Part shown: positions 1 through 64,000 of the stretch, piece after piece
Numbering within the stretch: the first letter of the stretch is position 1
Layout: each line of letters opens with the position of its first letter
Assembly (NCBI GenBank): GCA_025060635.1
Contig: JANXBN010000002.1
Span: forward strand, 1-64,000
DNA length: 64,000 nt
Direction of reading: 5' to 3'
Source: Candidatus Kryptonium sp.
Lineage (GTDB): Bacteria > Bacteroidota > Ignavibacteria > Kryptoniales > Kryptoniaceae
Notes under the pieces: model-generated
Databases searched by the model: none
What the model was told of the DNA's origin: nothing
Seen by the model: only the letters and a program-made list of their open reading frames with translations
Position numbers and translations under genes: made by a program

Positions 1-355
1 ATCGCCATAGATGGCCGGGGGAACAAGTGGATTGGGACTTGGTTTAGAGGGCTTGCTATGTTTGATGGTTCAAGATGGAAAGTTTACAACATGACGAATT
101 CAGGTTTGCCAATTGATATTGTTCATTCAATCGCCATAGATAAACAAGGGAACAAGTGGATTGGGACATATGGTGGAGGTCTTGCTATGTTTGATGGTTC
201 AAGATGGACAGTTTATAACACGACGAATTCAGGTTTGCCTGATAATGATGTTCTTTCAATCGCCATAGATGGCCAGGGGAACAAGTGGATTGGGACTTGG
301 GGTGGAGGGCTTGCAGTATATCGTGAGGGTGGAGTGATACTTAATGTTCAAAGGT
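1..355 (+). repeat. 129-nt direct repeat, three units
   Basis: The sequence ATCGCCATAGAT recurs at 1, 130 and 259, an exact 129-nt (43-codon) period. Each unit encodes one propeller blade. The units are nearly identical at the DNA level, which would allow unit gain or loss by recombination or slippage. Confidence 0.85.
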
Positions 356-357
356 AA
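1..357 (+). CDS. Secreted beta-propeller repeat protein, 3' part (5' end outside window; frame broken)
   Basis: The frame is open from base 1 to a TAA at 355-357. It encodes three copies of a 43-residue propeller unit with the core IAIDxQGNKWIGTxxGGLA followed by MFDGSRWxVYN, the pattern of two-component-regulator-type propeller repeats (extracellular ligand-binding blades in Bacteroidota). Frame and repeats run in from the left, so the start is missing. The protein stops right after the last blade. The expected C-terminal secretion domain is found at once in the +1 frame (344-637). The two were almost certainly one gene: either an indel between about 338 and 354, a sequencing error, or (less likely) frameshifting. 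Confidence 0.75.
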   Translation: MAIDGRGNKWIGTWFRGLAMFDGSRWKVYNMTNSGLPIDIVHSIAIDKQGNKWIGTYGGGLAMFDGSRWTVYNTTNSGLPDNDVLSIAIDGQGNKWIGTWGGGLAVYREGGVILNVQR

Positions 358-637
358 AGACAAGACTATACCGAGGGAGTTTGCACTGCATCAGAACTAT
401 CCGAATCCATTCAATCCGATTACAAACATTGAGTTTGATATTGCAGAGAGAACAAGAGTTAGGCTAGAGGTTTATGATGTGTTGGGTAGGGTTGTTGGTG
501 TGGTTGTAGATGAAGAGTTGGATGCTGGTAGGTATGTGTATAGGTTTAATGGTGTAGGGTTGTCAAGTGGAGTTTATTATTGCGTTATGAGGGCAGGTAG
601 GTTTGTGGATGTGAAAAAGATGATGTTGGTGAAGTAG
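344..637 (+). CDS. Type IX secretion system type A C-terminal sorting domain, detached by a frameshift
   Basis: This reading frame carries a complete sorting domain: the QNYPNPFNP motif, a beta-sandwich core (LEVYDVLGRVV), the SSGVYY turn and the basic end DVKKMMLVK. Such domains direct passage through the type IX secretion machinery and are removed at the cell surface. A 97-residue protein starting at ATG 344 would have no signal peptide, so it is unlikely to be an independent gene. It is the tail of the propeller protein encoded by 1-357. Frame 2 is closed upstream by TGA 335-337, which bounds the shift site. The stretch 450-637 is unusually G/T-rich on the plus strand compared with neighbouring genes. 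Confidence 0.7.
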   Translation: MFKGKDKTIPREFALHQNYPNPFNPITNIEFDIAERTRVRLEVYDVLGRVVGVVVDEELDAGRYVYRFNGVGLSSGVYYCVMRAGRFVDVKKMMLVK

Positions 638-797
638 TTTATTTTCCACCTTTGTTTTTGATTTTGAAGATGCTTGTCTTGTGCTTTTTGTGTCCCCTTT
701 ATCTTTTGGGGGTTATGAGTCTTTCTTTTTTTCAAATATGTTGTGTAAATTTTATTCTGGTTATCTTTTCCGCAAGAAATAAAAAGTTTTAACTTTG

Positions 798-2618
798 ATG
801 AAGAAAGCAATTCTAATTTTTCTGATTTTTCTTTTTCCGACGCAGATTCTCCGTTCTCAATTTTACAAAAGCCAGACACAAATAAAAAGCGACACAATCG
901 CAAGGGTTGGGGACAAAATTATAACTGTTAAGGATTTTCTTGAAAGATACGAACTTACCATATGGCCTGGTAAAGAGAGAAAATCACAGGTTGATAAAAA
1001 TAGAATAGAGTTCTTTTATTCAATGATAGCTGAAAAATTGCTTGCTTTTAGGGGTCTTGAGCTCGGGCTTGACAAGGATCCGGAAATTCAAAGGGCTATT
1101 GAACAGACTGAAAAACTTCTTGTTCTTGATGCTCTTTACAAACAAGAAATTAAAAACAAAGTCAGTGTCTCTGAAAAAGAGATTCTTGAGGCGCTTCCTA
1201 AATATAATACAGAAGTTGAAATTCGTTATATAGTTTCGGGAAACAGAAATGAGATTGATTCTCTCTGGAATCTTTTGAAGAGAGGTGAAGATTTTGACAG
1301 TTTGATGACAAGGCTTGGGCAAAAGGATAATGTTGAAAAATTTAGATGGGGTGAAATTTACGAGCCAATTGAAAAAATAGTTTATGATTATCTCTCTGTT
1401 GGGGAGATATATCAACCGATTAAAGTGGATTCGCTTTGGTATATAATTAAGCTTGCGGAGAAGACATCAAAATTTGGTTTAAGCCCTGATGAGATTGAAA
1501 GCGCAAAAAGTCAAGTAAGAAAAATAATTCAAGAACGAAAGGAGAGACAAAAACTCGTTGAATTTGTCAACCGGTTTGGGAAAGGGAAAGCCTTGAAAGT
1601 TGATGCTAAACTTTTAAAACTTCTCTACACTGAGTTGAAAAATGTCGTTGAAAGAAAAAAACATTTTAGAAAAGCGAAAGATGAGTTTGTTTATCCAATT
1701 GCTTTATCAAGAGACGACTTTCTTGATATCAAGTTAAAACTTGCCGAGCATCTTAACAGTTATTTTCTCAAAGGTAGCAATTTTAGCAGAACACTTGATT
1801 ATGTGATAGATCAAATTTCGTTTAAAGGTTTCGTCATTCACTCAGATATGCAAAGCGTTGGCGCGACATTAAATGATATTTTGAAAACAATAGTTAATGA
1901 AGAATTGCTCGCTTTTGAAGGATATAAGCGTGGGCTTGATAAATCCCCGGATGTTTTAAAAGATATGGAGATGTGGCGCGATGCTTACCTTGCTTACGCT
2001 GTTAAGAAAAAGATACTTGACTCTCTGAAATTTAATCGTTCTGTTTCAGCTGAGGAACTTTTGAAAAGCTATTCAACTAGGAAAGATGTCTGGGAAATAA
2101 AAATTCAAGAAATTTTGGTTGACGATGTAAAATTTGCCGACTCACTTTTGAAACTTATCAAATCTGGCTACGATATGGGCGAGCTTGCGAGAAGATTTTC
2201 AAAAAGGGAATCGGCAAGAGAAAATGATGGAATAATAGGTTATGTTCTTTCAACTCAACTTGGTGAAATTGGGCAAATTGCATCTACTCTTGAAATCGGT
2301 GAAGTTTATGGTCCGTTTTATACAGATGAAGGTTATTCTGTTTTCAAACTTCTTGATAAAAGGAAACCGAAAGATACGCTTTATTTCGTTAATTACGATA
2401 CATTTAGCGTAATTCTAAACAAATTGATCGCTTCACTTGCAGATAAATACATCGTGGATGTAAAGCCGGAGGTTTTAAAATCGGTTGAGGTGACTTACTT
2501 AAACACGATAGTTATTAGGTTTCTCGGATTTAACAATAGAATTCTCGCTGTTCCACTACTTGAGCGAAACATTGATTGGATAAGATTTATAAAACGAAAG
2601 GATTTACCACTGCCATAA
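798..2618 (+). CDS. SurA/PpiC-like periplasmic peptidyl-prolyl isomerase, two parvulin-like regions
   Basis: Predicted envelope chaperone and peptidyl-prolyl cis-trans isomerase of about 606 residues. The N-terminus is a signal peptide (Lys-rich start, then a hydrophobic stretch to about residue 20), followed by a SurA-type segment beginning RVGDKIITVKDFLERY. Two parvulin-like regions are visible, about residues 140-222 (VEIRYIVS ... GEIYQPIKVDSLWYIIKL) and 430-525 (KIQEILVDD ... GEVYGPFYTDEGYSVFKLLDK). The length is typical for the long PpiC proteins of this group. A TTG at 795 is also in frame, but ATG 798 directly precedes the Lys-rich signal peptide and is preferred. A weak promoter-like pair lies upstream (TTG 741, TATCTTTT 762). 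Family assignment is good; the clients are unknown. Confidence 0.75.
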   Translation: MKKAILIFLIFLFPTQILRSQFYKSQTQIKSDTIARVGDKIITVKDFLERYELTIWPGKERKSQVDKNRIEFFYSMIAEKLLAFRGLELGLDKDPEIQRAIEQTEKLLVLDALYKQEIKNKVSVSEKEILEALPKYNTEVEIRYIVSGNRNEIDSLWNLLKRGEDFDSLMTRLGQKDNVEKFRWGEIYEPIEKIVYDYLSVGEIYQPIKVDSLWYIIKLAEKTSKFGLSPDEIESAKSQVRKIIQERKERQKLVEFVNRFGKGKALKVDAKLLKLLYTELKNVVERKKHFRKAKDEFVYPIALSRDDFLDIKLKLAEHLNSYFLKGSNFSRTLDYVIDQISFKGFVIHSDMQSVGATLNDILKTIVNEELLAFEGYKRGLDKSPDVLKDMEMWRDAYLAYAVKKKILDSLKFNRSVSAEELLKSYSTRKDVWEIKIQEILVDDVKFADSLLKLIKSGYDMGELARRFSKRESARENDGIIGYVLSTQLGEIGQIASTLEIGEVYGPFYTDEGYSVFKLLDKRKPKDTLYFVNYDTFSVILNKLIASLADKYIVDVKPEVLKSVEVTYLNTIVIRFLGFNNRILAVPLLERNIDWIRFIKRKDLPLP

Positions 2619-2640
2619 TCTCAAAAATCACAGAGATAGT

Positions 2641-4539
2641 ATGGGTAAAATTATCAGATGCGGAGACAAAATAAAACTTCTAAAGATACAGGCGTCTTAT
2701 TTAAACGATTTAGAAAGCAAAGTCAATTTCGTTTTCCTTGAAACGACGAAGTTTGATGATGAAAATTTAAGAAGCATTTTACTTGTTGAGCCAGTTGAGA
2801 TTTTAAGCATAAAGAAACTTGATGAGATTCCAGAACTATTTGAGAAAATTGAGAAGCATCTTGCAAGCTCGCATATCGTTGCTGGTTATTTTGCTTATGA
2901 GTGTGGTTATCACTTTGATAAGTTTAAGCTAAAAAATCAATACCTTCCTGACTATTCACTCGCTTGGTTTGGTGTGTATGACGATTTTATCCTTTTTGAA
3001 CTTGATCATAGTATGGAAGCGGTGGAAGAACCAAATGAGTTTGAAAGTGAAAACCTTTGTTACAAACTTGAAAATTTGAAGTTTAACTTGGCGAGGGAGG
3101 ATTATGTTGAAAAAATTTCCAAGATAAAAAACTATATAATTGCCGGGGACACATACCAAATTAATTTCACTGGTAAATTCAAATTTGACTTTGACGGTTC
3201 GGTTATCGCACTTTATAAGTCGTTGAGAGAGAAGCAAAAGGTTTCATATAGCGCATTGATTAAAACAGATGAGATATCCGTTTTGTCTTTTTCACCGGAG
3301 TTATTTTTCAGGATAAGCGGTGATAAAATTATAACCAAGCCGATGAAGGGAACTATCAAAAGAGGAAGAACGCTGGAAGAGGACAAAAAGATGATTGAGT
3401 GGTTGAAAAATGATGAGAAGAGCAGAGCTGAGAATTTGATGATAGTTGATCTTATGAGAAATGATATTGGGAAAATTTCTGTGATTGGGACGGTAAAGGT
3501 CAGCAAACTTTTTGAAGTTGAGAAATATAAAACCTTGTTTCAGATGACATCAACGATAGAGGGCAAGCTTTGGGATAATTTAACATATTATGATGTTTTC
3601 AAGGCAATTTTTCCAAGTGGCTCGGTAACGGGTGCTCCCAAAATAAGAAGTATGGAAATAATAAACGAGCTTGAAAATGAACCGAGAGGAATTTATACTG
3701 GGGCAATTGGTTTCTTTGCGCCTGCAAATAAATTGAGCACAAAGCGAGAGGCAGTTTTTAATGTCTCAATAAGAACAATCGTAATCAAGGAAAATCGTGG
3801 AGAAATGGGAAGCGGCGGAGGCATAGTTTACGATTCAGATCCGGATTCGGAATATGAGGAATGTCTGTTGAAGGCAAAATTTTTGACGGAACCAAGCGAG
3901 AAATTTGAAATAATTGAGTCAATTTTGTGGGATGTCAAATACAATCTGCTTGACAAGCATATAAAAAGAATGAGTGAGTCGGCTGAGTATTTTGATTTTA
4001 ATTTTGATGCTCAAAGTTTGATCTCGCTTTTGAAGGAACTTGAACTGAGTTTTGAAGCAGGTAAGAAATATAAAGTTAGAGTGAGTTTAAATTCCGAAGG
4101 AAGATTTAAATTAGAAAAGTTTACGATAGAGGAAGATTTAAAAGGTGATATTTTTGTTGCGATTTCAAGTGTGAGAACTAATTCAAGCGATATATTTCTT
4201 TATCATAAGACAACGAAGCGTGAACTTTATGACAGGATGTTTGAGAAAGCAAAAAGCGAGGGTTTTGCGGATGTCATCTTTATGAACGAAAAAGGGCAAA
4301 TAACCGAAGGTTCAATAAGCAATATCTTCATAAAGAAGAACGGAAAACTTTTTACACCGCCAGTTGAATGCGGATTATTAAATGGAGTTTACAGACAGCA
4401 TATTCTTGAAACACACAGAGAAGCAGAGGAAAAAGTGTTGTATTTGAACGATTTGCTTGAGGCGGATGAAATTTACATATGTAATGCGATAAGAGGTAAA
4501 AGGCGATGTATCTTAAAGCCAGTGTATCTGGCAATTTAA
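2641..4539 (+). CDS. pabBC: Aminodeoxychorismate synthase component I fused to aminodeoxychorismate lyase (PabB-PabC)
   Basis: Bifunctional folate-pathway enzyme making p-aminobenzoate from chorismate: amination to 4-amino-4-deoxychorismate, then release of pyruvate. Residues of about 100-405 are the chorismate-binding domain, with GDTYQINFTGKF, the PSGSVTGAPKIRSMEII signature, YTGAIGFF and GSGGGIVYDSDPDSEYEE. Residues of about 415-632 are a fold-type IV PLP lyase, with the likely PLP lysine K523 in YHKTTKRELYD and the GLLNGVYRQ cofactor loop. The fused form is common in bacteria. Glutamine amidotransferase PabA is not in the window. It follows the isomerase gene by 22 nt and is probably co-transcribed. 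ATG 2641 has only a weak Shine-Dalgarno. Confidence 0.9.
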   Translation: MGKIIRCGDKIKLLKIQASYLNDLESKVNFVFLETTKFDDENLRSILLVEPVEILSIKKLDEIPELFEKIEKHLASSHIVAGYFAYECGYHFDKFKLKNQYLPDYSLAWFGVYDDFILFELDHSMEAVEEPNEFESENLCYKLENLKFNLAREDYVEKISKIKNYIIAGDTYQINFTGKFKFDFDGSVIALYKSLREKQKVSYSALIKTDEISVLSFSPELFFRISGDKIITKPMKGTIKRGRTLEEDKKMIEWLKNDEKSRAENLMIVDLMRNDIGKISVIGTVKVSKLFEVEKYKTLFQMTSTIEGKLWDNLTYYDVFKAIFPSGSVTGAPKIRSMEIINELENEPRGIYTGAIGFFAPANKLSTKREAVFNVSIRTIVIKENRGEMGSGGGIVYDSDPDSEYEECLLKAKFLTEPSEKFEIIESILWDVKYNLLDKHIKRMSESAEYFDFNFDAQSLISLLKELELSFEAGKKYKVRVSLNSEGRFKLEKFTIEEDLKGDIFVAISSVRTNSSDIFLYHKTTKRELYDRMFEKAKSEGFADVIFMNEKGQITEGSISNIFIKKNGKLFTPPVECGLLNGVYRQHILETHREAEEKVLYLNDLLEADEIYICNAIRGKRRCILKPVYLAI

Positions 4540-4569
4540 GTGAATATGCTGTTTTTCCGTTCGTAAAAT

Positions 4570-4600
4570 TTGAATTTATCCTTGCGTTTTGATATATTTG
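4570..4600 (+). promoter_or_regulatory. Predicted Bacteroidota-type promoter of the nuoA operon
   Basis: TTTG at 4569-4572 (TTG 4570-4572), a 20-nt spacer and TATATTTG at 4593-4600 match the -33 TTTG / -7 TAnnTTTG consensus. The predicted start of transcription near 4607 gives a leader of about 30 nt before nuoA. Confidence 0.55.
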
Positions 4601-4637
4601 CAAAGAGTTCTTTGCTTAAAATAAAGCGAGAAATTTT

Positions 4638-5048
4638 ATGCTAAATGAATTTGCCAAGGTATTATTGTTCTTAATCATTGGGACAATTTTCGTTGCAGGA
4701 GCTCTATTAGTAAACCGCCTTATTCGCCCCCACAGACCAAATACTGAAAAATCCACGATTTATGAATGTGGTGAAGAGCCAGTTGGGAATCCATGGATCA
4801 GGTTTAATATCCGATTTTATACAGTGGCTTTGATATTTTTAATTTTTGAAGTAGAGATCGTCTTCTTATTCCCATGGGCTGTGATTTATAAAGATCTTGG
4901 GCTGTTTGCTTTTATTGAGATGTTGATCTTTCTTTTGATTTTAATTCTTGGTTATGTTTATGCTTGGGCAAAGGGAGATCTTGAATGGGATAAGCCAAGA
5001 CCGAAATATCTTGAGGTTGAAAAAGAAAAGGCGGAAATGCTTAATTGA
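4638..5048 (+). CDS. nuoA: NADH-quinone oxidoreductase subunit A
   Basis: Small membrane subunit of complex I, 136 residues, with three predicted transmembrane helices (about 8-28, 63-84, 92-112). The loop after helix 1 carries the family motif YECGEEPVGNPWIRFNIRFY, and FEVEIVFLFPWA in helix 2 includes the conserved acidic residues near the quinone channel. It is the first gene of an eleven-gene nuo operon and has its own promoter-like sequence upstream. AAATAAAGC lies 10 nt before the ATG, as it does before nuoK. Confidence 0.95.
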   Translation: MLNEFAKVLLFLIIGTIFVAGALLVNRLIRPHRPNTEKSTIYECGEEPVGNPWIRFNIRFYTVALIFLIFEVEIVFLFPWAVIYKDLGLFAFIEMLIFLLILILGYVYAWAKGDLEWDKPRPKYLEVEKEKAEMLN

Positions 5049-5108
5049 CAAGGGTTAAGGTTTGATAGAAATCTCAACGATTGATTAAACAAAAATTGGA
5101 GATTTAAA

Positions 5109-5624
5109 ATGGGACTTTTAGATAAAAGATTTGAGAGCGAAAACATAGTCATAACAACGGTTGAAGATGTTTTAAACTGGGCAAGGTTATCATCGTTGTG
5201 GATGATGCAATTTGGACTTGCGTGTTGTGCTATTGAGATGATGGCTGCGTCTGCTTCACATTTTGACATTATGAGATTTGGTATAATTCCAAGGTCAACC
5301 CCAAGGCAAGCCGATTTGATGATAGTTGCTGGGACTGTAACTTTGAAAATGGCCTCTCGTGTGAAAAGATTGTATGAGCAAATGCCAGATCCAAAGTATG
5401 TGATATCAATGGGAAGTTGTGCAAATTGTGGAGGTCCTTATTGGGAACATGGCTATCATGTTTTAAAGGGTGTTGATAGAATTATACCAGTTGATGTTTA
5501 TGTTCCAGGATGCCCGCCAAGACCTGAGGCATTGCTTGAGGGTATAATTAAACTTCGCGAGAAAATACGCAGGGAATCGCTCGTTAAGAAAAAACTTCCA
5601 CCAGTTTATGTAGAAGAAAAATAA
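5109..5624 (+). CDS. nuoB: NADH-quinone oxidoreductase subunit B
   Basis: Peripheral-arm subunit that holds the last iron-sulfur cluster (N2) before quinone. The four cluster ligands are visible in [21 protein letters not shown] and [15 protein letters not shown]. The length of 171 residues is normal. A GGAG Shine-Dalgarno sits before ATG 5109. It follows nuoA by 60 nt and precedes nuoC by 14 nt. Confidence 0.96.
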
Positions 5625-5638
5625 ACATTTGGGGCAAA

Positions 5639-6124
5639 ATGAACGCAAACGAAATATATGAGAAAATAAGGAATAAGTTTGAAGACGCAATCGTTGAATT
5701 CAAATCTGATGCAATTGTTGAACCGTATCTTGAGGTTAAACCTGATAGAGTAAAGGAAATTTGTGAGTTTTTAAGGGATGAGCCTGATCTTGCTTTTGAT
5801 TATTTGATGTGTTTAAGTGGAGTAGATTATGCAAATGGAACGCTTGGCGTTGTTTATCATCTTTATTCAATGAAGCATGGACATAGGTTTGTTTTGAAAG
5901 TTAAAGTTCCGGTTGAAAATCCTGTTGTTCAATCTGTTGAATCAGTGTGGAAAAGTGCAAATTGGCATGAGCGTGAAGCATATGATATGTTTGGGATTAT
6001 ATTTGAAGGTCATCCAGATTTGAGAAGAATTTTGATGCCTTATGATTGGCCTGAGGGAAGCCATCCATTGCGAAAAGATTTTCAAGTTCCAGAGTTTTAT
6101 AATGGAATGAAAGTTCCATATTGA
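5639..6124 (+). CDS. nuoC: NADH-quinone oxidoreductase subunit C
   Basis: Peripheral-arm subunit, 161 residues, a separate NuoC rather than the NuoCD fusion of enterobacteria. The 30-kDa-subunit signature is clear: WHEREAYDMFGIIFEGHPDL followed by RRILMPYDWPEGSHPLRKDF. The gene starts at ATG 5639, after GGGGC, and stops 30 nt before nuoD. Confidence 0.95.
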   Translation: MNANEIYEKIRNKFEDAIVEFKSDAIVEPYLEVKPDRVKEICEFLRDEPDLAFDYLMCLSGVDYANGTLGVVYHLYSMKHGHRFVLKVKVPVENPVVQSVESVWKSANWHEREAYDMFGIIFEGHPDLRRILMPYDWPEGSHPLRKDFQVPEFYNGMKVPY

Positions 6125-6154
6125 AGATAGATTAAAACAAAAAAGGCATTATTA

Positions 6155-7312
6155 ATGGCAACATTTGAAATAACCACTCGCTCTGCAAAGGGGGATTTGA
6201 AGACCGATACAATGATTTTAAATATGGGACCTCAACATCCATCAACACACGGTGTTTTACGACTTGAACTTGTCGTTGATGGTGAGATAATTGTTGATGT
6301 CATACCACATCTTGGTTATCTTCATCGTTGTTTTGAAAAACATGCAGAACAGATGACGAATTATCAACAGGTAATTCCGTATGTTGACAGAATGGATTAT
6401 GTTGCAGCAATGGGGAATGAGCTTGCTTATGTTCTTGCGGTTGAGAAGTTGATGGGGATTGAGGTTCCTGAAAGAGTTCAGTATATTCGCGTTATAATGG
6501 CTGAACTTCAAAGGATAGCAAGCCATCTTCTTGCCATTGGGACTTACGGGCTTGACCTTGGGGCTTTCACTCCGTTTTTGTGGTGTTTTAGGGAAAGAGA
6601 GAAAATCCTTGACTTGTTTGAAATAACTTGTGGTGCGAGATTGCTTTATAATTACATATGGATCGGTGGGCTTTCGCATGATTTGCCTTCCGACTTCGGT
6701 AAAAAACTCAAAGATTTTTTGAAGACATTTCCTAAAGCGTTGAAGGAGATAAATGACCTTTTGACTTATAACAAAATTTTCATTGATAGAACAGCAAATA
6801 TAGGGGTTCTTCCAGCTGATGTCGCAATAAACTATGGATGTAGTGGTCCAATGTTAAGAGGCTCCGGTGTTAAGTTTGATTTGAGAAAAAATGAACCATA
6901 CCTTGTTTATGATAGATTTGAGTTTGATATACCTGTTGGCGAAGGGAAGATGGGAACCGTTGGGGATTGTTGGGATAGGTATTATGTCAGGGTTAGAGAG
7001 ATGGAAGAAAGTTTAAAGATAATTGAGCAAGCATGGGAGCAAATTCCTGCTGGGGATGTCCACGCGGCGATACCAAAGAAGGCACGACCACCACAAGGTG
7101 AAATTTACTTCAGAGCGGAAAATCCAAGAGGAGAGATTGGATTTTATATTATAAGTGATGGGCATTCATCAAGTCCATTTAGAGTTAAAGCAAGAGCCCC
7201 AAGTTTTGTTAATCTTTCTGTTTTGCCGGAAATTTCAAAAGGTTATATGATAGCTGATCTTGTTGCAATACTTGGAAGCGTTGATATAGTTCTTGGTGAA
7301 GTTGATAGGTAA
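6155..7312 (+). CDS. nuoD: NADH-quinone oxidoreductase subunit D
   Basis: The 49-kDa quinone-site subunit, 385 residues. It has the N-terminal loop [17 protein letters not shown] and the conserved [11 protein letters not shown]. The C-terminal end is DIVLGEVDR, which keeps the D-x-V-x-GE-x-D-R ending of the family. It lines the quinone cavity together with NuoB and NuoH. In canonical 14-gene operons nuoE, F and G would follow; here nuoH comes next, after 26 nt. Confidence 0.96.
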
Positions 7313-7338
7313 AGTTTAAAAACAAACTTGTTTCAAAA

Positions 7339-8334
7339 ATGGCCGAACTTTTAAACATGTTGGTTGCCTCTGTAATTCCACTTTTGTTTATACTTGTTTA
7401 TGCAATTGTGATTTTATGGACAGAGATAAAAGTCGCTTCGCATGTTCAAGATCGGCTTGGGTATATGTATACTGGTGGGTTTCATGGATGGGCACAGCCA
7501 ATAGCTGATCTGTTAAAACTTTTATCAAAAGAACACATAACACCAGCAAATTCTGATAAAATTCTTTTCATACTCGCACCAGTGATTGTTTTTGCAGCTT
7601 CTTATGCTGCATATGCAGCTCTTCCGTTTACTTCTACATTTATCGCTGCGAATTTAAATGTTGGTGTTTTTTATATCATTGCGATAACTTCGTTTGTCGT
7701 TATAGGAATTTTGATGGCTGGGTGGTCTTCTAATAATAAGTACTCTCTTCTTGGAGCGATGCGTTCTGTTGCTCAAATTGTAAGTTATGAGATACCAACT
7801 GCTTTGTCAATTTTAACTGTTGTGATCGTTGTTGGAACACTGAACTTGCAAGAGGTGTGTGAAGCGCAAAAAGGAGGTTTATTTAATTGGAACATTTTTA
7901 AATATCCGCCATTTATGTTTATTGCATTTTTGATTTATTTTGTCGCATCGCTTGCAGAAGTTAACAGGACTCCGTTTGACATCCCTGAGGCAGAATCCGA
8001 GCTTGTTGCGGGTTATCATACTGAATATACAGGAATGAAGTTTGCAATGTTTTATCTTGCTGAATATGCGAATATGTTTCTCGTCTCTGGAATTGCTGCG
8101 ATTCTCTTCTTCGGAGGATGGAATAGCCCATTTGGTGAGTTTATGTCCGGTCCAGCGTGGGGAGTTTTCTGGTTCGTTTCTAAGGGATTGTTCTTCGTTT
8201 TTTTGCAAATTATGTTAAGATGGACATTGCCAAGGTTAAGAGTGGATCAGCTTATGTATGTTTCCTGGAAAGTGTTAACTCCGATTTCGTTCGTAAATAT
8301 AATGATCGTCGGTCTGTGGGCAATTTTAAAATAA
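7339..8334 (+). CDS. nuoH: NADH-quinone oxidoreductase subunit H
   Basis: Membrane subunit at the junction of the two arms, 331 residues, about eight transmembrane helices. Family motifs are QDRLGYMYTGGFHGWAQPIAD, LAEVNRTPFDIPEAESELVAGYHTEY and the C-terminal RWTLPRLRVDQLM. These form the quinone entry channel and carry conserved acidic residues that couple redox to pumping. The leader is A-rich with no clear Shine-Dalgarno. Confidence 0.96.
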   Translation: MAELLNMLVASVIPLLFILVYAIVILWTEIKVASHVQDRLGYMYTGGFHGWAQPIADLLKLLSKEHITPANSDKILFILAPVIVFAASYAAYAALPFTSTFIAANLNVGVFYIIAITSFVVIGILMAGWSSNNKYSLLGAMRSVAQIVSYEIPTALSILTVVIVVGTLNLQEVCEAQKGGLFNWNIFKYPPFMFIAFLIYFVASLAEVNRTPFDIPEAESELVAGYHTEYTGMKFAMFYLAEYANMFLVSGIAAILFFGGWNSPFGEFMSGPAWGVFWFVSKGLFFVFLQIMLRWTLPRLRVDQLMYVSWKVLTPISFVNIMIVGLWAILK

Positions 8335-8347
8335 AGTAAATTTTAAA

Positions 8348-8917
8348 ATGAAAGAATACTTCAAAAACATATTCGTCGCTCTCTGGACAATTCTTGTTGG
8401 ATTAAGGCTTACATTTAAGCATCTCTTTGTTAGAGCTGTAACAATTCAATATCCAGATGTCAAACTAAAGCTTCCTGAAAGAGCCCGAAATCGGCTTTAT
8501 GTTAACATAGATGATTGCATCGGATGTAGGCAATGCGAAATGGCGTGCCCAGTTGATTGTATAACTATTGAAACTGTCAAAGCGTTGCCAAATGAAGATC
8601 TCGGGGTTACTTCAACTGGAAACAAAAAGAGATTATGGGTGACGAAATTTGATATTGACATAAGCAAATGTTGCTATTGTGGACTTTGTGTTTATCCATG
8701 CCCAACTGAATGTATTTATATGACCGATGTTTATGAATTTTCAGAGTATAACAGACACAATTTGATCTATCACTTCAGTAACTTTACACCAGAGGAAGCC
8801 GAATTAAAGAAAAAGCAAGTTGAACAGTTTGAGATTGAACAGAAGATGAAAAAAGCTGTGAAACCAGCGGAACAAGTTACCGTGAGCAATCCTGGAAATC
8901 CAGAGGAAAAATCTTAA
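8348..8917 (+). CDS. nuoI: NADH-quinone oxidoreductase subunit I
   Basis: Ferredoxin-like subunit carrying two 4Fe-4S clusters (N6a, N6b). Both complete ligand sets are present: CIGCRQCEMACP (second half C-x3-CP) and CCYCGLCVYPCP. An N-terminal amphipathic/hydrophobic segment (FVALWTILVGLRLTFKHLF) anchors it to the membrane arm. At 189 residues it carries a charged, Lys/Glu-rich tail of about 45 residues of no obvious function. Because NuoE, F and G are not encoded here, this subunit could be the electron entry point, as proposed for other eleven-subunit complexes. Confidence 0.95.
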   Translation: MKEYFKNIFVALWTILVGLRLTFKHLFVRAVTIQYPDVKLKLPERARNRLYVNIDDCIGCRQCEMACPVDCITIETVKALPNEDLGVTSTGNKKRLWVTKFDIDISKCCYCGLCVYPCPTECIYMTDVYEFSEYNRHNLIYHFSNFTPEEAELKKKQVEQFEIEQKMKKAVKPAEQVTVSNPGNPEEKS

Positions 8918-8943
8918 ACTTAAAAACAAAGAAGAAGAAAAGT

Positions 8944-9441
8944 ATGAGTTTGTTTGATGTTGCATTTTATATCCTTGCGATCATAACCGTTGGTTCGGCG
9001 ATAATAGTTGTCAGCGCAAGAAGCATAATTTACTCAGCTTTTTCCCTTCTTTTTACATTCTTTGGAGTTGCGGGGCTTTATGTCCTGTTGAATGCTGATT
9101 TCATTGCGGTGACACAAATTTTGATCTATGTTGGAGGAATACTCGTTTTGATAATCTTTGGTGTTATGCTTACTACCAAAGTTTTTGATGTTCCAATCAG
9201 GACTGAAACTTTGCATGTAGGACCTGCGATCGTCATAACAGGAGCTATTATGGGAACACTTGTCGGCGTGATTTTAAAGACAAAATGGTTTGATGTTATG
9301 AATGTTCAGTGGGATGCAACTACGAAGAAGATCGGTGAGAAACTTATGACTGATTTTCTATTGCCTTTTGAAGTTGCCTCAGTTGTCTTGCTTGTGGCTT
9401 TACTCGGTGCGGTTATTATTGCAAGAAAGGAGAAAAGTTAA
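8944..9441 (+). CDS. nuoJ: NADH-quinone oxidoreductase subunit J (operon 1 copy)
   Basis: Membrane-arm subunit, 165 residues, five predicted helices. The conserved pi-bulge helix is seen as FIAVTQILIYVGGILVLIIFGVML, with the conserved Tyr. Its paralogue at 52552-53064 is clearly divergent, so the two are not a recent duplication. Confidence 0.92.
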   Translation: MSLFDVAFYILAIITVGSAIIVVSARSIIYSAFSLLFTFFGVAGLYVLLNADFIAVTQILIYVGGILVLIIFGVMLTTKVFDVPIRTETLHVGPAIVITGAIMGTLVGVILKTKWFDVMNVQWDATTKKIGEKLMTDFLLPFEVASVVLLVALLGAVIIARKEKS

Positions 9442-9461
9442 AAAATAAAGCGGGCTTTGTA

Positions 9462-9794
9462 ATGCAATTGGATCTATCAGCGCTTAAAAATGTTGGACTT
9501 GAGCATTTCTTGATCGTTAGCGCAATCCTATTTTCACTTGGTATTTACGCGGTCGTCACAAGGAAAAATGCAATAATGGTTTTGATGGGAATTGAACTTA
9601 TCTTGAACTCTGCAAATATAAATTTCATCGCTTTTTCAAAATATAGCACAGCTAGCTTAAGTGGTCATCTAGCTGCTATTTTCGTGATAATCCTCGCAGC
9701 AGCAGAGGCAGCAATCGCAATTGCTATCGTCTTAAACATCTACAAAAACTTTCTCACCGTTAACATTGATGAAGTTGATAAATTAAAGCAATAA
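9462..9794 (+). CDS. nuoK: NADH-quinone oxidoreductase subunit K (operon 1 copy)
   Basis: Small antiporter-like (MrpC-like) membrane subunit, 110 residues, three helices. The two functional glutamates are kept: MGIELILNSANIN in helix 2 and AAAEAAIAIAIVL in helix 3. The end LTVNIDEVDKLKQ is typical of the family. AAATAAAGC is placed 10 nt before the ATG, as for nuoA. After its stop comes 337 nt of decayed sequence before nuoL, whereas nuoK and nuoL are 24 nt apart in the second cluster. Confidence 0.94.
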   Translation: MQLDLSALKNVGLEHFLIVSAILFSLGIYAVVTRKNAIMVLMGIELILNSANINFIAFSKYSTASLSGHLAAIFVIILAAAEAAIAIAIVLNIYKNFLTVNIDEVDKLKQ

Positions 9795-9972
9795 TCAGAA
9801 TGAGCATAATGAATTGCTTGAAGGTGCGTGACTATATATTGAGCCAAGATATGCAAATTCAATCCCAGAGCGAAGTCCTTATGAATTTTTTGGCCTAAAG
9901 ATAGCAAATCAAGCATATGGTTCTGCAAGAAAAATCGTTGGATTGTCTCGTAGTTTTATCGGTAAACTATGA
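9793..9972 (+). pseudogene. HEPN-domain (HepT-like) gene remnant
   Basis: In the frame starting at 9793 the translation reads NEHNELLEGA, a TGA at 9829-9831, then LYIEPRYANSIPERSPYEFF and KIANQAYGSARKIVGL, ending at TGA 9970-9972. The YIExRYxNxIP...YEFF...A..A..ARKI pattern is that of the C-terminal half of HEPN-domain proteins, the RNase or toxin half of HEPN/MNT toxin-antitoxin pairs. There is no start codon, the N-terminal half is absent and one in-frame stop is present, so it cannot make a functional protein. Recognition is by eye from family pattern. Confidence 0.6.
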
Positions 9973-9978
9973 GGAGTT

Positions 9979-10135
9979 AATGCAAAGGTTAAGAGAAATA
10001 TCAGCAGAGATCAGAAACAAGTTTAACTTCGCTAAAAAGACATATCTTTTTGGCTCGTTTGCGAGGAAAAATTACATGCCCGAAAGTGAGTTAAAATACA
10101 GGTTTCAAAATAAAAACAAAGTTGATATAGCATGA
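9979..10135 (+). pseudogene. MNT-type nucleotidyltransferase (antitoxin) gene remnant
   Basis: ATG 9979 is preceded by GAGGAG at a good spacing. The product begins MQRLREISAEIRNKF and reaches YLFGSFARKNYMPES, the GSFAR nucleotide-binding motif of minimal nucleotidyltransferases. The catalytic D-x-D that should follow is missing: the frame instead runs through ELKYRFQNKNKVDIA to a TGA at 10133-10135 that overlaps the nuoL start. Only about 52 codons remain of a normal 100 or so. Its position just after the HEPN remnant reproduces the usual HEPN-MNT gene order. It is probably dead, though it may still be translated and couple to nuoL. Confidence 0.55.
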
Positions 10136-12222
10136 GTCAAAATACATTGATTTTGCTTTCAATCCTTGCCTTGCTTTTGCCATTCTTTGGATTTCTTATT
10201 TTGATTTTCTTTGGAAGGCGACTCCCGCGACAGGGCGATGTCATTGGAACCAGTTTTATTTTCGGTTCTCTTGTTTTATCTTTCGTCGTCTTCTTGAATA
10301 AAATACTTTATTTTCACGAACCGATAGAGTGGAAGTTTGAATGGGTTAATTTTGGATTTGTGCAAAATTGGGGTGAGATGAAAATAACGCTTGGGATTTT
10401 AATTGATAATCTTTCTGCGACGATGCTTATTGTGGTTGGTGTTGTAAGTTTTCTAGTCCATGTTTTCTCAATTGGATACATGAAAGGCGATGTGAGGTAT
10501 TCAAGATATTTTGCCTATCTTAATTTCTTCACATTTTCAATGCTTGGGATTGTTTTGACGAACAATTTCTTCACAATGTATGTTTTTTGGGAGCTCGTTG
10601 GTGTTTCTTCATATCTTTTGATTGGACATTGGTATGAGAAAAAATCTGCTTCTGACGCCGCTAAAAAGGCGTTTATTGTCAATAGAGTTGGGGATTTTGG
10701 GTTTTTCGTTGGGATAATGATCATATGGGTAAGTTTGAAGACATTTAATTTTGGTGAAGTTTTCGCTGGGATTGAACAAGGTAAATTATCGGGTGATTTG
10801 TTGACAATTGCTGGTATTCTTGTTTTCATGGGCGCGATTGGTAAGTCCGCGCAATTTCCTCTGCATGTATGGTTGCCAGACGCAATGGAAGGTCCGACAC
10901 CTGTTAGCGCTTTGATTCACGCTGCGACAATGGTTGCAGCTGGCGTGTATCTTACCGCAAGAACATATGCAATGATGAGCGCTGATGCTTTGACCTTCAT
11001 TGCTTATATTGGAGCTATAACAGCATTTATTTCTGCGACGATTGCAATTACTCAAACTGATATAAAAAGAGTTCTTGCTTATTCAACGATTTCACAGCTT
11101 GGATATATGATAATGTCCCTTGGGAGCGGGGCTTATGTTGCGGGGTTTTTCCACCTTGTGACGCATGCCGCTTTCAAAGCGGGTTTGTTCCTTGGCTCTG
11201 GCTCGGTCATTCATGCGATGCATCACGCTTTGCACAAAGTTCATGATCATCATACCGATCCGCAAGACATACGAAATATGGGCGGGCTTAAGAAGAAGAT
11301 GCCAATAACTTATTACACATTTTTAATTTACACGCTTGCGATTTCGGGAATTCCTTTGACATCTGGATTTTTGAGCAAGGATTCAATTCTTGCAGGCGCT
11401 TTTGCGTTTGGGAAATTAAGTGGTCATATATTGATACCGTTGATTGGGTTCTTAGTTGCTGGGCTTACAGCATTTTATATGTTTAGATTGTTGATACTTA
11501 CATTTCACGGTGAACCAAAGCGAAAAGATGTTTTTGAACATATTCATGAGTCACCAAAGGTCATGACTGTTCCGCTTGTGATATTTGCTATTTTATCACT
11601 TTGGTTCATTTTCGGGCCGAATCCATTTGATGCTTCTACTACTTGGATAGAGAAAAACATCCACAAGCCAAAGAGTGTTGTCCCAGTTGAGCAACAATAT
11701 AAATTTAATCTTCCTGTTAAAATTGAACATGGCGTTGCGATAACAGAGTATGAGCACGCTTTGCATGAGGCACATGTTCCGGCGATGTTAATTTCGCTTG
11801 GAATGGCCGGACTTGGGATTTTGTTTGCCTTCCTAACTTATCAATGGAAGAAGATTGACGCTGAAAAAGTTGCAAATAGCGTAAAACCTGTATACACATT
11901 TTTGAAAAACAAGTGGTATTTTGACGAGCTTTATCAAAATACATTTGTCCTTGCTACGCTTGGGATCTCAAGATTTGCGAAGTGGTTTGACTTGAAGGTT
12001 ATTGATGGAATAGTTGATGGTTCGGCTCATTTGACGAAGTTATGGTCGTTTTCGGTTGGAAAGTTTGATTGGAACATAATTGATGGGCTTGTTAACTTAC
12101 TTGCTTACATAACTGGATTTTTCGGATATGTTGCGAGGTTTTTGCAAAACGGCAAGGTCCAAACCTATATAGTTTATGTCATATTTGCCGTGATAATTTT
12201 GTTTTACATTTTCGTTGGATAA
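10132..12222 (+). CDS. nuoL: NADH-quinone oxidoreductase subunit L (operon 1 copy)
   Basis: Distal antiporter-like pumping subunit, 696 residues. Key pump residues are present: the helix-5 glutamate in FWELVGVSSYLLIG, the lysine in GAIGKSAQFPLHVWLPDAMEG, and the PTPVSALIHAATMVAAGVYL helix. A His-rich loop (HAMHHALHKVHDHHTDPQ) and a long C-terminal extension of about 90 residues complete the family layout, including the lateral helix. The start ATG 10132 overlaps the stop of the upstream nucleotidyltransferase remnant. Confidence 0.95.
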   Translation: MSQNTLILLSILALLLPFFGFLILIFFGRRLPRQGDVIGTSFIFGSLVLSFVVFLNKILYFHEPIEWKFEWVNFGFVQNWGEMKITLGILIDNLSATMLIVVGVVSFLVHVFSIGYMKGDVRYSRYFAYLNFFTFSMLGIVLTNNFFTMYVFWELVGVSSYLLIGHWYEKKSASDAAKKAFIVNRVGDFGFFVGIMIIWVSLKTFNFGEVFAGIEQGKLSGDLLTIAGILVFMGAIGKSAQFPLHVWLPDAMEGPTPVSALIHAATMVAAGVYLTARTYAMMSADALTFIAYIGAITAFISATIAITQTDIKRVLAYSTISQLGYMIMSLGSGAYVAGFFHLVTHAAFKAGLFLGSGSVIHAMHHALHKVHDHHTDPQDIRNMGGLKKKMPITYYTFLIYTLAISGIPLTSGFLSKDSILAGAFAFGKLSGHILIPLIGFLVAGLTAFYMFRLLILTFHGEPKRKDVFEHIHESPKVMTVPLVIFAILSLWFIFGPNPFDASTTWIEKNIHKPKSVVPVEQQYKFNLPVKIEHGVAITEYEHALHEAHVPAMLISLGMAGLGILFAFLTYQWKKIDAEKVANSVKPVYTFLKNKWYFDELYQNTFVLATLGISRFAKWFDLKVIDGIVDGSAHLTKLWSFSVGKFDWNIIDGLVNLLAYITGFFGYVARFLQNGKVQTYIVYVIFAVIILFYIFVG

Positions 12223-12387
12223 ATTTTGCTGATTTTTGGAAACATCGCAAAATGAAGCTGTTGCAGTTATTTCGTTGAAATTGAGAGAGATTCTAAAAAT
12301 GAGTTTGTGATGTCAAAAAGCGTGCTAAGGTTTATCGTGCTCTTTCTCAAAAAGAATTCAAAACAAAAATAAAGCAAGGAAGAATAA
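12223..12387 (+). other. 165-nt nuoL-nuoM spacer without recognisable gene
   Basis: No reading frame of gene length and no convincing terminator or promoter are visible. A weak inverted repeat (TGAGAGAGA near 12282 and TCTTTCTCA near 12342) could form a hairpin. Short open stretches in two frames look like protein remnants but match nothing I recognise. The equivalent spacer in cluster 2 is 25 nt. Confidence 0.4.
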
Positions 12388-13992
12388 ATGCAAATACTTG
12401 GAATCGGAATTTTAACTTGGATTGTGTTCTTGCCGATCCTTGGGATGATATTAGTCCTTCTCGTTCCAAGAGGGCGAGAAACATTGATAAAATGGATTTC
12501 TGTTGTCACGACAGGTCTTCAGGTTATACTTGCAGTTGTTTTGCTTTTAAATTACAGATTTGATCTTGCTGGCGTAAATACGCTTGAAGGATTTCAATTT
12601 GTAGAGAAATACAGATGGATTGATGTTTCTGGAGTTGCGTGGTTTGGAAGAATTGTGATTGAGTATTTCCTTGGGGTTGATGGATTAAGCATGCCGATGG
12701 TTGTCCTTACTGCTTTGATATCATTTCTCGGTGCAATAGCGTCGTGGGAATTGCCAAAGACGAAAGGTTATTATGCGCTTTATCTTCTGCTTGACACTGG
12801 AATGATGGGTGTTTTTGTCGCTCTTGATTTCTTCTTGTTCTACATCTTTTGGGAAGTAATGCTTTTGCCAATGTATTTCCTTATAGGAATATGGGGTGGT
12901 CCAAGAAGGGAATACGCTGCGATAAAGTTCTTCATCTATACTTTGCTTGGTAGCGTTTTAATGTTGCTTGTTATGATCGGATTGTATTTCAGCACAAGTA
13001 TAATTGATCCTGTCACTGGCGAGAAGATCCATACCTTTAACATGCTTGCAATGATGGATCCAAGAAATTATGAACCTGGTTCAATCTTTTCTGGTTTGCA
13101 CACAACTTGGAGATACATTGCATATATTGCCTTGTTCATTGGCTTTGCAATAAAAGTTCCAATTGTTCCATTTCATACTTGGCTTCCCGATGCCCATGTT
13201 GAAGCTCCAACTCCGATAAGTGTAATTCTTGCAGGTATACTTTTGAAGATGGGAACATACGGAATGTTGAGGATAAGTTTCCCGATATTTCCAGATGGAA
13301 TGATAAAGTATGCGCTTCCTATGGCTATACTTGGATTCATAAATATCGTTTATGGAGCTCTTGCGGCTATGGCTCAAGAAGATTTCAAAAAGCTCATTGC
13401 ATATTCAAGTATAAGCCATATGGGGTATGTTGTGCTTGGGATGGCTGCACTTAACACGCAAGGTGTCACAGGCGCAATAATGCAAATGTTTAATCATGGA
13501 ACAATCACGGCGATGTTGTTCTTAATAGTTGGGGTGCTTTATGATAGAGCTCACACGAGAGGACTTAATGAATTTGGTGGGCTTGCAAATCAAATGCCGA
13601 AATATTTTGGAATTGTGATAATAGCTTTCTTTGCTGCGCTTGGACTTCCGGGATTAAGTGGCTTCATAAGTGAAGCTTTTGTGTTTCTTGGTGCATTCCA
13701 AACTTATAGATGGATTGCGATTTTCTCCGCAACAGGTGTGATAATAACTGCTGGTTATATACTTTGGACAACCCAACGACTTTTCTTTGGACAATTGCCC
13801 GAAAGATGGAAAAACCTGCCTGATATCAACGCTCGTGAGCTTGTAACGCTTGTTCCGCTTGCAATTATAGTTATTTTCCTTGGTGTTTATCCAAGCCCAT
13901 TGATCAAGTTAATGAATACATCGGTTAATCACCTTGTAAGATTTGTCTCGGAGATGGGTCAAGCAGGAATGCAACTTGGAATTATGCCGTGA
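12388..13992 (+). CDS. nuoM: NADH-quinone oxidoreductase subunit M (operon 1 copy)
   Basis: Middle antiporter-like pump subunit, 534 residues, about 14 helices. It retains the glutamate in FWEVMLLPMYFLIGIWGG, the lysines in FAIKVPIVPFHTWLPDAHVEAP (first part) and LLKMGTYGMLR, and the AYSSISHMGYVVLG helix. An insertion near residues 205-235 (DPVTGEKIHTFNMLAMMD) faces outside the membrane. AAATAAAGC lies 12 nt before the ATG. Confidence 0.95.
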   Translation: MQILGIGILTWIVFLPILGMILVLLVPRGRETLIKWISVVTTGLQVILAVVLLLNYRFDLAGVNTLEGFQFVEKYRWIDVSGVAWFGRIVIEYFLGVDGLSMPMVVLTALISFLGAIASWELPKTKGYYALYLLLDTGMMGVFVALDFFLFYIFWEVMLLPMYFLIGIWGGPRREYAAIKFFIYTLLGSVLMLLVMIGLYFSTSIIDPVTGEKIHTFNMLAMMDPRNYEPGSIFSGLHTTWRYIAYIALFIGFAIKVPIVPFHTWLPDAHVEAPTPISVILAGILLKMGTYGMLRISFPIFPDGMIKYALPMAILGFINIVYGALAAMAQEDFKKLIAYSSISHMGYVVLGMAALNTQGVTGAIMQMFNHGTITAMLFLIVGVLYDRAHTRGLNEFGGLANQMPKYFGIVIIAFFAALGLPGLSGFISEAFVFLGAFQTYRWIAIFSATGVIITAGYILWTTQRLFFGQLPERWKNLPDINARELVTLVPLAIIVIFLGVYPSPLIKLMNTSVNHLVRFVSEMGQAGMQLGIMP

Positions 13993-14014
13993 AAACTAAA
14001 ATGGTAAAATCAAA

Positions 14015-15532
14015 ATGAATGGCTCATTTGTAATAGAATTAACACAATCGTTAAAAAACTTTATACCTGAAATCGTTTTAACTGTGACACTTGCGCTCGT
14101 GATATTGTTTGATCTGATATTTGGAAGGAAGATAAAAAACATCGGAGCTTTTACCACGCTTGCAGGATTAGTTGTTGCTTTATACTTTACCATTTTGCAA
14201 TACGGAGGCAGCTACCAGATTTTCAGAGGGATGTTCGTTGTTGATCCGTATTCAACCTTTTTCAAGTTCATATTTATAATTTCAGCGATTATCATCGTTA
14301 TATTTTCTATGCAGTCATATGAGCTGAGGGAAACATCTGCAAGGCGGAGGACTGGTGAATACTACTTTTTGATTTTATCTTTAACGCTTGGTGCATTCTT
14401 AATGGCTGGCTCTGTTAACTTAATTATGATGTATCTTTCGCTTGAGCTTGTGAGTATTAGCTCTTATGTGCTTGCTGGTTATATCAAGGAATCGGAGCGT
14501 TCAAGCGAAGCATCAATGAAATATGTTATTTATGGTGCCTTATCCTCTGGGTTGATGATCTATGGAATTTCGCTTATCTATGGATTAACGGGAGAACTTA
14601 ATATATATGCTGTAAATGCTTCGCTTTTAACGAATGGTTATAGTCCGATTGTTCTTTTGATTTCTTTGATATTGATGCTTGCTGGTTTCGGATATAAAAT
14701 TTCTGCTGTTCCATTTCACTATTGGACGCCTGATGTTTATGAGGGAGCGCCGATAACTGTAACTGCTTTTCTTTCTGTCAGCTCAAAAGCTGCTGGCTTT
14801 GCGATGCTTGCGAGATTTTTAAAGACAACATTCATAGATCGCACCGCGACTCTTGGAATTGAAGGAGCTTGGGTGATAATTCAAGGATTGCCTTGGACGG
14901 AGATAATAGCTGTTTTATCTGCATTGACAATGACAGTTGGCAACATTATTGCCATATGGCAAAATAACTTGAAACGAATGCTTGCATATTCAAGTATTGC
15001 ACATGCTGGTTATATACTTATGGGTGCGGTCGTAGCTCAAAATTATGGAATTTCAGCAATGTTGATTTATTTTCTTGCTTATCTATTGATGAACCTTGGG
15101 GCTTTTTACTGTGTTATGCTCGTCGCTGAAAAGACCGGGAGCGAAGATATTGAGGTCTACAAGGGACTTGGTTATCGTGCGCCATTTCTTGGAATTGTTT
15201 TAACGATTTTCCTTGTCTCGCTTACAGGGATACCACCGACATTTGGATTTATTGGAAAACTTTATGTTTTCGCAGCTTTGATAAATGCGAAAGTGATATG
15301 GCTTGCAATAGTTGGCGTTATTAATAGCGTTATATCCCTTTATTACTATATTCGCGTTGTCAGAAATATGTTTTTAAGAGATCCTGAAGTTGAAAAAAGT
15401 CCGATTAGTTTTTCACCTGCTCACATTTTGGTAATGCTTATTCTTGTGATACCGACATTGCTACTTGGTGTTTATTTCGCTCCAATCGTTGACCTTGCGC
15501 AAGGCTCAGTTGCGATGTTTGGTTTGAAGTGA
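14015..15532 (+). CDS. nuoN: NADH-quinone oxidoreductase subunit N (operon 1 copy)
   Basis: Proximal antiporter-like pump subunit, 505 residues. Conserved elements: YLSLELVSISSYVLAGY with the key glutamate, GYKISAVPFHYWTPDVYEGAP with the helix-7 lysine, SSKAAGF with the helix-8 lysine, and AYSSIAHAGYILMG. It is the last gene of the operon; a promoter-like sequence for the next gene follows about 25 nt after its stop. Confidence 0.95.
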   Translation: MNGSFVIELTQSLKNFIPEIVLTVTLALVILFDLIFGRKIKNIGAFTTLAGLVVALYFTILQYGGSYQIFRGMFVVDPYSTFFKFIFIISAIIIVIFSMQSYELRETSARRRTGEYYFLILSLTLGAFLMAGSVNLIMMYLSLELVSISSYVLAGYIKESERSSEASMKYVIYGALSSGLMIYGISLIYGLTGELNIYAVNASLLTNGYSPIVLLISLILMLAGFGYKISAVPFHYWTPDVYEGAPITVTAFLSVSSKAAGFAMLARFLKTTFIDRTATLGIEGAWVIIQGLPWTEIIAVLSALTMTVGNIIAIWQNNLKRMLAYSSIAHAGYILMGAVVAQNYGISAMLIYFLAYLLMNLGAFYCVMLVAEKTGSEDIEVYKGLGYRAPFLGIVLTIFLVSLTGIPPTFGFIGKLYVFAALINAKVIWLAIVGVINSVISLYYYIRVVRNMFLRDPEVEKSPISFSPAHILVMLILVIPTLLLGVYFAPIVDLAQGSVAMFGLK

Positions 15533-15557
15533 TAACGAAATTTTAACTTGTGTTTAA

Positions 15558-15588
15558 TTGAAAATTTAAATTTATTTCTTTAATTTAA
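15558..15588 (+). promoter_or_regulatory. Predicted promoter of the TonB-dependent receptor gene at 15637
   Basis: TTG 15558-15560, a 20-nt spacer and TAATTTAA 15581-15588 fit the TTG-N20-TAnnTT pattern seen several times in the window. The last base of the -7 element deviates from TAnnTTTG. Confidence 0.35.
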
Positions 15589-15636
15589 TGATGAAAGATC
15601 ACGCCGATTTAAAAACAAAAATCGGAAACCAAAAGG

Positions 15637-18600
15637 ATGAAACAAATTATATTATTCCTCGGATTAACCCTTCTTATTACCTCATTTCTTTGGGGACAAG
15701 GTGTTACGACTGCAAGTATAAGTGGAATCGTAACTACTCAAGCAGGTGAACCTCTTCCAGGAGCAAATATAGTTGCGGTTCACGAACCAAGTGGAACGGT
15801 TTACGGAGCGATTTCAAGAATTGATGGTAGGTATAATCTCGTTGGTTTGAGAGTTGGCGGTCCTTATACGATTACCGTTTCATATGTCGGATATGCTCAG
15901 CAAAAGGTTGAAAATGTCATTCTCGCTCTTGGGCAAAATCTTGAACTTAATTTCCGACTCGCTGAGCAAGCAGTTCAACTTGGTGAAGTTGAAGTTATCG
16001 GTGAAAGAGCTGGAATTATTAATGCTGCAAGAACTGGACCAGCAACAAATGTTTTAAGGCAACAAATTGATGTCCTTCCGACGATCTCAAGAAGTTTTCA
16101 GGACTATTACAAACTTTCGCCCTATTTTGTCGGATATAGCGCTGCTGGTAGAAATAACCGCTACAACAATATCCAAATTGACGGTGCAAACTATAACGAT
16201 TTATTCGGCCTTGGTGGAACTGGCGCGCCAGCTGGACAAGCAAATGTCACCCCGATAAGCTTGGAAGCAATTGAAGAATTTCAGATTGTAATTGCTCCTT
16301 ATGATGTTCGTCAAAGTGGATTCACAGGTGGTGGTGTTAATGTAATTACAAGAAGTGGAACGAACAGGTTTTCTGGATCTGCTTTCTACTATGGTAGAAA
16401 CCAAAACTTCATTGGCAGAAGCCCTGATACTTTGAGAAGGAAATATCCAGATTTTACTGATTATCAAACAGGTTTTAGAATTGGGGGTCCTATTTTAAGA
16501 AATAAAATCTTCTTTTTCGTTAACGGAGAACTTACAAGATATTCTTCGCCGTTGAACCGAGTATTTGGTGCGCCGACAATAGGAACAAATATCTTTACAG
16601 TTTCACCAGATAGTGTTAGGATATTCCGCGAGGCTTTGAAATCACGCTATGGTTACGAAACTGGTTCTTTTGAAGCATTAAAGTTTCAAAGACATAGCAA
16701 TAAGCTATTCGTAAAGCTTGATTTCAACCTTGCCCAAAATCATCGCTTGACGATAAGACATAGTTATCTTGATGCTTTTGATGATAATCCTCCGTCAACA
16801 TCTGGGATACCTGCTCCTAGTGTTGCAACTATATATGCTGAGAATACAAGGTATGCAATAAGAAATAGGACAAATTCAACCGTCCTTCAGTTGAGAAGCT
16901 TATTTGGAAATAATATCGCAAATGAGTTCATAGTTGGATATACCTATATCCACGACGATCCAGAATATTATGGTCAGGCATTTCCATATGTTAGCGTTAG
17001 AACCACAGATGCTCAAGGCAGAACATACAATCTCGCCGCTGGTTCTGAGAAATTCCGTATGGCAAATGAACTAAAACAGAGATCAATTGAGATAACAAAT
17101 AACTTGACATTTTTCGTTGGTGGTGGACATGCGATCACTATTGGAACACATAACGAGATATTCTCGTTTAGCAACTTATTTATCCGTGATTTCTTTGGTG
17201 CATATCATTGGAATTCGCTTGCTGATTTTCTTGCTGGAAGAAAGGCAGCTCAGTATGAATTAACATATTCAAATATACCTGGCAATCCACAACCTGTGGC
17301 GAAGTGGAAAGCCATCAAATATGGTGTTTATGTCCAAGATGAATGGACTGTTAGACCTGGCTTGAGATTGACTTACGGGCTCAGACTTGATGTACCAACA
17401 TTCCCAGATAAACCAGCTTATAATCCAAGTGTTGATTCAACATTTAAACCACTTGGATATGATATATCAACAGACAAAGTGCCAAAATATCAACTTATGT
17501 GGGGTCCGAGATTAGGAATTAACTGGGATGTACTAGGTGATAAGACGCTTCAATTGCGAGGTGGAGTTGGGTTGTTCACAGGGCGTGTTCCATATGTTTG
17601 GATTTCAAATCAATACTCAAATACAGGAGTAGAATTTGGAAGATTGTTCTTAACTGGAGCAGCTGTTCCTGACTTCGTTCCTGATCCATATAATCCGCCA
17701 AGAGGAGGCACACCAGTTGCTACAACCGAGATCAATGTGACATCTCCAAATTACAAACTTCCTCAAGTTTGGAGAGCAAGTATAGGTATTGATAAAACAC
17801 TTTTCTTTGGTTTCATCGGAAGCATTGAAGCTCAATACACAAAAACTGTTAACGATATCTTGTATCAAGATATCAACTTAATACCTCAAGGTTATCTTGC
17901 TGACGGAAGACCAATTTATGGACGTTGGAATTATGCTACGAGAAGATGGGATATACAAAGACGCAACACCAGATTTACACATGTTATTCTGTTAACTAAT
18001 ACTACCAAGGGATACGCATACAATATCGTATTCCAGCTTGAAAGACCTGCCATAAGAGATGGTTTCTATGCAAAGTTTGCCTATAACTATGGTGTATCCA
18101 AAGATTTGAATAGCGGAACTGCTTCTATCGCGCTTTCACAGTGGAGATTTAATCATGTCATAGATCCGAACAATCCATCTCTTGCATTCTCTTCATTTGA
18201 CTATAGACATAGAATTCTTACTGCATTATCATATAGACAGGAAATCTTCGCTGGGATTGCTGTCACGCTTGGTTTATTCTATAACGGTTTGTCAGGTCAA
18301 CCATATTCATGGGTATATAGCGGTGATGTGAATGGCGATGGTCAAGTTGAAAATGACCTTGTTTATATCCCGAAAGATAGAAACGATATTATACTTGTTG
18401 ACGCTGCTGGAAATAACTTACCTTACACAAATGTTGCCTATGATCAGTTGAACGCGTTTATAGAAAGCGATCCATATTTGAGCAAGAATCGTGGTAAGTT
18501 CGCCGAAAGGATGGCTGCGCGTGGACCTTGGTCGCATCAAGTTGATGCGAGATTAGCGATTGAAATACCAACGATTTATGGACAAAAACTTGAAATAACA

Positions 18601-18813
18601 TTTGATGTTTTGAACCTTACAAACCTCTTGAACAAAGATTGGGGACTCGTTAAAACAGTTACCTTCCAAAGAGCATTCTTATTAGCATTCCATAGCCTTG
18701 ATCCTACAACTGGAAAACCAAGATTCCGTTGGACTGGAACACCAGTGCGTGAGCTTCCGCTTGATCTCGCTTCAAGATGGCAAGCTCAAATTGGGATAAA
18801 GTATACATTCTAA
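15637..18813 (+). CDS. TonB-dependent receptor, Oar-like, with carboxypeptidase regulatory-like domain
   Basis: Outer-membrane protein of 1058 residues. A signal peptide (about 1-20, ending at a Trp-Gly-Gln site) is followed by a carboxypeptidase-regulatory-like fold (ASISGIVTTQAGEPLPGANI ... ISRIDGRYNLVGL, about 27-110). Next come a plug domain (about 120-245, including INVITRSGTN-type ending) and a long beta-barrel ending in Phe (WQAQIGIKYTF), the signal for barrel insertion. Oar-type members import or display unknown ligands, and substrate cannot be read from sequence. It is monocistronic: its own promoter-like sequence lies upstream and a strong terminator at 18835 downstream. Confidence 0.85.
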   Translation: MKQIILFLGLTLLITSFLWGQGVTTASISGIVTTQAGEPLPGANIVAVHEPSGTVYGAISRIDGRYNLVGLRVGGPYTITVSYVGYAQQKVENVILALGQNLELNFRLAEQAVQLGEVEVIGERAGIINAARTGPATNVLRQQIDVLPTISRSFQDYYKLSPYFVGYSAAGRNNRYNNIQIDGANYNDLFGLGGTGAPAGQANVTPISLEAIEEFQIVIAPYDVRQSGFTGGGVNVITRSGTNRFSGSAFYYGRNQNFIGRSPDTLRRKYPDFTDYQTGFRIGGPILRNKIFFFVNGELTRYSSPLNRVFGAPTIGTNIFTVSPDSVRIFREALKSRYGYETGSFEALKFQRHSNKLFVKLDFNLAQNHRLTIRHSYLDAFDDNPPSTSGIPAPSVATIYAENTRYAIRNRTNSTVLQLRSLFGNNIANEFIVGYTYIHDDPEYYGQAFPYVSVRTTDAQGRTYNLAAGSEKFRMANELKQRSIEITNNLTFFVGGGHAITIGTHNEIFSFSNLFIRDFFGAYHWNSLADFLAGRKAAQYELTYSNIPGNPQPVAKWKAIKYGVYVQDEWTVRPGLRLTYGLRLDVPTFPDKPAYNPSVDSTFKPLGYDISTDKVPKYQLMWGPRLGINWDVLGDKTLQLRGGVGLFTGRVPYVWISNQYSNTGVEFGRLFLTGAAVPDFVPDPYNPPRGGTPVATTEINVTSPNYKLPQVWRASIGIDKTLFFGFIGSIEAQYTKTVNDILYQDINLIPQGYLADGRPIYGRWNYATRRWDIQRRNTRFTHVILLTNTTKGYAYNIVFQLERPAIRDGFYAKFAYNYGVSKDLNSGTASIALSQWRFNHVIDPNNPSLAFSSFDYRHRILTALSYRQEIFAGIAVTLGLFYNGLSGQPYSWVYSGDVNGDGQVENDLVYIPKDRNDIILVDAAGNNLPYTNVAYDQLNAFIESDPYLSKNRGKFAERMAARGPWSHQVDARLAIEIPTIYGQKLEITFDVLNLTNLLNKDWGLVKTVTFQRAFLLAFHSLDPTTGKPRFRWTGTPVRELPLDLASRWQAQIGIKYTF

Positions 18814-18834
18814 AAATTTAAATTTATAGCTTTG

Positions 18835-18871
18835 GGGGAGCAGAAATTTGCTCTTTCTGCTCCCCTTTTTT
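18835..18871 (+). terminator. Rho-independent terminator after the TonB-dependent receptor gene
   Basis: A perfect 12-bp stem (GGGGAGCAGAAA at 18835-18846 pairing with TTTCTGCTCCCC at 18854-18865), a 7-nt loop and a T-run follow the receptor stop codon by about 20 nt. Confidence 0.9.
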
Positions 18872-18929
18872 ATTTTTTGTAAGGTCAACCATCTAGATAG
18901 CAAATCAAAATAAATTGATGAGGTATACT

Positions 18930-19721
18930 ATGATCATAGCATTGTTGACAGATTTCGGAAATAGAGATTGGTTCGTCGGCGTTATGAAGGCGGTAATTTT
19001 AAAAATAAATCCAAACGTCAATATAGTTGACATCAGTCACGAGATTTCGCCTCAAAATGTTCGTGAGGCGGGATTTGTTTTATGGAACGCTTATAGATAT
19101 TTCCCACCTAAAACAATTTTCGTTTGTGTCGTTGATCCAAAAGTTGGAAGTGAAAGAAAAATTATCGCCGTTGAAACCAAAGATCATATTTTCATTGCTC
19201 CAGATAATGGTTTGCTTGATTTAGTTTTAAGCGAAGCTGAACCTTTGAGGGCAGTTTATGTTGAAAATAAGGAATATTTCCTTAAAGATGTCAGCTCCAC
19301 ATTTCACGGCAGAGATATTTTTGCTCCTGTTTCTGCTTACATTTCTCGTGGAGTGGATATTGACGAACTTGGAAGCAAAGCTGAATTGAACTTGACTAAA
19401 ACAATCTTTATTGAGGTCTCATCACCTGGCGATTATAACGGGGAGATTGTATATATTGACAGATTCGGGAATTTAATAACGAATTTGAAGGTGTTTGGGA
19501 AAGTTGAAGGTGAGGTTAGATTTAAGGACTATATAATTGAGAAAATTTCAACCACATATGCTGATGTTAACCCGGGGCAAGTTGTCGCGTTGGTAAATAG
19601 TAGCAATTTGCTTGAGATAGGTATTCGCAATGGAAACGCAAAGGAATTTTTTAAATCAAATTACGGTGAGAATTTTATCGCAAAAATCAAGCAGGTGATA
19701 AAGAATCATTCAGAACAATAA
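18930..19721 (+). CDS. SAM hydrolase / SAM-dependent halogenase-like protein (DUF62 family)
   Basis: Member of the family that cleaves S-adenosylmethionine to adenosine and methionine with water (the same fold includes fluorinase and chlorinase). Seen: N-terminal IIALLTDFGNRDWFVGVMK, VDISHEISPQNVREAGFVL, APDNGLLDLVL and STFHGRDIFAPVSAY, then a C-terminal beta-barrel domain with YIDRFGNLITNL. ATG 18930 is preferred over ATG 18918 because TGATGAGG ends 6 nt before it and the family normally begins right at the first strand. Hydrolase activity is the usual role; halogenase activity is not indicated. No clear promoter is visible after the upstream terminator. Confidence 0.8.
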   Translation: MIIALLTDFGNRDWFVGVMKAVILKINPNVNIVDISHEISPQNVREAGFVLWNAYRYFPPKTIFVCVVDPKVGSERKIIAVETKDHIFIAPDNGLLDLVLSEAEPLRAVYVENKEYFLKDVSSTFHGRDIFAPVSAYISRGVDIDELGSKAELNLTKTIFIEVSSPGDYNGEIVYIDRFGNLITNLKVFGKVEGEVRFKDYIIEKISTTYADVNPGQVVALVNSSNLLEIGIRNGNAKEFFKSNYGENFIAKIKQVIKNHSEQ

Positions 19722-19724
19722 ATT

Positions 19725-19754
19725 TTGAAAATTTGCGCGTAAAATTTATTTTGG
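19725..19754 (+). promoter_or_regulatory. Possible promoter of the TPR lipoprotein gene
   Basis: TTG 19725-19727, a 19-nt spacer and TATTTTGG 19747-19754 resemble the recurrent pattern with one spacer base fewer. This would give a leader of about 34 nt. Confidence 0.3.
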
Positions 19755-19794
19755 AAACAAAATTTAGCAAGAACAAACCCTAATTCTTCATATA

Positions 19795-21543
19795 ATGTTG
19801 AAAATGTTTAGGTTGAAATCAATTGTCTTCGTTGTAGTTTCCGGTTTCTTGATCGTTTTTCTTTCTTCTGGTTGTTCATCATCTAAAAAGACAACGATAG
19901 AACAGAGCAGGGATAGAGATGAGGTTAGAGAATTGACTCACAGACGAATTGAGAACAAAGACAAAGCGATTGAACACTTCATCGCTGGTCAAGTTTACGA
20001 GCTTAAAGGGGATTATGCAAGTGCTATACTTGAGTATCAAGACGCGCTTCGGTATGATAAGAGCCCGGGAATTTATAACGCAATTGCAAAGGCGTATCAA
20101 AAAATTGGTAAGCATTCTCTCGCAGTTCAAATGGCTAAAGAAGCTATTAAACTTGACTCTTTAAATATATCCTATCGTGAAACGCTCGCAGATATTTACA
20201 TTGAAACCTTTGAAGTCCAGAAAGCGATAAACGAACTTGAAAAAATTCTTAAAATTGATTCTTTAAACTACGGTGCTTTATTTAATCTTGCTCAACTCTA
20301 CGAAAGCAACAGACCTTTGCGTTCGCTTGAACTTTATAATAAAATTATTGAAAATTACGGTCCTGAGTGGAACGCTCTTCAAAGAATCGCTGAATTATCT
20401 TTTCGTCTTGGTAAATACTCTGAATCTGCACATGCACTTGAAATGATGATTGAAATAGATCCATCAAACTACGAGCTTCGTAAGTTAACTGCGGAAACTT
20501 ATATAAGTGCTGGGGATTTTCAAAAAGCGAAAATGATTTTATCAGAACTTATTGAACTTAAACCTTCAGATGTTCAAGCCGAGATAAGATACGCCGAGGT
20601 GCTTCTTCAACTTGGAGAGAAAGATGACGCTTTGAAAATTTTTAACAAAATCGTAAATGATGATTCTATTGATATTGATCTGAAACTTCAAGTAGCCGAA
20701 GGTTTGTTGAGAAGCGCTGGAAAGGACACAATATTGAAGAGTGAAGCAAAGGCGATTTTAAAAAATCTATCTTCAAAGCATCCAAGCGAGTGGAGAGTTC
20801 ATTGGTTGCTTGGGGTCATTGCATCAGACGAAAAGGATAATCAAACTGCTTTTGATGAGTTTAAAATCGTTGTAAACATTAATCCACAAATCGTTGAAGC
20901 ATGGCGTGGAATTGGGATTGCTCTTTATGAAATGGGGAAATTTGAAGAACTTATCAAGTGGATGCAGGACGGCGTTGGAAAGTTCCCAGACGATTTTTTC
21001 CTTAACTTCATTCTTGGACTTGGTTATCATCGGCTTGAACGAAACAAGGAAGCAGTGCAACCACTTGAGAAAGCCCTATCGCTTGATCCTAAAAACATTG
21101 ATGTCATAAGCACGCTCGCGCTCGTTTACGATGCGATTGGCGACGCAAGTAAATCTGATTCGCTCCACGAACTTGGTTTAAAGATAAGCCCAAACAATCA
21201 TCTTATTTTGAATAATTATAGTTATACACTTGCAGAGCGTGGTGAAAAACTTGACATTGCTCTTGAGATGGCAAAGAAAGCGGTTGAGCAGGAACCTGAA
21301 AATCCAGCTTATCTTGATACGATAGGTTGGGTTTATTTTAAACTTGGAAACTACGAGAAAGCAAAAGAATATATACTAAAAGCAGTTGAAAAAGGTGGAA
21401 GTCCCGTTGTGGTAGAGCATCTTGGCGATGTTTATTTCAAACTTGGTGACAAAGAAAAAGCAATTGAATATTGGAAAAAAGCTCTTGAGAAAAATCCATC
21501 AAACGAGAAATTAAAAGAGAAAATAAAGCGTGGGCAAATATAA
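19795..21543 (+). CDS. TPR-repeat lipoprotein
   Basis: 582-residue protein with a lipoprotein signal: a hydrophobic segment followed by LSSGCSSSKK, Cys about residue 27. The rest is a run of roughly a dozen tetratricopeptide repeats (for example AIEYWKKALEKNPSNEKLKEK at the end, AKEYILKAVEKGG, AVQPLEKALSLDPKNIDVIS), so it is a helical scaffold for protein contacts at an envelope membrane. It overlaps the following DUF4292-like lipoprotein gene by 14 nt, and this pairing is a familiar one in Bacteroidota. The precise partner is unknown. ATG 19804 is an alternative start. Confidence 0.8.
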   Translation: MLKMFRLKSIVFVVVSGFLIVFLSSGCSSSKKTTIEQSRDRDEVRELTHRRIENKDKAIEHFIAGQVYELKGDYASAILEYQDALRYDKSPGIYNAIAKAYQKIGKHSLAVQMAKEAIKLDSLNISYRETLADIYIETFEVQKAINELEKILKIDSLNYGALFNLAQLYESNRPLRSLELYNKIIENYGPEWNALQRIAELSFRLGKYSESAHALEMMIEIDPSNYELRKLTAETYISAGDFQKAKMILSELIELKPSDVQAEIRYAEVLLQLGEKDDALKIFNKIVNDDSIDIDLKLQVAEGLLRSAGKDTILKSEAKAILKNLSSKHPSEWRVHWLLGVIASDEKDNQTAFDEFKIVVNINPQIVEAWRGIGIALYEMGKFEELIKWMQDGVGKFPDDFFLNFILGLGYHRLERNKEAVQPLEKALSLDPKNIDVISTLALVYDAIGDASKSDSLHELGLKISPNNHLILNNYSYTLAERGEKLDIALEMAKKAVEQEPENPAYLDTIGWVYFKLGNYEKAKEYILKAVEKGGSPVVVEHLGDVYFKLGDKEKAIEYWKKALEKNPSNEKLKEKIKRGQI

Positions 21544-22219
21544 AGCCGTTCTCCTCGTAATTCTTGCCATTATTTTCATTTCTTGTGCTCCAACCAGAAA
21601 AGCCACTGTAGATTACAACATTGAAACTTACTTGGAAAGGATTAGTGTGCGAGATAAATTTGTTAGAACTTTGAACGCAAATGGAAGTGTAACACTTGAT
21701 TCTCCTGAACTTTCGGGCACTGCTAAGATAGAGGTAAATTTGGTGAGACCAGATATTTTAACTTTAAAAGTTGAAACGATTTTTGGAATAGACTTAGGGG
21801 AAGCTCATGTTTATTGCGATAATTTTGAAATTTTTGATAGGTTCAATGACTTGAAAATTCAAGGCAAGGTAAGCAACTACATAAAAAAATATCTGGGTGT
21901 GGATTTCGCTTGTGATGAGCTAATTGATATTTTAATAGGTTGTCCGAGAATTCAAGAATTTGAAGTGCAAAATTTTAGTGCTAATGAGTTGATTATGGTC
22001 AGTAAAAGAGAAGGGAAAAGCGATGTTGTTTTAAAATTTAATCCTGAATTTGAACTTGAAAGTTATGTGCTCTTCAGGGATGGTGTTAAGATATTTGAGG
22101 TTAGATATTCAAGATATAAGAAATTTGGAGAGATAACGCTACCGCGGCTCATAAAAATTTATGATGAATTCGGCAGGGGGATTTATTTAAGTTTTTCTGA
22201 AGTTGAACTAAATGGATAA
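21530..22219 (+). CDS. DUF4292-like lipoprotein
   Basis: 229 residues starting at GTG 21530, inside the end of the TPR gene, so translation is probably coupled. The signal peptide ends in FISCAPTRK, a lipobox with Cys about residue 19. The body (VRTLNANGSVTLDSPELSG, LKVETIFGIDLGEAHVYCDN, VLKFNPEFELESYVLFRDG, RLIKIYDEFGRGIYLSFSEV) fits the DUF4292 group, which resembles LolA/LolB lipoprotein carriers. A role in lipoprotein or envelope handling is inference only. Confidence 0.65.
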   Translation: MGKYKAVLLVILAIIFISCAPTRKATVDYNIETYLERISVRDKFVRTLNANGSVTLDSPELSGTAKIEVNLVRPDILTLKVETIFGIDLGEAHVYCDNFEIFDRFNDLKIQGKVSNYIKKYLGVDFACDELIDILIGCPRIQEFEVQNFSANELIMVSKREGKSDVVLKFNPEFELESYVLFRDGVKIFEVRYSRYKKFGEITLPRLIKIYDEFGRGIYLSFSEVELNG

Positions 22220-22248
22220 AATTCTTTACAACAAAGCTAAAGCAAAGC

Positions 22249-23001
22249 GTGGTAAAAAAATCTAATTCTGACCTCAAATTAAAAAACAAACTTCTTAAAA
22301 TCTCAAAAGAGATTGAGAAGCTTTTCAAAGTTGAACGGCAGGAGAGTTCAAATCCACTTGACATTTTGATTGCGACTATTTTGTCTCAGAACACAAATGA
22401 TGTTAACAGCCATAGAGCATTTAAAAATTTGAAGGAAAAATTTTCAGATTATGATTCTGTTTTAAATGCGAATGTCGGGGAAATTGAAAAAGCCATAAAA
22501 ATTGGTGGACTTGCTCGTCAGAAAGCGAAGCGAATTAAAAAGTTGCTGCTTAAGTTAAAGGAAAAACGTGGGAATTTTGATCTTTCTTTCCTTAAAGATC
22601 TTTCAGTTGATGAAGGATTGAAATTTTTAACTTCATTTGAGGGAGTTGGATTGAAAACCGCCAGTTGTGTTTTGTTGTTCGGATTTAATAAAGAGGTTTT
22701 TCCAGTTGATACGCATATTCACAGGATTTTGAACAGGGTTGGAATAGTTAAGACAAAGACGCCTGATGAAACATTTTTGAGCGTTCAAAAATTAATCCCT
22801 CAAGGGCTTGCTTATCATCTTCACACGGGATTGATAAAGTTTGGAAGGACAATTTGCAGAGCCCAGAATCCTTTATGCGGGATTTGCCCAATTTATAGAA
22901 TTTGTGGCTTTGAAAAGAAGAATTTTTATCGTAAAAAGAGCGGAAAACTCAAACTTATCAAAAGTGAAAATGCCGAGTTTATCCTTCTGAACAAGGTTTA
23001 G
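22249..23001 (+). CDS. nth: Endonuclease III (DNA glycosylase/AP lyase)
   Basis: Base-excision repair enzyme that removes oxidised pyrimidines and nicks abasic sites. Visible: the helix-hairpin-helix LTSFEGVGLKTASCVLLFGF with the catalytic Lys in GLKTA, the catalytic Asp in FPVDTHIHRI, and the 4Fe-4S motif C-x6-C-x2-C-x5-C (CRAQNPLCGICPIYRIC). About 250 residues, slightly longer than E. coli Nth at both ends, with a basic C-terminal tail. The start is GTG 22249; there is no in-frame ATG upstream. Confidence 0.93.
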   Translation: MVKKSNSDLKLKNKLLKISKEIEKLFKVERQESSNPLDILIATILSQNTNDVNSHRAFKNLKEKFSDYDSVLNANVGEIEKAIKIGGLARQKAKRIKKLLLKLKEKRGNFDLSFLKDLSVDEGLKFLTSFEGVGLKTASCVLLFGFNKEVFPVDTHIHRILNRVGIVKTKTPDETFLSVQKLIPQGLAYHLHTGLIKFGRTICRAQNPLCGICPIYRICGFEKKNFYRKKSGKLKLIKSENAEFILLNKV

Positions 23002-23018
23002 ATTTCCGCTGGAAAGTT

Positions 23019-23049
23019 TTGTGTTTTAAAATTGAAAATTTTAATTTTT
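23019..23049 (+). promoter_or_regulatory. Predicted promoter of the asparaginase-family gene
   Basis: TTG 23019-23021, a 20-nt spacer and TAATTTTT 23042-23049 match the recurrent pattern. The predicted leader to ATG 23087 is about 30 nt. Confidence 0.45.
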
Positions 23050-23086
23050 TAGCGTGAACTTTTTTAAAAACATAATTTGAAGTTCA

Positions 23087-24094
23087 ATGGTAAAAAGAAG
23101 AGAATTTCTGAAAAGCTCATTACTTGCCGGAATAGGGGCGGTATTAGCTGGAAAATTTAAAATTTTCCAATTTGCTGGCAACTCATACGCTTATGAATCA
23201 AATCAGGCGAGTTTGCCCATTTTAATTTCTACCTGGAGACAGGGAATAAAAGCCAATGAGATGGGGGTGAAAGTTTTATCTGAAGGTGGGACAGCTCTTG
23301 ATGCGGTTGAGCTTGGTGTAAGAACAGCAGAAGACGATCCGAGCGTGATGAGCGTTGGATATGGTGGATTGCCGGACGAATGCGGTCATGTTTCGCTTGA
23401 TGCTTGTATAATGGACTGGGAATTTAACGCTGGAGCTGTTGCATTTGTTCAAAAGTGCAAAAATCCTGTGTCTGTTGCAAGAAAAGTGATGGAATTAACA
23501 AAACATGTTTTCATAGTTGGCGAGGGCGCAGATAGGTTTGCGAAGTTGATGGGATTTCCAGAAGTTGATTTGTTAACAGATGAAGCAAGAAAAAGATGGC
23601 TTGAATGGCGAAGAAAAATGAGTCAAAGCGATAATTGGCTCTCGCCGGAAGAAAACCATGATACAATCGCAATGCTTGCTCTTGACAAACAAAGAAGAGT
23701 TGCTGGAGCAGTTACAACAAGCGGACTTGCTTGGAAAATCCATGGCAGAGTTGGTGATTCACCAATAATTGGAGCTGGATTATATGTTGATGGTGAAGTT
23801 GGAGCAGCAGGATCAACAGGTGTGGGAGAAGCAGTGATAAGAACTTGTGGAAGTTTTCTTGTGGTTGAATATATGAGAAATGGGATGCATCCGCAAAAAG
23901 CGGTGGAAGAAACATTGAAACGAGTCCTAAAAGTCAATAAAAAGTGGATTGACAAGGATCCGAACTTTCAAGTTGCATTCATAGCTGTCAATCTAAGAGG
24001 CGAAATTGGTGCGATGGGCTTGAGAAAGGGATTTCAATATGCGCTTTATAAAGATGGAAAGAACCAATTTCTTGACGCACCAAATTTAATTTAA
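23087..24094 (+). CDS. Tat-exported glycosylasparaginase / isoaspartyl peptidase family hydrolase
   Basis: N-terminal nucleophile hydrolase, 335 residues, cutting asparagine-linked amide or isoaspartyl bonds. The N-terminus KRREFLKSSLLAGIGAVLAG is a twin-arginine export signal, so it acts in the periplasm already folded. The self-cleavage site is Asp-Thr in ENHDTIAML, making T193 the new N-terminal nucleophile. Substrate-pocket motifs are GRVGDSPIIGAGLYVD and GSTGVGEAVIRTCG. The architecture fits glycosylasparaginase better than cytosolic asparaginase. Two small barrel genes follow within 18-20 nt and may be co-transcribed. Confidence 0.85.
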   Translation: MVKRREFLKSSLLAGIGAVLAGKFKIFQFAGNSYAYESNQASLPILISTWRQGIKANEMGVKVLSEGGTALDAVELGVRTAEDDPSVMSVGYGGLPDECGHVSLDACIMDWEFNAGAVAFVQKCKNPVSVARKVMELTKHVFIVGEGADRFAKLMGFPEVDLLTDEARKRWLEWRRKMSQSDNWLSPEENHDTIAMLALDKQRRVAGAVTTSGLAWKIHGRVGDSPIIGAGLYVDGEVGAAGSTGVGEAVIRTCGSFLVVEYMRNGMHPQKAVEETLKRVLKVNKKWIDKDPNFQVAFIAVNLRGEIGAMGLRKGFQYALYKDGKNQFLDAPNLI

Positions 24095-24112
24095 AATTTA
24101 ACGGTTTGAAAA

Positions 24113-24895
24113 ATGAGGTTTGAAATTATTACCTTGGTTTTAATTTTATCATCTCAACTTTTTTCACAGGTTAAGCTTGAAAGCATAGCACTTGGTTCAG
24201 ATCTATCTTATGGGCTCAAGGGGATAAATTATGTCAATAAAGCAACAGGTTTTGGTTTTTCGGGTGAGTTAAAGTTTAAACTTGATCAGAGATCAAAGTG
24301 GAAATTTGGTTTCATTTCTGGATACAGAGACCTCAAAATTGAGCCATCGGATTCAATGACGATTGAAAGATGGAACTGGGACTATTGGCGAATTTGGTAT
24401 CGCAGTCACGTTCGCTCGCTTATAGCTGATTCAAACTATGCTGTTAATTTGAATCCTGAACAGAGATTATATGTTTTGCCTGTAAAAATCTACTTTGGTA
24501 GGGATTTTAGTTTTGGCAAATTCACATTTCTTACTGGTTTTGTCCTCGGTTTAACTTTTTATGAAAGAGCTTTCTGGCTAAATGAGACATGGTGGAAAAG
24601 ATTTCCGAATCTTTCTGGTGGAGAAACTTATGTGTTTCAGTATTCTTTCAAAAACAACGCACCGAGTAAGAAGGGAACTGTTTTGAATTTGGGGGTTAAG
24701 TTTGAGGCTGGATTTAGGCTGACGAAGATCGCATCTTTTACATTTGGCTTTGAATTTGAGCATTATCCAAGCATAAATAAAATAGAAAGAGTTGAATTTG
24801 GAAAGATTGTGCTCGGTGGCGTTGGGGAATCTTATAAAAACTTCGTCTTGAGAGATGTTTTTAAATTAACAGCTGGTTTTGCATTTAATTATTGA
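24113..24895 (+). CDS. Predicted outer-membrane beta-barrel protein (unknown function)
   Basis: 260 residues with a signal peptide (ending LFSQV) and alternating hydrophobic, Tyr/Trp/Phe-rich strands such as FGFSGELKFKLDQRSKWKFGF, FTFLTGFVLGLTFYER and TKIASFTFGFEFEHY, ending LTAGFAFNY with a terminal aromatic residue. This is the look of a small outer-membrane barrel. I do not recognise a family. It lies 18 nt after the asparaginase gene and before another barrel. Confidence 0.6.
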   Translation: MRFEIITLVLILSSQLFSQVKLESIALGSDLSYGLKGINYVNKATGFGFSGELKFKLDQRSKWKFGFISGYRDLKIEPSDSMTIERWNWDYWRIWYRSHVRSLIADSNYAVNLNPEQRLYVLPVKIYFGRDFSFGKFTFLTGFVLGLTFYERAFWLNETWWKRFPNLSGGETYVFQYSFKNNAPSKKGTVLNLGVKFEAGFRLTKIASFTFGFEFEHYPSINKIERVEFGKIVLGGVGESYKNFVLRDVFKLTAGFAFNY

Positions 24896-24915
24896 AAATT
24901 TAATTTTAAAGTGAG

Positions 24916-25539
24916 ATGAAAAGAGGCAAAATTATTTTAATTCTTGTTTTGGTTTCATCTCTTGCCTCATACTCTCAATTTTCTGCTGGGGTTGAGGGAA
25001 TTTATATTCTTCCGATCGGTGGGTTTTCAGGTTGGTTTGATAGGCATTACTCTGGAACAGTTTACATCGGACAAGCAAATCAAGAAAACTCCTTTGTTGC
25101 AGGTAGGATTGAGTATTACAAATTTTATCGCGAAAATACGGATAAGCTATATTACAAAGATTTGAGTTTAGAGCTAAAAATTTACGGTCTTGGTGCTGAA
25201 TACAGACATTCTGTTTATAGAGTTTATTTTTTGAACTTCTATGGAGTTATTGGCGCAGGTTTATACCGTTGGTTTGGTTTACGAGGTGAATACTATTTCA
25301 AGGACTCAAGCGGTAATGTTATTGATTATGTAGCAGAGCGGAGATATCAGGATTGGAGTGGGGGATTTTGGGGTGGAGGTGGAATGGAGCTTAAAGTCAT
25401 TAGAAATTTATCTCTAAATTTAAGTGCAAGGTATCAAATAGTTGTTGGTGAAATGTGGCAAACTCTTGCGTTACGGCTTGAACAAGCGAGTGGTTTTCAG
25501 TGGCTTGGAGTTCAAGCAGGTGTTCAGATCAAGCTTTAG
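24916..25539 (+). CDS. Predicted outer-membrane beta-barrel protein (unknown function)
   Basis: 207 residues, signal peptide ending SLASYSQF, then barrel-like strands (GVEGIYILPIGGF, YFLNFYGVIGAGLYRWFGL, WGGGGMELKVIRNLSLNLSA). It resembles small outer-membrane proteins of the OmpW/OmpA-barrel type in texture but no specific motif is present. Its last 11 nt overlap the end of the convergent mgtC-like gene. Confidence 0.6.
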   Translation: MKRGKIILILVLVSSLASYSQFSAGVEGIYILPIGGFSGWFDRHYSGTVYIGQANQENSFVAGRIEYYKFYRENTDKLYYKDLSLELKIYGLGAEYRHSVYRVYFLNFYGVIGAGLYRWFGLRGEYYFKDSSGNVIDYVAERRYQDWSGGFWGGGGMELKVIRNLSLNLSARYQIVVGEMWQTLALRLEQASGFQWLGVQAGVQIKL

Positions 25540-26167
25540 TTTTGATCTCCTTTATGTAAGGTATCTTCAAGAGTTCAGATAAAAAGCGATGGTGTGAAGG
25601 ATGTTTATCACAGTATGATATACTAATTTTTAGTATACCATTTTCTTCCACCAGATGGTATTGATTGGGTTTTATTTCATGTTCTGAAAGAATTTCAATT
25701 AATTCTGCTCTACCTTTCCCTTTTTCGTCAATGATTTCAAGATATAATGTTGTTAGATGGCATTTACCAAGAAGTGCTTTTTCTACATTCGTAAGGAATG
25801 TCAAAACGAGAAGAACAATTACTGTAAAAACTGTCGCGAGAATTATTTGTCCTGAGCCAATTGCTAATCCAATTGCTGCAACTACGAAAATTGTTGCCGC
25901 GGTTGTGATTCCTGTTATTGTTCCCTTAGATTGAATTATTGTTCCGGCACCAATAAATCCAATACCAGTTACAATTTGTGCTGCAATTCTTCCGGGATCG
26001 TTTGAGATTTTAATTGAAATAATCGTATAAAGTGCTGAGCCAAGGCAAATTAGAATATTGGTTCTAAATCCGGCGGGTTTTCCTTTCAATTCCCTTTCAA
26101 GGCCAATTAATCCACCGAATATAACGGCAAGGACAAACTTGAAAAGATCAAGATGTATTTCTTGCAT
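25529..26167 (-). CDS. MgtC/SapB family inner-membrane protein
   Basis: 212 residues. The N-terminal half has four or five helices and the MgtC hallmarks GGLIGLERELKGKPAGFRTN and IAAQIVTGIGFIGAGTIIQ. The C-terminal part is a soluble ACT-like domain (TLYLEIIDEKGKGRAELIEIL). MgtC proteins are linked to magnesium limitation and modulate ATPases in pathogens; function here is inferred only from family. It sits downstream of copZ but 121 nt away, so co-transcription is uncertain. There is no sign of an upstream magnesium riboswitch. Confidence 0.85.
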   Translation of the reverse strand: MQEIHLDLFKFVLAVIFGGLIGLERELKGKPAGFRTNILICLGSALYTIISIKISNDPGRIAAQIVTGIGFIGAGTIIQSKGTITGITTAATIFVVAAIGLAIGSGQIILATVFTVIVLLVLTFLTNVEKALLGKCHLTTLYLEIIDEKGKGRAELIEILSEHEIKPNQYHLVEENGILKISISYCDKHPSHHRFLSELLKIPYIKEIKTKA

Positions 26168-26288
26168 GCTTAATGTTTTTATTTATTTGACAGATTTCGG
26201 TTTGATATTATCACAAGATGTATGCTTTCAGAAGGAAGTTCGGTCATTTTCTCAGCGTTGCTGAGGATGATTTTATGTAATTTGTTAT

Positions 26289-26495
26289 TTAAACAAGAAC
26301 TTTATAACCTGCTTCTTCTACTTTTTGCTTTACATCTTCTAAGTTGAGTTCGCCGGTGTAAATTATCTCAAGCGTTTTACTTGTATGGTCAGCTTTTGCT
26401 GACACGACATTTTTTAATTGCTTAACTGCTTTTTCCACCGTCGTTTCGCAATGGTGGCAGGTCATGCCCTCAACTGTTAAAGTTAGCTTGTTCAT
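26289..26495 (-). CDS. copZ: Copper chaperone, heavy-metal-associated domain (CopZ-like)
   Basis: 68-residue single HMA domain with the metal site GMTCHHCETTVEKAV. The His between the two cysteines is typical of CopZ-type chaperones that hand Cu(I) to the ATPase. It lies 5 nt after copA, clearly in the same transcript. Confidence 0.88.
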   Translation of the reverse strand: MNKLTLTVEGMTCHHCETTVEKAVKQLKNVVSAKADHTSKTLEIIYTGELNLEDVKQKVEEAGYKVLV

Positions 26496-26500
26496 TTGAT

Positions 26501-28966
26501 TTATAGCTTTAGTTTTTTAATTCTCAACGAGTTTAATACAACTAAAAGTGAGCTAAGTGACATTGAAATTGAGGCAAAGATTGGCTTAAGAGAAATCCCA
26601 GCTACTGGGTATAAAATGCCGGCAGCGATTGGGATTAGAATCACATTATAAAAGAAAGCCCAGAAAAGATTTTCTTTTATTATTTTGTAGGTTTTCGCTG
26701 AGAGTTTTATCACTTGGTAAACTCCCTTTATGTCATCTTTCATCAGGATCATATCTGCTGTTGCTGAGGCAATATCTGTCCCTGAACCAATTGCAATCCC
26801 CACATCTGCTTTCGCAAGCGCTGGAGCATCATTCACGCCATCTCCAACCATTGCAACTATGTATCCAGAATTTTTGAGTTCTTCTATTTTTTCTGATTTT
26901 TGTTCGGGCAAAACTTCCGCGAAAATTTTATCAACACCAATTTGATTGGCTATTGCTTTTGTCGTTTTGTAATTGTCTCCGCTCAAAATCGCTATATCAA
27001 TTCCGAGTTTCTTGAGATTTAAAATTGTAGATTTGGCATCATGCTTTATCGTATCTGCAACTGCAATTATTCCAGCTATTTTACGATTAATAGCAATAAA
27101 TACTGATGTCTTACCTTGATTTGTCAAGAGATCAATGATTCTTTCGTAGCTTTGGGTTTCAATGTTTAAGTTTTTCATGAAAGTTGTGTTGCCAACCGCA
27201 ACTTCGTTTGAATCAACATTGGCAAAAACACCTTGCCCTGGGATTGAGAAGAAGTTTTTGGGTTCTAAAAGTTTTAGGTTTCTTAACTTCGCATATCTTA
27301 CTATGGCTTCTGCAAGAGGATGTTCTGAATTTCGTTCAACAGACGCGGAGAATCTCAAAAGCTCGTTTTCTGATATGTTGCCGAGTTTTATGATGTCCGT
27401 TACTTCAGGTTTTCCATAGGTTATTGTTCCAGTTTTATCAAATACGACCATGTTAATTTTGTTTGCAATTTCAAGTGCTTGTGCATTTTTTATTAAAACG
27501 CCATATTCAGCTGATTTGCCAGTTGCTACAACTATTGCGGTTGGAGTTGCAAGTCCAAGTGCACATGGACAGGCGACAATTAAAACAGAAATAAAATTCA
27601 TAAGTGCAAATGTGAAACTATATCCAGAGAGATACCAGATTAAAAAGCTTAAAAATGCTATTCCAATCACAATTGGGACGAAAACTGCTGCGACTTTATC
27701 AGCAAGTTTTTGCACTGGTGGTTTTGTCGCTTGTGCGTCCTTAACCAGTTGAATTATTTTCGCAAGTAATGTATCTTTTCCTACATTGTTCACTTTAAAT
27801 TTAAAACTTCCAGCTTTATTAAGAGTTGAACCTATGACCAAATCGCCTGGCTTTTTCTCAACTGGCATGCTTTCTCCAGTTATAATTGACTCATCAACAG
27901 AAGCGTAACCTTCAATTATTACACCATCAACAGGTATTCTCTCACCGGGTTTAACGAGAACTATATCACCTACTCTTACTTCTTTAATTGGGACAACTAT
28001 TTGTTTGCCTTCTTTAATTATCGTTGCGGTTTGCGGTTGTAGGGTAGAAAGTTTTTTAATTGCTTCGGTTGTTTGAGATTTTGCCCTCGCTTCAAGAAGT
28101 CGCCCCAGGAGAACGAATGTAATTATAACAGCGGATGTTTCATAATAAACATCAGATGTTTTTCCAGTTAATTCAAAAATTTTAGGATAAAATGTTGCAA
28201 CGGTGCTGTAAATATATGCGGAGCCAGTGCCAATTGCTATTAGTGTGTTCATATCCATTGATAAGTGCCGAATTCCAGATAGGAAACTTTTAAAAAATTT
28301 ACCACCGCCGTAGAAGATCACGGGAGTTGTGAGGGCGAAGAGAATATAGTTAATGAAAGTTCTATCTTCAGTATGATAAAAAAGATGCGACACCATATCA
28401 ATCAGAATAAATCCAGTAAGAATTGCGCTGACGATGAATCTTTTTTTGAGGTCTTCAAACTCACGCTTTCTTACGATTTCATCGTAAAGTTCTATTTCTT
28501 CTTCAGGGAGTTGAGGAACTTTATAACCAAATTTTTCTAATTCTTCTTTTATGTTTTCAGGTGTAACGAGAGTTGGGATGAATTCAGTTGTCACAGTTCC
28601 AACAGCGGGATTTACTGAAACATTTATAACGCCATTTATCTTTAAAATGGTCTTTTCAATATGAGATACGGAGGCAGTAGAAAGTCCTTCAACTGGGAAA
28701 TTTATCTTTTGTATAGCTACATCATAACCAATGGATTTTACCGACTGTATTATATCTTTTAGATTTACCTGTTTTTCTTGTTCAACTTCAATTGTTGCTT
28801 TTTCAGTTACTAAATTAACACTTGCATTTTTCACGCCCGGGATCTTTAGGAGGTTGTTTTGAACTTTCAAGACGCAGCTGGCGCAGGTCATTCCGACAAT
28901 TGGAATATCAATCCTTAAAAGTTTACTCTCTTTGCCTTTCTCTATTTCTTTGCTCTGTTCTTTCAT
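26501..28966 (-). CDS. copA: Copper-translocating P1B-type ATPase
   Basis: 821 residues. An N-terminal HMA domain has a metal site (GMTCASCVLKV, C28/C31). A second HMA-like domain has lost both cysteines (EGLSTASVSHIE, S96/S99). Then follow eight-helix membrane domain elements with the transport site CPC (C466-P-C468), TGESMPVEK in the actuator domain, the phosphorylation site DKTGT (D510), the SEHPLAEAI motif and GDGVNDAPALAKADVG. It exports Cu(I) from the cytoplasm. The start ATG 28966 follows a near-consensus promoter by about 22 nt. No copper regulator gene is next to it. Confidence 0.93.
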   Translation of the reverse strand: MKEQSKEIEKGKESKLLRIDIPIVGMTCASCVLKVQNNLLKIPGVKNASVNLVTEKATIEVEQEKQVNLKDIIQSVKSIGYDVAIQKINFPVEGLSTASVSHIEKTILKINGVINVSVNPAVGTVTTEFIPTLVTPENIKEELEKFGYKVPQLPEEEIELYDEIVRKREFEDLKKRFIVSAILTGFILIDMVSHLFYHTEDRTFINYILFALTTPVIFYGGGKFFKSFLSGIRHLSMDMNTLIAIGTGSAYIYSTVATFYPKIFELTGKTSDVYYETSAVIITFVLLGRLLEARAKSQTTEAIKKLSTLQPQTATIIKEGKQIVVPIKEVRVGDIVLVKPGERIPVDGVIIEGYASVDESIITGESMPVEKKPGDLVIGSTLNKAGSFKFKVNNVGKDTLLAKIIQLVKDAQATKPPVQKLADKVAAVFVPIVIGIAFLSFLIWYLSGYSFTFALMNFISVLIVACPCALGLATPTAIVVATGKSAEYGVLIKNAQALEIANKINMVVFDKTGTITYGKPEVTDIIKLGNISENELLRFSASVERNSEHPLAEAIVRYAKLRNLKLLEPKNFFSIPGQGVFANVDSNEVAVGNTTFMKNLNIETQSYERIIDLLTNQGKTSVFIAINRKIAGIIAVADTIKHDAKSTILNLKKLGIDIAILSGDNYKTTKAIANQIGVDKIFAEVLPEQKSEKIEELKNSGYIVAMVGDGVNDAPALAKADVGIAIGSGTDIASATADMILMKDDIKGVYQVIKLSAKTYKIIKENLFWAFFYNVILIPIAAGILYPVAGISLKPIFASISMSLSSLLVVLNSLRIKKLKL

Positions 28967-28994
28967 TTTCCCGAGGTTTCGTATAATCTTTTTT

Positions 28995-29025
28995 CAAATA
29001 TAAGTTTTCAGTCGTAAAAAATCAA
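28995..29025 (-). promoter_or_regulatory. Predicted promoter of copA-copZ
   Basis: Read on the minus strand: TTG (29025-29023), 20-nt spacer, TATATTTG (29002-28995). It is an exact TAnnTTTG -7 element with the same geometry as the nuoA promoter. Confidence 0.6.
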
Positions 29026-29117
29026 TTTGAGATGGAAAATCTTCAAGGTTGGGGCAATAACTTTGGATGGAAAAGACATTTCTTTAGTGATTTTCCGACC
29101 GTTTTTAATGCTTTTGC

Positions 29118-29125
29118 TATTTTTG
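29118..29125 (+). promoter_or_regulatory. Possible -7 element for the secreted-protein gene at 29202
   Basis: TATTTTTG matches TAnnTTTG, but no TTG lies at the usual 20-nt spacing. If used, transcription would begin near 29132, downstream of the alternative ATG 29127, which supports the start chosen at 29202. Confidence 0.3.
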
Positions 29126-29201
29126 GATGGATAATTTTTTTAAAACGATTGGATTTTTTAAATTTGTGTTTGCGAAGAAAAAATATAACTTTTATCCGAC
29201 G

Positions 29202-31226
29202 ATGAAAAAACTTTTGCTGTTGCTTCTTCTACCTTCATTAATTCTTGCGCAGAAGCCCCAGGATAACCGCTCAACGAACATTGGAAGAATTGGTCTTGCG
29301 GTTAATTCGTATGGGCAAATTGGCAATGGATTTAATCCATCGTTTTGGCCATCTCAGCCATCGTGTGAGTTCCCGATTAAGCCAGTTAGGACGAGAATTG
29401 AACATCTTTTCAACGGTGGTTTATGGGTTGGAGGTTATGGCAAGAGCGGACTAACCGTTACAACAGCTACTCACGATAGGCGTTTTTCAAGTGAATTTAC
29501 ACAGCGAATTGATCAGGGTTTGTATGAGCGTTCAAGCTTGCTTGAATCAAGATATTACAGCCCTGATGCCATAAGCCATCAGGATTTTTATTGTGATTTT
29601 ACAGATACAAATACAATAAATCCATTGACGGGAGAGCCAATCTCAGGACATAACCCACTTGGAGTTTCGGTTCGTTTTGAGACATACGCTTGGCAGTATT
29701 CAATCGCGGACAATTTCGTGATTTTAAATTTCAAGATAAAAAATGTTACAAATGTTGCGATTGAGAGTTTATATGTTGGACTTGTTACAGATCTTGTTGT
29801 AAGGAATACAAATTATAGATTTCCTGCTGAGGGTTCTGTTTTTTACTCTGGAACTGGTCTTGGTTATATAGATAGTTTAAGATTGCATTACGCTTTTGAT
29901 GCTGAAAATAGACCTACGGATGGTCAAACCGATAGCTACATCGGAATTAAACTTTTGGGAACAGAACCATTGCTTGGTGGGCATCTTGATAGCTTGAACA
30001 GATATACAGTTTATCAGGTTTGGCAATTTAGGGCAAGTACAGGAGATCCGGATTTAATTTCACCTGCGAATGATCAGCAAAGGTATGATAAAATGCGTAT
30101 TCAATTTCCATCTGCAAAAATTCCGAGCCTAAAGAGCCCAGGGAATAGATACACGCTTATTTCAGCTGGTCCTTTTCCGACATTGTATCCGGGTGATTCG
30201 GTAAGTGTCGCTTTCGCTGTAATATGTGCGAAAAAATATGGTGACGATCCGCAAAGAGATGATACACCATTGAGTAAAAAGTTGCTTATTGAAAGTGCAA
30301 TATGGGCTCAGAAAACTTATAACGGTGAAGATAGAAATGGAAATGGAATTCTTGATCCAGGGGAGGATTTAGATGGAAATGGAAAAATTACGAGATTTAT
30401 TTTCCCAACGATTTTGCCCCCTCCGAAAGTTAAAGTTGTCCCTGGTGATAGAAAAGTTGATATTTACTGGGATAGGTCGGTTGAAGATGTTGTTGATCCA
30501 GTCCTAAATAGGAAAGATTTTGAAGGTTACAGAATTTATATGACAAAACTTGGGTTTGACATTGGATTTGTTAGAGCAGGTGAAGAGCCATATATTTTGA
30601 TTGCAGAGTTTGATAAGTTAGGTAACGATGTTGGTTTTAACACAGGATTTGGGTCTATTAAACTTCAGACACCAGTAACTTTCCCAGATGATACAGTGCG
30701 ATATTATTACAAATTTACTGTTGAGAACTTGTTAAATGGATGGCAATATATTTTTGGAGTTGAAGCATTTGATGAAGGCGATCCGGATAATAATATACCA
30801 AGTCAATCAAGCGTTAGGGTTATGCGCCGAGTTATACCGGGTTCACCACCTACATCGGATAAATCAAAAGAAGTTGGTGTTTATCCAAATCCATACTATG
30901 CAAGAGCAATATGGGATGGCACTGGTGGAGAGCGAGAAAGGAAAATTTACTTTTACAATTTGCCGAGAAAATGCGAAATAACTATTTACACACTTGCCGG
31001 TGATATAGTTGATAGATTCATTCATGATGCTGATACATACACTGGAACAGATATCCAATGGTTTCAGGTTTATGGAGATGGAACTCAAAAATTTTCAGGT
31101 GGAGAGCATGCCTGGGATTTGATTTCAAAATATGATCAAGCAATAGCAACTGGACTTTATCTTTTTACAGTTAAAGATCTTGAGACAGGCGAAATCAAAC
31201 GAGGTAAGTTTGTAATAATTAAATAA
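29202..31226 (+). CDS. Secreted surface protein with a type IX sorting-like C-terminus
   Basis: About 674 residues. ATG 29202 starts a classical signal peptide (MKKLLLLLLLPSLILAQ); an in-frame ATG at 29127 would put 25 unlikely residues ahead of it. The middle has a calcium-binding-type loop (DRNGNGILDPGEDLDGNGK) and a fibronectin-like section (VDIYWDRSVEDV ... YRIYMTKLG). The C-terminus (VGVYPNPYYAR, ITIYTLAGDIVDRF, ATGLYLFTVKDLETGEIKRG) has the layout of a type A sorting domain. Likely exported through type IX secretion and anchored or released. Specific function unknown. It is the first gene of a surface-protein run and is followed 13 nt later by the coiled-coil gene. Confidence 0.7.
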   Translation: MKKLLLLLLLPSLILAQKPQDNRSTNIGRIGLAVNSYGQIGNGFNPSFWPSQPSCEFPIKPVRTRIEHLFNGGLWVGGYGKSGLTVTTATHDRRFSSEFTQRIDQGLYERSSLLESRYYSPDAISHQDFYCDFTDTNTINPLTGEPISGHNPLGVSVRFETYAWQYSIADNFVILNFKIKNVTNVAIESLYVGLVTDLVVRNTNYRFPAEGSVFYSGTGLGYIDSLRLHYAFDAENRPTDGQTDSYIGIKLLGTEPLLGGHLDSLNRYTVYQVWQFRASTGDPDLISPANDQQRYDKMRIQFPSAKIPSLKSPGNRYTLISAGPFPTLYPGDSVSVAFAVICAKKYGDDPQRDDTPLSKKLLIESAIWAQKTYNGEDRNGNGILDPGEDLDGNGKITRFIFPTILPPPKVKVVPGDRKVDIYWDRSVEDVVDPVLNRKDFEGYRIYMTKLGFDIGFVRAGEEPYILIAEFDKLGNDVGFNTGFGSIKLQTPVTFPDDTVRYYYKFTVENLLNGWQYIFGVEAFDEGDPDNNIPSQSSVRVMRRVIPGSPPTSDKSKEVGVYPNPYYARAIWDGTGGERERKIYFYNLPRKCEITIYTLAGDIVDRFIHDADTYTGTDIQWFQVYGDGTQKFSGGEHAWDLISKYDQAIATGLYLFTVKDLETGEIKRGKFVIIK

Positions 31227-31239
31227 ACGAGCGAAAGTC

Positions 31240-32229
31240 GTGAGAACAAAAAAAGAGACAAAAGCTGAAGAGATAATAAAAAAATTGCCTGAGATAATAG
31301 AGTCAGACAGTGCTTTTAGACAGAGACTATTTGCTATGTTGCTTGAGTATTTTCCATCAAGGCAGGAGTATAATTATATATTGAAAGGTATAAACGAAAT
31401 TTTGGAGCGACAGGAAGAGCATTCACGAGTGATAAAGGAATTAACCGAGAAAATTGATAAACATTCGCAGATACTTGAGGAATTGATTAGAGGACAGGAG
31501 CGACATTCGCAGATACTTGAAGAGCATGCGAAAGCAATAAGAGAGTTAAGTGAAAGACAGGAAAGACATTCGCAGATACTTGAGGAACATGCGAAAGCAA
31601 TAAGAGAGTTAAGCGAGAAAGTAGATAGACATTCGCAGATACTTGAGGAATTGATCAGAGGACAGGAGAGACATTCGCAGATACTTGAAGAGCATGCACG
31701 GAAGCTGGAAGAGCATTCAAAAGCGATTGAAATGTTGGTAAAAGAAGTTTATGAGTTAAAAATAACTGTTGGCGGGCTTGTTAAAGAGATGGGAGATATG
31801 AAAGTTGAATTTGCACGACTCTCCGATGCGGTTTATAAGCTTAAGGTTACAATAGGCAATATAGGTGCAAGATGGGGAATTATGACAGAAGATATGTTCA
31901 GAAAAGCTTATGAAGAGATTTTGAAATCTCTATTTGGGCTTGAATATAAAGTTGAAAAGCGAAAGATAAAGTATGATGATAAAGAATCGGAAATTGATAT
32001 CGTAATATCGGACGCAAAGGAAGTGATCGTTGAGGTTTCCGCTTCAATGAATAAGAAAAAAGCGGAAAGAATAGCTGAAAAAATTAAAGCATATAGAAAA
32101 GAGACCGGTAAGGAAGTTCCAGCGTATGTGATATCTGCAAGTGCGTCTGCTGAATCCGTCGTTTTGTTAAGAGACGAAAACATCAACATCATAACACCAG
32201 AAGCAGAAGAAGAGGAATTTGAAAAATAA
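31240..32229 (+). CDS. Coiled-coil protein with C-terminal PD-(D/E)XK nuclease-like domain (DUF3782-type)
   Basis: 329 residues from GTG 31240. After about 50 residues comes a long Glu/Lys/His-rich coiled coil built of RHSQILEE units spaced 14, 21, 21 and 14 residues (heptad multiples). It is followed by a hinge and a compact domain (about 215-315) with SEIDIVISDAKEVIVEVSAS, which fits the D-x(n)-E-x-S/K core of PD-(D/E)XK nucleases, and KAYRKETGKEVPAYVISASA. Such proteins are scattered in thermophiles and archaea, often annotated DUF3782. There is no signal peptide, so it is cytosolic although it sits among secreted-protein genes. The usual lysine of the motif is not obvious (EVSAS). Function and activity are unknown. 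Confidence 0.65.
   Translation: MRTKKETKAEEIIKKLPEIIESDSAFRQRLFAMLLEYFPSRQEYNYILKGINEILERQEEHSRVIKELTEKIDKHSQILEELIRGQERHSQILEEHAKAIRELSERQERHSQILEEHAKAIRELSEKVDRHSQILEELIRGQERHSQILEEHARKLEEHSKAIEMLVKEVYELKITVGGLVKEMGDMKVEFARLSDAVYKLKVTIGNIGARWGIMTEDMFRKAYEEILKSLFGLEYKVEKRKIKYDDKESEIDIVISDAKEVIVEVSASMNKKKAERIAEKIKAYRKETGKEVPAYVISASASAESVVLLRDENINIITPEAEEEEFEK
31462..31728 (+). repeat. Direct repeats encoding the RHSQILEE coiled-coil units
   Basis: CATTCGCAGATACTTGA occurs at 31462, 31504, 31567, 31630 and 31672 with spacings 42, 63, 63 and 42 nt, all multiples of 21. A decayed copy begins at 31714. The near-identity at DNA level points to recent unit duplication. Confidence 0.85.
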
Positions 32230-32252
32230 CAAATAAATTCAAAGAGGCAAAG

Positions 32253-34505
32253 ATGAAAAAATTAGCTTTAATCATCGCATTTTTAGTTTCAACAGTAGCT
32301 CTTTCACAAAGTCCATTCCGACTTGTTCCAATTCAAGAAATTCAGTGGGTTCATCCTGATTCATTAAGGAAAGCTGATAGTTTGCAAGCTGCTGGAGTTG
32401 CTTTCAACTCCACTGCTTTTCCACATTGGATTGAGGACTCAAGATATTGGTATGTTCCTCCAATTTCTGCAACTCAATACGGAGACACTTTCACTGTCGT
32501 TGGGATAGTTATGAATCGTCCGCAAATGTATACGCTTGGAAATAGGTATGTTGTTTTTATTCAGGATACCGCTGGTGGACCTTGGAGTGGTATCATTGTT
32601 CTTGCAAATGATACGACTTCTGCAAATACGCAAGCGACTGGAATTCAAGTTCTTGATACTGGAATGGTTGTAAAAATTGTCGGAAGAGTTGAGGAATTTC
32701 CCGCATCGTCAAGCACTGGATACACGGAATTATTTACGGTTATACCAGATCCACGGACGGGGCAAATAATCCCAATAGAAGTTATTGATTGGAAACTGAG
32801 CAGACCCGAACCTGTTGAAGTTAGAGTTTCAGATTTCGTAAGAGGTAACGCTTCAGTTGGGGGACATCGTATAAACTTTTCAAACGGAGAGAGATGGGAA
32901 GATGTGTATGTGATAATAAGGAATGTTTCAGTTGTCAATCGTAGTGGAACAGTCGGTGGTAGATGGACTTGGTGGATTGGTGATGATTCTGGAAATGTTA
33001 TTCAAGTTTATGATGGTTCCAGACATTTCAGAGGTGGTTCAGGAGCATTTAATCCTAACTGGACTCCTCCACCAATTGGGACGAAACTTGAATATATCCG
33101 TGGTGTTATAGTGGGTGTTGGTAGTGGTTATGCAATTACCCCGCTTTATCCTGATGATGTAAAAATATTATCTTATGCTCCAGAAATAAATTATGCATTT
33201 ACAACACCGCAAAAAAGAGAACCAGCCTTACCATCAAGCACCGATCCAGTAAAGATAAGAGCGATCGTTAAAGTAACGGATCCAACTCCAGGCGTTGTAA
33301 TTGACACTGTAAGACTTCTTTACAGCGTAAATTATGGTTCATTTAGAGAAGTTTTGATGTCAAAGATCAGCGGTGATACATTATGGGAAGGAATAATACC
33401 ACCGCAACCTAATGGTTCTTTGGTTAGGTATTTCTTTAGAGCCAGAGATTCAAAAGGGCAAACCACTCAACTCCCGGGTGATACATCGCAGAACATTTAT
33501 TTCTACTTTGTGAAGGATGGTGAGCTAAAGATAAGAGATTTGCAATATACAATATTGAGAAATGGAAACACTGGATTTTGGGATTTAAGAGTCAAAGTAA
33601 GAGGTATTGTCGTTGCTGATACAAATGATTTCCCAACAGAGCCACCGCTCTTAAATCCTGGATCAAAGGAACAATATCGTGTTTATATCCAAGATGACAC
33701 GAGCGCATGGAGTGGAATTCGTTTGTTTGGTAGCAGAAGTTATGTTTTAAGAAGAGGAGATAGCGTTGAAGTAATTGGAACTGTAAGGGAGCGAAATAAT
33801 GTGACTGAAATTGTCGTTGATAGCGTAAGAATCATAGCAAGAAATAGACCAGTTTATCCAGCTGTTGTTGTCAGAACTGGTGATGTGGGGAATAAACCTA
33901 ATGGAACGGAAAGCGCAGAAAAGTGGGAGAATATGCTAATACGATTTGTAAATGTATTAATCACAGATGTTGATCCAGATAGAAATGGCGGAACATTCAG
34001 AGAGTTCGTTGTTGATGATGGGACAGGCGGATGCAGAGTGAACGATGATGGAGGTTATAAATTCTCAAATTATCCACCAGATACAGCATATGGCTACAGA
34101 ATCCTTTATGTCGGGAATAGAATAAGTTATTTGCAAGGGATACTTCATTTTTCATTCAACAACTACAAGATTGAACCGCGCAGCGATGAGGATTTCGGAA
34201 CGATAACAAAAGTCGTTGTCGCTTATAACTCTGAAATACCTGAGAAATTTGAACTTTTGCAAAACTATCCGAATCCATTTAATCCATCAACTTATATTGA
34301 ATACAAATTGCCAAAGCGAGTTCATGTAACACTGAAGGTTTATGATGTTCTTGGCAGAGAAGTAGCAACGCTTGTTGATGAAGTTCAAAACGCTGGCTCT
34401 TATAGAGTTAGATTTGAAAATCCGAAAATATCAAGTGGTGTTTATTTCTATGTTTTGAAAGCAGAGAATTTTGTGGATGTGAAAAAGATGATGTTGTTAA
34501 AATAA
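32253..34505 (+). CDS. Secreted OB-fold-like repeat protein with type IX sorting domain
   Basis: 750 residues. ATG 32253 follows GAGGCAAAG; the signal peptide ends VALSQSP. Three similar beta-rich segments (GIVMNRPQMYTLGNRYVVFIQDTAGGPWSGI near 80-110; VYVIIRNVSVVNRSGTVGGRW near 215-250; GIVVADTNDFPTEPPLL ... WSGIRLFGSRSYVLRRGD near 450-510) look like the OB-fold or DUF5689-type domains often attached to secreted nucleases and lipoproteins. No nuclease domain is present. The C-terminus is a full sorting domain: LLQNYPNPFNPSTYIEY ... VYDVLGREVATLVDE ... SSGVYFYVLKA ... DVKKMMLLK. A terminator follows. The ligand is unknown. Confidence 0.75.
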   Translation: MKKLALIIAFLVSTVALSQSPFRLVPIQEIQWVHPDSLRKADSLQAAGVAFNSTAFPHWIEDSRYWYVPPISATQYGDTFTVVGIVMNRPQMYTLGNRYVVFIQDTAGGPWSGIIVLANDTTSANTQATGIQVLDTGMVVKIVGRVEEFPASSSTGYTELFTVIPDPRTGQIIPIEVIDWKLSRPEPVEVRVSDFVRGNASVGGHRINFSNGERWEDVYVIIRNVSVVNRSGTVGGRWTWWIGDDSGNVIQVYDGSRHFRGGSGAFNPNWTPPPIGTKLEYIRGVIVGVGSGYAITPLYPDDVKILSYAPEINYAFTTPQKREPALPSSTDPVKIRAIVKVTDPTPGVVIDTVRLLYSVNYGSFREVLMSKISGDTLWEGIIPPQPNGSLVRYFFRARDSKGQTTQLPGDTSQNIYFYFVKDGELKIRDLQYTILRNGNTGFWDLRVKVRGIVVADTNDFPTEPPLLNPGSKEQYRVYIQDDTSAWSGIRLFGSRSYVLRRGDSVEVIGTVRERNNVTEIVVDSVRIIARNRPVYPAVVVRTGDVGNKPNGTESAEKWENMLIRFVNVLITDVDPDRNGGTFREFVVDDGTGGCRVNDDGGYKFSNYPPDTAYGYRILYVGNRISYLQGILHFSFNNYKIEPRSDEDFGTITKVVVAYNSEIPEKFELLQNYPNPFNPSTYIEYKLPKRVHVTLKVYDVLGREVATLVDEVQNAGSYRVRFENPKISSGVYFYVLKAENFVDVKKMMLLK

Positions 34506-34515
34506 GCTTGTTTTG

Positions 34516-34554
34516 GGGCGAAGCGACATTAAATAGATCGCTTCGCCCTGTTTT
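34516..34554 (+). terminator. Rho-independent terminator after the OB-fold-like secreted protein gene
   Basis: Perfect 11-bp stem GGGCGAAGCGA (34516-34526) with TCGCTTCGCCC (34538-34548), an 11-nt loop, then TGTTTT. It separates the first three surface genes from the lipoprotein/receptor group. Confidence 0.85.
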
Positions 34555-34611
34555 CAAAAATTCTGAAACCTAATAATGATTCACACACTGGAATAAAATG
34601 TCGGAGAAAAG

Positions 34612-36252
34612 ATGAAACTCAAATTTTTTATCTTCACAATAGCAATACTGCTTTATGGATGCATTAAGCACAAGATGAGCGAACCATATCCTAACGCACG
34701 ACCTGAAACTTATATTTCGTTGTTTCCAGATTCAGCGTTAAATCAATCAACGAGCAATTTACACATCCATTGGTGGGGCGTTGATAAAGATGGATGGATT
34801 TCAGGTTATGTTTTTAGCTTTGATAGAAAAAATTGGTTTTGGACATTTAAAAACGATAGCGTTTTTAAGCTCCCGATTTTTGGTACTGACACAAGCTATA
34901 ACTTTTGGATATTTGCAGTTGATAATACTTTGAAAACAAGATTCACCGAGGGACAAAAGATAAACTTCATTGATAAAAACGGAAATAGAGCTTGGGATAG
35001 AGGGGAAGAGTTTGAAATTTTACCAAATGATTGTTACGATGAGACACCAGCTGATTTAACATTTCCAATTAGAAATACTCCGCCGACGGTGGAATTTGCA
35101 ATGACGGGTGAGTTTGCTGGAACACGACTTGATGTTCCTGATACAACTTTTCCAATTGTTTCATTTCAATGGATCGCTTCTGATATTGATGGGGATAATA
35201 CAATTTCCGAATTTTGGGTTGCTCTTAATGATACATCAACTTGGGTGAGAGTTCCGGGACAATTTAGATTTGTTACGCTTCTTGCTGAAAACTTTTCACA
35301 AACGGATACAATTGCTAATGCGCTGGTTATTCCGAGCTCAACTCAAACACTTGGACGTGTCCCCGTTTCTGGAACCTTGAAAATGCGTTTGAATGGAAAC
35401 AATGTTTTTTACCTTAAAGCTCGTGATGTCGCTGGTGCATTTAGCAAGACGATAAGAATGCCATCTGAAGGAAGGACATGGTATGTTAGAAGGCCCAAAG
35501 GAAATCTTTTGATAGTTGCTGATTATGGGATTGCGGATAACTCAATAGGTTTTTATAGATCTATTTTTGATACGCTTGTTGGAGGGAATTATGATGTATG
35601 GAATTTAAGAGTTGGTGCGAGGTATCCAAGACGTGGTATTTTAGTGCCACCTTTTCCACGGGTTGATTTCGCTGAAGTTTTGGTGAGATTTTATAGATAT
35701 GTTTTCTGGGTATCAAGTGATGAAACAAATTTTGATATAGCAGCTATATCACTTCCAAAGTTTAGAAATCAAGGTGGAAAAGTGTTGTTTTCGTTTATAT
35801 TGCCACAGAGCACAACGCCTGATTTTGATGTGGGAAAAGCTTTAAGTGATATTTCAGGTGTAGTTGATAGTATTAGTTCCTCACCGCTTACTGGTTTTGT
35901 TCCATCTGGCACGAGGATTTTGAATTATAATCCTTCTAATCCAGCTGAAACATCTGAATATCCTGTTTTGGTTCGTGATAGCCCATCTGATAATCCTGTT
36001 GATGGTGGGAAAATAGTTGCATTTTTGAGAGCAGTTTATCCATCTGCTTTTGCCCGTCCAATTTACTGGGTTGAACCCCGAAGCGCTTGGGGAAATATAA
36101 CATTTGCAATAGGTGCTGAATCAATTGATAAAAACTTTGTGCTTGTTGGTTTACCAATATATAGGTTTAACGGAGGAGTGAGAAATGCAGGAGTGTTCAT
36201 TTCAAGGGTTTTCAGAAACTTTGGTGCCAGTAGTAAATTTTCTTCGTTTTAA
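34612..36252 (+). CDS. Large lipoprotein, unknown function
   Basis: 546 residues. GGAG lies 5 nt before ATG 34612. The signal peptide ends in ILLYGCIKHK, giving a lipobox Cys at about residue 17. The sequence has fibronectin/Ig-like texture (HIHWWGVDKDGWISGYVFSFD, VSFQWIASDIDGDNTISEFWVALND) and a C-terminal alpha/beta region (GNLLIVADYGIADNSIGFYRSIFDTL, VDFAEVLVRFYRYVFWVSSDE). I do not recognise a named family beyond similar lipoproteins in related bacteria. It is 22 nt ahead of a TonB-dependent receptor gene, so it may be the surface lipoprotein partner of that receptor, analogous to SusD-type pairing but not homologous by eye. Confidence 0.6.
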   Translation: MKLKFFIFTIAILLYGCIKHKMSEPYPNARPETYISLFPDSALNQSTSNLHIHWWGVDKDGWISGYVFSFDRKNWFWTFKNDSVFKLPIFGTDTSYNFWIFAVDNTLKTRFTEGQKINFIDKNGNRAWDRGEEFEILPNDCYDETPADLTFPIRNTPPTVEFAMTGEFAGTRLDVPDTTFPIVSFQWIASDIDGDNTISEFWVALNDTSTWVRVPGQFRFVTLLAENFSQTDTIANALVIPSSTQTLGRVPVSGTLKMRLNGNNVFYLKARDVAGAFSKTIRMPSEGRTWYVRRPKGNLLIVADYGIADNSIGFYRSIFDTLVGGNYDVWNLRVGARYPRRGILVPPFPRVDFAEVLVRFYRYVFWVSSDETNFDIAAISLPKFRNQGGKVLFSFILPQSTTPDFDVGKALSDISGVVDSISSSPLTGFVPSGTRILNYNPSNPAETSEYPVLVRDSPSDNPVDGGKIVAFLRAVYPSAFARPIYWVEPRSAWGNITFAIGAESIDKNFVLVGLPIYRFNGGVRNAGVFISRVFRNFGASSKFSSF

Positions 36253-36274
36253 AAGTTAATTGGAGGTGAACGAG

Positions 36275-39082
36275 ATGAAAGGTTTAATTAGATTGGTTTT
36301 CGTTTTGTCTTTTGCTCTTTGTTTAACTCAAGCACAGGAAAAAGGAAAAATAATAGGAAGGGTTGTTGATGCTAAAACCGAGGAAGGACTCCCAGCAGTA
36401 AATGTCATAGTCAAAGGAACATATTATGGTGCCGCGACAGATTTTGATGGAAGATTTGAAATTAGAAATGTAAATCCAGGAACCTATACGCTTGAGATTT
36501 CTATAATTGGTTATAAGAAAGTGACAATTACGGGAGTTAAGGTCACCGCTGGTGGAGTTACAGATTTGAAGACAATAAAAATGGAAGAAACGGTTTTAAC
36601 ACTTGAACAGGAAGTTGTCGTAATTGGCGAAAGACCACTTTTTGATATTGAAGAGACACAATCAAGAAGGACAATCACAGCCGAAGAAATTCAAATTGCA
36701 CCTGTTCAAAATGTTAAAGACATCGTCACTCTTCAAGTTGGGGTTGTTTACAGCGATGAAGGAGTGCACATACGTGGTGGTAGAACTTATGAAAGTGCTT
36801 ATCTTGTTGATGGTGTTTCAGTTCAAGATCCGCTTGCTGGAACAGGTTTCGGACTACAGCTGAGCCCAGATGCAATAGAAGAAATAGAAGTTATAACTGG
36901 TGGATTTAACGCTGAATATGGACAAGCGACATCAGGAGTTGTGAGAGTTAGGACAAGAGAGGGTGGTGATAAATTCCAAGGTAAATTCGCTTATAAATTT
37001 GATCATTTCGGCTTGAATAATAATTCGTCTTCAAACTTCAACACAGATATTTTTGAATTCAATTTAAGCGGTCCTTTCTTTAGATTATTGCCTGGTAAAT
37101 TAACATTTTTTACGAATGGAACTATTGGTTTTTCAGACGGATACACTTATGGGAGAACGGGAAAAAGACCAGGGCGACTTTATTCTTCGCTCTTTCGGGA
37201 GATGTTAGGAAACAGATATCATCCTTCTTACACTCCACGAGCCGAAAACAGCTACATGGGGATGTTCAAACTAACTTGGAAACCATCAACTACTTTTAAA
37301 TTAAATTACTCTTTCAGCTTTTCTGCAAGTGTAAACCAAAATACTCGCTCTCTTCAAATCACGCTTGAATATGTTGAACCTGGCCCTGGCTATCAATATG
37401 AATTTCAAAACATTTTATGGAACGCAAATGTCTATTCCCATCTAAATTTAAACCATCAAATTGGAATTACGCATACATTGAGCGAGAAAACATTTTACGA
37501 GCTAAATTTGAGCAGATATTTCACACGTTTAAGAAGCGATGCAAATGGTCTTGATTGGAGAGATTACAAAGAACCAAGAGATGTTCCACAAATACCACCG
37601 TATTACTATAACACAGGAAGCGATACGATAAGATTAATTCCTGGTGATGGATTTTACGATACAGGAAATCCATTTACATGGCATGACCATTCGGTAGTTG
37701 AATACACAATCAAGGGCGACTTAACTCATTTCTTCAGCGAGAAGAACAAGTTTAAAACCGGATTTGAGATGACATTCCAGAGGTTAAGGTTTGTTGATAT
37801 ATATCAGCCTTGGGTTCCACCGATGGGTTTGAATAATGATTTATATGAAGTTAGTCCTGCCTTCGGTGCTTTTTATGCGCAAGATAATATAACATTTAGC
37901 GGAATGATTTTGAATTTCGGTTTGAGATTTGATTATTGGTTCCCAGGTAAATTCGTTGATGATGCTGTTAGAAATCCTAATGTTGTCACGATTTCAGACG
38001 AAGCAAGGGAAAGATATTTCCGTGAGACATACAATTTCTTTGGACGAAGGTGGAAAGGTAGATTAAGCCCGCGACTTGGAATTTCGCATCCGATTTCAGA
38101 CAATCAAACATTGTTTTTCTCTTACGGGCATTTTTCAAAGAGACCAAGACCGCAATTTGTTTACGCAAAACTTAATCCTGTCACAGCAAGATCAACTTTC
38201 CAAAAATTTGGAAATCCAAATCTCAATCCTGAAACAACCGTCGCATATGAGCTTGGCTTAAGAAATCAACTCACCGAAAACGATGTTTTGACAATAACTG
38301 CTTATTATAAAGACATTTTTGACTATGTCACAACGAAACAAGCAAGAATTACAATCGCTGGCCAACTTGGACGAAGCTATATAACTTATGTCAATCTTGA
38401 TTATGCAAGAAGTCGCGGAATTGAAATTGAATATAAAAAGAGAATTGGGAGATGGTTCAGGGCAACTTTGAGCGGTTCTTATTCAATTGCAACAGGAAAA
38501 AGTTCGTCTCCAGATGAAGGAGTTCTTGCGATAAGAGGTGAAATCTATGAAAGTATTAAAGAAACATATCTCGTTTGGGATAGACCAATTCAAGCATCAG
38601 CGATATTTAATTTCTATGTTGAAAAAGGCAAAGGTATCTTTGGCTTTGGGAAAGGTGTCCTTGACAACTTTAATCTTTATCTCAGGGCATTTTATCAGTC
38701 AGGTAGAAGATATACTCCATATTACTTTACTGGCGACACTCTCCCGAATGGAAAGCCAATTTATGTGCCTGATTTGAGAAACAGATATAGCAAAGTAGGG
38801 AAACCGTGGTTCTGGGTTGATATGACTTTTGAAAAATACATAAAATTTGCTGGACTTGAATTCACTTTTCTCGTTGAGGTAACCAATCTTTTTGATAATA
38901 AAAATTCTCAGATAATTAATCCGATCACGGGAAGAGCTTACGAGTTTGGCGATCCAACGCCTGTTGATTGGAACGATCCTCTATATCCAGAACTTCAAGC
39001 GCCTGTTGATCCGTTTCCATTTAATCCGGCGAGATATTTGCCACAGCGTAACATAAAAGTGGGCTTCTCTATAAGATTTTAG
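36275..39082 (+). CDS. TonB-dependent receptor with carboxypeptidase regulatory-like domain
   Basis: About 935 residues. The strong Shine-Dalgarno GGAGGTG (36262-36268) places the start at ATG 36275 rather than the in-frame TTG 36260. Signal peptide ends LTQAQEK. The regulatory-like domain (KIIGRVVDAKTEEGLPAVNV ... FDGRFEIRNVNPG) is followed by a plug domain (VQNVKDIVTLQVGV ... VHIRGGRTYESAYLVDGVSV) and a large barrel ending NIKVGFSIRF. It takes up or presents an unknown ligand at the outer membrane, energised by TonB. It lies between a lipoprotein gene and a PorV-like gene, which suggests a functional set. Confidence 0.85.
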   Translation: MKGLIRLVFVLSFALCLTQAQEKGKIIGRVVDAKTEEGLPAVNVIVKGTYYGAATDFDGRFEIRNVNPGTYTLEISIIGYKKVTITGVKVTAGGVTDLKTIKMEETVLTLEQEVVVIGERPLFDIEETQSRRTITAEEIQIAPVQNVKDIVTLQVGVVYSDEGVHIRGGRTYESAYLVDGVSVQDPLAGTGFGLQLSPDAIEEIEVITGGFNAEYGQATSGVVRVRTREGGDKFQGKFAYKFDHFGLNNNSSSNFNTDIFEFNLSGPFFRLLPGKLTFFTNGTIGFSDGYTYGRTGKRPGRLYSSLFREMLGNRYHPSYTPRAENSYMGMFKLTWKPSTTFKLNYSFSFSASVNQNTRSLQITLEYVEPGPGYQYEFQNILWNANVYSHLNLNHQIGITHTLSEKTFYELNLSRYFTRLRSDANGLDWRDYKEPRDVPQIPPYYYNTGSDTIRLIPGDGFYDTGNPFTWHDHSVVEYTIKGDLTHFFSEKNKFKTGFEMTFQRLRFVDIYQPWVPPMGLNNDLYEVSPAFGAFYAQDNITFSGMILNFGLRFDYWFPGKFVDDAVRNPNVVTISDEARERYFRETYNFFGRRWKGRLSPRLGISHPISDNQTLFFSYGHFSKRPRPQFVYAKLNPVTARSTFQKFGNPNLNPETTVAYELGLRNQLTENDVLTITAYYKDIFDYVTTKQARITIAGQLGRSYITYVNLDYARSRGIEIEYKKRIGRWFRATLSGSYSIATGKSSSPDEGVLAIRGEIYESIKETYLVWDRPIQASAIFNFYVEKGKGIFGFGKGVLDNFNLYLRAFYQSGRRYTPYYFTGDTLPNGKPIYVPDLRNRYSKVGKPWFWVDMTFEKYIKFAGLEFTFLVEVTNLFDNKNSQIINPITGRAYEFGDPTPVDWNDPLYPELQAPVDPFPFNPARYLPQRNIKVGFSIRF

Positions 39083-39170
39083 GATTTATTTCAGTTTTTC
39101 TCTCAATAGATTGTTGGAGAGGAAAACGAGCAAGAGAGTTCAATGAAAATTAAAATTAGAAACTTGAAAA

Positions 39171-40151
39171 ATGAAGAAATTAACAGTTTTAGTCATATCA
39201 CTTGTTTTGTTGACCTGCGTATCTTACGCTCAACTTTTTCCAATACTTGGTGCACAGAGATCTGGGATTTCGGCAGCACAATTTTTGAAAATTTCAGTTG
39301 GAGCAAGGGCTGTTGGAATGGCTGATGCTTTCGTTGCAAATGCCACCGATGCTTCCGCTCTATATTGGAATCCTGCAGGGATAGTTCAATTCGGGACTAA
39401 CGAAGTTATTCTTTCTCATACAAATTGGTTTGTGGATATAAAACACGACTTCATTGGCGGAGTTTATCACCTTTCAAGGAATGATGCGATTGGTTTGAGC
39501 TTGACAGCGCTTTACACCGATGATATGGAAATTACCACTGAAACACAACCTTACGGAACAGGGAGATATTTTAAGTATATTGACATGGCATTTGGTCTGA
39601 CATATGCAAGAAGATTGACAAATCAATTTAGTTTCGGATTAACCGTTAAATACATTGATGAAACGATTGATGTTTTAAAAATGCAAGCTGTCCTTGTTGA
39701 TCTCGGGACATTTTATTGGATGGGGCTTGGGACTGCAAGGTTTGCTGTTTCAATTTCTAACTTCGGTGGAGATATGGCGCCAAGGGGTGAGATTACTCTT
39801 TTAAGTGGTGAGAAAATTTCATCTTTTCAGTCGTTTTCTCCTCCAACTATGTTTAGGTTTGGATTTGCGTTTGAACCAATTATGAATGAAACGCATAAAC
39901 TTACGACGGCGATACAATTGAATCATCCAAATGATAATGCTGAAAACTTTGGGATTGGAATTGAATATGGATTTAGGGAATCATTTTTCATTCGCGGTGG
40001 GTATAAAATAAACGCAGATGAGCAGAACTTCACAGCTGGCGCAGGTGTAGCTATAAAAACTGGACTTGTAAATTTGAACCTTGATTATGCTTTTGCAAGG
40101 TTTACGCGTCTTGGAAATACGCATAGATTTTCAATATTGTTCAAGTTTTGA
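39171..40151 (+). CDS. PorV/PorQ-family outer-membrane protein
   Basis: 326 residues, signal peptide ending VSYAQLF. The N-terminal signature SAAQFLKISVGARAVGMADAF and ANATDASALYWNPAGI is diagnostic of the PorV/PorQ (DUF3308) barrels. These are FadL-like proteins; PorV receives type IX secretion substrates after translocation. The C-terminus ends HRFSILFKF with a terminal Phe. Family members are often present in several copies, so this may be a paralogue of the true secretion component. Located 88 nt after the receptor gene. Confidence 0.8.
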   Translation: MKKLTVLVISLVLLTCVSYAQLFPILGAQRSGISAAQFLKISVGARAVGMADAFVANATDASALYWNPAGIVQFGTNEVILSHTNWFVDIKHDFIGGVYHLSRNDAIGLSLTALYTDDMEITTETQPYGTGRYFKYIDMAFGLTYARRLTNQFSFGLTVKYIDETIDVLKMQAVLVDLGTFYWMGLGTARFAVSISNFGGDMAPRGEITLLSGEKISSFQSFSPPTMFRFGFAFEPIMNETHKLTTAIQLNHPNDNAENFGIGIEYGFRESFFIRGGYKINADEQNFTAGAGVAIKTGLVNLNLDYAFARFTRLGNTHRFSILFKF

Positions 40152-40176
40152 TTGAAAAATAAAAAAGCACAAACTG

Positions 40177-41268
40177 ATGAAAAAAATATCACCTTTGATT
40201 TTAACGGCTTGGATATTCTTCCTGATCGGTTGTGGAAAAGAACTTGACATTTCACAATTTGATGATGTTCCGAGAGGTATTTCAATCTCCGACACAGTTT
40301 ATGTTAAAGAAGGGGAAGATTGGAAAGAAGCAGGCGGGAAAGAATTTAAACAACCAGAGGACATACATATCGGACATGATGGATTTGTCTATATCGCAGA
40401 TACTGGAAATGATAGAATTGTGATGCTTGATCTTGCAGGAAACTACATTGGTGAAAAGGAAATTTTAAAACCAGTTGCAATTGCGCAGGATAGAAGATTT
40501 AATTTGATAGTTGCTGGTGAGCTTGTAAAAGGAGGTTATAGATATGGTGCAATTTACAAGATAAGATTGTTTGAAGCGAGCCACAACATTAATGTCGCAA
40601 AGGTTGACACAATTTATTGGGAACCAGAAAAACCAGCAAGAAGATTCACAGGTGTTGCTGATTTGATTGACAACAGCTATTATGTGTGTCGCGTTGGACC
40701 TGACAACACAAGTATATTTGATCCTGATAACATGATATTGCATTTTAGTAAAAACGATTCTCTTTACCCGCGCGAGTATATTGATTTAACTCCGAACCTT
40801 GATGCAACTGGTAGCGGAATTCGTTCAATAAATCAAATGAGCGCGATAGCGACTTTTTCTGACAGAAGAAGGGCAACTGACTTTATCGTCGCGCAGACAG
40901 ATCCTGGAGCAAATTTCAAAGTTAAATGGTTTCGTTTCAATCCTGGAAGTGAAGTCGTTCCACCTAATTGGGAAGCCTACTTCAAGCCGAATGCAACGGA
41001 CTTAACAACTCAAGGTATTTTCGTAAGCCCAGAAGATGTCACGCTTGATACAAGGAACAATATCTATGTGATTGACTCTGGACTTGATTCCTTGATGAAA
41101 TTTGATGTGAGAGGAAAGTTGTTGAAAGAGTCGTTTGGGCCGAGTAAGCTCGGGAAAGATAAGTTGAAAAATCCGAAAGGCGTTGCCTGGTTTGATAGGA
41201 TTCTTTATATTGCTGATACTGGGAACAACAGGATTGTGCGATATAAATTATCAACTGATATAAGATAA
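40177..41268 (+). CDS. NHL-repeat beta-propeller lipoprotein
   Basis: 363 residues; signal peptide ending FFLIGCGKE gives a lipobox Cys at about residue 19. NHL-type blades are visible: GFVYIADTGNDRIVMLDLAGNY, NIYVIDSGLDSLMKFDVRGK and ILYIADTGNNRIVRYKL. It forms a surface or periplasmic propeller, most likely for binding rather than catalysis. It is 25 nt after the PorV-like gene and ends the run; a terminator follows. Confidence 0.75.
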   Translation: MKKISPLILTAWIFFLIGCGKELDISQFDDVPRGISISDTVYVKEGEDWKEAGGKEFKQPEDIHIGHDGFVYIADTGNDRIVMLDLAGNYIGEKEILKPVAIAQDRRFNLIVAGELVKGGYRYGAIYKIRLFEASHNINVAKVDTIYWEPEKPARRFTGVADLIDNSYYVCRVGPDNTSIFDPDNMILHFSKNDSLYPREYIDLTPNLDATGSGIRSINQMSAIATFSDRRRATDFIVAQTDPGANFKVKWFRFNPGSEVVPPNWEAYFKPNATDLTTQGIFVSPEDVTLDTRNNIYVIDSGLDSLMKFDVRGKLLKESFGPSKLGKDKLKNPKGVAWFDRILYIADTGNNRIVRYKLSTDIR

Positions 41269-41338
41269 AAGTAAGTTCTACTTTTAACGGGGTTTTGATT
41301 CAGCAGAGATTAAACGAAGACAGGTAATTATGTTTAAA

Positions 41339-41370
41339 CTTGGGGGCAAAAAATGCCCCCAAGGTTTTTT
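41339..41370 (+). terminator. Rho-independent terminator between convergent genes
   Basis: Perfect 10-bp stem CTTGGGGGCA (41339-41348) with TGCCCCCAAG (41354-41363), an AAAAA loop and a T-run on the plus strand (GTTTTTTA). It ends the NHL lipoprotein transcript. The minus-strand side is less T-rich but may help stop the opposing gene. Confidence 0.88.
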
Positions 41371-41374
41371 ATAA

Positions 41375-42172
41375 TTAATTAGCTACTTCCCCTGGGTTAA
41401 GTTCAATTACGGCGTTTTTGAATTTTGCTGGCAAGTATTTCTTTAGCTCCGCTGGTGTCCCCGCAAGAAGTGGGAAAGTTCCATAGTGCATTGGTATTAC
41501 ATATTTGGGTGCGACAAGTTTTATTGCTTCCGCTGCTTCTTTTGGTCCCATTGTGAAATGTCCACCTATGCAAACAAGCATTAAATCGGGAGCATAAAGT
41601 TTTCGGATAAGCGCCATATCTCCAAACAATCCTGTATCCCCAGTGTGATAAACTTTAAAACCATTTTCAAACTCAACAACGAATCCAGCAGGGTTTCCTC
41701 CTTCAATAATGTTATTTCCATCTGAAATTCCAGAACTGTGGACTGCTGGAACCATTGTAATTTTAATTCCGTCAACCTCAACTGTGCCAGAATAATTCAT
41801 TCCGATAAGTTGCTCTTCTGGCACGCCCTGGCGAGCAAGATATCTTGATATTTCAAAAATGCTTACGACTTTTGAACCGCTATTTTTTGCAATTGCAGGG
41901 GCAGAACCGATATGATCAAAATGTCCGTGTGTTAAGAGGATTATATCAGCTTTTTTTATGTCCTTTGCCATTTCTGGAGCTTTAGGGTTATCAAGCCAGG
42001 GATCAATCAAAATAATTTTCCCATTTGGTGATTTCAAAAGAAAAGCGGAATGTCCAAGCCAAGTGACTTCAACTCCTTTAAATCTTTTTACTGAGGCTTT
42101 CTTTTCCTTTGCGACCGCTGTTAATCCGACGATTAGAAATGAAGCTAAAATGAAAAGTAGAAGTGTTTTCAT
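41375..42172 (-). CDS. Exported metallo-beta-lactamase-fold hydrolase (UPF0173-like)
   Basis: 265 residues. The metal-binding motif THGHFDHIG, an upstream WLGHSAFLLKSPNGKIILIDPWLD, and later HSSGI, HTGDTGLFGD and MHYGTFPLL complete a two-metal MBL site of the UPF0173/YtkL type. Unusually for that family, it begins with a signal peptide (ILASFLIVGLTAVAKE), so it should act in the periplasm. Strong Shine-Dalgarno GGGAGGCG before ATG 42172. Substrate is unknown. Confidence 0.8.
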   Translation of the reverse strand: MKTLLLFILASFLIVGLTAVAKEKKASVKRFKGVEVTWLGHSAFLLKSPNGKIILIDPWLDNPKAPEMAKDIKKADIILLTHGHFDHIGSAPAIAKNSGSKVVSIFEISRYLARQGVPEEQLIGMNYSGTVEVDGIKITMVPAVHSSGISDGNNIIEGGNPAGFVVEFENGFKVYHTGDTGLFGDMALIRKLYAPDLMLVCIGGHFTMGPKEAAEAIKLVAPKYVIPMHYGTFPLLAGTPAELKKYLPAKFKNAVIELNPGEVAN

Positions 42173-42242
42173 TTTCGCCTCCCGAATTTTGTTTTTTATA
42201 ATTTTAAAAACTTTGCTGAAATTTTCAAGCGATCAAACATTG

Positions 42243-43142
42243 TTAAGTGTTTGACTTTCTTACTGCGTCCCTTATCGCTTCAGCTACTACATAAGATGAA
42301 AGTTCAGCTAATACTTCAAACTCGGTTTCAACTTGACCTGTTGCAAGCGTGAAAACAACATCACCATCATAGCTCGTATGAGATGGGCGAATTGATCTTG
42401 ATATGCCATTGTTAGCACGCTTGGAAAGTTTATAAGATTCAATTTTCGTTAAACTTGCATTCGTCATCACGCAAATAAGAGTCGTATTTGTCCCGAATTG
42501 AATTTTTCTTTGTAGAGCGAAACGAAATTTCTTATCCTCAGCTATAAATTTGTTGTTTGCTCTCGCCCCTGCTATAATTTTGCCGTCCTCATCAATTACA
42601 TCTCCAACGGAATTTACAACTGCAACTGCAGCGACAATTAAGTCATCAAGCTGGACAATATAAAAACCAAAACCACCGTTCATCCTATATTCAAATCCTG
42701 CCCATTTCCCAACTGTCGTCCCAGTTCCAGCTCCAACAAGACCCGTTTCAAAGTTAACGCTTGCGTTCAAACAAGCGTTGTATCCATCTTCAGCGGTAGG
42801 TCTGATTTTGGGATCTCCGACATTTAAATCGTAAACCACGGCAGATGGAACAATCGGAACCTTTGCCCAAGGTGTTTGATATCCAATCCCATTTTCTTCA
42901 AGAAAACGCATAACCCCATCCGCAGATGCGAGACCGAAAGCACTTCCGCCAGTTAATACAATCGCATGGACTTCCGAAACAGTCATATCTGGTGATAAAA
43001 GTTCAAGTTCACGACTTCCTGGCGCATTCCCACTTACAAAGCAACTACCAATGGTATTCGGAGGACATAAGATCACAGTACATCCAGTTAACGCCTCTTT
43101 GTTCGTTGAATGTCCGATTTTAAAGCCGAGTTTTTCAAACAT
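42243..43142 (-). CDS. P1-family (S58/DmpA-NylC) self-processing aminopeptidase-like hydrolase
   Basis: 299 residues. Family signatures: IGHSTNKEALTGCTVILCP, VHAIVLTGGSAFGLASADGV, GAGTGTTVGKW and the end GDVVFTLATG. The predicted self-cleavage site is Asn-Thr in FGTNTTLICVMTNASL, as in NylC, creating an N-terminal threonine nucleophile; DmpA uses Ser at this point. Members hydrolyse N-terminal D- or beta-amino acid peptides or nylon oligomers, so a small-peptide amidase is likely. No signal peptide. It follows the GDT1-like gene by 12 nt. Confidence 0.82.
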   Translation of the reverse strand: MFEKLGFKIGHSTNKEALTGCTVILCPPNTIGSCFVSGNAPGSRELELLSPDMTVSEVHAIVLTGGSAFGLASADGVMRFLEENGIGYQTPWAKVPIVPSAVVYDLNVGDPKIRPTAEDGYNACLNASVNFETGLVGAGTGTTVGKWAGFEYRMNGGFGFYIVQLDDLIVAAVAVVNSVGDVIDEDGKIIAGARANNKFIAEDKKFRFALQRKIQFGTNTTLICVMTNASLTKIESYKLSKRANNGISRSIRPSHTSYDGDVVFTLATGQVETEFEVLAELSSYVVAEAIRDAVRKSNT

Positions 43143-43154
43143 GGCTTGATAATT

Positions 43155-43427
43155 TTATATCTTTTCAAAAAACATCAAAATTCCGATCACGATAAAAGCA
43201 ATTGCGGCAATTTTTTCTATCACATGCTCTGGGACAAATTTAGTTATCACACCTCCCAAAAAAGCTCCAAGAAGCGTAATGAGCCCAAAAGCAACGATTG
43301 CACCGATGAAAACCGACACTGGTTTCTTTGACTCCGCCGATAAAGTTAACACAGCAAGTTGAGTTTTATCCCCAAGCTCTGCAAGAAAAATCGCCAAAAA
43401 AGTCGTTATTATAACTTTAAGGGACAT
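43155..43427 (-). CDS. GDT1/TMEM165 (UPF0016) family half-size membrane protein
   Basis: About 90 residues from ATG 43427 (MSLKVIITTFLAIFLAELGDK). The E-x-G-D-K-T motif (LAELGDKTQLA) of the UPF0016 cation transporters (Mn2+/Ca2+ with H+) occurs once, with three helices. Many family members carry two such halves, so this should work as a dimer or with a partner elsewhere. A longer in-frame start at 43517 exists but would overlap VanZ heavily and lacks support. It begins 1 nt after the VanZ stop. Confidence 0.78.
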   Translation of the reverse strand: MSLKVIITTFLAIFLAELGDKTQLAVLTLSAESKKPVSVFIGAIVAFGLITLLGAFLGGVITKFVPEHVIEKIAAIAFIVIGILMFFEKI

Positions 43428-43428
43428 T

Positions 43429-43818
43429 TTAAATCTTACCCTTTTTTGTTTTTGTATAGTTAAAATAAAGAAGGTAAAGGGAAACAATTCCTCCACCAAA
43501 TATATTCGCAAAGGCATCGGTCACATCGGAGCTTCTGCCGGGAACATACTCCTGATAAATTTCACTCATTATTCCATAAACGACACAAACAAGGAATGCG
43601 AACGCTATGCTGAAATTTTTAAGGAAAACACTTTTTTCCTGATACTGAAGAGCACGATAGACAAGATATGACACTGTTCCAAATAAAAAGGCATGGACAA
43701 GTTTGTCAAACAAGTTAAATGGCTCTTCTGGAAAATAATCCCCTGGTATTGATGTTAACACGAATGTAAACCCTATCCAAAAAAGAGCGGGGAATTGGTA
43801 TTTTAGAAAATTTTTCAC
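43429..43818 (-). CDS. VanZ-family membrane protein
   Basis: 129 residues, four helices. The family signature reads FDKLVHAFLFGTVSYLVYRAL and YGIMSEIYQEYVPGRSSDVTD, then FANIFGG. The start is GTG 43818, overlapping the upstream NAD(P)HX-repair gene in GTGA, so translation is coupled. VanZ-like proteins affect teicoplanin susceptibility in enterococci, but most bacterial members have no known role. Confidence 0.85.
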   Translation of the reverse strand: MKNFLKYQFPALFWIGFTFVLTSIPGDYFPEEPFNLFDKLVHAFLFGTVSYLVYRALQYQEKSVFLKNFSIAFAFLVCVVYGIMSEIYQEYVPGRSSDVTDAFANIFGGGIVSLYLLYFNYTKTKKGKI

Positions 43819-45392
43819 CCCTTATCTTCTTTCATCACTTTTTGAATCGCTTCAGGAATTGAATTCAAAATATCCATTGCCATCATTGGAAGTTCACCAA
43901 GTTTATCTCTTGCGAGATCACCTGCAAGACCGTGCAAATAAACACCGCAGATCGCTGCATCAAGGGCACTTAAACCTTGTCCCATAAATCCAGCTATCAT
44001 TCCTGTTAAAACATCACCGCTTCCAGCAGTTGCCATTCCGGGATTTCCTGTTGAATTTATAAAGACCTCTCCTTCGGGATTTGCGATAACTGTCGTATCA
44101 CCTTTAAGGACAAGCACAACGCCATATTCAGTGGCAAAATTCCTTGCGACTTCTATTTTTTCTCGCTCAATTTTTTCAACTGGTAAATCAGTTAATCGGG
44201 AAAACTCACCAGAGTGAGGTGTTAAGACGATTTCATTGTGTAAACTTTTTAATATATTTAAATTTCCAACAAGTGCATTTAATCCATCGGCGTCAATTAC
44301 AGCTTTTTTGTTCAACTTTTTAAGGATATTTAGGACAACTTGCTTCGTTTCATAATTTTTTGAAAGTCCAGGTCCAATTATTAAAACATCAGCCCATTCC
44401 ATATGCTCTTCAATTAAATCAAGAGCGTTCCATCCAATTGTGTGTTCATTTGTTTCAGGCAAAGGTAGCTTCATCACTTCGGTTAATTTCATTTCAAGTA
44501 TAGGGCTTAAGCTTTCCGGGACTCCAGCTATAACCGCACCTGCTCCAACTTTCATCGCTGAAAGTGTTGACATTGTGGCAGCTCCTGTAAGTCCGGGCGA
44601 ACCGACAAGTGCGAAAATTTTGCCACAACTATATTTATGTGCATTGAATGGTCTTACAGGTAATCTTTTTTTAATATCAATTTGCTCAAGATAATAAGTT
44701 TTTATCCCCATAATTTGGTAAACGAAGCTCGGTATCCCGATATCAATTATGTAAATTTTTCCTGGTAGGATCTTGCCCAAGTTAAGCATTAAGCCTGTCT
44801 TTGGAAGTCCCATCGTTGCAGTAAGATCAGCGCGAACCGCAATTCCAGCAACTTCACCTGTATCGCCATCTAAGCCGGATGGAATATCAATTGAGACAGT
44901 GTAAGCACGAATTGAATTTATCCAACTTATCACATCATAGAATAAACCTTGAACTTTTCCTTTAAAACCAGTCCCAAATATAGCGTCAATCACAAGATCA
45001 GGTCTTGGATACTTTTCAAGGTCTTTCACATCTTTCAAGGTTATTATTTCAAAGACATCAATTTCGCGTTTATTCTTATTGATGCGTAATGCAATTTCAT
45101 AGTTTGTTTTCGCATCGCCTCGCAATTTTTCAGGTTCAGATAGAAGAAAGACATAGACATCAGCTTTCATCCCGAAAAGTTTTCTCGCAACCGCAAGCCC
45201 ATCACCACCGTTATTTCCAGAGCCGCAAAAGACAAAAACTTTCTTTCCAGCAACACCACCATATTTCATCAATATGGAATTAACCACACCCTGTGAAGCA
45301 TTTTCCATTAGTAAAAGCCCCGGAATTCCAAGTTGATCTATAGCATAACTATCACATTTTCTCATCTCTTCCGTAGATGCAACAAGAAGCAT
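43815..45392 (-). CDS. nnr: Bifunctional NAD(P)H-hydrate epimerase / ADP-dependent NAD(P)H-hydrate dehydratase
   Basis: Repairs hydrated NADH and NADPH. The start is taken as ATG 45392 (LLVASTEEMRKCDSYAIDQ), giving about 525 residues; an upstream in-frame ATG would overlap nuoN. The N-terminal half is the epimerase (GNNGGDGLAVARKL, SIDIPSGLDGDTGEV), and the C-terminal half the ribokinase-like dehydratase (KIFALVGSPGLTGAATMSTL, VLTPHSGEFSRLTD, GSGDVLTGMIAGFMGQGLS). Its place right after a complex I cluster is suggestive, since it guards the NADH pool, but this could be chance. Confidence 0.9.
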   Translation of the reverse strand: MLLVASTEEMRKCDSYAIDQLGIPGLLLMENASQGVVNSILMKYGGVAGKKVFVFCGSGNNGGDGLAVARKLFGMKADVYVFLLSEPEKLRGDAKTNYEIALRINKNKREIDVFEIITLKDVKDLEKYPRPDLVIDAIFGTGFKGKVQGLFYDVISWINSIRAYTVSIDIPSGLDGDTGEVAGIAVRADLTATMGLPKTGLMLNLGKILPGKIYIIDIGIPSFVYQIMGIKTYYLEQIDIKKRLPVRPFNAHKYSCGKIFALVGSPGLTGAATMSTLSAMKVGAGAVIAGVPESLSPILEMKLTEVMKLPLPETNEHTIGWNALDLIEEHMEWADVLIIGPGLSKNYETKQVVLNILKKLNKKAVIDADGLNALVGNLNILKSLHNEIVLTPHSGEFSRLTDLPVEKIEREKIEVARNFATEYGVVLVLKGDTTVIANPEGEVFINSTGNPGMATAGSGDVLTGMIAGFMGQGLSALDAAICGVYLHGLAGDLARDKLGELPMMAMDILNSIPEAIQKVMKEDKG

Positions 45393-45420
45393 ATAGCGAA
45401 CTAAAATTTTAATTTTAAAG

Positions 45421-46857
45421 CTAAAACAAACGCTCAAGATATTTTGTCACAAATGACGGCAAAATACCTATCAAAAATACTCCAACAGCTGAAATAATTA
45501 CAGCAAATGCGCCCGAAAATGAAATTTTAACTTCATCGGGATTTGAAACGATTTCTAAAGTTGGCTCTTTAAGATACATATTTACCACGACATTTAGATA
45601 ATAATAAACCGACACAAGAGTTGCAAGCACCCCAACCACTGCAAGCCAAGTCATTCCAGCTTGAACCGCCGATGCAAAAAGGTAATACTTTCCGACGAAT
45701 CCGGCGAATGGCGGAAATCCAGTTAAGGCAAACATGAAAATTGCCATCAAAACACCAAGCAAAGGTTTTCTATACCCAAGACCTACATAATCCTTTATGT
45801 CAAGAGATTTATTTTCTTCTTTTTCAATTATTGAAACGATCCCAAAGGCACCAACTTGCATTAAGACATAAGCAAGTGAATAATAAAGAACCCCCTGCTT
45901 ACCAAGCTCATTTGCAGAAGCAAGTCCAACGAGAATATAACCTGCGTGTGCTATACTTGAATAAGCAAGGATTCGTTTTATGTTTGTTTGTGAAATTGCG
46001 ATTATATTTCCCAAAATCATTGATAAAACTGAAATTATTGCTATCGCTTGTCTTACTTGCTCATTTGCTCCATTGAAGCCAAATATAAATACAAGAACGA
46101 AAGCACCAAATGCTGCTGATTTAGAAACTGCAGACATAAAACCACTTGCAGGGGTTGGAGCGCCTTCATATGCATCAGGTGCCCACATATGAAATGGAAC
46201 AGCGGCGACTTTGAAAGAAAATCCTATTAACAAAAGCCCAGCTCCAAGCCAAAAGAGAAAATCGTTTTGATAGTTCTGAAAATTTGCTGATATGATTTTT
46301 AAATTTGTCGTTGTTGTGCTTCCGTAGATGAATGTAATTCCAAATAGTAGAAATCCTGTTGCGAATGCACCGAGGAGAAGATATTTTAGTGCAGCTTCAT
46401 TTGACTTTGGATCTGTGCGAACAAAGCCAGCGAGAACATAAAGTGAGATGGACATCAACTCTATACCAAGAAATGTAATAATTAAATCAAGACCTGAAGC
46501 AAGTAGCATCATTCCAGCAGTCGCAAACAAGATCAATATATAAAACTCGCCATAATTTGTCCCGCGCTTAACAAGATAATCTTTTGAGAGCAAAATTGTA
46601 AGCAAAGCACCGATGGAAAAAACGAAATCAAAAAAGCTTGCATAACCACCGACGGCAACCATGCCGTTAAAAGCAGTTGAATACATTGGATAAGTATAAA
46701 CTGATAAAAATCCAGCGATTATGAGGGAAATTATGCTGAAGATATAACTTAAAGTTTCACTCTTTTTAACAAGTGCTTCAATAATTACGACGACTAATCC
46801 AGCAAGTGATACTGCTAAAATCGGCGATATCCCGATCAGGTCCGTGTAAAAGTTCAT
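45421..46857 (-). CDS. nuoN: NADH-quinone oxidoreductase subunit N (second copy)
   Basis: 478-residue antiporter-like pump subunit. Functional residues are kept: FLGIELMSISLYVLAGFV (glutamate), FSFKVAAVPFHMWAPDAYEG (lysine), SAVSKSAAF (lysine) and AYSSIAHAGYILVG. It is clearly different from the operon 1 copy at 14015. It closes the second membrane-arm cluster, following the NhaD-type antiporter by 28 nt. Confidence 0.93.
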   Translation of the reverse strand: MNFYTDLIGISPILAVSLAGLVVVIIEALVKKSETLSYIFSIISLIIAGFLSVYTYPMYSTAFNGMVAVGGYASFFDFVFSIGALLTILLSKDYLVKRGTNYGEFYILILFATAGMMLLASGLDLIITFLGIELMSISLYVLAGFVRTDPKSNEAALKYLLLGAFATGFLLFGITFIYGSTTTTNLKIISANFQNYQNDFLFWLGAGLLLIGFSFKVAAVPFHMWAPDAYEGAPTPASGFMSAVSKSAAFGAFVLVFIFGFNGANEQVRQAIAIISVLSMILGNIIAISQTNIKRILAYSSIAHAGYILVGLASANELGKQGVLYYSLAYVLMQVGAFGIVSIIEKEENKSLDIKDYVGLGYRKPLLGVLMAIFMFALTGFPPFAGFVGKYYLFASAVQAGMTWLAVVGVLATLVSVYYYLNVVVNMYLKEPTLEIVSNPDEVKISFSGAFAVIISAVGVFLIGILPSFVTKYLERLF

Positions 46858-46885
46858 TGTGTTTAATTTATACTTAGTTTTGAAT

Positions 46886-48298
46886 TTATCTGAAGAAAAC
46901 GAACCATATGAAAGTGAAGATCGGTAATAAAATCGGTATTGAATACTTTATCATGTATCCAAAGAAACTTGGCATTTTAATGCGAAATTGTTCTGCTATT
47001 GATTTAACCATAAAGTTGGGACCGTTTCCAATGTATGTCATCGCACCAAACATAACTGCGCTTACCGAAATCGCTTGAACATATCTCCACGAATCAGCTG
47101 TTATTGGAAGGACATTAAAGTTATGTGAAAATTCAAGATGAGCCAAGTCGTTTGGAGATAGCAATCCAAGCATAGCTTTCATGTGAACGGGATTATCAAC
47201 ATTTAACCCATGAAGTCCAAACGCTGCGCTGAGAAAGTTTAAATATGTTGGAGCATTATCAAGAAAACTTGATAAAATCCCGGTGCCCCAGAAAAATTGT
47301 CCTGGATGTGTGATGCCAAGCTTTTCAGCGTTGAGCTCAAGCCAGTCAAGAGCTGGAACCATCGTTGCAAAGATTCCTGCAAATAAAATAGCAACCTCTT
47401 TTATTGGGATGAAGTTGAAATCATTTCTTTCATGGATTTCTCTCTTCGTGGTAAGATAACTTGCGACCGCTGAAGCGATCATTATGATTTCGCGAATTGG
47501 CTCTTTGAGGAAAACCGCACCGAGAATTATAAAGAGGAATATAACATTGTGTAATCCTTCAACAACCGCTTCTTCTCCTTTTGACTCAATTTCTTTTTCC
47601 ATTTCGTCAGGCAGCTTCTTATAATGATGTCTGTCAATTATATAAAAGATCAATAAAATTAAAGCGACTGAAATAAGCCAAATATACCAGACCCTTGTTA
47701 TCACCCAGAAAAAGGGAACACCTTTAAGATAACCCAAAAAGAGAGGAGGATCACCGATAGGAGTTAACATTCCGCCTATATTTGAAACGATAAAAATGAA
47801 AAATACAATATGGTAAGCGGAAATTCGGTATTTATTTAACCTAATGTAAGGTCTTATTAAAACCATTGATGCTCCAGTTGTTCCAAGAAGGTTGGAGATA
47901 ACAGCTCCAATTCCAAGCAATATAACATTTGCAAGTGGTGTTGACCGACCCTTAACTCTTATATGAATTCCTCCAGCTACAACGAAAAGAGAACCAATTA
48001 GTGAGATAAAGCTAAAATATTCAATCGCAGTATGAATCATTCTCGGCGCGTTTTTCAAGATAAAAAAGTAGTAAACAACTGTCACAGCGCCTAATGCAAA
48101 TGAAACCAATGGATAATTATGCTCCCACCAGTGCCGATTTATAAATGGCATTAGCGCAATTGAGAGTAAAAGTAATATAAAAGGTGCAATCATGACCGGA
48201 TTAACTGGAAGGATTTCATATTCTATCGCAAAGGCATCCGACATAGGAAAAAATAACAAGAACAAACTGATTATGCAAAAGGCAAGTAATTTTCTCAT
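46886..48298 (-). CDS. nhaD: NhaD-type Na+/H+ antiporter (ArsB/NhaD superfamily)
   Basis: 470 residues, about 12 helices. The NhaD/ion-transporter signatures are SNIGGMLTPIGDPPLFLGYL, ISNLLGTTGASMVLIRP and SFLDNAPTYLNFLSAAFG, plus NGPNFMVKSIAE near the end. The N-terminus looks like a signal or first helix (FLLFFPMSDAFAIEYE). It exchanges Na+ (or Li+) for protons. Location inside a nuoJKLM...N cluster is unusual and suggests that sodium cycling is tied to the second membrane arm. Confidence 0.82.
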   Translation of the reverse strand: MRKLLAFCIISLFLLFFPMSDAFAIEYEILPVNPVMIAPFILLLLSIALMPFINRHWWEHNYPLVSFALGAVTVVYYFFILKNAPRMIHTAIEYFSFISLIGSLFVVAGGIHIRVKGRSTPLANVILLGIGAVISNLLGTTGASMVLIRPYIRLNKYRISAYHIVFFIFIVSNIGGMLTPIGDPPLFLGYLKGVPFFWVITRVWYIWLISVALILLIFYIIDRHHYKKLPDEMEKEIESKGEEAVVEGLHNVIFLFIILGAVFLKEPIREIIMIASAVASYLTTKREIHERNDFNFIPIKEVAILFAGIFATMVPALDWLELNAEKLGITHPGQFFWGTGILSSFLDNAPTYLNFLSAAFGLHGLNVDNPVHMKAMLGLLSPNDLAHLEFSHNFNVLPITADSWRYVQAISVSAVMFGAMTYIGNGPNFMVKSIAEQFRIKMPSFFGYMIKYSIPILLPIFTFIWFVFFR

Positions 48299-48321
48299 TT
48301 CAAATTTTCCTTAAATTTGTT

Positions 48322-48639
48322 TTACAACAAAAATGTTTTAACCAAAAATGCAACCATCCCTATTAGGTAGATGATCACGAAAATAAATAATCTATCTATT
48401 CGCTTATTTACATCGTCAAACCTTTTATTCACATCATCAAACCTTTTGTTAACATCATCAAATCTCTTATTAACATCGTCAAATCTCTTGTTCACATCAT
48501 TGAACTGTTCCTTTACCCACATAAGCTCTGATTTTATGTCCCTAATATCTTGGCGAATGATATCAAGCTCTCTAAAGACGATTGCGAACGGATCTGCGCG
48601 ATATGTGTATTCTCCAGACTTCTCTTTTACCTGTTTCAT
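48322..48639 (-). CDS. Small heptad-repeat coiled-coil protein with C-terminal membrane anchor
   Basis: 105 residues. After an N-terminal amphipathic stretch (FRELDIIRQDIRDIKSELMW) come five tandem heptads F(N/D)DVNKR, then IDRLF and a single helix (FVIIYLIGMVAFLVKTFLL). It should be a membrane-anchored coiled-coil oligomer facing the cytoplasm. I recognise no named family, though its texture resembles Bdr-like or XhlA-like small coiled-coil proteins. It lies between nuoM2 and the NhaD-type gene, in the same orientation with short spacers (35 and 23 nt), so it is part of the cluster transcript. Confidence 0.7.
   Translation of the reverse strand: MKQVKEKSGEYTYRADPFAIVFRELDIIRQDIRDIKSELMWVKEQFNDVNKRFDDVNKRFDDVNKRFDDVNKRFDDVNKRIDRLFIFVIIYLIGMVAFLVKTFLL
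48401..48505 (-). repeat. 21-bp tandem repeat, five units, encoding FDDVNKR heptads
   Basis: Five consecutive 21-bp units (48401, 48422, 48443, 48464, 48485) with only synonymous or near-synonymous differences. The repeat keeps frame, so unit number could vary without breaking the gene. Confidence 0.9.
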
Positions 48640-48674
48640 TAGAATTTGGTTCCTCTATATTTAAAATTTCGTGT

Positions 48675-50213
48675 TTATCTTACTGCTCTGAAAATTCCAG
48701 CCTTATATCTTTCCATCTGCTCAACTATTTTCTTAACATTTGATTCCGACTTCTTTAAAAATGTATTCGGGTAAACACCGATCCATACTATAAAAATTAA
48801 CACAAAAACAAGGGAAATTGCTTCACGAAGGTTTAAATCTTTTATCTTTTCGTTCTCAGGTTTCGTGACCTTTCCGAAGAAAATTCTTTGATATGCGGTG
48901 AGAAGATAAACCGCAGCAAGAATTACTCCGAGCGCAGCAAAAATTGCAAAAGCTGATGTGCCCAAAAACTTTGATTTGAAAGAACCAAGCAAAATCAAAA
49001 ACTCGCCTACAAATCCATTTAATCCCGGCAAGCCAAGCGATGAAAGTGCAACGATCATAAAAAATGTGGCATAGACCGGTGTAACACGAGCAAGTCCTCC
49101 AAATTCTTCAATCATTCTCGTATGACGCCTATCATAAATCATTCCAACAAGCATAAACAATGCCCCCGTTGACAAACCATGGTTTACCATTTGAATTAAA
49201 GCACCTTGAACACTTTCAACGGTTAAGCCCATCAATCCAAGAACAACAAATCCAAGGTGACTTACCGATGAATAAGCAACTAGCTTTTTAAGATCAGGTT
49301 GAACAAACGAAACAAGAGCACCATAAATTATACCAATTACAGCAAGAATGGCAATGTACGGTAAAAATAGAAATGTCGCATCAGGGAATAGAGGGATTGA
49401 AAATCTCAAAATTCCATAGGTTCCCATTTTCAAAAGAACACCAGCAAGAATTACACTTCCAGCGGTAGGTGCTTCAACATGTGCATCAGGAAGCCAGGTG
49501 TGAAACGGAAATAAAGGAACTTTTATCGCGAAGCTTAATGTGAAGGCAAGAAACATTAAAATTTGTGCATTTAAAGAAATCTTGGGAGCAATTTCATAAA
49601 GTTTTTGAAGATCAGCTGTGAATTGTCCATTTATCTGGCTTGCAAAGTTTCCAAGTGCAATAATCGCAACCAGCATCAGTAAACTACCGACCATCGTATA
49701 TATCACAAATTTTATGGCAGCGTAAATTCTATTCTCACCGCCCCATATCCCGATTATAAAATACATCGGAATTAACATCACTTCCCAGAAAATATAAAAC
49801 AGAAAAGTATCAAGCGCGCAAAAGACGCCGTTCATACCTGTTTCAAGAAGTAGAAACATTATAACATATCCCTTAACCCTTTTCTCAACAGAACCCCAAG
49901 TTGCAAGCAATCCAATAGGTGTTAGAAATGTCGTTAAAACTAAAAGCAAGAGCGAAATCCCATCAATTCCAACCCTGTATGCAATGTCAAGTGATTTGAT
50001 CCAAGGATAAACTTCAACAAATTGAAACTTGACATTTTCTGGATCATATTTTACAAATACATAAACTGAAAGAGCAAATGTTATGGTAGAGAATAATATC
50101 CCAAGGAACTTTATCAAATTTTTCTTTTCGCTATTTATAAGCGAGATCACAAGTGCGCCAACTGTTGGTAAGAAAATTATCAAGCTTAGGATATGTTTCT
50201 GGAGCAACTCCAT
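48675..50213 (-). CDS. nuoM: NADH-quinone oxidoreductase subunit M (second copy)
   Basis: 512 residues. Pump residues present in FWEVMLIPMYFIIGIWGGE, FAIKVPLFPFHTWLPDAHVE, GVLLKMGTYGILR and AYSSVSHLGFVVLG. It lacks the roughly 20-residue insertion found in the operon 1 copy. Starts 25 nt after nuoL2. Confidence 0.94.
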   Translation of the reverse strand: MELLQKHILSLIIFLPTVGALVISLINSEKKNLIKFLGILFSTITFALSVYVFVKYDPENVKFQFVEVYPWIKSLDIAYRVGIDGISLLLLVLTTFLTPIGLLATWGSVEKRVKGYVIMFLLLETGMNGVFCALDTFLFYIFWEVMLIPMYFIIGIWGGENRIYAAIKFVIYTMVGSLLMLVAIIALGNFASQINGQFTADLQKLYEIAPKISLNAQILMFLAFTLSFAIKVPLFPFHTWLPDAHVEAPTAGSVILAGVLLKMGTYGILRFSIPLFPDATFLFLPYIAILAVIGIIYGALVSFVQPDLKKLVAYSSVSHLGFVVLGLMGLTVESVQGALIQMVNHGLSTGALFMLVGMIYDRRHTRMIEEFGGLARVTPVYATFFMIVALSSLGLPGLNGFVGEFLILLGSFKSKFLGTSAFAIFAALGVILAAVYLLTAYQRIFFGKVTKPENEKIKDLNLREAISLVFVLIFIVWIGVYPNTFLKKSESNVKKIVEQMERYKAGIFRAVR

Positions 50214-50238
50214 TTTTCAATCTCTTTAAATTTTTGTT

Positions 50239-52161
50239 TCAAAAAATAATCCAGAGAACAATTAAAATTCCGATTACGAAAATGACCGCGTAAAATTGAA
50301 CGATCCCATTTTGAACATACCTAATTATTGAGCTTATCGTTGATGTGATTTTTGCACTTCCATTGACAATTCCATCAATAATTTTTACATCAAAAAATCT
50401 CCACAGCAATTTTTCGCTTCCCCACACGACCGGCTTAACAACAACCGCATCGTAAATTTCATCCACATAATATTTGTTATAAACGATCTTATAAATTCCA
50501 TAAAAGTTTTGTGTGATCTTTCCAACCAAATCCATTCTCTGTAAATAAAGATAGCGCGCAAGCAGTATACCGCCGACACCAATTAAAACCGATAGAAACA
50601 TAAGTAGAAACTCTGTCGTAGTTGAATGCACCGCTGTTTCAAGAATAAGTTTTGCGTGTGCATCTTCAAACACAGGTTCAAGCCAGTGGTGTAAAAGATT
50701 TTTCACTCCGAAAGATTCAGGAATTCCAATAAATCCGGAAACAACGGAGAAAAATCCAAGTATGATTAAAGGAATTGTCATAACTTTGGGCGCTTCGTGA
50801 GGATGTTTCGCTCCATATCTTGGTGGTGTTTCAAAAACAAGTGCAACCAATCTGAACATGTAAAAAGCTGTCATAAATGCACCGACTGCTCCAATAAGCC
50901 AAAGCCAAAAATAACCTTTTGAATAAGCGCCCCAAAGTATCTCATCTTTGCTGAAAAATCCAGAGAGAGGTGGAATTCCAGCAATTGCAAGTGAAGCGAT
51001 GAAGAAAGTTTTATATGTTATAGGCAAATGTTCTTTTAGTCCACCCATTTTTTGAATGTCTTCCTCGTTATCAAGAGCATGCATCACCGCACCAGCTCCA
51101 AGGAAAAGCAAAGCTTTGAAAAATGCATGTGTTGTAAGATGAAATATACCAGCAGAGAACGCACCAACCCCCATAGCAAGGAACATATAACCAAGTTGGC
51201 TTATCGTTGAATAGGCAAGAACTTTTTTAATTCCATTTTGAACAAGTCCCATTGAAGCAGCATAGACAGCGGTCAATGCCCCAATTATTGCTACGATTTC
51301 CATCGTAGTTGGAGAAAGCGCATATAGCACGGAAGAGCGAGCAATCATATAAACACCAGCAGTTACCATCGTCGCAGCGTGAATCAATGCACTTACGGGA
51401 GTCGGTCCAGCCATCGCATCAGGAAGCCAAACATAAAGCGGAATTTGAGCGGATTTACCAGTTGCGCCAATAAATAAAAGTAAAGTTATCCAAAAAATAG
51501 TTGTATCACCAGATTGAAGCTTGCTTGCAATTGAGAAAACAGTGTTATAATCCAAACTTCCAAAATACTTATACATTAAAAACAAGGCAATGAGAAAACC
51601 GAAGTCACCAATTCTATTCACGATAAATGCCTTCCTTCCCGCATCACTTGTCGTCATCTTTTCAAAAGGTCTATCATACCAAAATCCAATCAAAAGATAG
51701 GAGCATAAACCAACACCTTCCCATCCAAGAAACATAAGTAGATAATTATCAGCAAGGACAAGCGTAAGCATCATAAATATGAATAAATTCAAATAAGCAA
51801 AAAATCTCGCAAATCCTTTATCGCCGTGCATGTAGCCAATTGAATAAATATGAATCAAAAATCCAACACCTGTCACAACCATAGCCATTAAGATTGAAAG
51901 CGGATCAACAAGGTATGAGAAGGAAATATCTAACCCACCAGTCTTTATCCATGAAAAGTATTCAACGATGAACCTCCTCTCATAGGATGGTAATCCAAGT
52001 AATTCAATATATATCAAGAGCGAAACAACAAAAGATGCTCCAACTGTTAAACTTCCAAACCAACCTATTATTTTTTCTTTCTTTATCTTCCACCCGAGTA
52101 GACCATTGATAATAAAACCAACTAACGGAAATATGAGTGCAAGTCCAATGTACTTATGCAT
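50239..52161 (-). CDS. nuoL: NADH-quinone oxidoreductase subunit L (second copy)
   Basis: 640 residues. The pump glutamate and lysine are kept (FLGWEGVGLCSYLLIGFWY; GATGKSAQIPLYVWLPDAMA), as is PTPVSALIHAATMVTAGVYM. The C-terminal extension with the lateral helix is present (VKIIDGIVNGSAKITS ... VQFYAVIFVIGILIVLWII), indicating that it is built to span a complex I-like arm rather than being a free Mrp-type antiporter. It lacks the His-rich loop of the operon 1 copy. Confidence 0.94.
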   Translation of the reverse strand: MHKYIGLALIFPLVGFIINGLLGWKIKKEKIIGWFGSLTVGASFVVSLLIYIELLGLPSYERRFIVEYFSWIKTGGLDISFSYLVDPLSILMAMVVTGVGFLIHIYSIGYMHGDKGFARFFAYLNLFIFMMLTLVLADNYLLMFLGWEGVGLCSYLLIGFWYDRPFEKMTTSDAGRKAFIVNRIGDFGFLIALFLMYKYFGSLDYNTVFSIASKLQSGDTTIFWITLLLFIGATGKSAQIPLYVWLPDAMAGPTPVSALIHAATMVTAGVYMIARSSVLYALSPTTMEIVAIIGALTAVYAASMGLVQNGIKKVLAYSTISQLGYMFLAMGVGAFSAGIFHLTTHAFFKALLFLGAGAVMHALDNEEDIQKMGGLKEHLPITYKTFFIASLAIAGIPPLSGFFSKDEILWGAYSKGYFWLWLIGAVGAFMTAFYMFRLVALVFETPPRYGAKHPHEAPKVMTIPLIILGFFSVVSGFIGIPESFGVKNLLHHWLEPVFEDAHAKLILETAVHSTTTEFLLMFLSVLIGVGGILLARYLYLQRMDLVGKITQNFYGIYKIVYNKYYVDEIYDAVVVKPVVWGSEKLLWRFFDVKIIDGIVNGSAKITSTISSIIRYVQNGIVQFYAVIFVIGILIVLWIIF

Positions 52162-52185
52162 TTTTCAGGTGCCTCTTTTTTTAAT

Positions 52186-52488
52186 TTACCATTTTAATAG
52201 ATTGATTTCATCAATGTTTACTGTTAACCTGTTTCTGAAGATCGCAATCACGATTGCAAGTCCAACTGAAACTTCTGCAGCTGCAACCACCATGACGAAA
52301 AATACAAGCATTTGGCCAATTTCATTCCCGATATAGCTTGAAAATCCCACGAGCGCAAGATTTACAGAGTTTAACATTAATTCAATACACATAAATATGA
52401 CAATCGCATTCCTTCTTATTAAAACTCCAAGGACTCCGATCGTGAAAAGAATTAAACTTAAAAATAAATACCACGACAGAGGTATCAT
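52186..52488 (-). CDS. nuoK: NADH-quinone oxidoreductase subunit K (second copy)
   Basis: 100 residues, three helices. It begins [20 protein letters not shown] and keeps both key glutamates ([24 protein letters not shown]), ending [15 protein letters not shown]. It differs strongly from the operon 1 copy except near the glutamates and the TVNIDE end. CGGAGAAA is a good Shine-Dalgarno. Confidence 0.93.
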
Positions 52489-52551
52489 GATTTTTCTCCG
52501 TAGCTTTTGTTTTGGTTTGGGCTAACTTTCAAAGCAATCACCATATCTAAG

Positions 52552-53064
52552 CTACTCAAATTTTCTTTTAGCGAGGACAATTGCGCCAACTATCGCAACG
52601 ATTAAAATCAGGGAAGTTATCTCAAACGGCAGGATGTAGCTGGTAAAAAGTTTTTCGCCGATAAATTCAATCTTACCGAGTTCAATTGAATTATCAGCTG
52701 GTTTCAAAAATCTTCCGCTCATTGATTTACCAAGCCCTATAGCAATTTGTGCGAAGACAAGAAAAACAAGGACGAAAGCAATTAATCTCTTCACATCAAA
52801 TTTATCGCTTAACCTTTTCTCGTCCTGAAGGTTCAATAACATTATAACAAATACGAAAAGAACCATTATAGCACCAGCATAAACGAGAACTTGAATTATA
52901 GCAATGAACTGAGCATTTAGAGTAAGGTATAAAATTGAGAGAGATAAAAAGTTAACTATCAAAAAAATTGCGCTTTTCACTGGATTGGCACGAGTTATCA
53001 TCAAAATTGCGGACGCAATTGAAATAAAAGCGAGAATAAAGAAAACAAGTGCTTGTGAGGTCAT
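52552..53064 (-). CDS. nuoJ: NADH-quinone oxidoreductase subunit J (second copy)
   Basis: 170 residues, five helices. The functional helix is AIIQVLVYAGAIMVLFVFVIMLLN with the conserved Tyr. It is the first gene of the second cluster: upstream on this strand there is only a 157-nt divergent intergenic region with a predicted promoter and no nuoH, nuoI or nuoA. Confidence 0.92.
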   Translation of the reverse strand: MTSQALVFFILAFISIASAILMITRANPVKSAIFLIVNFLSLSILYLTLNAQFIAIIQVLVYAGAIMVLFVFVIMLLNLQDEKRLSDKFDVKRLIAFVLVFLVFAQIAIGLGKSMSGRFLKPADNSIELGKIEFIGEKLFTSYILPFEITSLILIVAIVGAIVLAKRKFE

Positions 53065-53096
53065 CTCGCAAAGCTTTTATTTTTTAAATTCGTTGA

Positions 53097-53127
53097 TAAA
53101 TATAAAAATTTGAACCGAAATAAACAA
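53097..53127 (-). promoter_or_regulatory. Predicted promoter of the second nuoJKLM cluster
   Basis: On the minus strand: TTG (53127-53125), 20-nt spacer, TATATTTA (53104-53097), one base from TAnnTTTG. The leader to nuoJ2 would be about 25 nt. Its presence argues that the cluster is a free-standing transcription unit beginning at nuoJ. Confidence 0.45.
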
Positions 53128-53164
53128 CGAATTCAGGTGGCTAAATCAAAAATTTTTACGAAGA

Positions 53165-53195
53165 TTGAAAAATTTAACACGCTTTAATAAATTTA
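53165..53195 (+). promoter_or_regulatory. Predicted promoter of the receptor-like gene at 53222
   Basis: TTG 53165-53167, 20-nt spacer, TAAATTTA 53188-53195. It overlaps the alternative upstream start at 53165, which supports ATG 53222 as the true start. Confidence 0.35.
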
Positions 53196-53221
53196 CCAAT
53201 AAAAGTAATGAGATCCGTGAA

Positions 53222-55054
53222 ATGAAAATCCCGCTATTTCTCCTGTTAGCAATAAACTTACTCCTATCTCAACCAAAGCAAGACACGGTGAAATTTTACC
53301 CACTCTTTAAGTTCAACATCCACTCAAACACAATGGAATTTAACCAAGAGCAGATTGAAAGAATTGATTATAAATTTTTTACCGATATTTTCATCTCAAG
53401 ATTTGCTCTCTTTTCAAACGAACTCGGTGAGAACGGTAAACCAGTGAATTTAAACTTTAATTTCTTTGACATGCGCCTATCACATTTTTTCCTCAACGGC
53501 AGAACTCTTACTGGTTATATTTACCCGTATCAATTTTTGCATATACTTCCACTTGATAATATCTATGAGATTGAGGTTATTCACAATTTTTCTGCGCCAA
53601 TTTTTCAAAATTCAAACGCATCGGCAACGAATTTTGTTTTTAAAAATATCTTCAATATACGACCTATCACGAGAATTCGCTATGTTGAGGATGCTTATGA
53701 TTTCATCGCAACCGATGGAAGTTTTTCTTACAACTTTTATAAAAACTTAAACTTAACTTTAGGATTTCGTAGAAGCACATCATCAGGTAGATTTTTAAAC
53801 TCAAGACACGACGCTTGGAATTTATTCATAAATTCTCTTTGGGAACCTATGAAAAATTTAAAGCTCTCATTTCTTAACATCTATACGATAATGAGCGCAG
53901 GGCTAAATGGTGGAATTGACACAACGAAAGCACCACCAGATGCAGAGAATATAATCTATAACGAAAGAATAGCCCCTGTCCTTGATGTAAATTCTTCTTT
54001 ATCTTCAAAAAGAAACGACCTAACGATATTGTCAACTTATCAAATTGATTCAACTAGTTCAATTGACTTCACGATTTATCATACTTTTCAAATTGATAAT
54101 CTTTCAATGCGTAGGGAGTCAAACAAGAGAAATTCAAACTTTTACGGGCTAAAAATGAATTTCAAAACAAGTTTTGCATTCGTTGACTTTAATGGCGGAT
54201 TTGAAATTCAAAAAAATAAATTGAATCTCTATCTTTCAACTGATACGCTTTTAGCTAAATATGTCTCATCGGGGTCAAAGTCCATACTATCTTTTTCTGG
54301 CTTTTTAAACTCATATGTGAAGATTCGCGCTTTCAGTTTTTCCCCATTTGTCAGGATTGAAAATCTTTCTGGTAGAACGATTTCAAATTACGGGCTTGGA
54401 ATTGAGTGGGAATTTGGAAATTTGAAGCTTCGCTCTGGATTTTCGCATTCTAAACGAGTCCCAACTTTACTTGAACAATTTATAACTAATTCGTCCGATT
54501 TTGAAAAACACCAGGTTTATGAAACCGGTTTAAGATTTGAGATCAAAAATTTTTTAGTTGACTTCAAAATTCAAAATAGAAAAATCAATAATTTTCTCGT
54601 CTTTCACGATTCTTCATTTTATAGAACTTACATCAGCAGAACATTCGGAGAGTTGGGAATTAAATACAAACTTTGGCGTATTAATTTTTTGCTAAAATCA
54701 TCTTTGATTTTAAACAAAATCTCCAAACCTTATCCGCGATATATTTTCAACGCCGAAACCTTCTACGAAGGTAAGTTAACACGAACCCTTGATTTAATAG
54801 CAGGCGTTAGAGTAAAAACATTGGACAAGTTTAACGCTTTCAGATTTATAAATTCAGCATTGCTGTTTGTTGAAAGCAGTTATGAAATAAGGAAGCTCAC
54901 AACGATTGATTTGTTCGCAAGTGGAAAGATTAAAAATGTAGTTATATTTTTGACGCTTGCAAACATCACAAATGCAAGATATATGACCACAGCGTTTTAT
55001 CCTATGCAGGATAGAAGTTTAAGATTTGGGGTTATATGGACATTTTTGGATTAA
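53222..55054 (+). CDS. TonB-dependent receptor-like outer-membrane protein
   Basis: About 610 residues from ATG 53222 with a signal peptide (IPLFLLLAINLLLSQP). A short plug-like region (LNGRTLTGYIYPYQFLHILP then LDNIYEIEVIHN, about 100-145) precedes a barrel (LNLTLGFRRSTSSG ... FGLGIEWEFGNLKLRSGFSHS-like strands ... RSLRFGVIWTF). It lacks the carboxypeptidase-like N-terminal domain and a recognisable TonB box, and is shorter than the two large receptors in the window. Ligand is unknown. Its TAA overlaps the TAA of the convergent GWxTD gene within the palindrome TTAA. Confidence 0.65.
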   Translation: MKIPLFLLLAINLLLSQPKQDTVKFYPLFKFNIHSNTMEFNQEQIERIDYKFFTDIFISRFALFSNELGENGKPVNLNFNFFDMRLSHFFLNGRTLTGYIYPYQFLHILPLDNIYEIEVIHNFSAPIFQNSNASATNFVFKNIFNIRPITRIRYVEDAYDFIATDGSFSYNFYKNLNLTLGFRRSTSSGRFLNSRHDAWNLFINSLWEPMKNLKLSFLNIYTIMSAGLNGGIDTTKAPPDAENIIYNERIAPVLDVNSSLSSKRNDLTILSTYQIDSTSSIDFTIYHTFQIDNLSMRRESNKRNSNFYGLKMNFKTSFAFVDFNGGFEIQKNKLNLYLSTDTLLAKYVSSGSKSILSFSGFLNSYVKIRAFSFSPFVRIENLSGRTISNYGLGIEWEFGNLKLRSGFSHSKRVPTLLEQFITNSSDFEKHQVYETGLRFEIKNFLVDFKIQNRKINNFLVFHDSSFYRTYISRTFGELGIKYKLWRINFLLKSSLILNKISKPYPRYIFNAETFYEGKLTRTLDLIAGVRVKTLDKFNAFRFINSALLFVESSYEIRKLTTIDLFASGKIKNVVIFLTLANITNARYMTTAFYPMQDRSLRFGVIWTFLD

Positions 55055-56355
55055 CGCCAGGTGTTTCTTGGCCATTCGTCCCATAGTGGAGTTATCAAAC
55101 GGTAATCTCCAAATCCAGTTTCATCAATAAATATAAATCGTCTGTTAATCTCGTAATAATACCATATCTCATATGGTTTGCTGTCTATATCAAACGGATG
55201 TCTGTCAACACTGCTTGGTGGTCCGAAGATTATATAAACCATTCCCATATCTGTCTTCCATCCTTCAATATAATGTCCAAAGTGTTCATTTGCATACTTG
55301 ACTCTACCGTAATATTCCTCCATAAGTTCATTTTTAAGCGTGTTTGGAGTAGGGTCTCTCTTACGCCAAAATTCAAGAAATCTTCTTTCTTTTTCTGCAT
55401 CATCCGCCGATGATTTTATATACTTTAACTCCTCAGGTTTCGCAATATAAACAAGTTGCTCAATTGCTTTATCAAGATCGGTTATTAGATCTGGAATTTC
55501 AAGCCATCTTGCGGTGAAGTTTCGCTGGGAAATAGTATAATAGTCAGGATTTGAATTCATCCTTGCTTCAACGAAAATAATGTAATCCCCAAATCCAAGC
55601 TGGAGTTCCGGAACCTCAAGTATAACTGAATTTTTCCCCGGTTTTATAAACTCGCTAATTTTTCCAGTGCGAATTGTTATCTGTTCTTTTTTTCTGCCCT
55701 TTATTTTGTTGATTTTGTAAACTATTCCAACTGAATCAGAGCTATTGGTGTTATTATAAATTTCAAAGAAAACATAAAAATTTTGTGTGGTGTTTGAAGT
55801 GATCGTGTTTGATACATTTGGAACGATTATTTTTTGATTGTTTTCAAATTTAACGGAGGAAACAAACATCAGGTCGCTCATGGTCAATGGATTTTTCATG
55901 AAGTTTCGTACGCTTATGAATCCATCTTTCTTTAGCCCGTATTTGGTATCAAGATCTATTACTTGGACGCTGATCTTATAATCGCCGAACGGGAGATTCA
56001 AAAATACCTGTGAAATGTCTAAGAAAGCTTTTGAAATCGTTTGCTCAAAATTTTCAGCGATGACTTTTTGAGTCCAAACTTTTTCAGTTACATATTTACC
56101 TTTGAGAGTTGAAACGTTAACTATAACCTCATAATTTGCGACATAATTTCCGCCTTCTTTAATGAACTGAAGATATTCATATGGAATTTGGATGTAAATA
56201 TCTACTCTGCTTTCGTTTTGGTTTAGGTCTCCCGCGAAGTTCAAGGCATTAAAATAAAATTGAGGGTCTGAATAGCTTCGTGGAGAGCTTGCTTCAACCT
56301 GTGCTAAAGTTATATTTGATATTAGAATTAGCAAAATTAAAACGAAATTTTTCAT
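55051..56355 (-). CDS. GWxTD-domain exported protein
   Basis: About 434 residues from ATG 56355, set by the strong Shine-Dalgarno GGAGGAGC; an in-frame ATG at 56400 lies ahead of it and is less likely. Signal peptide ends NITLAQVEA. The N-terminal part is beta-rich (VDIYIQIPYEYLQFI ... KISVQVIDLDTKYG). The C-terminal domain (about residues 325-434) has the naming motif EGWKTDMGMVYIIFGPPSSV and KPYEIWYYYEINRRFIF. These proteins are typical of FCB bacteria and of unknown function. It is the last gene of the RimO/CdsA run. Confidence 0.82.
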   Translation of the reverse strand: MKNFVLILLILISNITLAQVEASSPRSYSDPQFYFNALNFAGDLNQNESRVDIYIQIPYEYLQFIKEGGNYVANYEVIVNVSTLKGKYVTEKVWTQKVIAENFEQTISKAFLDISQVFLNLPFGDYKISVQVIDLDTKYGLKKDGFISVRNFMKNPLTMSDLMFVSSVKFENNQKIIVPNVSNTITSNTTQNFYVFFEIYNNTNSSDSVGIVYKINKIKGRKKEQITIRTGKISEFIKPGKNSVILEVPELQLGFGDYIIFVEARMNSNPDYYTISQRNFTARWLEIPDLITDLDKAIEQLVYIAKPEELKYIKSSADDAEKERRFLEFWRKRDPTPNTLKNELMEEYYGRVKYANEHFGHYIEGWKTDMGMVYIIFGPPSSVDRHPFDIDSKPYEIWYYYEINRRFIFIDETGFGDYRLITPLWDEWPRNTWR

Positions 56356-56440
56356 TGCTCCTCCACCCGATTTGCCATCGGCTTTAAATTTTGTTTCCAA
56401 AAAATTTTAACAAGAATTTATTTCACTCTGTTTCTTTCTA

Positions 56441-57739
56441 TCAATGTTTGGAATTGGTGTCTATTCTTCCGATTAAATCATACTCAAAAAAATCGTAAAT
56501 TTCAACATCGTAAAATTTACCAATTTCCAAATTTTCATCTTCAACCAAAACTTCAAGATCAATTTCAGGTGCATCCCATTGGGTTCTACCGACATAGTAA
56601 CCTTTTTCCTTTCGGTCTATCAAAACCTTTAATTTCCTGCCGATCATGGACTCGTTTCTTTTAAGTATTATGTTGCGTTGTGCATTCATAATTAAAGCCA
56701 TTCTTTTCTCTTTTTCTTCGGTTGGTATTGGGTCGCCAAGGTCATAAGCTGTTGTTCCTTCCTCTTGTGAGTATGTAAATACACCGAGACGATCAAATTT
56801 GAATTCATTTACAAAGTTGAGCAGTTCTTCAAACTCCTTCTCACTCTCGCCAGGGTAGCCAACGATTAAGCTGGTCCTTATGGCGACTTCTGGGATCTTT
56901 TCCCTTATTTTTTCTAGAAGTTCAATTGTTCTTTTCTTTGTGATCCCGCGTCTCATTGACTTTAAAATTTTGTCGGAGATATGTTGAATCGGGATGTCAA
57001 TATACTTACAAATTTTTTCGTTCTTCGCAATTACATCAATTACTTCTTCAGGAAATTTTGCGGGGAATGTGTACATCAGGCGTATCCATTCAATTCCGTT
57101 AATTTCTGAAAGTCGTTGTAAAAGCTCGGCAAGTTTTCTTTCGCCGTAAATGTCAAGTCCATAGTAAGTGGTATCTTGTGCGACGATGATTAATTCTTTA
57201 ACGCCTTTCCAAGCTAGTTTTTGCGCTTCTTTTATTATCTCTTCAATTGGACGACTTATGTATTTACCACGAATCAAAGGGATTGCACAAAAGGAACAAG
57301 GGTTATCACAACCTTCTGAAATTTTAATATATGCATAATGTCCAGTGGTGATTTCTCTTTCTCCGAGAAGTTCACGATTATAGTCAACATTTAATTCTTT
57401 TAAAATCTCGTTAAATTTTTCAACACCAAAAAACTTATCAACTTCGGGTATTTCCTTTTCAAGCTCATCTTTATATCTTTCAACTAAGCAACCCATCACA
57501 TAAACATTTTCAAGTTTTCCTTTCTCCTTAAGTGAAACTACTTCAAAAATTTTATCTATTGATTCTTGTTTGGCTGAGTCAATAAAACCACAGGTGTTTA
57601 TGATCACGATCTCGGCTTTCTCTGGCTTTTCAACGATTTTAAAATCGTTCTTTAGCTTGCTTATCAAAACTTCGGAATCAACCAAGTTTTTGGGGCAACC
57701 AAGCGTTAGAATGTGTATTTTCTTCGTTTTATTTCTCAT
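56441..57739 (-). CDS. rimO: Ribosomal protein S12 methylthiotransferase
   Basis: 432-residue radical-SAM enzyme that methylthiolates an aspartate of ribosomal protein S12. The N-terminal domain binds the auxiliary 4Fe-4S cluster with C15 (LGCPKNLVDSE), C50 (INTCGFIDSAK) and C84 (VMGCLVERY). The radical SAM motif is C144-x3-C148-x2-C151 (SEGCDNPCSFCAIP). The C-terminal TRAM domain ends near residue 430. LGCPKN and GFIDSAK distinguish RimO from MiaB. It starts 12 nt after cdsA. Confidence 0.95.
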   Translation of the reverse strand: MRNKTKKIHILTLGCPKNLVDSEVLISKLKNDFKIVEKPEKAEIVIINTCGFIDSAKQESIDKIFEVVSLKEKGKLENVYVMGCLVERYKDELEKEIPEVDKFFGVEKFNEILKELNVDYNRELLGEREITTGHYAYIKISEGCDNPCSFCAIPLIRGKYISRPIEEIIKEAQKLAWKGVKELIIVAQDTTYYGLDIYGERKLAELLQRLSEINGIEWIRLMYTFPAKFPEEVIDVIAKNEKICKYIDIPIQHISDKILKSMRRGITKKRTIELLEKIREKIPEVAIRTSLIVGYPGESEKEFEELLNFVNEFKFDRLGVFTYSQEEGTTAYDLGDPIPTEEKEKRMALIMNAQRNIILKRNESMIGRKLKVLIDRKEKGYYVGRTQWDAPEIDLEVLVEDENLEIGKFYDVEIYDFFEYDLIGRIDTNSKH

Positions 57740-57751
57740 GCGTTTTTAAAT

Positions 57752-58573
57752 TTATTTGAAGATCACAAAGTAAATATAAACGAATGGGGCAACATAAATC
57801 AAACTATCAAATCTGTCAAAAATGCCACCATGTCCGGGGATGATGTTTGAAGAATCTTTAACTCCGACATCTCTTTTTATTAAAGATTCTACGAGATCGC
57901 CAAGTTGTCCGAGAACCCCAATTATTATCGCTATCACAATGGCATCTATTTCAGTCAAAAAATCCACGATGAAATACTTTGTGATAAAAGAAGATAAAAA
58001 GGCAAAAACTAAACCTCCGAGAAATCCTTCAACTGTTTTTTTAGGGCTGACTCTTTCATAAAGTTTTCTTTTGCCGAGCGATCCACCGATGAAATATGCT
58101 GCTGTATCGCAAATCCAGATAATTGCAAAGATTGAGAGCACGAAGACGCCAGATTTGAAATAGTCAAGATTTTTCATCTCTCTAAGTCCAATGAGCGTTG
58201 CCAATGACAAGCTAATATAAAAAATTGGAAACAAGGTCGTTGCGAAGTTTGATATTGCGGACCAATTTGGAAATTGTGGTTTCCTAAACAATTCAACAAG
58301 CCCGGTTAATAAAACTGTTGTGATCAAAATTACTAAAAGATATTGAAGGTTTCCAATGTAAAAAGTCAAATCAATCAACAGGGTAGAAAGCGCACCGATT
58401 AAAAAAATAGGCGCAGTATTTTTTCGCTTGACAAGGTTGTAATACTCATATGTTGCTAAAACTGATATAATTAAAACAAAGGCAAGAAAGAGAAGTTTAC
58501 CATATATCGTTATAAAAAATATCAACGGAATGCCAATAAAAGCAACGGCAAGGCGAGTTTTTAAGCTGCTCAA
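57752..58573 (-). CDS. cdsA: Phosphatidate cytidylyltransferase
   Basis: 273-residue membrane enzyme making CDP-diacylglycerol, the precursor of all phospholipids in the cell. The signature near the C-terminus is GQLGDLVESLIKRDVGVKDS then IIPGHGGIFDRFDSLIYVAPF, with the catalytic Asp residues. About eight helices. The start is TTG 58573, which gives the normal family N-terminus (SSLKTRLAVAFIGIPLIFF); the nearest ATG is out of frame. Confidence 0.92.
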   Translation of the reverse strand: MSSLKTRLAVAFIGIPLIFFITIYGKLLFLAFVLIISVLATYEYYNLVKRKNTAPIFLIGALSTLLIDLTFYIGNLQYLLVILITTVLLTGLVELFRKPQFPNWSAISNFATTLFPIFYISLSLATLIGLREMKNLDYFKSGVFVLSIFAIIWICDTAAYFIGGSLGKRKLYERVSPKKTVEGFLGGLVFAFLSSFITKYFIVDFLTEIDAIVIAIIIGVLGQLGDLVESLIKRDVGVKDSSNIIPGHGGIFDRFDSLIYVAPFVYIYFVIFK

Positions 58574-58590
58574 TTTTTCATTCTATTTTT

Positions 58591-59148
58591 TTATTCATAA
58601 AAGTTTTCATCTTGGTACCGAAGATCTTCAATTATCCTTAAAGCGATCTCTTTTTTGCTTTTTGGAACGAGCACCTTAACGATTCCAAATCCGATCGTCG
58701 TATAGTAAGCATGATCTTTTGTTGAGAACACGACGCATGGAATTCCAGCGCTTTCAATGTTTGCTTTTAACATTTCAGCTTCATATTCATATTGAGTGGT
58801 ATAAACAACAACCCAATCTTCGTCATATTGGCGGTGGTTTCCTTCTTTACAATAAATTTTCCCATCAACTTCAACGGAACATTCTTTGCATACAGGTTTA
58901 CCACAAACAACACAGATTCCAACGGCAGGTTTATCAAAATGTTCGTCGCACTCAATTTCATCCTCGGGTTCAAAAATTCGCGTGATGAAAATTTTGCCAC
59001 ATTCTGGGCAATAGGGAAGCCCAGGTTCTATTTCAGAACCGCAATAGATACAGATTTCTGGTTTTTCTTCAATTAAATTTATATCGCAATCTGGACAAGT
59101 AGTTACTCCATCAGGGTATGTGAATCCGCAAAGTGGACATTTCGGCAT
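58591..59148 (-). CDS. Multi-zinc-ribbon protein with DUF2007 domain
   Basis: 185 residues. There are two N-terminal zinc ribbons (KCPLCGFTYPDGVTTCPDCD and CIYCGSEIEPGLPYCPECG) and a B-box-like zinc site (CDEHFDKPAVGICVVCGKP ... CKECSVEVDGKIYC). The C-terminal half is a DUF2007 domain (VVVYTTQYEYEAEMLKANIE ... VKVLVPKSKKEIALRII), a small alpha/beta fold of unknown role. Probably cytosolic and binding protein or nucleic acid. Its gene is 17 nt ahead of cdsA. Confidence 0.75.
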   Translation of the reverse strand: MPKCPLCGFTYPDGVTTCPDCDINLIEEKPEICIYCGSEIEPGLPYCPECGKIFITRIFEPEDEIECDEHFDKPAVGICVVCGKPVCKECSVEVDGKIYCKEGNHRQYDEDWVVVYTTQYEYEAEMLKANIESAGIPCVVFSTKDHAYYTTIGFGIVKVLVPKSKKEIALRIIEDLRYQDENFYE

Positions 59149-59149
59149 T

Positions 59150-60034
59150 TTAATTCTCGGATTTAATTTTGTTTAAATATATGACTTCAAAAGCATAAAT
59201 TGAGCCGATGAAAATTGCTATTGAGAAAAACCCTATCATAGGCAAAAGCGAAGTTTGAGAAGAGATAATTCCTTCCTTTCCGAAGGCATAGTAAAAATAA
59301 GCGGCGCTGAAGTTATTAACAAAGTGAGCGATTATTGAAAGATATATACTGCCAGATTTGTAAACTAAATATCCGAAGTAAACTCCAAGCGCTATAAGCG
59401 GTATAAAGCTAAAAGGGTTTATGTGATACATTGCAAAGATCACTCCTGTTATAACAAAGCCAAGTTTGTAATTACTTGCTTTTGATATATTGTGTTGCAC
59501 AAGCCCTCTGAAGAGAAGTTCTTCGCACACAGCGGGGGTAAATGCGACGACAAGAACGACAAATGCAAACTCAACCAATGATCTTGCTGATATTAAAATT
59601 GAATAGGTTTGTTCCATCATCTTGCGCAATGTTTCAAAAATGGGGGAAAGTTCCTCAATCGGTAGCAAAATATCTTGAATGTAGAGATAAATTTGGGCTA
59701 TGTTTTGAAGCGATAAAGTTCCAACTATTGTGAGGATTATCTCGGGTAAAGTTGGAGCTTTAAGCTTGAAAATTTCTTTATATTCAGTTTCTTGCCATCG
59801 TGCGAAAATCAAGGTTGGGACAAAAATAAACATAAATTGCGAAAACATGGTTATCAATCTAAAGCCTTGGACATTTTCTTCGTCAAGTTCTCCAAATAAG
59901 AGGAGTGCAAGGCCAGCACCAAAAAATTGATAAAGGACAAATACAGTTCCAAGCGCAATCAATGTCATCGTGATTGGAGATGACTTAAGCGAGCTTTTGG
60001 GTTGAATTTTTTCTTGTTCAAAGTTTTCGTCCAT
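59150..60034 (-). CDS. CPBP-family intramembrane glutamic endopeptidase
   Basis: 294 residues, eight helices. The active-site motifs are EE-x3-R in VCEELLFRGLVQH, F-x3-H in VIFAMYHINPF and the late His in SIIAHFVNNFSAAYF. The family includes CAAX-prenyl endopeptidase relatives and bacterial membrane proteases, some of which guard against bacteriocins. The target is unknown. It starts 8 nt after the deoxyhypusine-synthase-like gene. Confidence 0.88.
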   Translation of the reverse strand: MDENFEQEKIQPKSSLKSSPITMTLIALGTVFVLYQFFGAGLALLLFGELDEENVQGFRLITMFSQFMFIFVPTLIFARWQETEYKEIFKLKAPTLPEIILTIVGTLSLQNIAQIYLYIQDILLPIEELSPIFETLRKMMEQTYSILISARSLVEFAFVVLVVAFTPAVCEELLFRGLVQHNISKASNYKLGFVITGVIFAMYHINPFSFIPLIALGVYFGYLVYKSGSIYLSIIAHFVNNFSAAYFYYAFGKEGIISSQTSLLPMIGFFSIAIFIGSIYAFEVIYLNKIKSEN

Positions 60035-60042
60035 GATTTATC

Positions 60043-60996
60043 TTAGATTTTACTTTTTATCATTGCAACAAAAAGAGGGATCATAATCTCATGATGTCCT
60101 GTTATCGTAAAACCTTGTCCGCCACCTTGGGTTGGACGCTGAACGACATTAACCGTTGGTCTGTAATGTCTTAGCATATCAAAGTTTGCAGTTGTGAAAC
60201 CAAAGGCATTGTATCCAAGATTGCGGACAACTGTGAGAGCCTTCAGGAAAACCTCTGGCATTATAACTGCTGAACCGATGTTTACGACAACGCTTTCGGA
60301 ATCAAGGTTTTTCAAAACATTGCATAAAATCTTGAAATCGCGGAAACTCATCTCGCCAGTGACTGCACCATTCATCGTCGGTTGTTGATGAACGATATCT
60401 GTCCCGATAGCTGCGTGAACCGTAACAGGTATATTCATGTTGTATAGTGAAGCAAGCACGCTGTAATCTTTATTTGGTGCATTAATATCATTTAGCTCTT
60501 TCCCGAGCGCTTCACCATAGCCAAGATCAGAGGTTTTGTAATAATGTTCAAGTGTGAGATTTATAAAATCACCTGTTTCTTTCGCCATTCCAAATGTTCC
60601 ATCCATAATGTTTTCCGCTACATCCTCAGAGGTTTGTCCAAAAAGAGCTGTTTCAATATCGTGTATAGCAGTTGCGCTATTCATAGCGAGAGCTTTTAAA
60701 ACTCCCAACCTCCCAAGCTCAATCAAAAGCGGGGCAAGCCCAACTTTTATAACATGAGCTCCTATTAGGAAAACGACAAGTTTATTTTTCCTATATGCGT
60801 TTACAATCTTATCAACAAGAATTTTTAAATCTTTTGCTACAAGTATTTCTGGGAGCGAGTCAACAAAATCAACGAAGCTTTGTGTTTTCGGATCAAATAC
60901 TTTTGCGAACTCTGCTGTGTTAACTTTGCTCTTTCTATTTTTGATTGAGATCGTCTTGACCTTTGAAAGGTCAATTTTTTCATATTTTGATTTCAT
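60043..60996 (-). CDS. Deoxyhypusine-synthase-like protein without the catalytic lysine motif
   Basis: 317 residues, no signal peptide. The order of elements resembles deoxyhypusine synthase: a Rossmann-like start (VVFLIGAHVIKVGLAPLLIE then GVLKALAMNSATAIHDIE), LGKELNDINAPNKDYSVL, NIPVTVHAAIGTDIVHQ, and NIGSAVIMPEVFLKAL followed by GFTTANF. In true deoxyhypusine synthase the last motif carries the catalytic lysine (EAVSWGKI type). Here the region reads GQGFTITGHHEIMIP with no lysine. Bacteria lack eIF5A, so a different substrate is expected. The fold assignment is my inference from motif order. ATG 60996 overlaps the DUF3108 stop (TGATG). Confidence 0.5.
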   Translation of the reverse strand: MKSKYEKIDLSKVKTISIKNRKSKVNTAEFAKVFDPKTQSFVDFVDSLPEILVAKDLKILVDKIVNAYRKNKLVVFLIGAHVIKVGLAPLLIELGRLGVLKALAMNSATAIHDIETALFGQTSEDVAENIMDGTFGMAKETGDFINLTLEHYYKTSDLGYGEALGKELNDINAPNKDYSVLASLYNMNIPVTVHAAIGTDIVHQQPTMNGAVTGEMSFRDFKILCNVLKNLDSESVVVNIGSAVIMPEVFLKALTVVRNLGYNAFGFTTANFDMLRHYRPTVNVVQRPTQGGGQGFTITGHHEIMIPLFVAMIKSKI

Positions 60997-61790
60997 CAGT
61001 CTATTTTAGCACCTATCTTTTCAACACCTTCAAATGCTCTCAATTCTCCGTCTATATCTCCGATGGGTATTTCGGCGGTCATTTTTACTGGAATTTTTTT
61101 ATCATCGTTCGTTATCCATAGCAAAAATCTACCTTTGGCTTTGAAAAGTCCTCCTTCTACTATAAGAGGTTCTACTACGACACACTTGAAAGTACCAGCT
61201 TTAACTTTTACAGTTTGCTCGCCAAGATATTTTATCTCAAGAGGATATGTTTTGTTTCTGTAGAAATTTTCAAGTTTCATTCTGTCGCCGGGCTTTTTAT
61301 CAGAATAATCTTGTGTTCTTGCGTAGTAAAAAGCAGAGAAAACATCTTGTGCATATCGTGGGATCGGGAAAACTCCTTCAGATGTTCTCGCAATCAAGTT
61401 GACATGATCAAATTCAGCGTAAAAATCTCGTTTGTATCCTCCTTCCCTTATGCGTTGCTCAAATCTCCAAGGGAAAATTCCATCAACATCAATTAAGCTC
61501 TCGTACTTATCTTCAACTTTATAAAACACTGAAAAGAAAGGTAATGACCAAACTCTGAAGACAGCACGATAACATTTACGGCCATTATAATCAACTATCT
61601 CTGGGATGGAGATCTCGGCTTCGCCAACTTTGATAAACTTATATTTAACATCGTAAAGAAGTCGCTCTCCAACTTTGAAAGCGTTGTGTTCAATTTTCCT
61701 AATGTTAAGTTCAGGTGGCTTTTCAGTGATGTTCTGTTTAAGAGCTCCGAAAATAAACAGAGCAAAGATCAAAAAAACTTTCTTAAACAT
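60996..61790 (-). CDS. DUF3108 exported protein
   Basis: About 264 residues. ATG 61790 is preferred to the adjacent in-frame TTG 61793. Signal peptide (FKKVFLIFALFIFGALKQ). The DUF3108 core is visible: FKVGERLLYDVKYKFIKVGEAEISI, RVWSLPFFSVFYKVEDKYESLID, FPWRFEQRIREGGYKRD and TVKAGTFKCVVVEPL. Members are beta-rich periplasmic proteins of unknown function. The start overlaps the end of the glycosyltransferase gene, so they are translationally coupled. Confidence 0.8.
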   Translation of the reverse strand: MFKKVFLIFALFIFGALKQNITEKPPELNIRKIEHNAFKVGERLLYDVKYKFIKVGEAEISIPEIVDYNGRKCYRAVFRVWSLPFFSVFYKVEDKYESLIDVDGIFPWRFEQRIREGGYKRDFYAEFDHVNLIARTSEGVFPIPRYAQDVFSAFYYARTQDYSDKKPGDRMKLENFYRNKTYPLEIKYLGEQTVKVKAGTFKCVVVEPLIVEGGLFKAKGRFLLWITNDDKKIPVKMTAEIPIGDIDGELRAFEGVEKIGAKID

Positions 61791-62802
61791 CAACCTTCAT
61801 TTTTTCTTTTATTGCTTTTACAACATCATCTATTTTTATCATATCCATGCAGTCAAAGAAGGGACATTTCTTCCCGATGCATTTTTTGCACTCAAAAGGG
61901 ACATTTGGTTTGAAAATAAGTTTATCTTCCGTGTAGGGACCCCATCTCCTTGGGCTCATTACTTTTACAGGTGCATAAAATCCAACGACGGGTGTTCCGA
62001 GAGCACTCGCTATGTGGATCGGTCCAGTTGAATTTGAGATAAAAAGCGAAGCATTTTTTATAAGTGCCGAAAGCTCCTTTAAATTCAATAGACCAGCAAA
62101 GTTGAAAACATTTTTTAAACCATCACCGACAAAATTTGCAAGTTCTTTTTCGGATTCACTTCCAGTTAAAATAATTTTAAATCCTTCATCAACAAGTTTC
62201 TGGGTAAGTTCTCTAAATTTTTCTGGCTTTAAATCACGCGCTGATCCTTTGCTTCCGGGGTGAATCACGATGTAGTTTTCATCGGTTATGTTTCTTGCAG
62301 TTAAAAGTTTCTTTACATTTTCAAATGCTTGATCAGGGATATAAATGTCAAATTTGATCTCTTTGATGCTTACGCCGATTGCCTTGATTAAGTTTAGATT
62401 ATATTCAACCTCGTGCTTTTCTGCATATTTTCTATGTTCAAAAACCTTTTTGTTAAAAAGAAAGGAAAATGCTCTATAACCAGTCCCAACTCTCACCGGG
62501 ACGCGAGCAAGCCATAATGCTAGGGCAATTTTAAAAACTGGGAAAACAACTATCGCGAGATCAAAATTTTTTTGCTTTATCCTTTTCGCAAGTTTAAAAA
62601 CACTCTCGCTGTTATCATAAATCATTATCTCATCTATTGCTCTATGTCCTTCTAAAAGTTCAGAAGTATATTTGCTTGCAAGGAATGTTATTCGCGCATT
62701 GAAAAATTCTTTTAATGCGTTCACAACCGGCAATGTTAATATGACATCTCCAATTTTGTCAGTTCGGCAAACAAGTATGTTAGTTGCGTTTGATTTTCGC
62801 AA
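61783..62802 (-). CDS. Glycosyltransferase family 9 (ADP-heptose--LPS heptosyltransferase type)
   Basis: 339 residues. N-terminal CRTDKIGDVILTLPVVNALK and the second-domain nucleotide-sugar motifs IVIHPGSKGSARDLKPEKF and SLFISNSTGPIHIASALGTPVVGFYAPV are those of GT9 heptosyltransferases, which add heptose to the LPS inner core. The C-terminal Cys-rich segment CKKCIGKKCPFFDCMDMI is shared with this family. The start is TTG 62802; no in-frame ATG lies near it. It leads an eight-gene minus-strand run. Confidence 0.85.
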   Translation of the reverse strand: MRKSNATNILVCRTDKIGDVILTLPVVNALKEFFNARITFLASKYTSELLEGHRAIDEIMIYDNSESVFKLAKRIKQKNFDLAIVVFPVFKIALALWLARVPVRVGTGYRAFSFLFNKKVFEHRKYAEKHEVEYNLNLIKAIGVSIKEIKFDIYIPDQAFENVKKLLTARNITDENYIVIHPGSKGSARDLKPEKFRELTQKLVDEGFKIILTGSESEKELANFVGDGLKNVFNFAGLLNLKELSALIKNASLFISNSTGPIHIASALGTPVVGFYAPVKVMSPRRWGPYTEDKLIFKPNVPFECKKCIGKKCPFFDCMDMIKIDDVVKAIKEKMKVDV

Positions 62803-62833
62803 TTCTAATGTTTACAGATTTTTTTCGCTTGAT

Positions 62834-62864
62834 AAAATATAAGTTAAGCGTTATTAAAAAACAA
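62834..62864 (-). promoter_or_regulatory. Predicted promoter of the glycosyltransferase-CdsA-RimO run
   Basis: On the minus strand: TTG (62864-62862), 20-nt spacer, TATATTTT (62841-62834), one base from TAnnTTTG. A leader of about 25 nt precedes TTG 62802. Confidence 0.45.
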
Positions 62865-62990
62865 TTCTGTTTTTAACTTGTTGAGTGAATACAGGCAAGC
62901 AGTGAATGTAGAATGGGGCTATTTTGATGTTTACGTTGGTTTCTGAAATGATCGTTTGATATTTTCACGCTGGTTCGGCGTGATTTTATC

Positions 62991-63021
62991 TTGATTTTGT
63001 TTTTTGAAATTAATATCTTAA
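62991..63021 (+). promoter_or_regulatory. Predicted promoter of the lytic transglycosylase gene
   Basis: TTG 62991-62993, 20-nt spacer, TATCTTAA 63014-63021. The last two bases deviate from the -7 consensus. The leader to ATG 63059 would be about 30 nt. The rest of 62865-62990 holds no gene that I can support. Confidence 0.35.
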
Positions 63022-63058
63022 CTGTTGGATAAAAATTGTTAAAAATTGTGGAGGTGAG

Positions 63059-64000
63059 ATGCACAAAAGGTTTTTACTGCTTATTATTTTTCTTTATGGT
63101 TGTGCTGTAAAAGAAGCAACAATTAAAGAAATCCGCACCTCAAACCCATCAGATACATCCAGTGTTTGTGCACTTGTTGACTCAACCTTCACAGTTAGCC
63201 CTGATACTTTCGGTAATTTATCTCACGGACAAAAGGAACTTTTAAAGAACGATGTTTTGATTTATGATTCCCTGACGACTGCTAAGTTACTAAGCGAGAT
63301 AAAAAGGGATTATGAACTTGCCCTTAGGTATATACAACAGGGGGATACGATATCTGCGCTTGATATAATACATTTAGCTGTGGAGAAACTTGATGAGGTT
63401 TCAAGGACGAGCGAAATTGAACTTAACAAAGACTTTGAAAACATAAGTGCGAATGTCCTCCTTCTTTATCAAAAGTATGTTTCAAAATTTGATTCACTTT
63501 TTCAAGAAACTTCTCTACAGGAGTATATCTCAAACATTCAAGACAAACTCAATCAAATAGCTGAAGCCGTTGACACAGCAAAAGTTAAAATTGATATTGA
63601 GGAACGCCCAACTCTTAAAACCACGGTTCCGCTTGTGATAAATGAGTATGTTCAAGGCTACCTTAATTATTTTCAGAACGAGGGACGGTATTACATGGAA
63701 TTGTGGTTAAATCGCTTGGGGAAATACATGCAAATGTTTAGGCGAATTTTTGCAGAACATGGTTTACCTGAGGAGTTGATTTATCTTTGCATGATAGAAA
63801 GTGGGGTAAGTCCATTTGCTGTTTCAAGGGCAAGAGCAGTTGGAATATGGCAGTTCATAAGGGGCACAGGTAAACTATATGGACTTGAAGCAAACTGGTG
63901 GTATGACGAGAGAAGACATCCAGAAAAGTCAACGCGTGCAGCAGCGCAACATTTGAAAGATTTATACGATTTATTTGGTGATTGGCACCTTGCAATAGCT
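63059..64000 (+). CDS. Membrane-bound lytic murein transglycosylase (MltD-like), 5' part
   Basis: Open from ATG 63059 to the window edge (314 codons, no stop). A strong GGAGGTGAG Shine-Dalgarno precedes the start. The signal peptide ends in [11 protein letters not shown], a lipobox with Cys about residue 15. A helical region (residues about 45-195) is followed by the SLT catalytic domain. E247 in [20 protein letters not shown] is the catalytic glutamate, then [36 protein letters not shown] and FGDWHLAIA. It cleaves peptidoglycan glycan strands. MltD relatives end in LysM domains, which would lie beyond the window. Confidence 0.9.

Follow-up and report, generated by a model that had tools for sequence, protein, structure and literature searches.

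A stalked PD-(D/E)XK-like protein of Candidatus Kryptonium and its occupied, remnant and empty gene slots within the genus

What is a repeat-rich coiled-coil protein with a nuclease-like end doing between two genes for secreted proteins, and how did its gene come to lie there? The question is raised by an open reading frame at 31240-32229 (+) of the window, the 64,000-nucleotide stretch of Candidatus Kryptonium sp. DNA analyzed here (contig JANXBN010000002.1; the genome is called G000 below). It starts with GTG, aligned with the ATG of its orthologue in a second genome of the genus (G004), and encodes 329 amino acids. Gaps of 13 nt after the upstream stop codon and of 23 nt before the next start codon separate it from its neighbors. 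Pfam places DUF3782 at residues 182-247 and PDDEXK_10 at residues 251-299, both over the curated cut-offs (52.2 versus 24.4 bits and 25.8 versus 21.2 bits). The gene, its slot and the parts of the protein are as follows.

31227..32252 (+): occupied slot flanked by two secreted-protein genes; in relatives with an empty slot these genes lie 19 nt (G001) or 21 nt (G003) apart, counted by eye.
31240..32229 (+): gene for the 329-amino-acid protein of the DUF3782 + PDDEXK_10 (PF12644 + PF07788) family, from the open reading frame and Pfam.
31240..31365 (+): helical segment at the N terminus (residues 1-42), corresponding to the family motif LLxEDEEFRxAVxGL (alignment A2; model helices 4-22 and 24-37).
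31366..31827 (+): stalk, residues 43-196, 22 heptads in a single register, about 23 nm if fully helical (period 3.5; model helix 41-210).
31462..31692 (+): five HSQILEE DNA repeats starting at 31462, 31504, 31567, 31630 and 31672, homogenized within species (TRF, exact-copy spacing, codon shuffles).
31864..32193 (+): PD-(D/E)XK-like domain, residues 209-318 (Pfam, models, fold matches to NucS/EndoMS).

A sequence-only reading of the same DNA had seen the overall anatomy, a repeat coiled coil joined to a nuclease-like domain, correctly. It had also described the protein as cytosolic and both neighbors as exported. No signal peptide is visible by eye in the window protein, as that description implies. 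For the neighbors, the claim is best borne out downstream, where a signal-like N-terminal segment (by eye) is accompanied by a C-terminal Por_Secre_tail sorting domain (Pfam); upstream, a signal-like segment seen by eye points the same way, in a protein with no Pfam match at 1e-4.

The stalk is regular over its whole length. Hydrophobic residues recur with a periodicity of 3.5 residues (power 307 versus 11.7, a value reached in 0 of 2,000 shuffles), and the AlphaFold2 model draws a single helix over residues 41-210 with a pLDDT mostly above 90 up to residue 180. The periodicity analysis revealed no nonad insertion, the period being 7 throughout residues 43-196. Two heptad registers score alike; one core phase is mostly Ile, Leu and Val with some Gln, and the core is mixed because the two possible partner phases hold many His and Ser residues. 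The dominance of His and Ser in two possible core phases (31366-31827) seems uncommon for a thermophile's coiled coil. Matches driven by the coil (SMC, ZorA, tape measure, DruC and MCP proteins) were mostly set aside as compositional.

Within the stalk, five HSQILEE units begin at residues 75, 89, 110, 131 and 145, that is, in steps of 14, 21, 21 and 14, which are the near-identical DNA repeats in 14- and 21-residue steps that had caught the eye at the outset. TRF reports a unit of 63 nt with 88% matches, six 35-nt copies are spaced 42, 63, 63, 42 and 21 nt apart, and the 123 exact 12-mer pairs observed exceed what the encoded protein would produce by chance (mean 19 and maximum 70 in 1,000 synonymous-codon shuffles). 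The DNA of the HSQILEE units is 94% alike within G000 and 94% alike within G004 but 78% alike between the two genomes. At the same time, the two proteins align without a gap up to their last two residues, with identical stalk order and length, despite strongly diverged silent sites in the nuclease part (dS 1.56). The repeats of this pair have thus been homogenized inside each species at constant length. The stalk of the orthologue in a third genome, G006, is interrupted by a run of N, so its length cannot be read there; runs of N likewise sit inside the repetitive stalks of the L005, L009 and L081 assemblies, where stalk length is lost as well.

Two roles had been suggested for this arm, measuring distance and oligomerizing the nuclease. 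Across the family, stalk length varies both between relatives and between paralogues of the same genome, which weakens the idea of a family-wide ruler, although the length is identical in G000 and G004. Division of the stalk lengths by 7 gave scattered remainders, from which we conclude nothing, as the N-terminal anchor is imprecise and missing in 5 of the 34 rows. Oligomerization would seem the better reading of the arm. In four archaeal loci (L075, L079, L080 and L081, from Methanophagales or Methanosarcinales), the stalk repeats, of the type EHSRILEEHSKRLEELSKRQE, closely resemble those of the window, whereas the nuclease parts are about 30% identical.

We then turn to the C-terminal end. 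Single-chain AlphaFold2 models of residues 1-329 (mean pLDDT 82.9, pTM 0.36, low confidence in segment 206-215) and of residues 196-329 (mean pLDDT 77.2, pTM 0.68) both show a helix, three strands, a helix, a strand, a helix and a strand, with an a-b-b-b-a-b core. When the Foldseek matches of the full model were re-aligned, leaving out those with Z below 8 (some of them unrelated folds), the best were NucS 2vld (Z 11.3, 2.5 A, 97 residues), EndoMS 5gke (10.8) and AF1548 1y88 (10.5). With the nuclease domain alone, 2vld was again the top match and the sole one below 0.001, at a modest E-value of 6.8e-4 and a TMq of 0.52; metallo-beta-lactamase rows in this search were set aside. The sequence-only reading had let its nuclease-like C-terminal domain depend on a restriction-endonuclease-like core in such a fold search, and this core is present. 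Sequence similarity is low: phmmer and hmmsearch against the sequences of solved structures gave weak matches only (4ic1 at 0.022 and NucS 2vld at 0.15), and identity to NucS/EndoMS, the mismatch endonuclease that is the best fold match, is 12-16% among the rows listed. Residues 211-320 are the only part that aligns to the NucS/EndoMS rows, the remainder of the protein being mostly helix in the model; NucS itself is not known to have a coil.

These features make the window protein a diverged member of a known but little-studied family of stalked PD-(D/E)XK proteins, DUF3782/PDDEXK_10 (PF12644/PF07788, formerly DUF1626, COG5493), whose members share its order of an N-terminal coil followed by a PD-(D/E)XK domain. 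Near the window the family is rare. Searched in 61 genomes (the window's own, 6 others of the genus and 54 of the order and class), the C-terminal part had matches in 4, all of the genus. PF12644 was found in 6 of 395 genomes drawn from the phylum, the window's included, 5 of them over the cut-off; genomes with many candidates had 13 scored, so copy counts are lower bounds, and one genome (G315) has at least 13 matches, some under the cut-off. A profile scan of genome contigs gave no relative with the single C-terminal sequence as the query and 41 loci with alignment A1. These are mostly archaeal, many from hot sites by title, with some bacteria, and they are not a census, because the query patterns favor near relatives; one of them, L092, encodes the same 303-amino-acid protein as the genus genome G005. 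The scatter among thermophiles and archaea that had been expected from the sequence is thus what the scan returned. Plasmids and phages (tblastn, E 0.01) and viral contigs yielded no match.

Of these 41 loci, 33 were aligned with the window protein (alignment A2, 34 rows). The other eight (L058, L067, L077, L078, L081, L083, L084 and L098) were left out as cut by contig ends, short or containing N, and L060 was begun at an inner Met. The following positions of the putative active site were read from this alignment.

31888..31890 (+): E217, placed in motif I; none of the 34 rows differs.
31996..31998 (+): D253, placed in motif II and likewise the same in all 34 rows.
32032..32040 (+): motif III, E265-V266-S267, with Ser at 267 here.
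32080..32082 (+): K281, on the helix that follows motif III.

Like E217 and D253, E265 and Y285 are invariant in all 34 rows, the window included. Position 267, in contrast, holds K in 19 rows, S in 7, M in 4, T in 3 and A in 1. The canonical PD-(D/E)XK site has a lysine here in motif III, and the window protein, with Ser267, is one of the 15 rows among the 34 that lack it; the earlier remark that the motif lysine is not evident was therefore accurate. Every one of the 15 rows that lack K267, the window included, has K281, compared with 14 of the 19 rows that have K267 (one-sided Fisher test, 0.042, with relatedness ignored), making K281 a candidate substitute for the motif III lysine. PMC1913061 reports that many DUF3782/PDDEXK_10 proteins have another residue in place of this lysine, with a basic helix after it, just as in the window protein, and proposes a migration of the lysine to the helix. 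The literature on the family, as far as accessible, contains no activity report for any member.

We consider the chances about even that the window protein is a cytosolic, self-associating stalked nuclease of the NucS/Hjc-like PD-(D/E)XK kind, encoded by a dispensable accessory gene in an operon gap. In such a protein, parallel coiled-coil stalks would group two or three nuclease heads at one end, while the N-terminal helical segments, presumably the docking part, would lie about 23 nm away at the opposite end. The heads would cut DNA with a metal held by E217, D253 and E265, a lysine from the following helix (K281) replacing the lost motif III lysine, and the gene might serve defense or DNA surveillance as a stand-alone accessory. 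Trimers have a precedent: according to PMC4786415, a coiled-coil fragment of the DUF3782 protein Tcar0761 of Thermosinus, held between GCN4 adaptors, was solved as a trimer. Points against our reading are the missing motif III lysine, the lack of an activity report in the literature consulted, the modest Foldseek E-value and TMq, the neglect of relatedness in the link between K281 and K267 loss, the two equally scoring heptad registers with many His and Ser residues at possible core positions, an N-terminal segment of 45 residues that evolves faster, and neighborhoods in which neither a defense island nor a partner gene was conspicuous (see below).

A more specific role is suggested by defense-gene profiles. 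PADLOC's C3a181 profile (PDLC01085) matches 32 of 34 A2 rows at 1e-5, and PADLOC accordingly files most of the family under a C3a prefix that we take to mean type III accessory. The label of this profile, "Diadenylate cyclase," fits neither the Pfam domains nor the fold and looks wrong. An antiviral effector, perhaps tied to type III CRISPR signaling, would also be consistent with the weaker fold matches to Card1, Can2 and Cdn1 (Z 8.3 each) and with the type I-B/III-A fusion that Kryptonia genomes carry, as stated in PMC4737851. However, the window protein is not among the 32 rows and does not match C3a181 even at E 0.01, Pfam reveals no sensing domain in it, and the likeness to cA4-activated nucleases is one of shared fold only.

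The surroundings of the family do not help this view either. We compiled 129 neighboring proteins of at least 90 residues, up to two on each side of the 41 loci, with a simple longest-ORF caller that miscalled some genes; the gene after L059 is a second family copy. At 1e-5 they match 157 Pfam families, the commonest among the best 25 of which is PIN, with 4 of the 129 proteins. At 1e-8 they match 38 PADLOC families, which are scattered, with one or two members each among 25 of the 38; the matches include a single Csx1 and a single Cas12f protein. No recurring partner gene or defense island stood out at the 41 loci in either set; the lack of a partner suits a stand-alone gene. Repeat number and neighbors of homologues had been named as checks beforehand, and of the two, stalk length proved variable and the neighborhoods gave no recurring partner. 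Archaeal operons of HEPN, MNT and DUF1626 REase genes are mentioned in PMC3710099. Altogether, we regard the antiviral effector as unlikely.

The reading of a stalked nuclease encoded by an accessory gene leads back to the locus and its counterparts in the genus, where occupied, remnant and empty slots form a series that is the new part of this study. Such slots are not reported in the accessible literature on DUF3782/PDDEXK_10 (DUF1626, COG5493), subscription papers mostly falling outside it. Site 1 is that of the window gene, and both of its flanking genes could be located in 5 of the 7 genomes of the genus. They enclose an orthologue in G000, G004 and G006, and the site is empty in G001 and G003, so the distribution at this locus is not fully native-like, with the gene missing from two of these five genomes. 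Site 2 is the junction of rpmF and plsX (both named by eye) and is readable in 6 of 7 genomes: G005 has a full gene, G006 a 56-residue in-frame remnant without the nuclease, and G000, G001, G003 and G004 nothing recognizable by eye. Site 3, between a gene for a 422-amino-acid protein and an aldo-keto reductase gene (named by eye), is readable in all 7 genomes. It holds a full gene in G004 (L106) and, in G000 (L108, G000:C2, about 243051-243569, -), a 172-residue in-frame remnant in which the coil is retained and the nuclease almost entirely gone; the site is empty in G001, G002, G003, G005 and G006. Because the stop codons of the site 2 and site 3 copies and remnants fall at or across the next start, their reading frame may be held by translational coupling. 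At three rpmF/plsX junctions without the gene (L101, L103 and L104), a hairpin-like inverted repeat was seen by eye, which was not seen at L099 and L100, where the gene or a remnant is present.

At site 1, the nuclease part is under purifying selection, with dN/dS values of 0.07 (G000/G004) and 0.09 (G004/G006) in the range of the two flanking genes (0.025-0.10). The N-terminal 45 codons are faster (dN 0.17-0.24), with a dN/dS of 0.19 in the one computable pair, which has few sites. The dS of the nuclease part is 1.56 for G000/G004, compared with 1.08 and 0.98 for the flanks, and 2.37 for G004/G006, compared with 1.52 and 1.61; for G000/G006 it is saturated. With silent sites at least as diverged as in the flanks, the nuclease part shows no sign of recent transfer at site 1. 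The GC content of the gene is native to the genome, as is the codon usage of the nuclease part: 61% of 450 random 149-codon pieces from other genes are equally far or farther. The codon distance of the whole gene looks odd (only 1 of 45 other ORFs is as far) because the repeats inflate the figure, and we did not take it as foreign. The horizontal transfer proposed in the sequence-only reading, for which codon usage was to provide a check, thus finds no support as a recent event at this locus.

The order of events can be outlined from the relationships within the genus. G001 and G003, the two genomes with an empty site 1, are mutually nearest in the four genes compared (dS 0.92, 0.85, 0.74 and 0.62), G005 and G006 are mutually nearest in plsX (dS 0.35), and G006 is in general the most distant among the remaining genomes, many values being saturated. 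Most simply, the common ancestor already had site 1 filled, and a single loss preceded the split of G001 and G003, a later gain being possible on a tree that has no outgroup root. Most likely, then, the gain of the window gene dates to the origin of the genus or earlier, with occasional loss since; purifying selection would keep it in the three species in which we see it, and it is absent from two.

The three lineages of the genus do not fall together in the tree, for which L067, L077 and L084 were restored in alignment A4 and L067 was removed again. The site 1 clade sits on a branch of 2.24, beside crenarchaeal rows at only 87/88, and we claim no donor for it. The site 3 protein groups with Poribacteria (96/87) and the site 2 protein, on a long branch, with Chloroflexi (83/72). 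Although the tree makes independent arrival of the three lineages likely, a single clade is not rejected (p-AU 0.109 for sites 1 and 3, and 0.069 with site 2 added).

The presence of family genes at several junctions invites comparison with free-standing homing endonuclease genes, a class of stand-alone nuclease ORFs that occupy the junctions between genes and have empty alleles in related genomes. Here, G001 and G003 carry such an empty allele at the insertion site. If the family moved in this way, the nuclease would cut empty intergenic alleles, recombination would copy the ORF with its start region, and old copies would lose the nuclease part. The three junctions occupied in some species and empty in others, the in-frame nuclease-less remnants in G006 (site 2) and G000 (site 3) and the lack of a recurring partner among the 129 neighbors fit this scenario. 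So does a Chloroflexi genome (L114-L121) with eight matches on eight contigs, one with an internal stop. The ends can be read in L114, L116 and L118, where DNA homology sets in 14-20 nt ahead of the start codon and goes no further than 3-10 nt past the stop. A moving unit would leave ORF-sized homology of this kind, but the same picture would come from old duplicates whose flanks have decayed or from the survival of harmless insertions only, and the other Chloroflexi copies are partly cut by contig ends, so that the ORF-sized unit is read in three copies. L116 also contains the start of a second tandem copy. Moreover, site 1 carries a vertical signal, with silent divergence not below the flanks and purifying selection that make the gene look inherited and useful. 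Homing endonuclease genes cleave a target site and spread; the likeness here is one of gene arrangement, and a single origin of the lineages is not rejected. We therefore think homing-like mobility doubtful at best. The same low expectation applies to its wider form, in which the family would consist of homing-like nuclease genes of thermophiles whose ORF and start region colonize operon gaps under translational coupling and die by in-frame loss of the nuclease, the stalk assembling the heads.

Loss of catalysis, leaving a rod-mounted scaffold that binds DNA or a partner, would suit Ser267, the coil-only remnant of G000 at site 3 and the nuclease-less coil relatives described in PMC4786415, but it is improbable given three invariant acidic residues, K281 in 15 of 15 lysine-less rows and the low dN/dS.

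Two papers named the family as a nuclease (PMC1913061, 2007) and solved its coil type (PMC4786415, 2016); among the papers listed for the family, none was on its function. In the latter, crenarchaeal DUF3782 endonucleases and Thermosinus Tcar0761 (5APZ) feature a stalk before the nuclease, or the coil alone. The crenarchaeal coils contain nonads, or beta-layers, whereas the window stalk has period 7 throughout, in agreement with the statement in the same source that bacterial members lack the crenarchaeal nonads. Among the members sampled, the window protein is thus set apart by its long branch, Ser267 and an all-heptad stalk without nonads. To the anatomy recognized earlier, our analysis adds the fold, the lysine pattern, the homogenization at fixed length within species and the occupied, remnant and empty slots. 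With three junctions, of which one is either full or empty and the other two are full, empty or reduced to a remnant, the genus offers a ready comparison. It makes testable whether these genes are mobile or accessory operon passengers and whether the catalytic lysine moves to the helix, and the coil repeats display homogenization at fixed length in one species pair.

Another type of coiled-coil protein, whose end, GECKSRPSKREIEKL, looks like PD-(D/E)XK, was noticed in the window's own genome (L002, 856-1893) and at L008 and L009. These three proteins have no PF07788 match, and by eye the genes of L002 and L009 directly adjoin a mutS-like gene.
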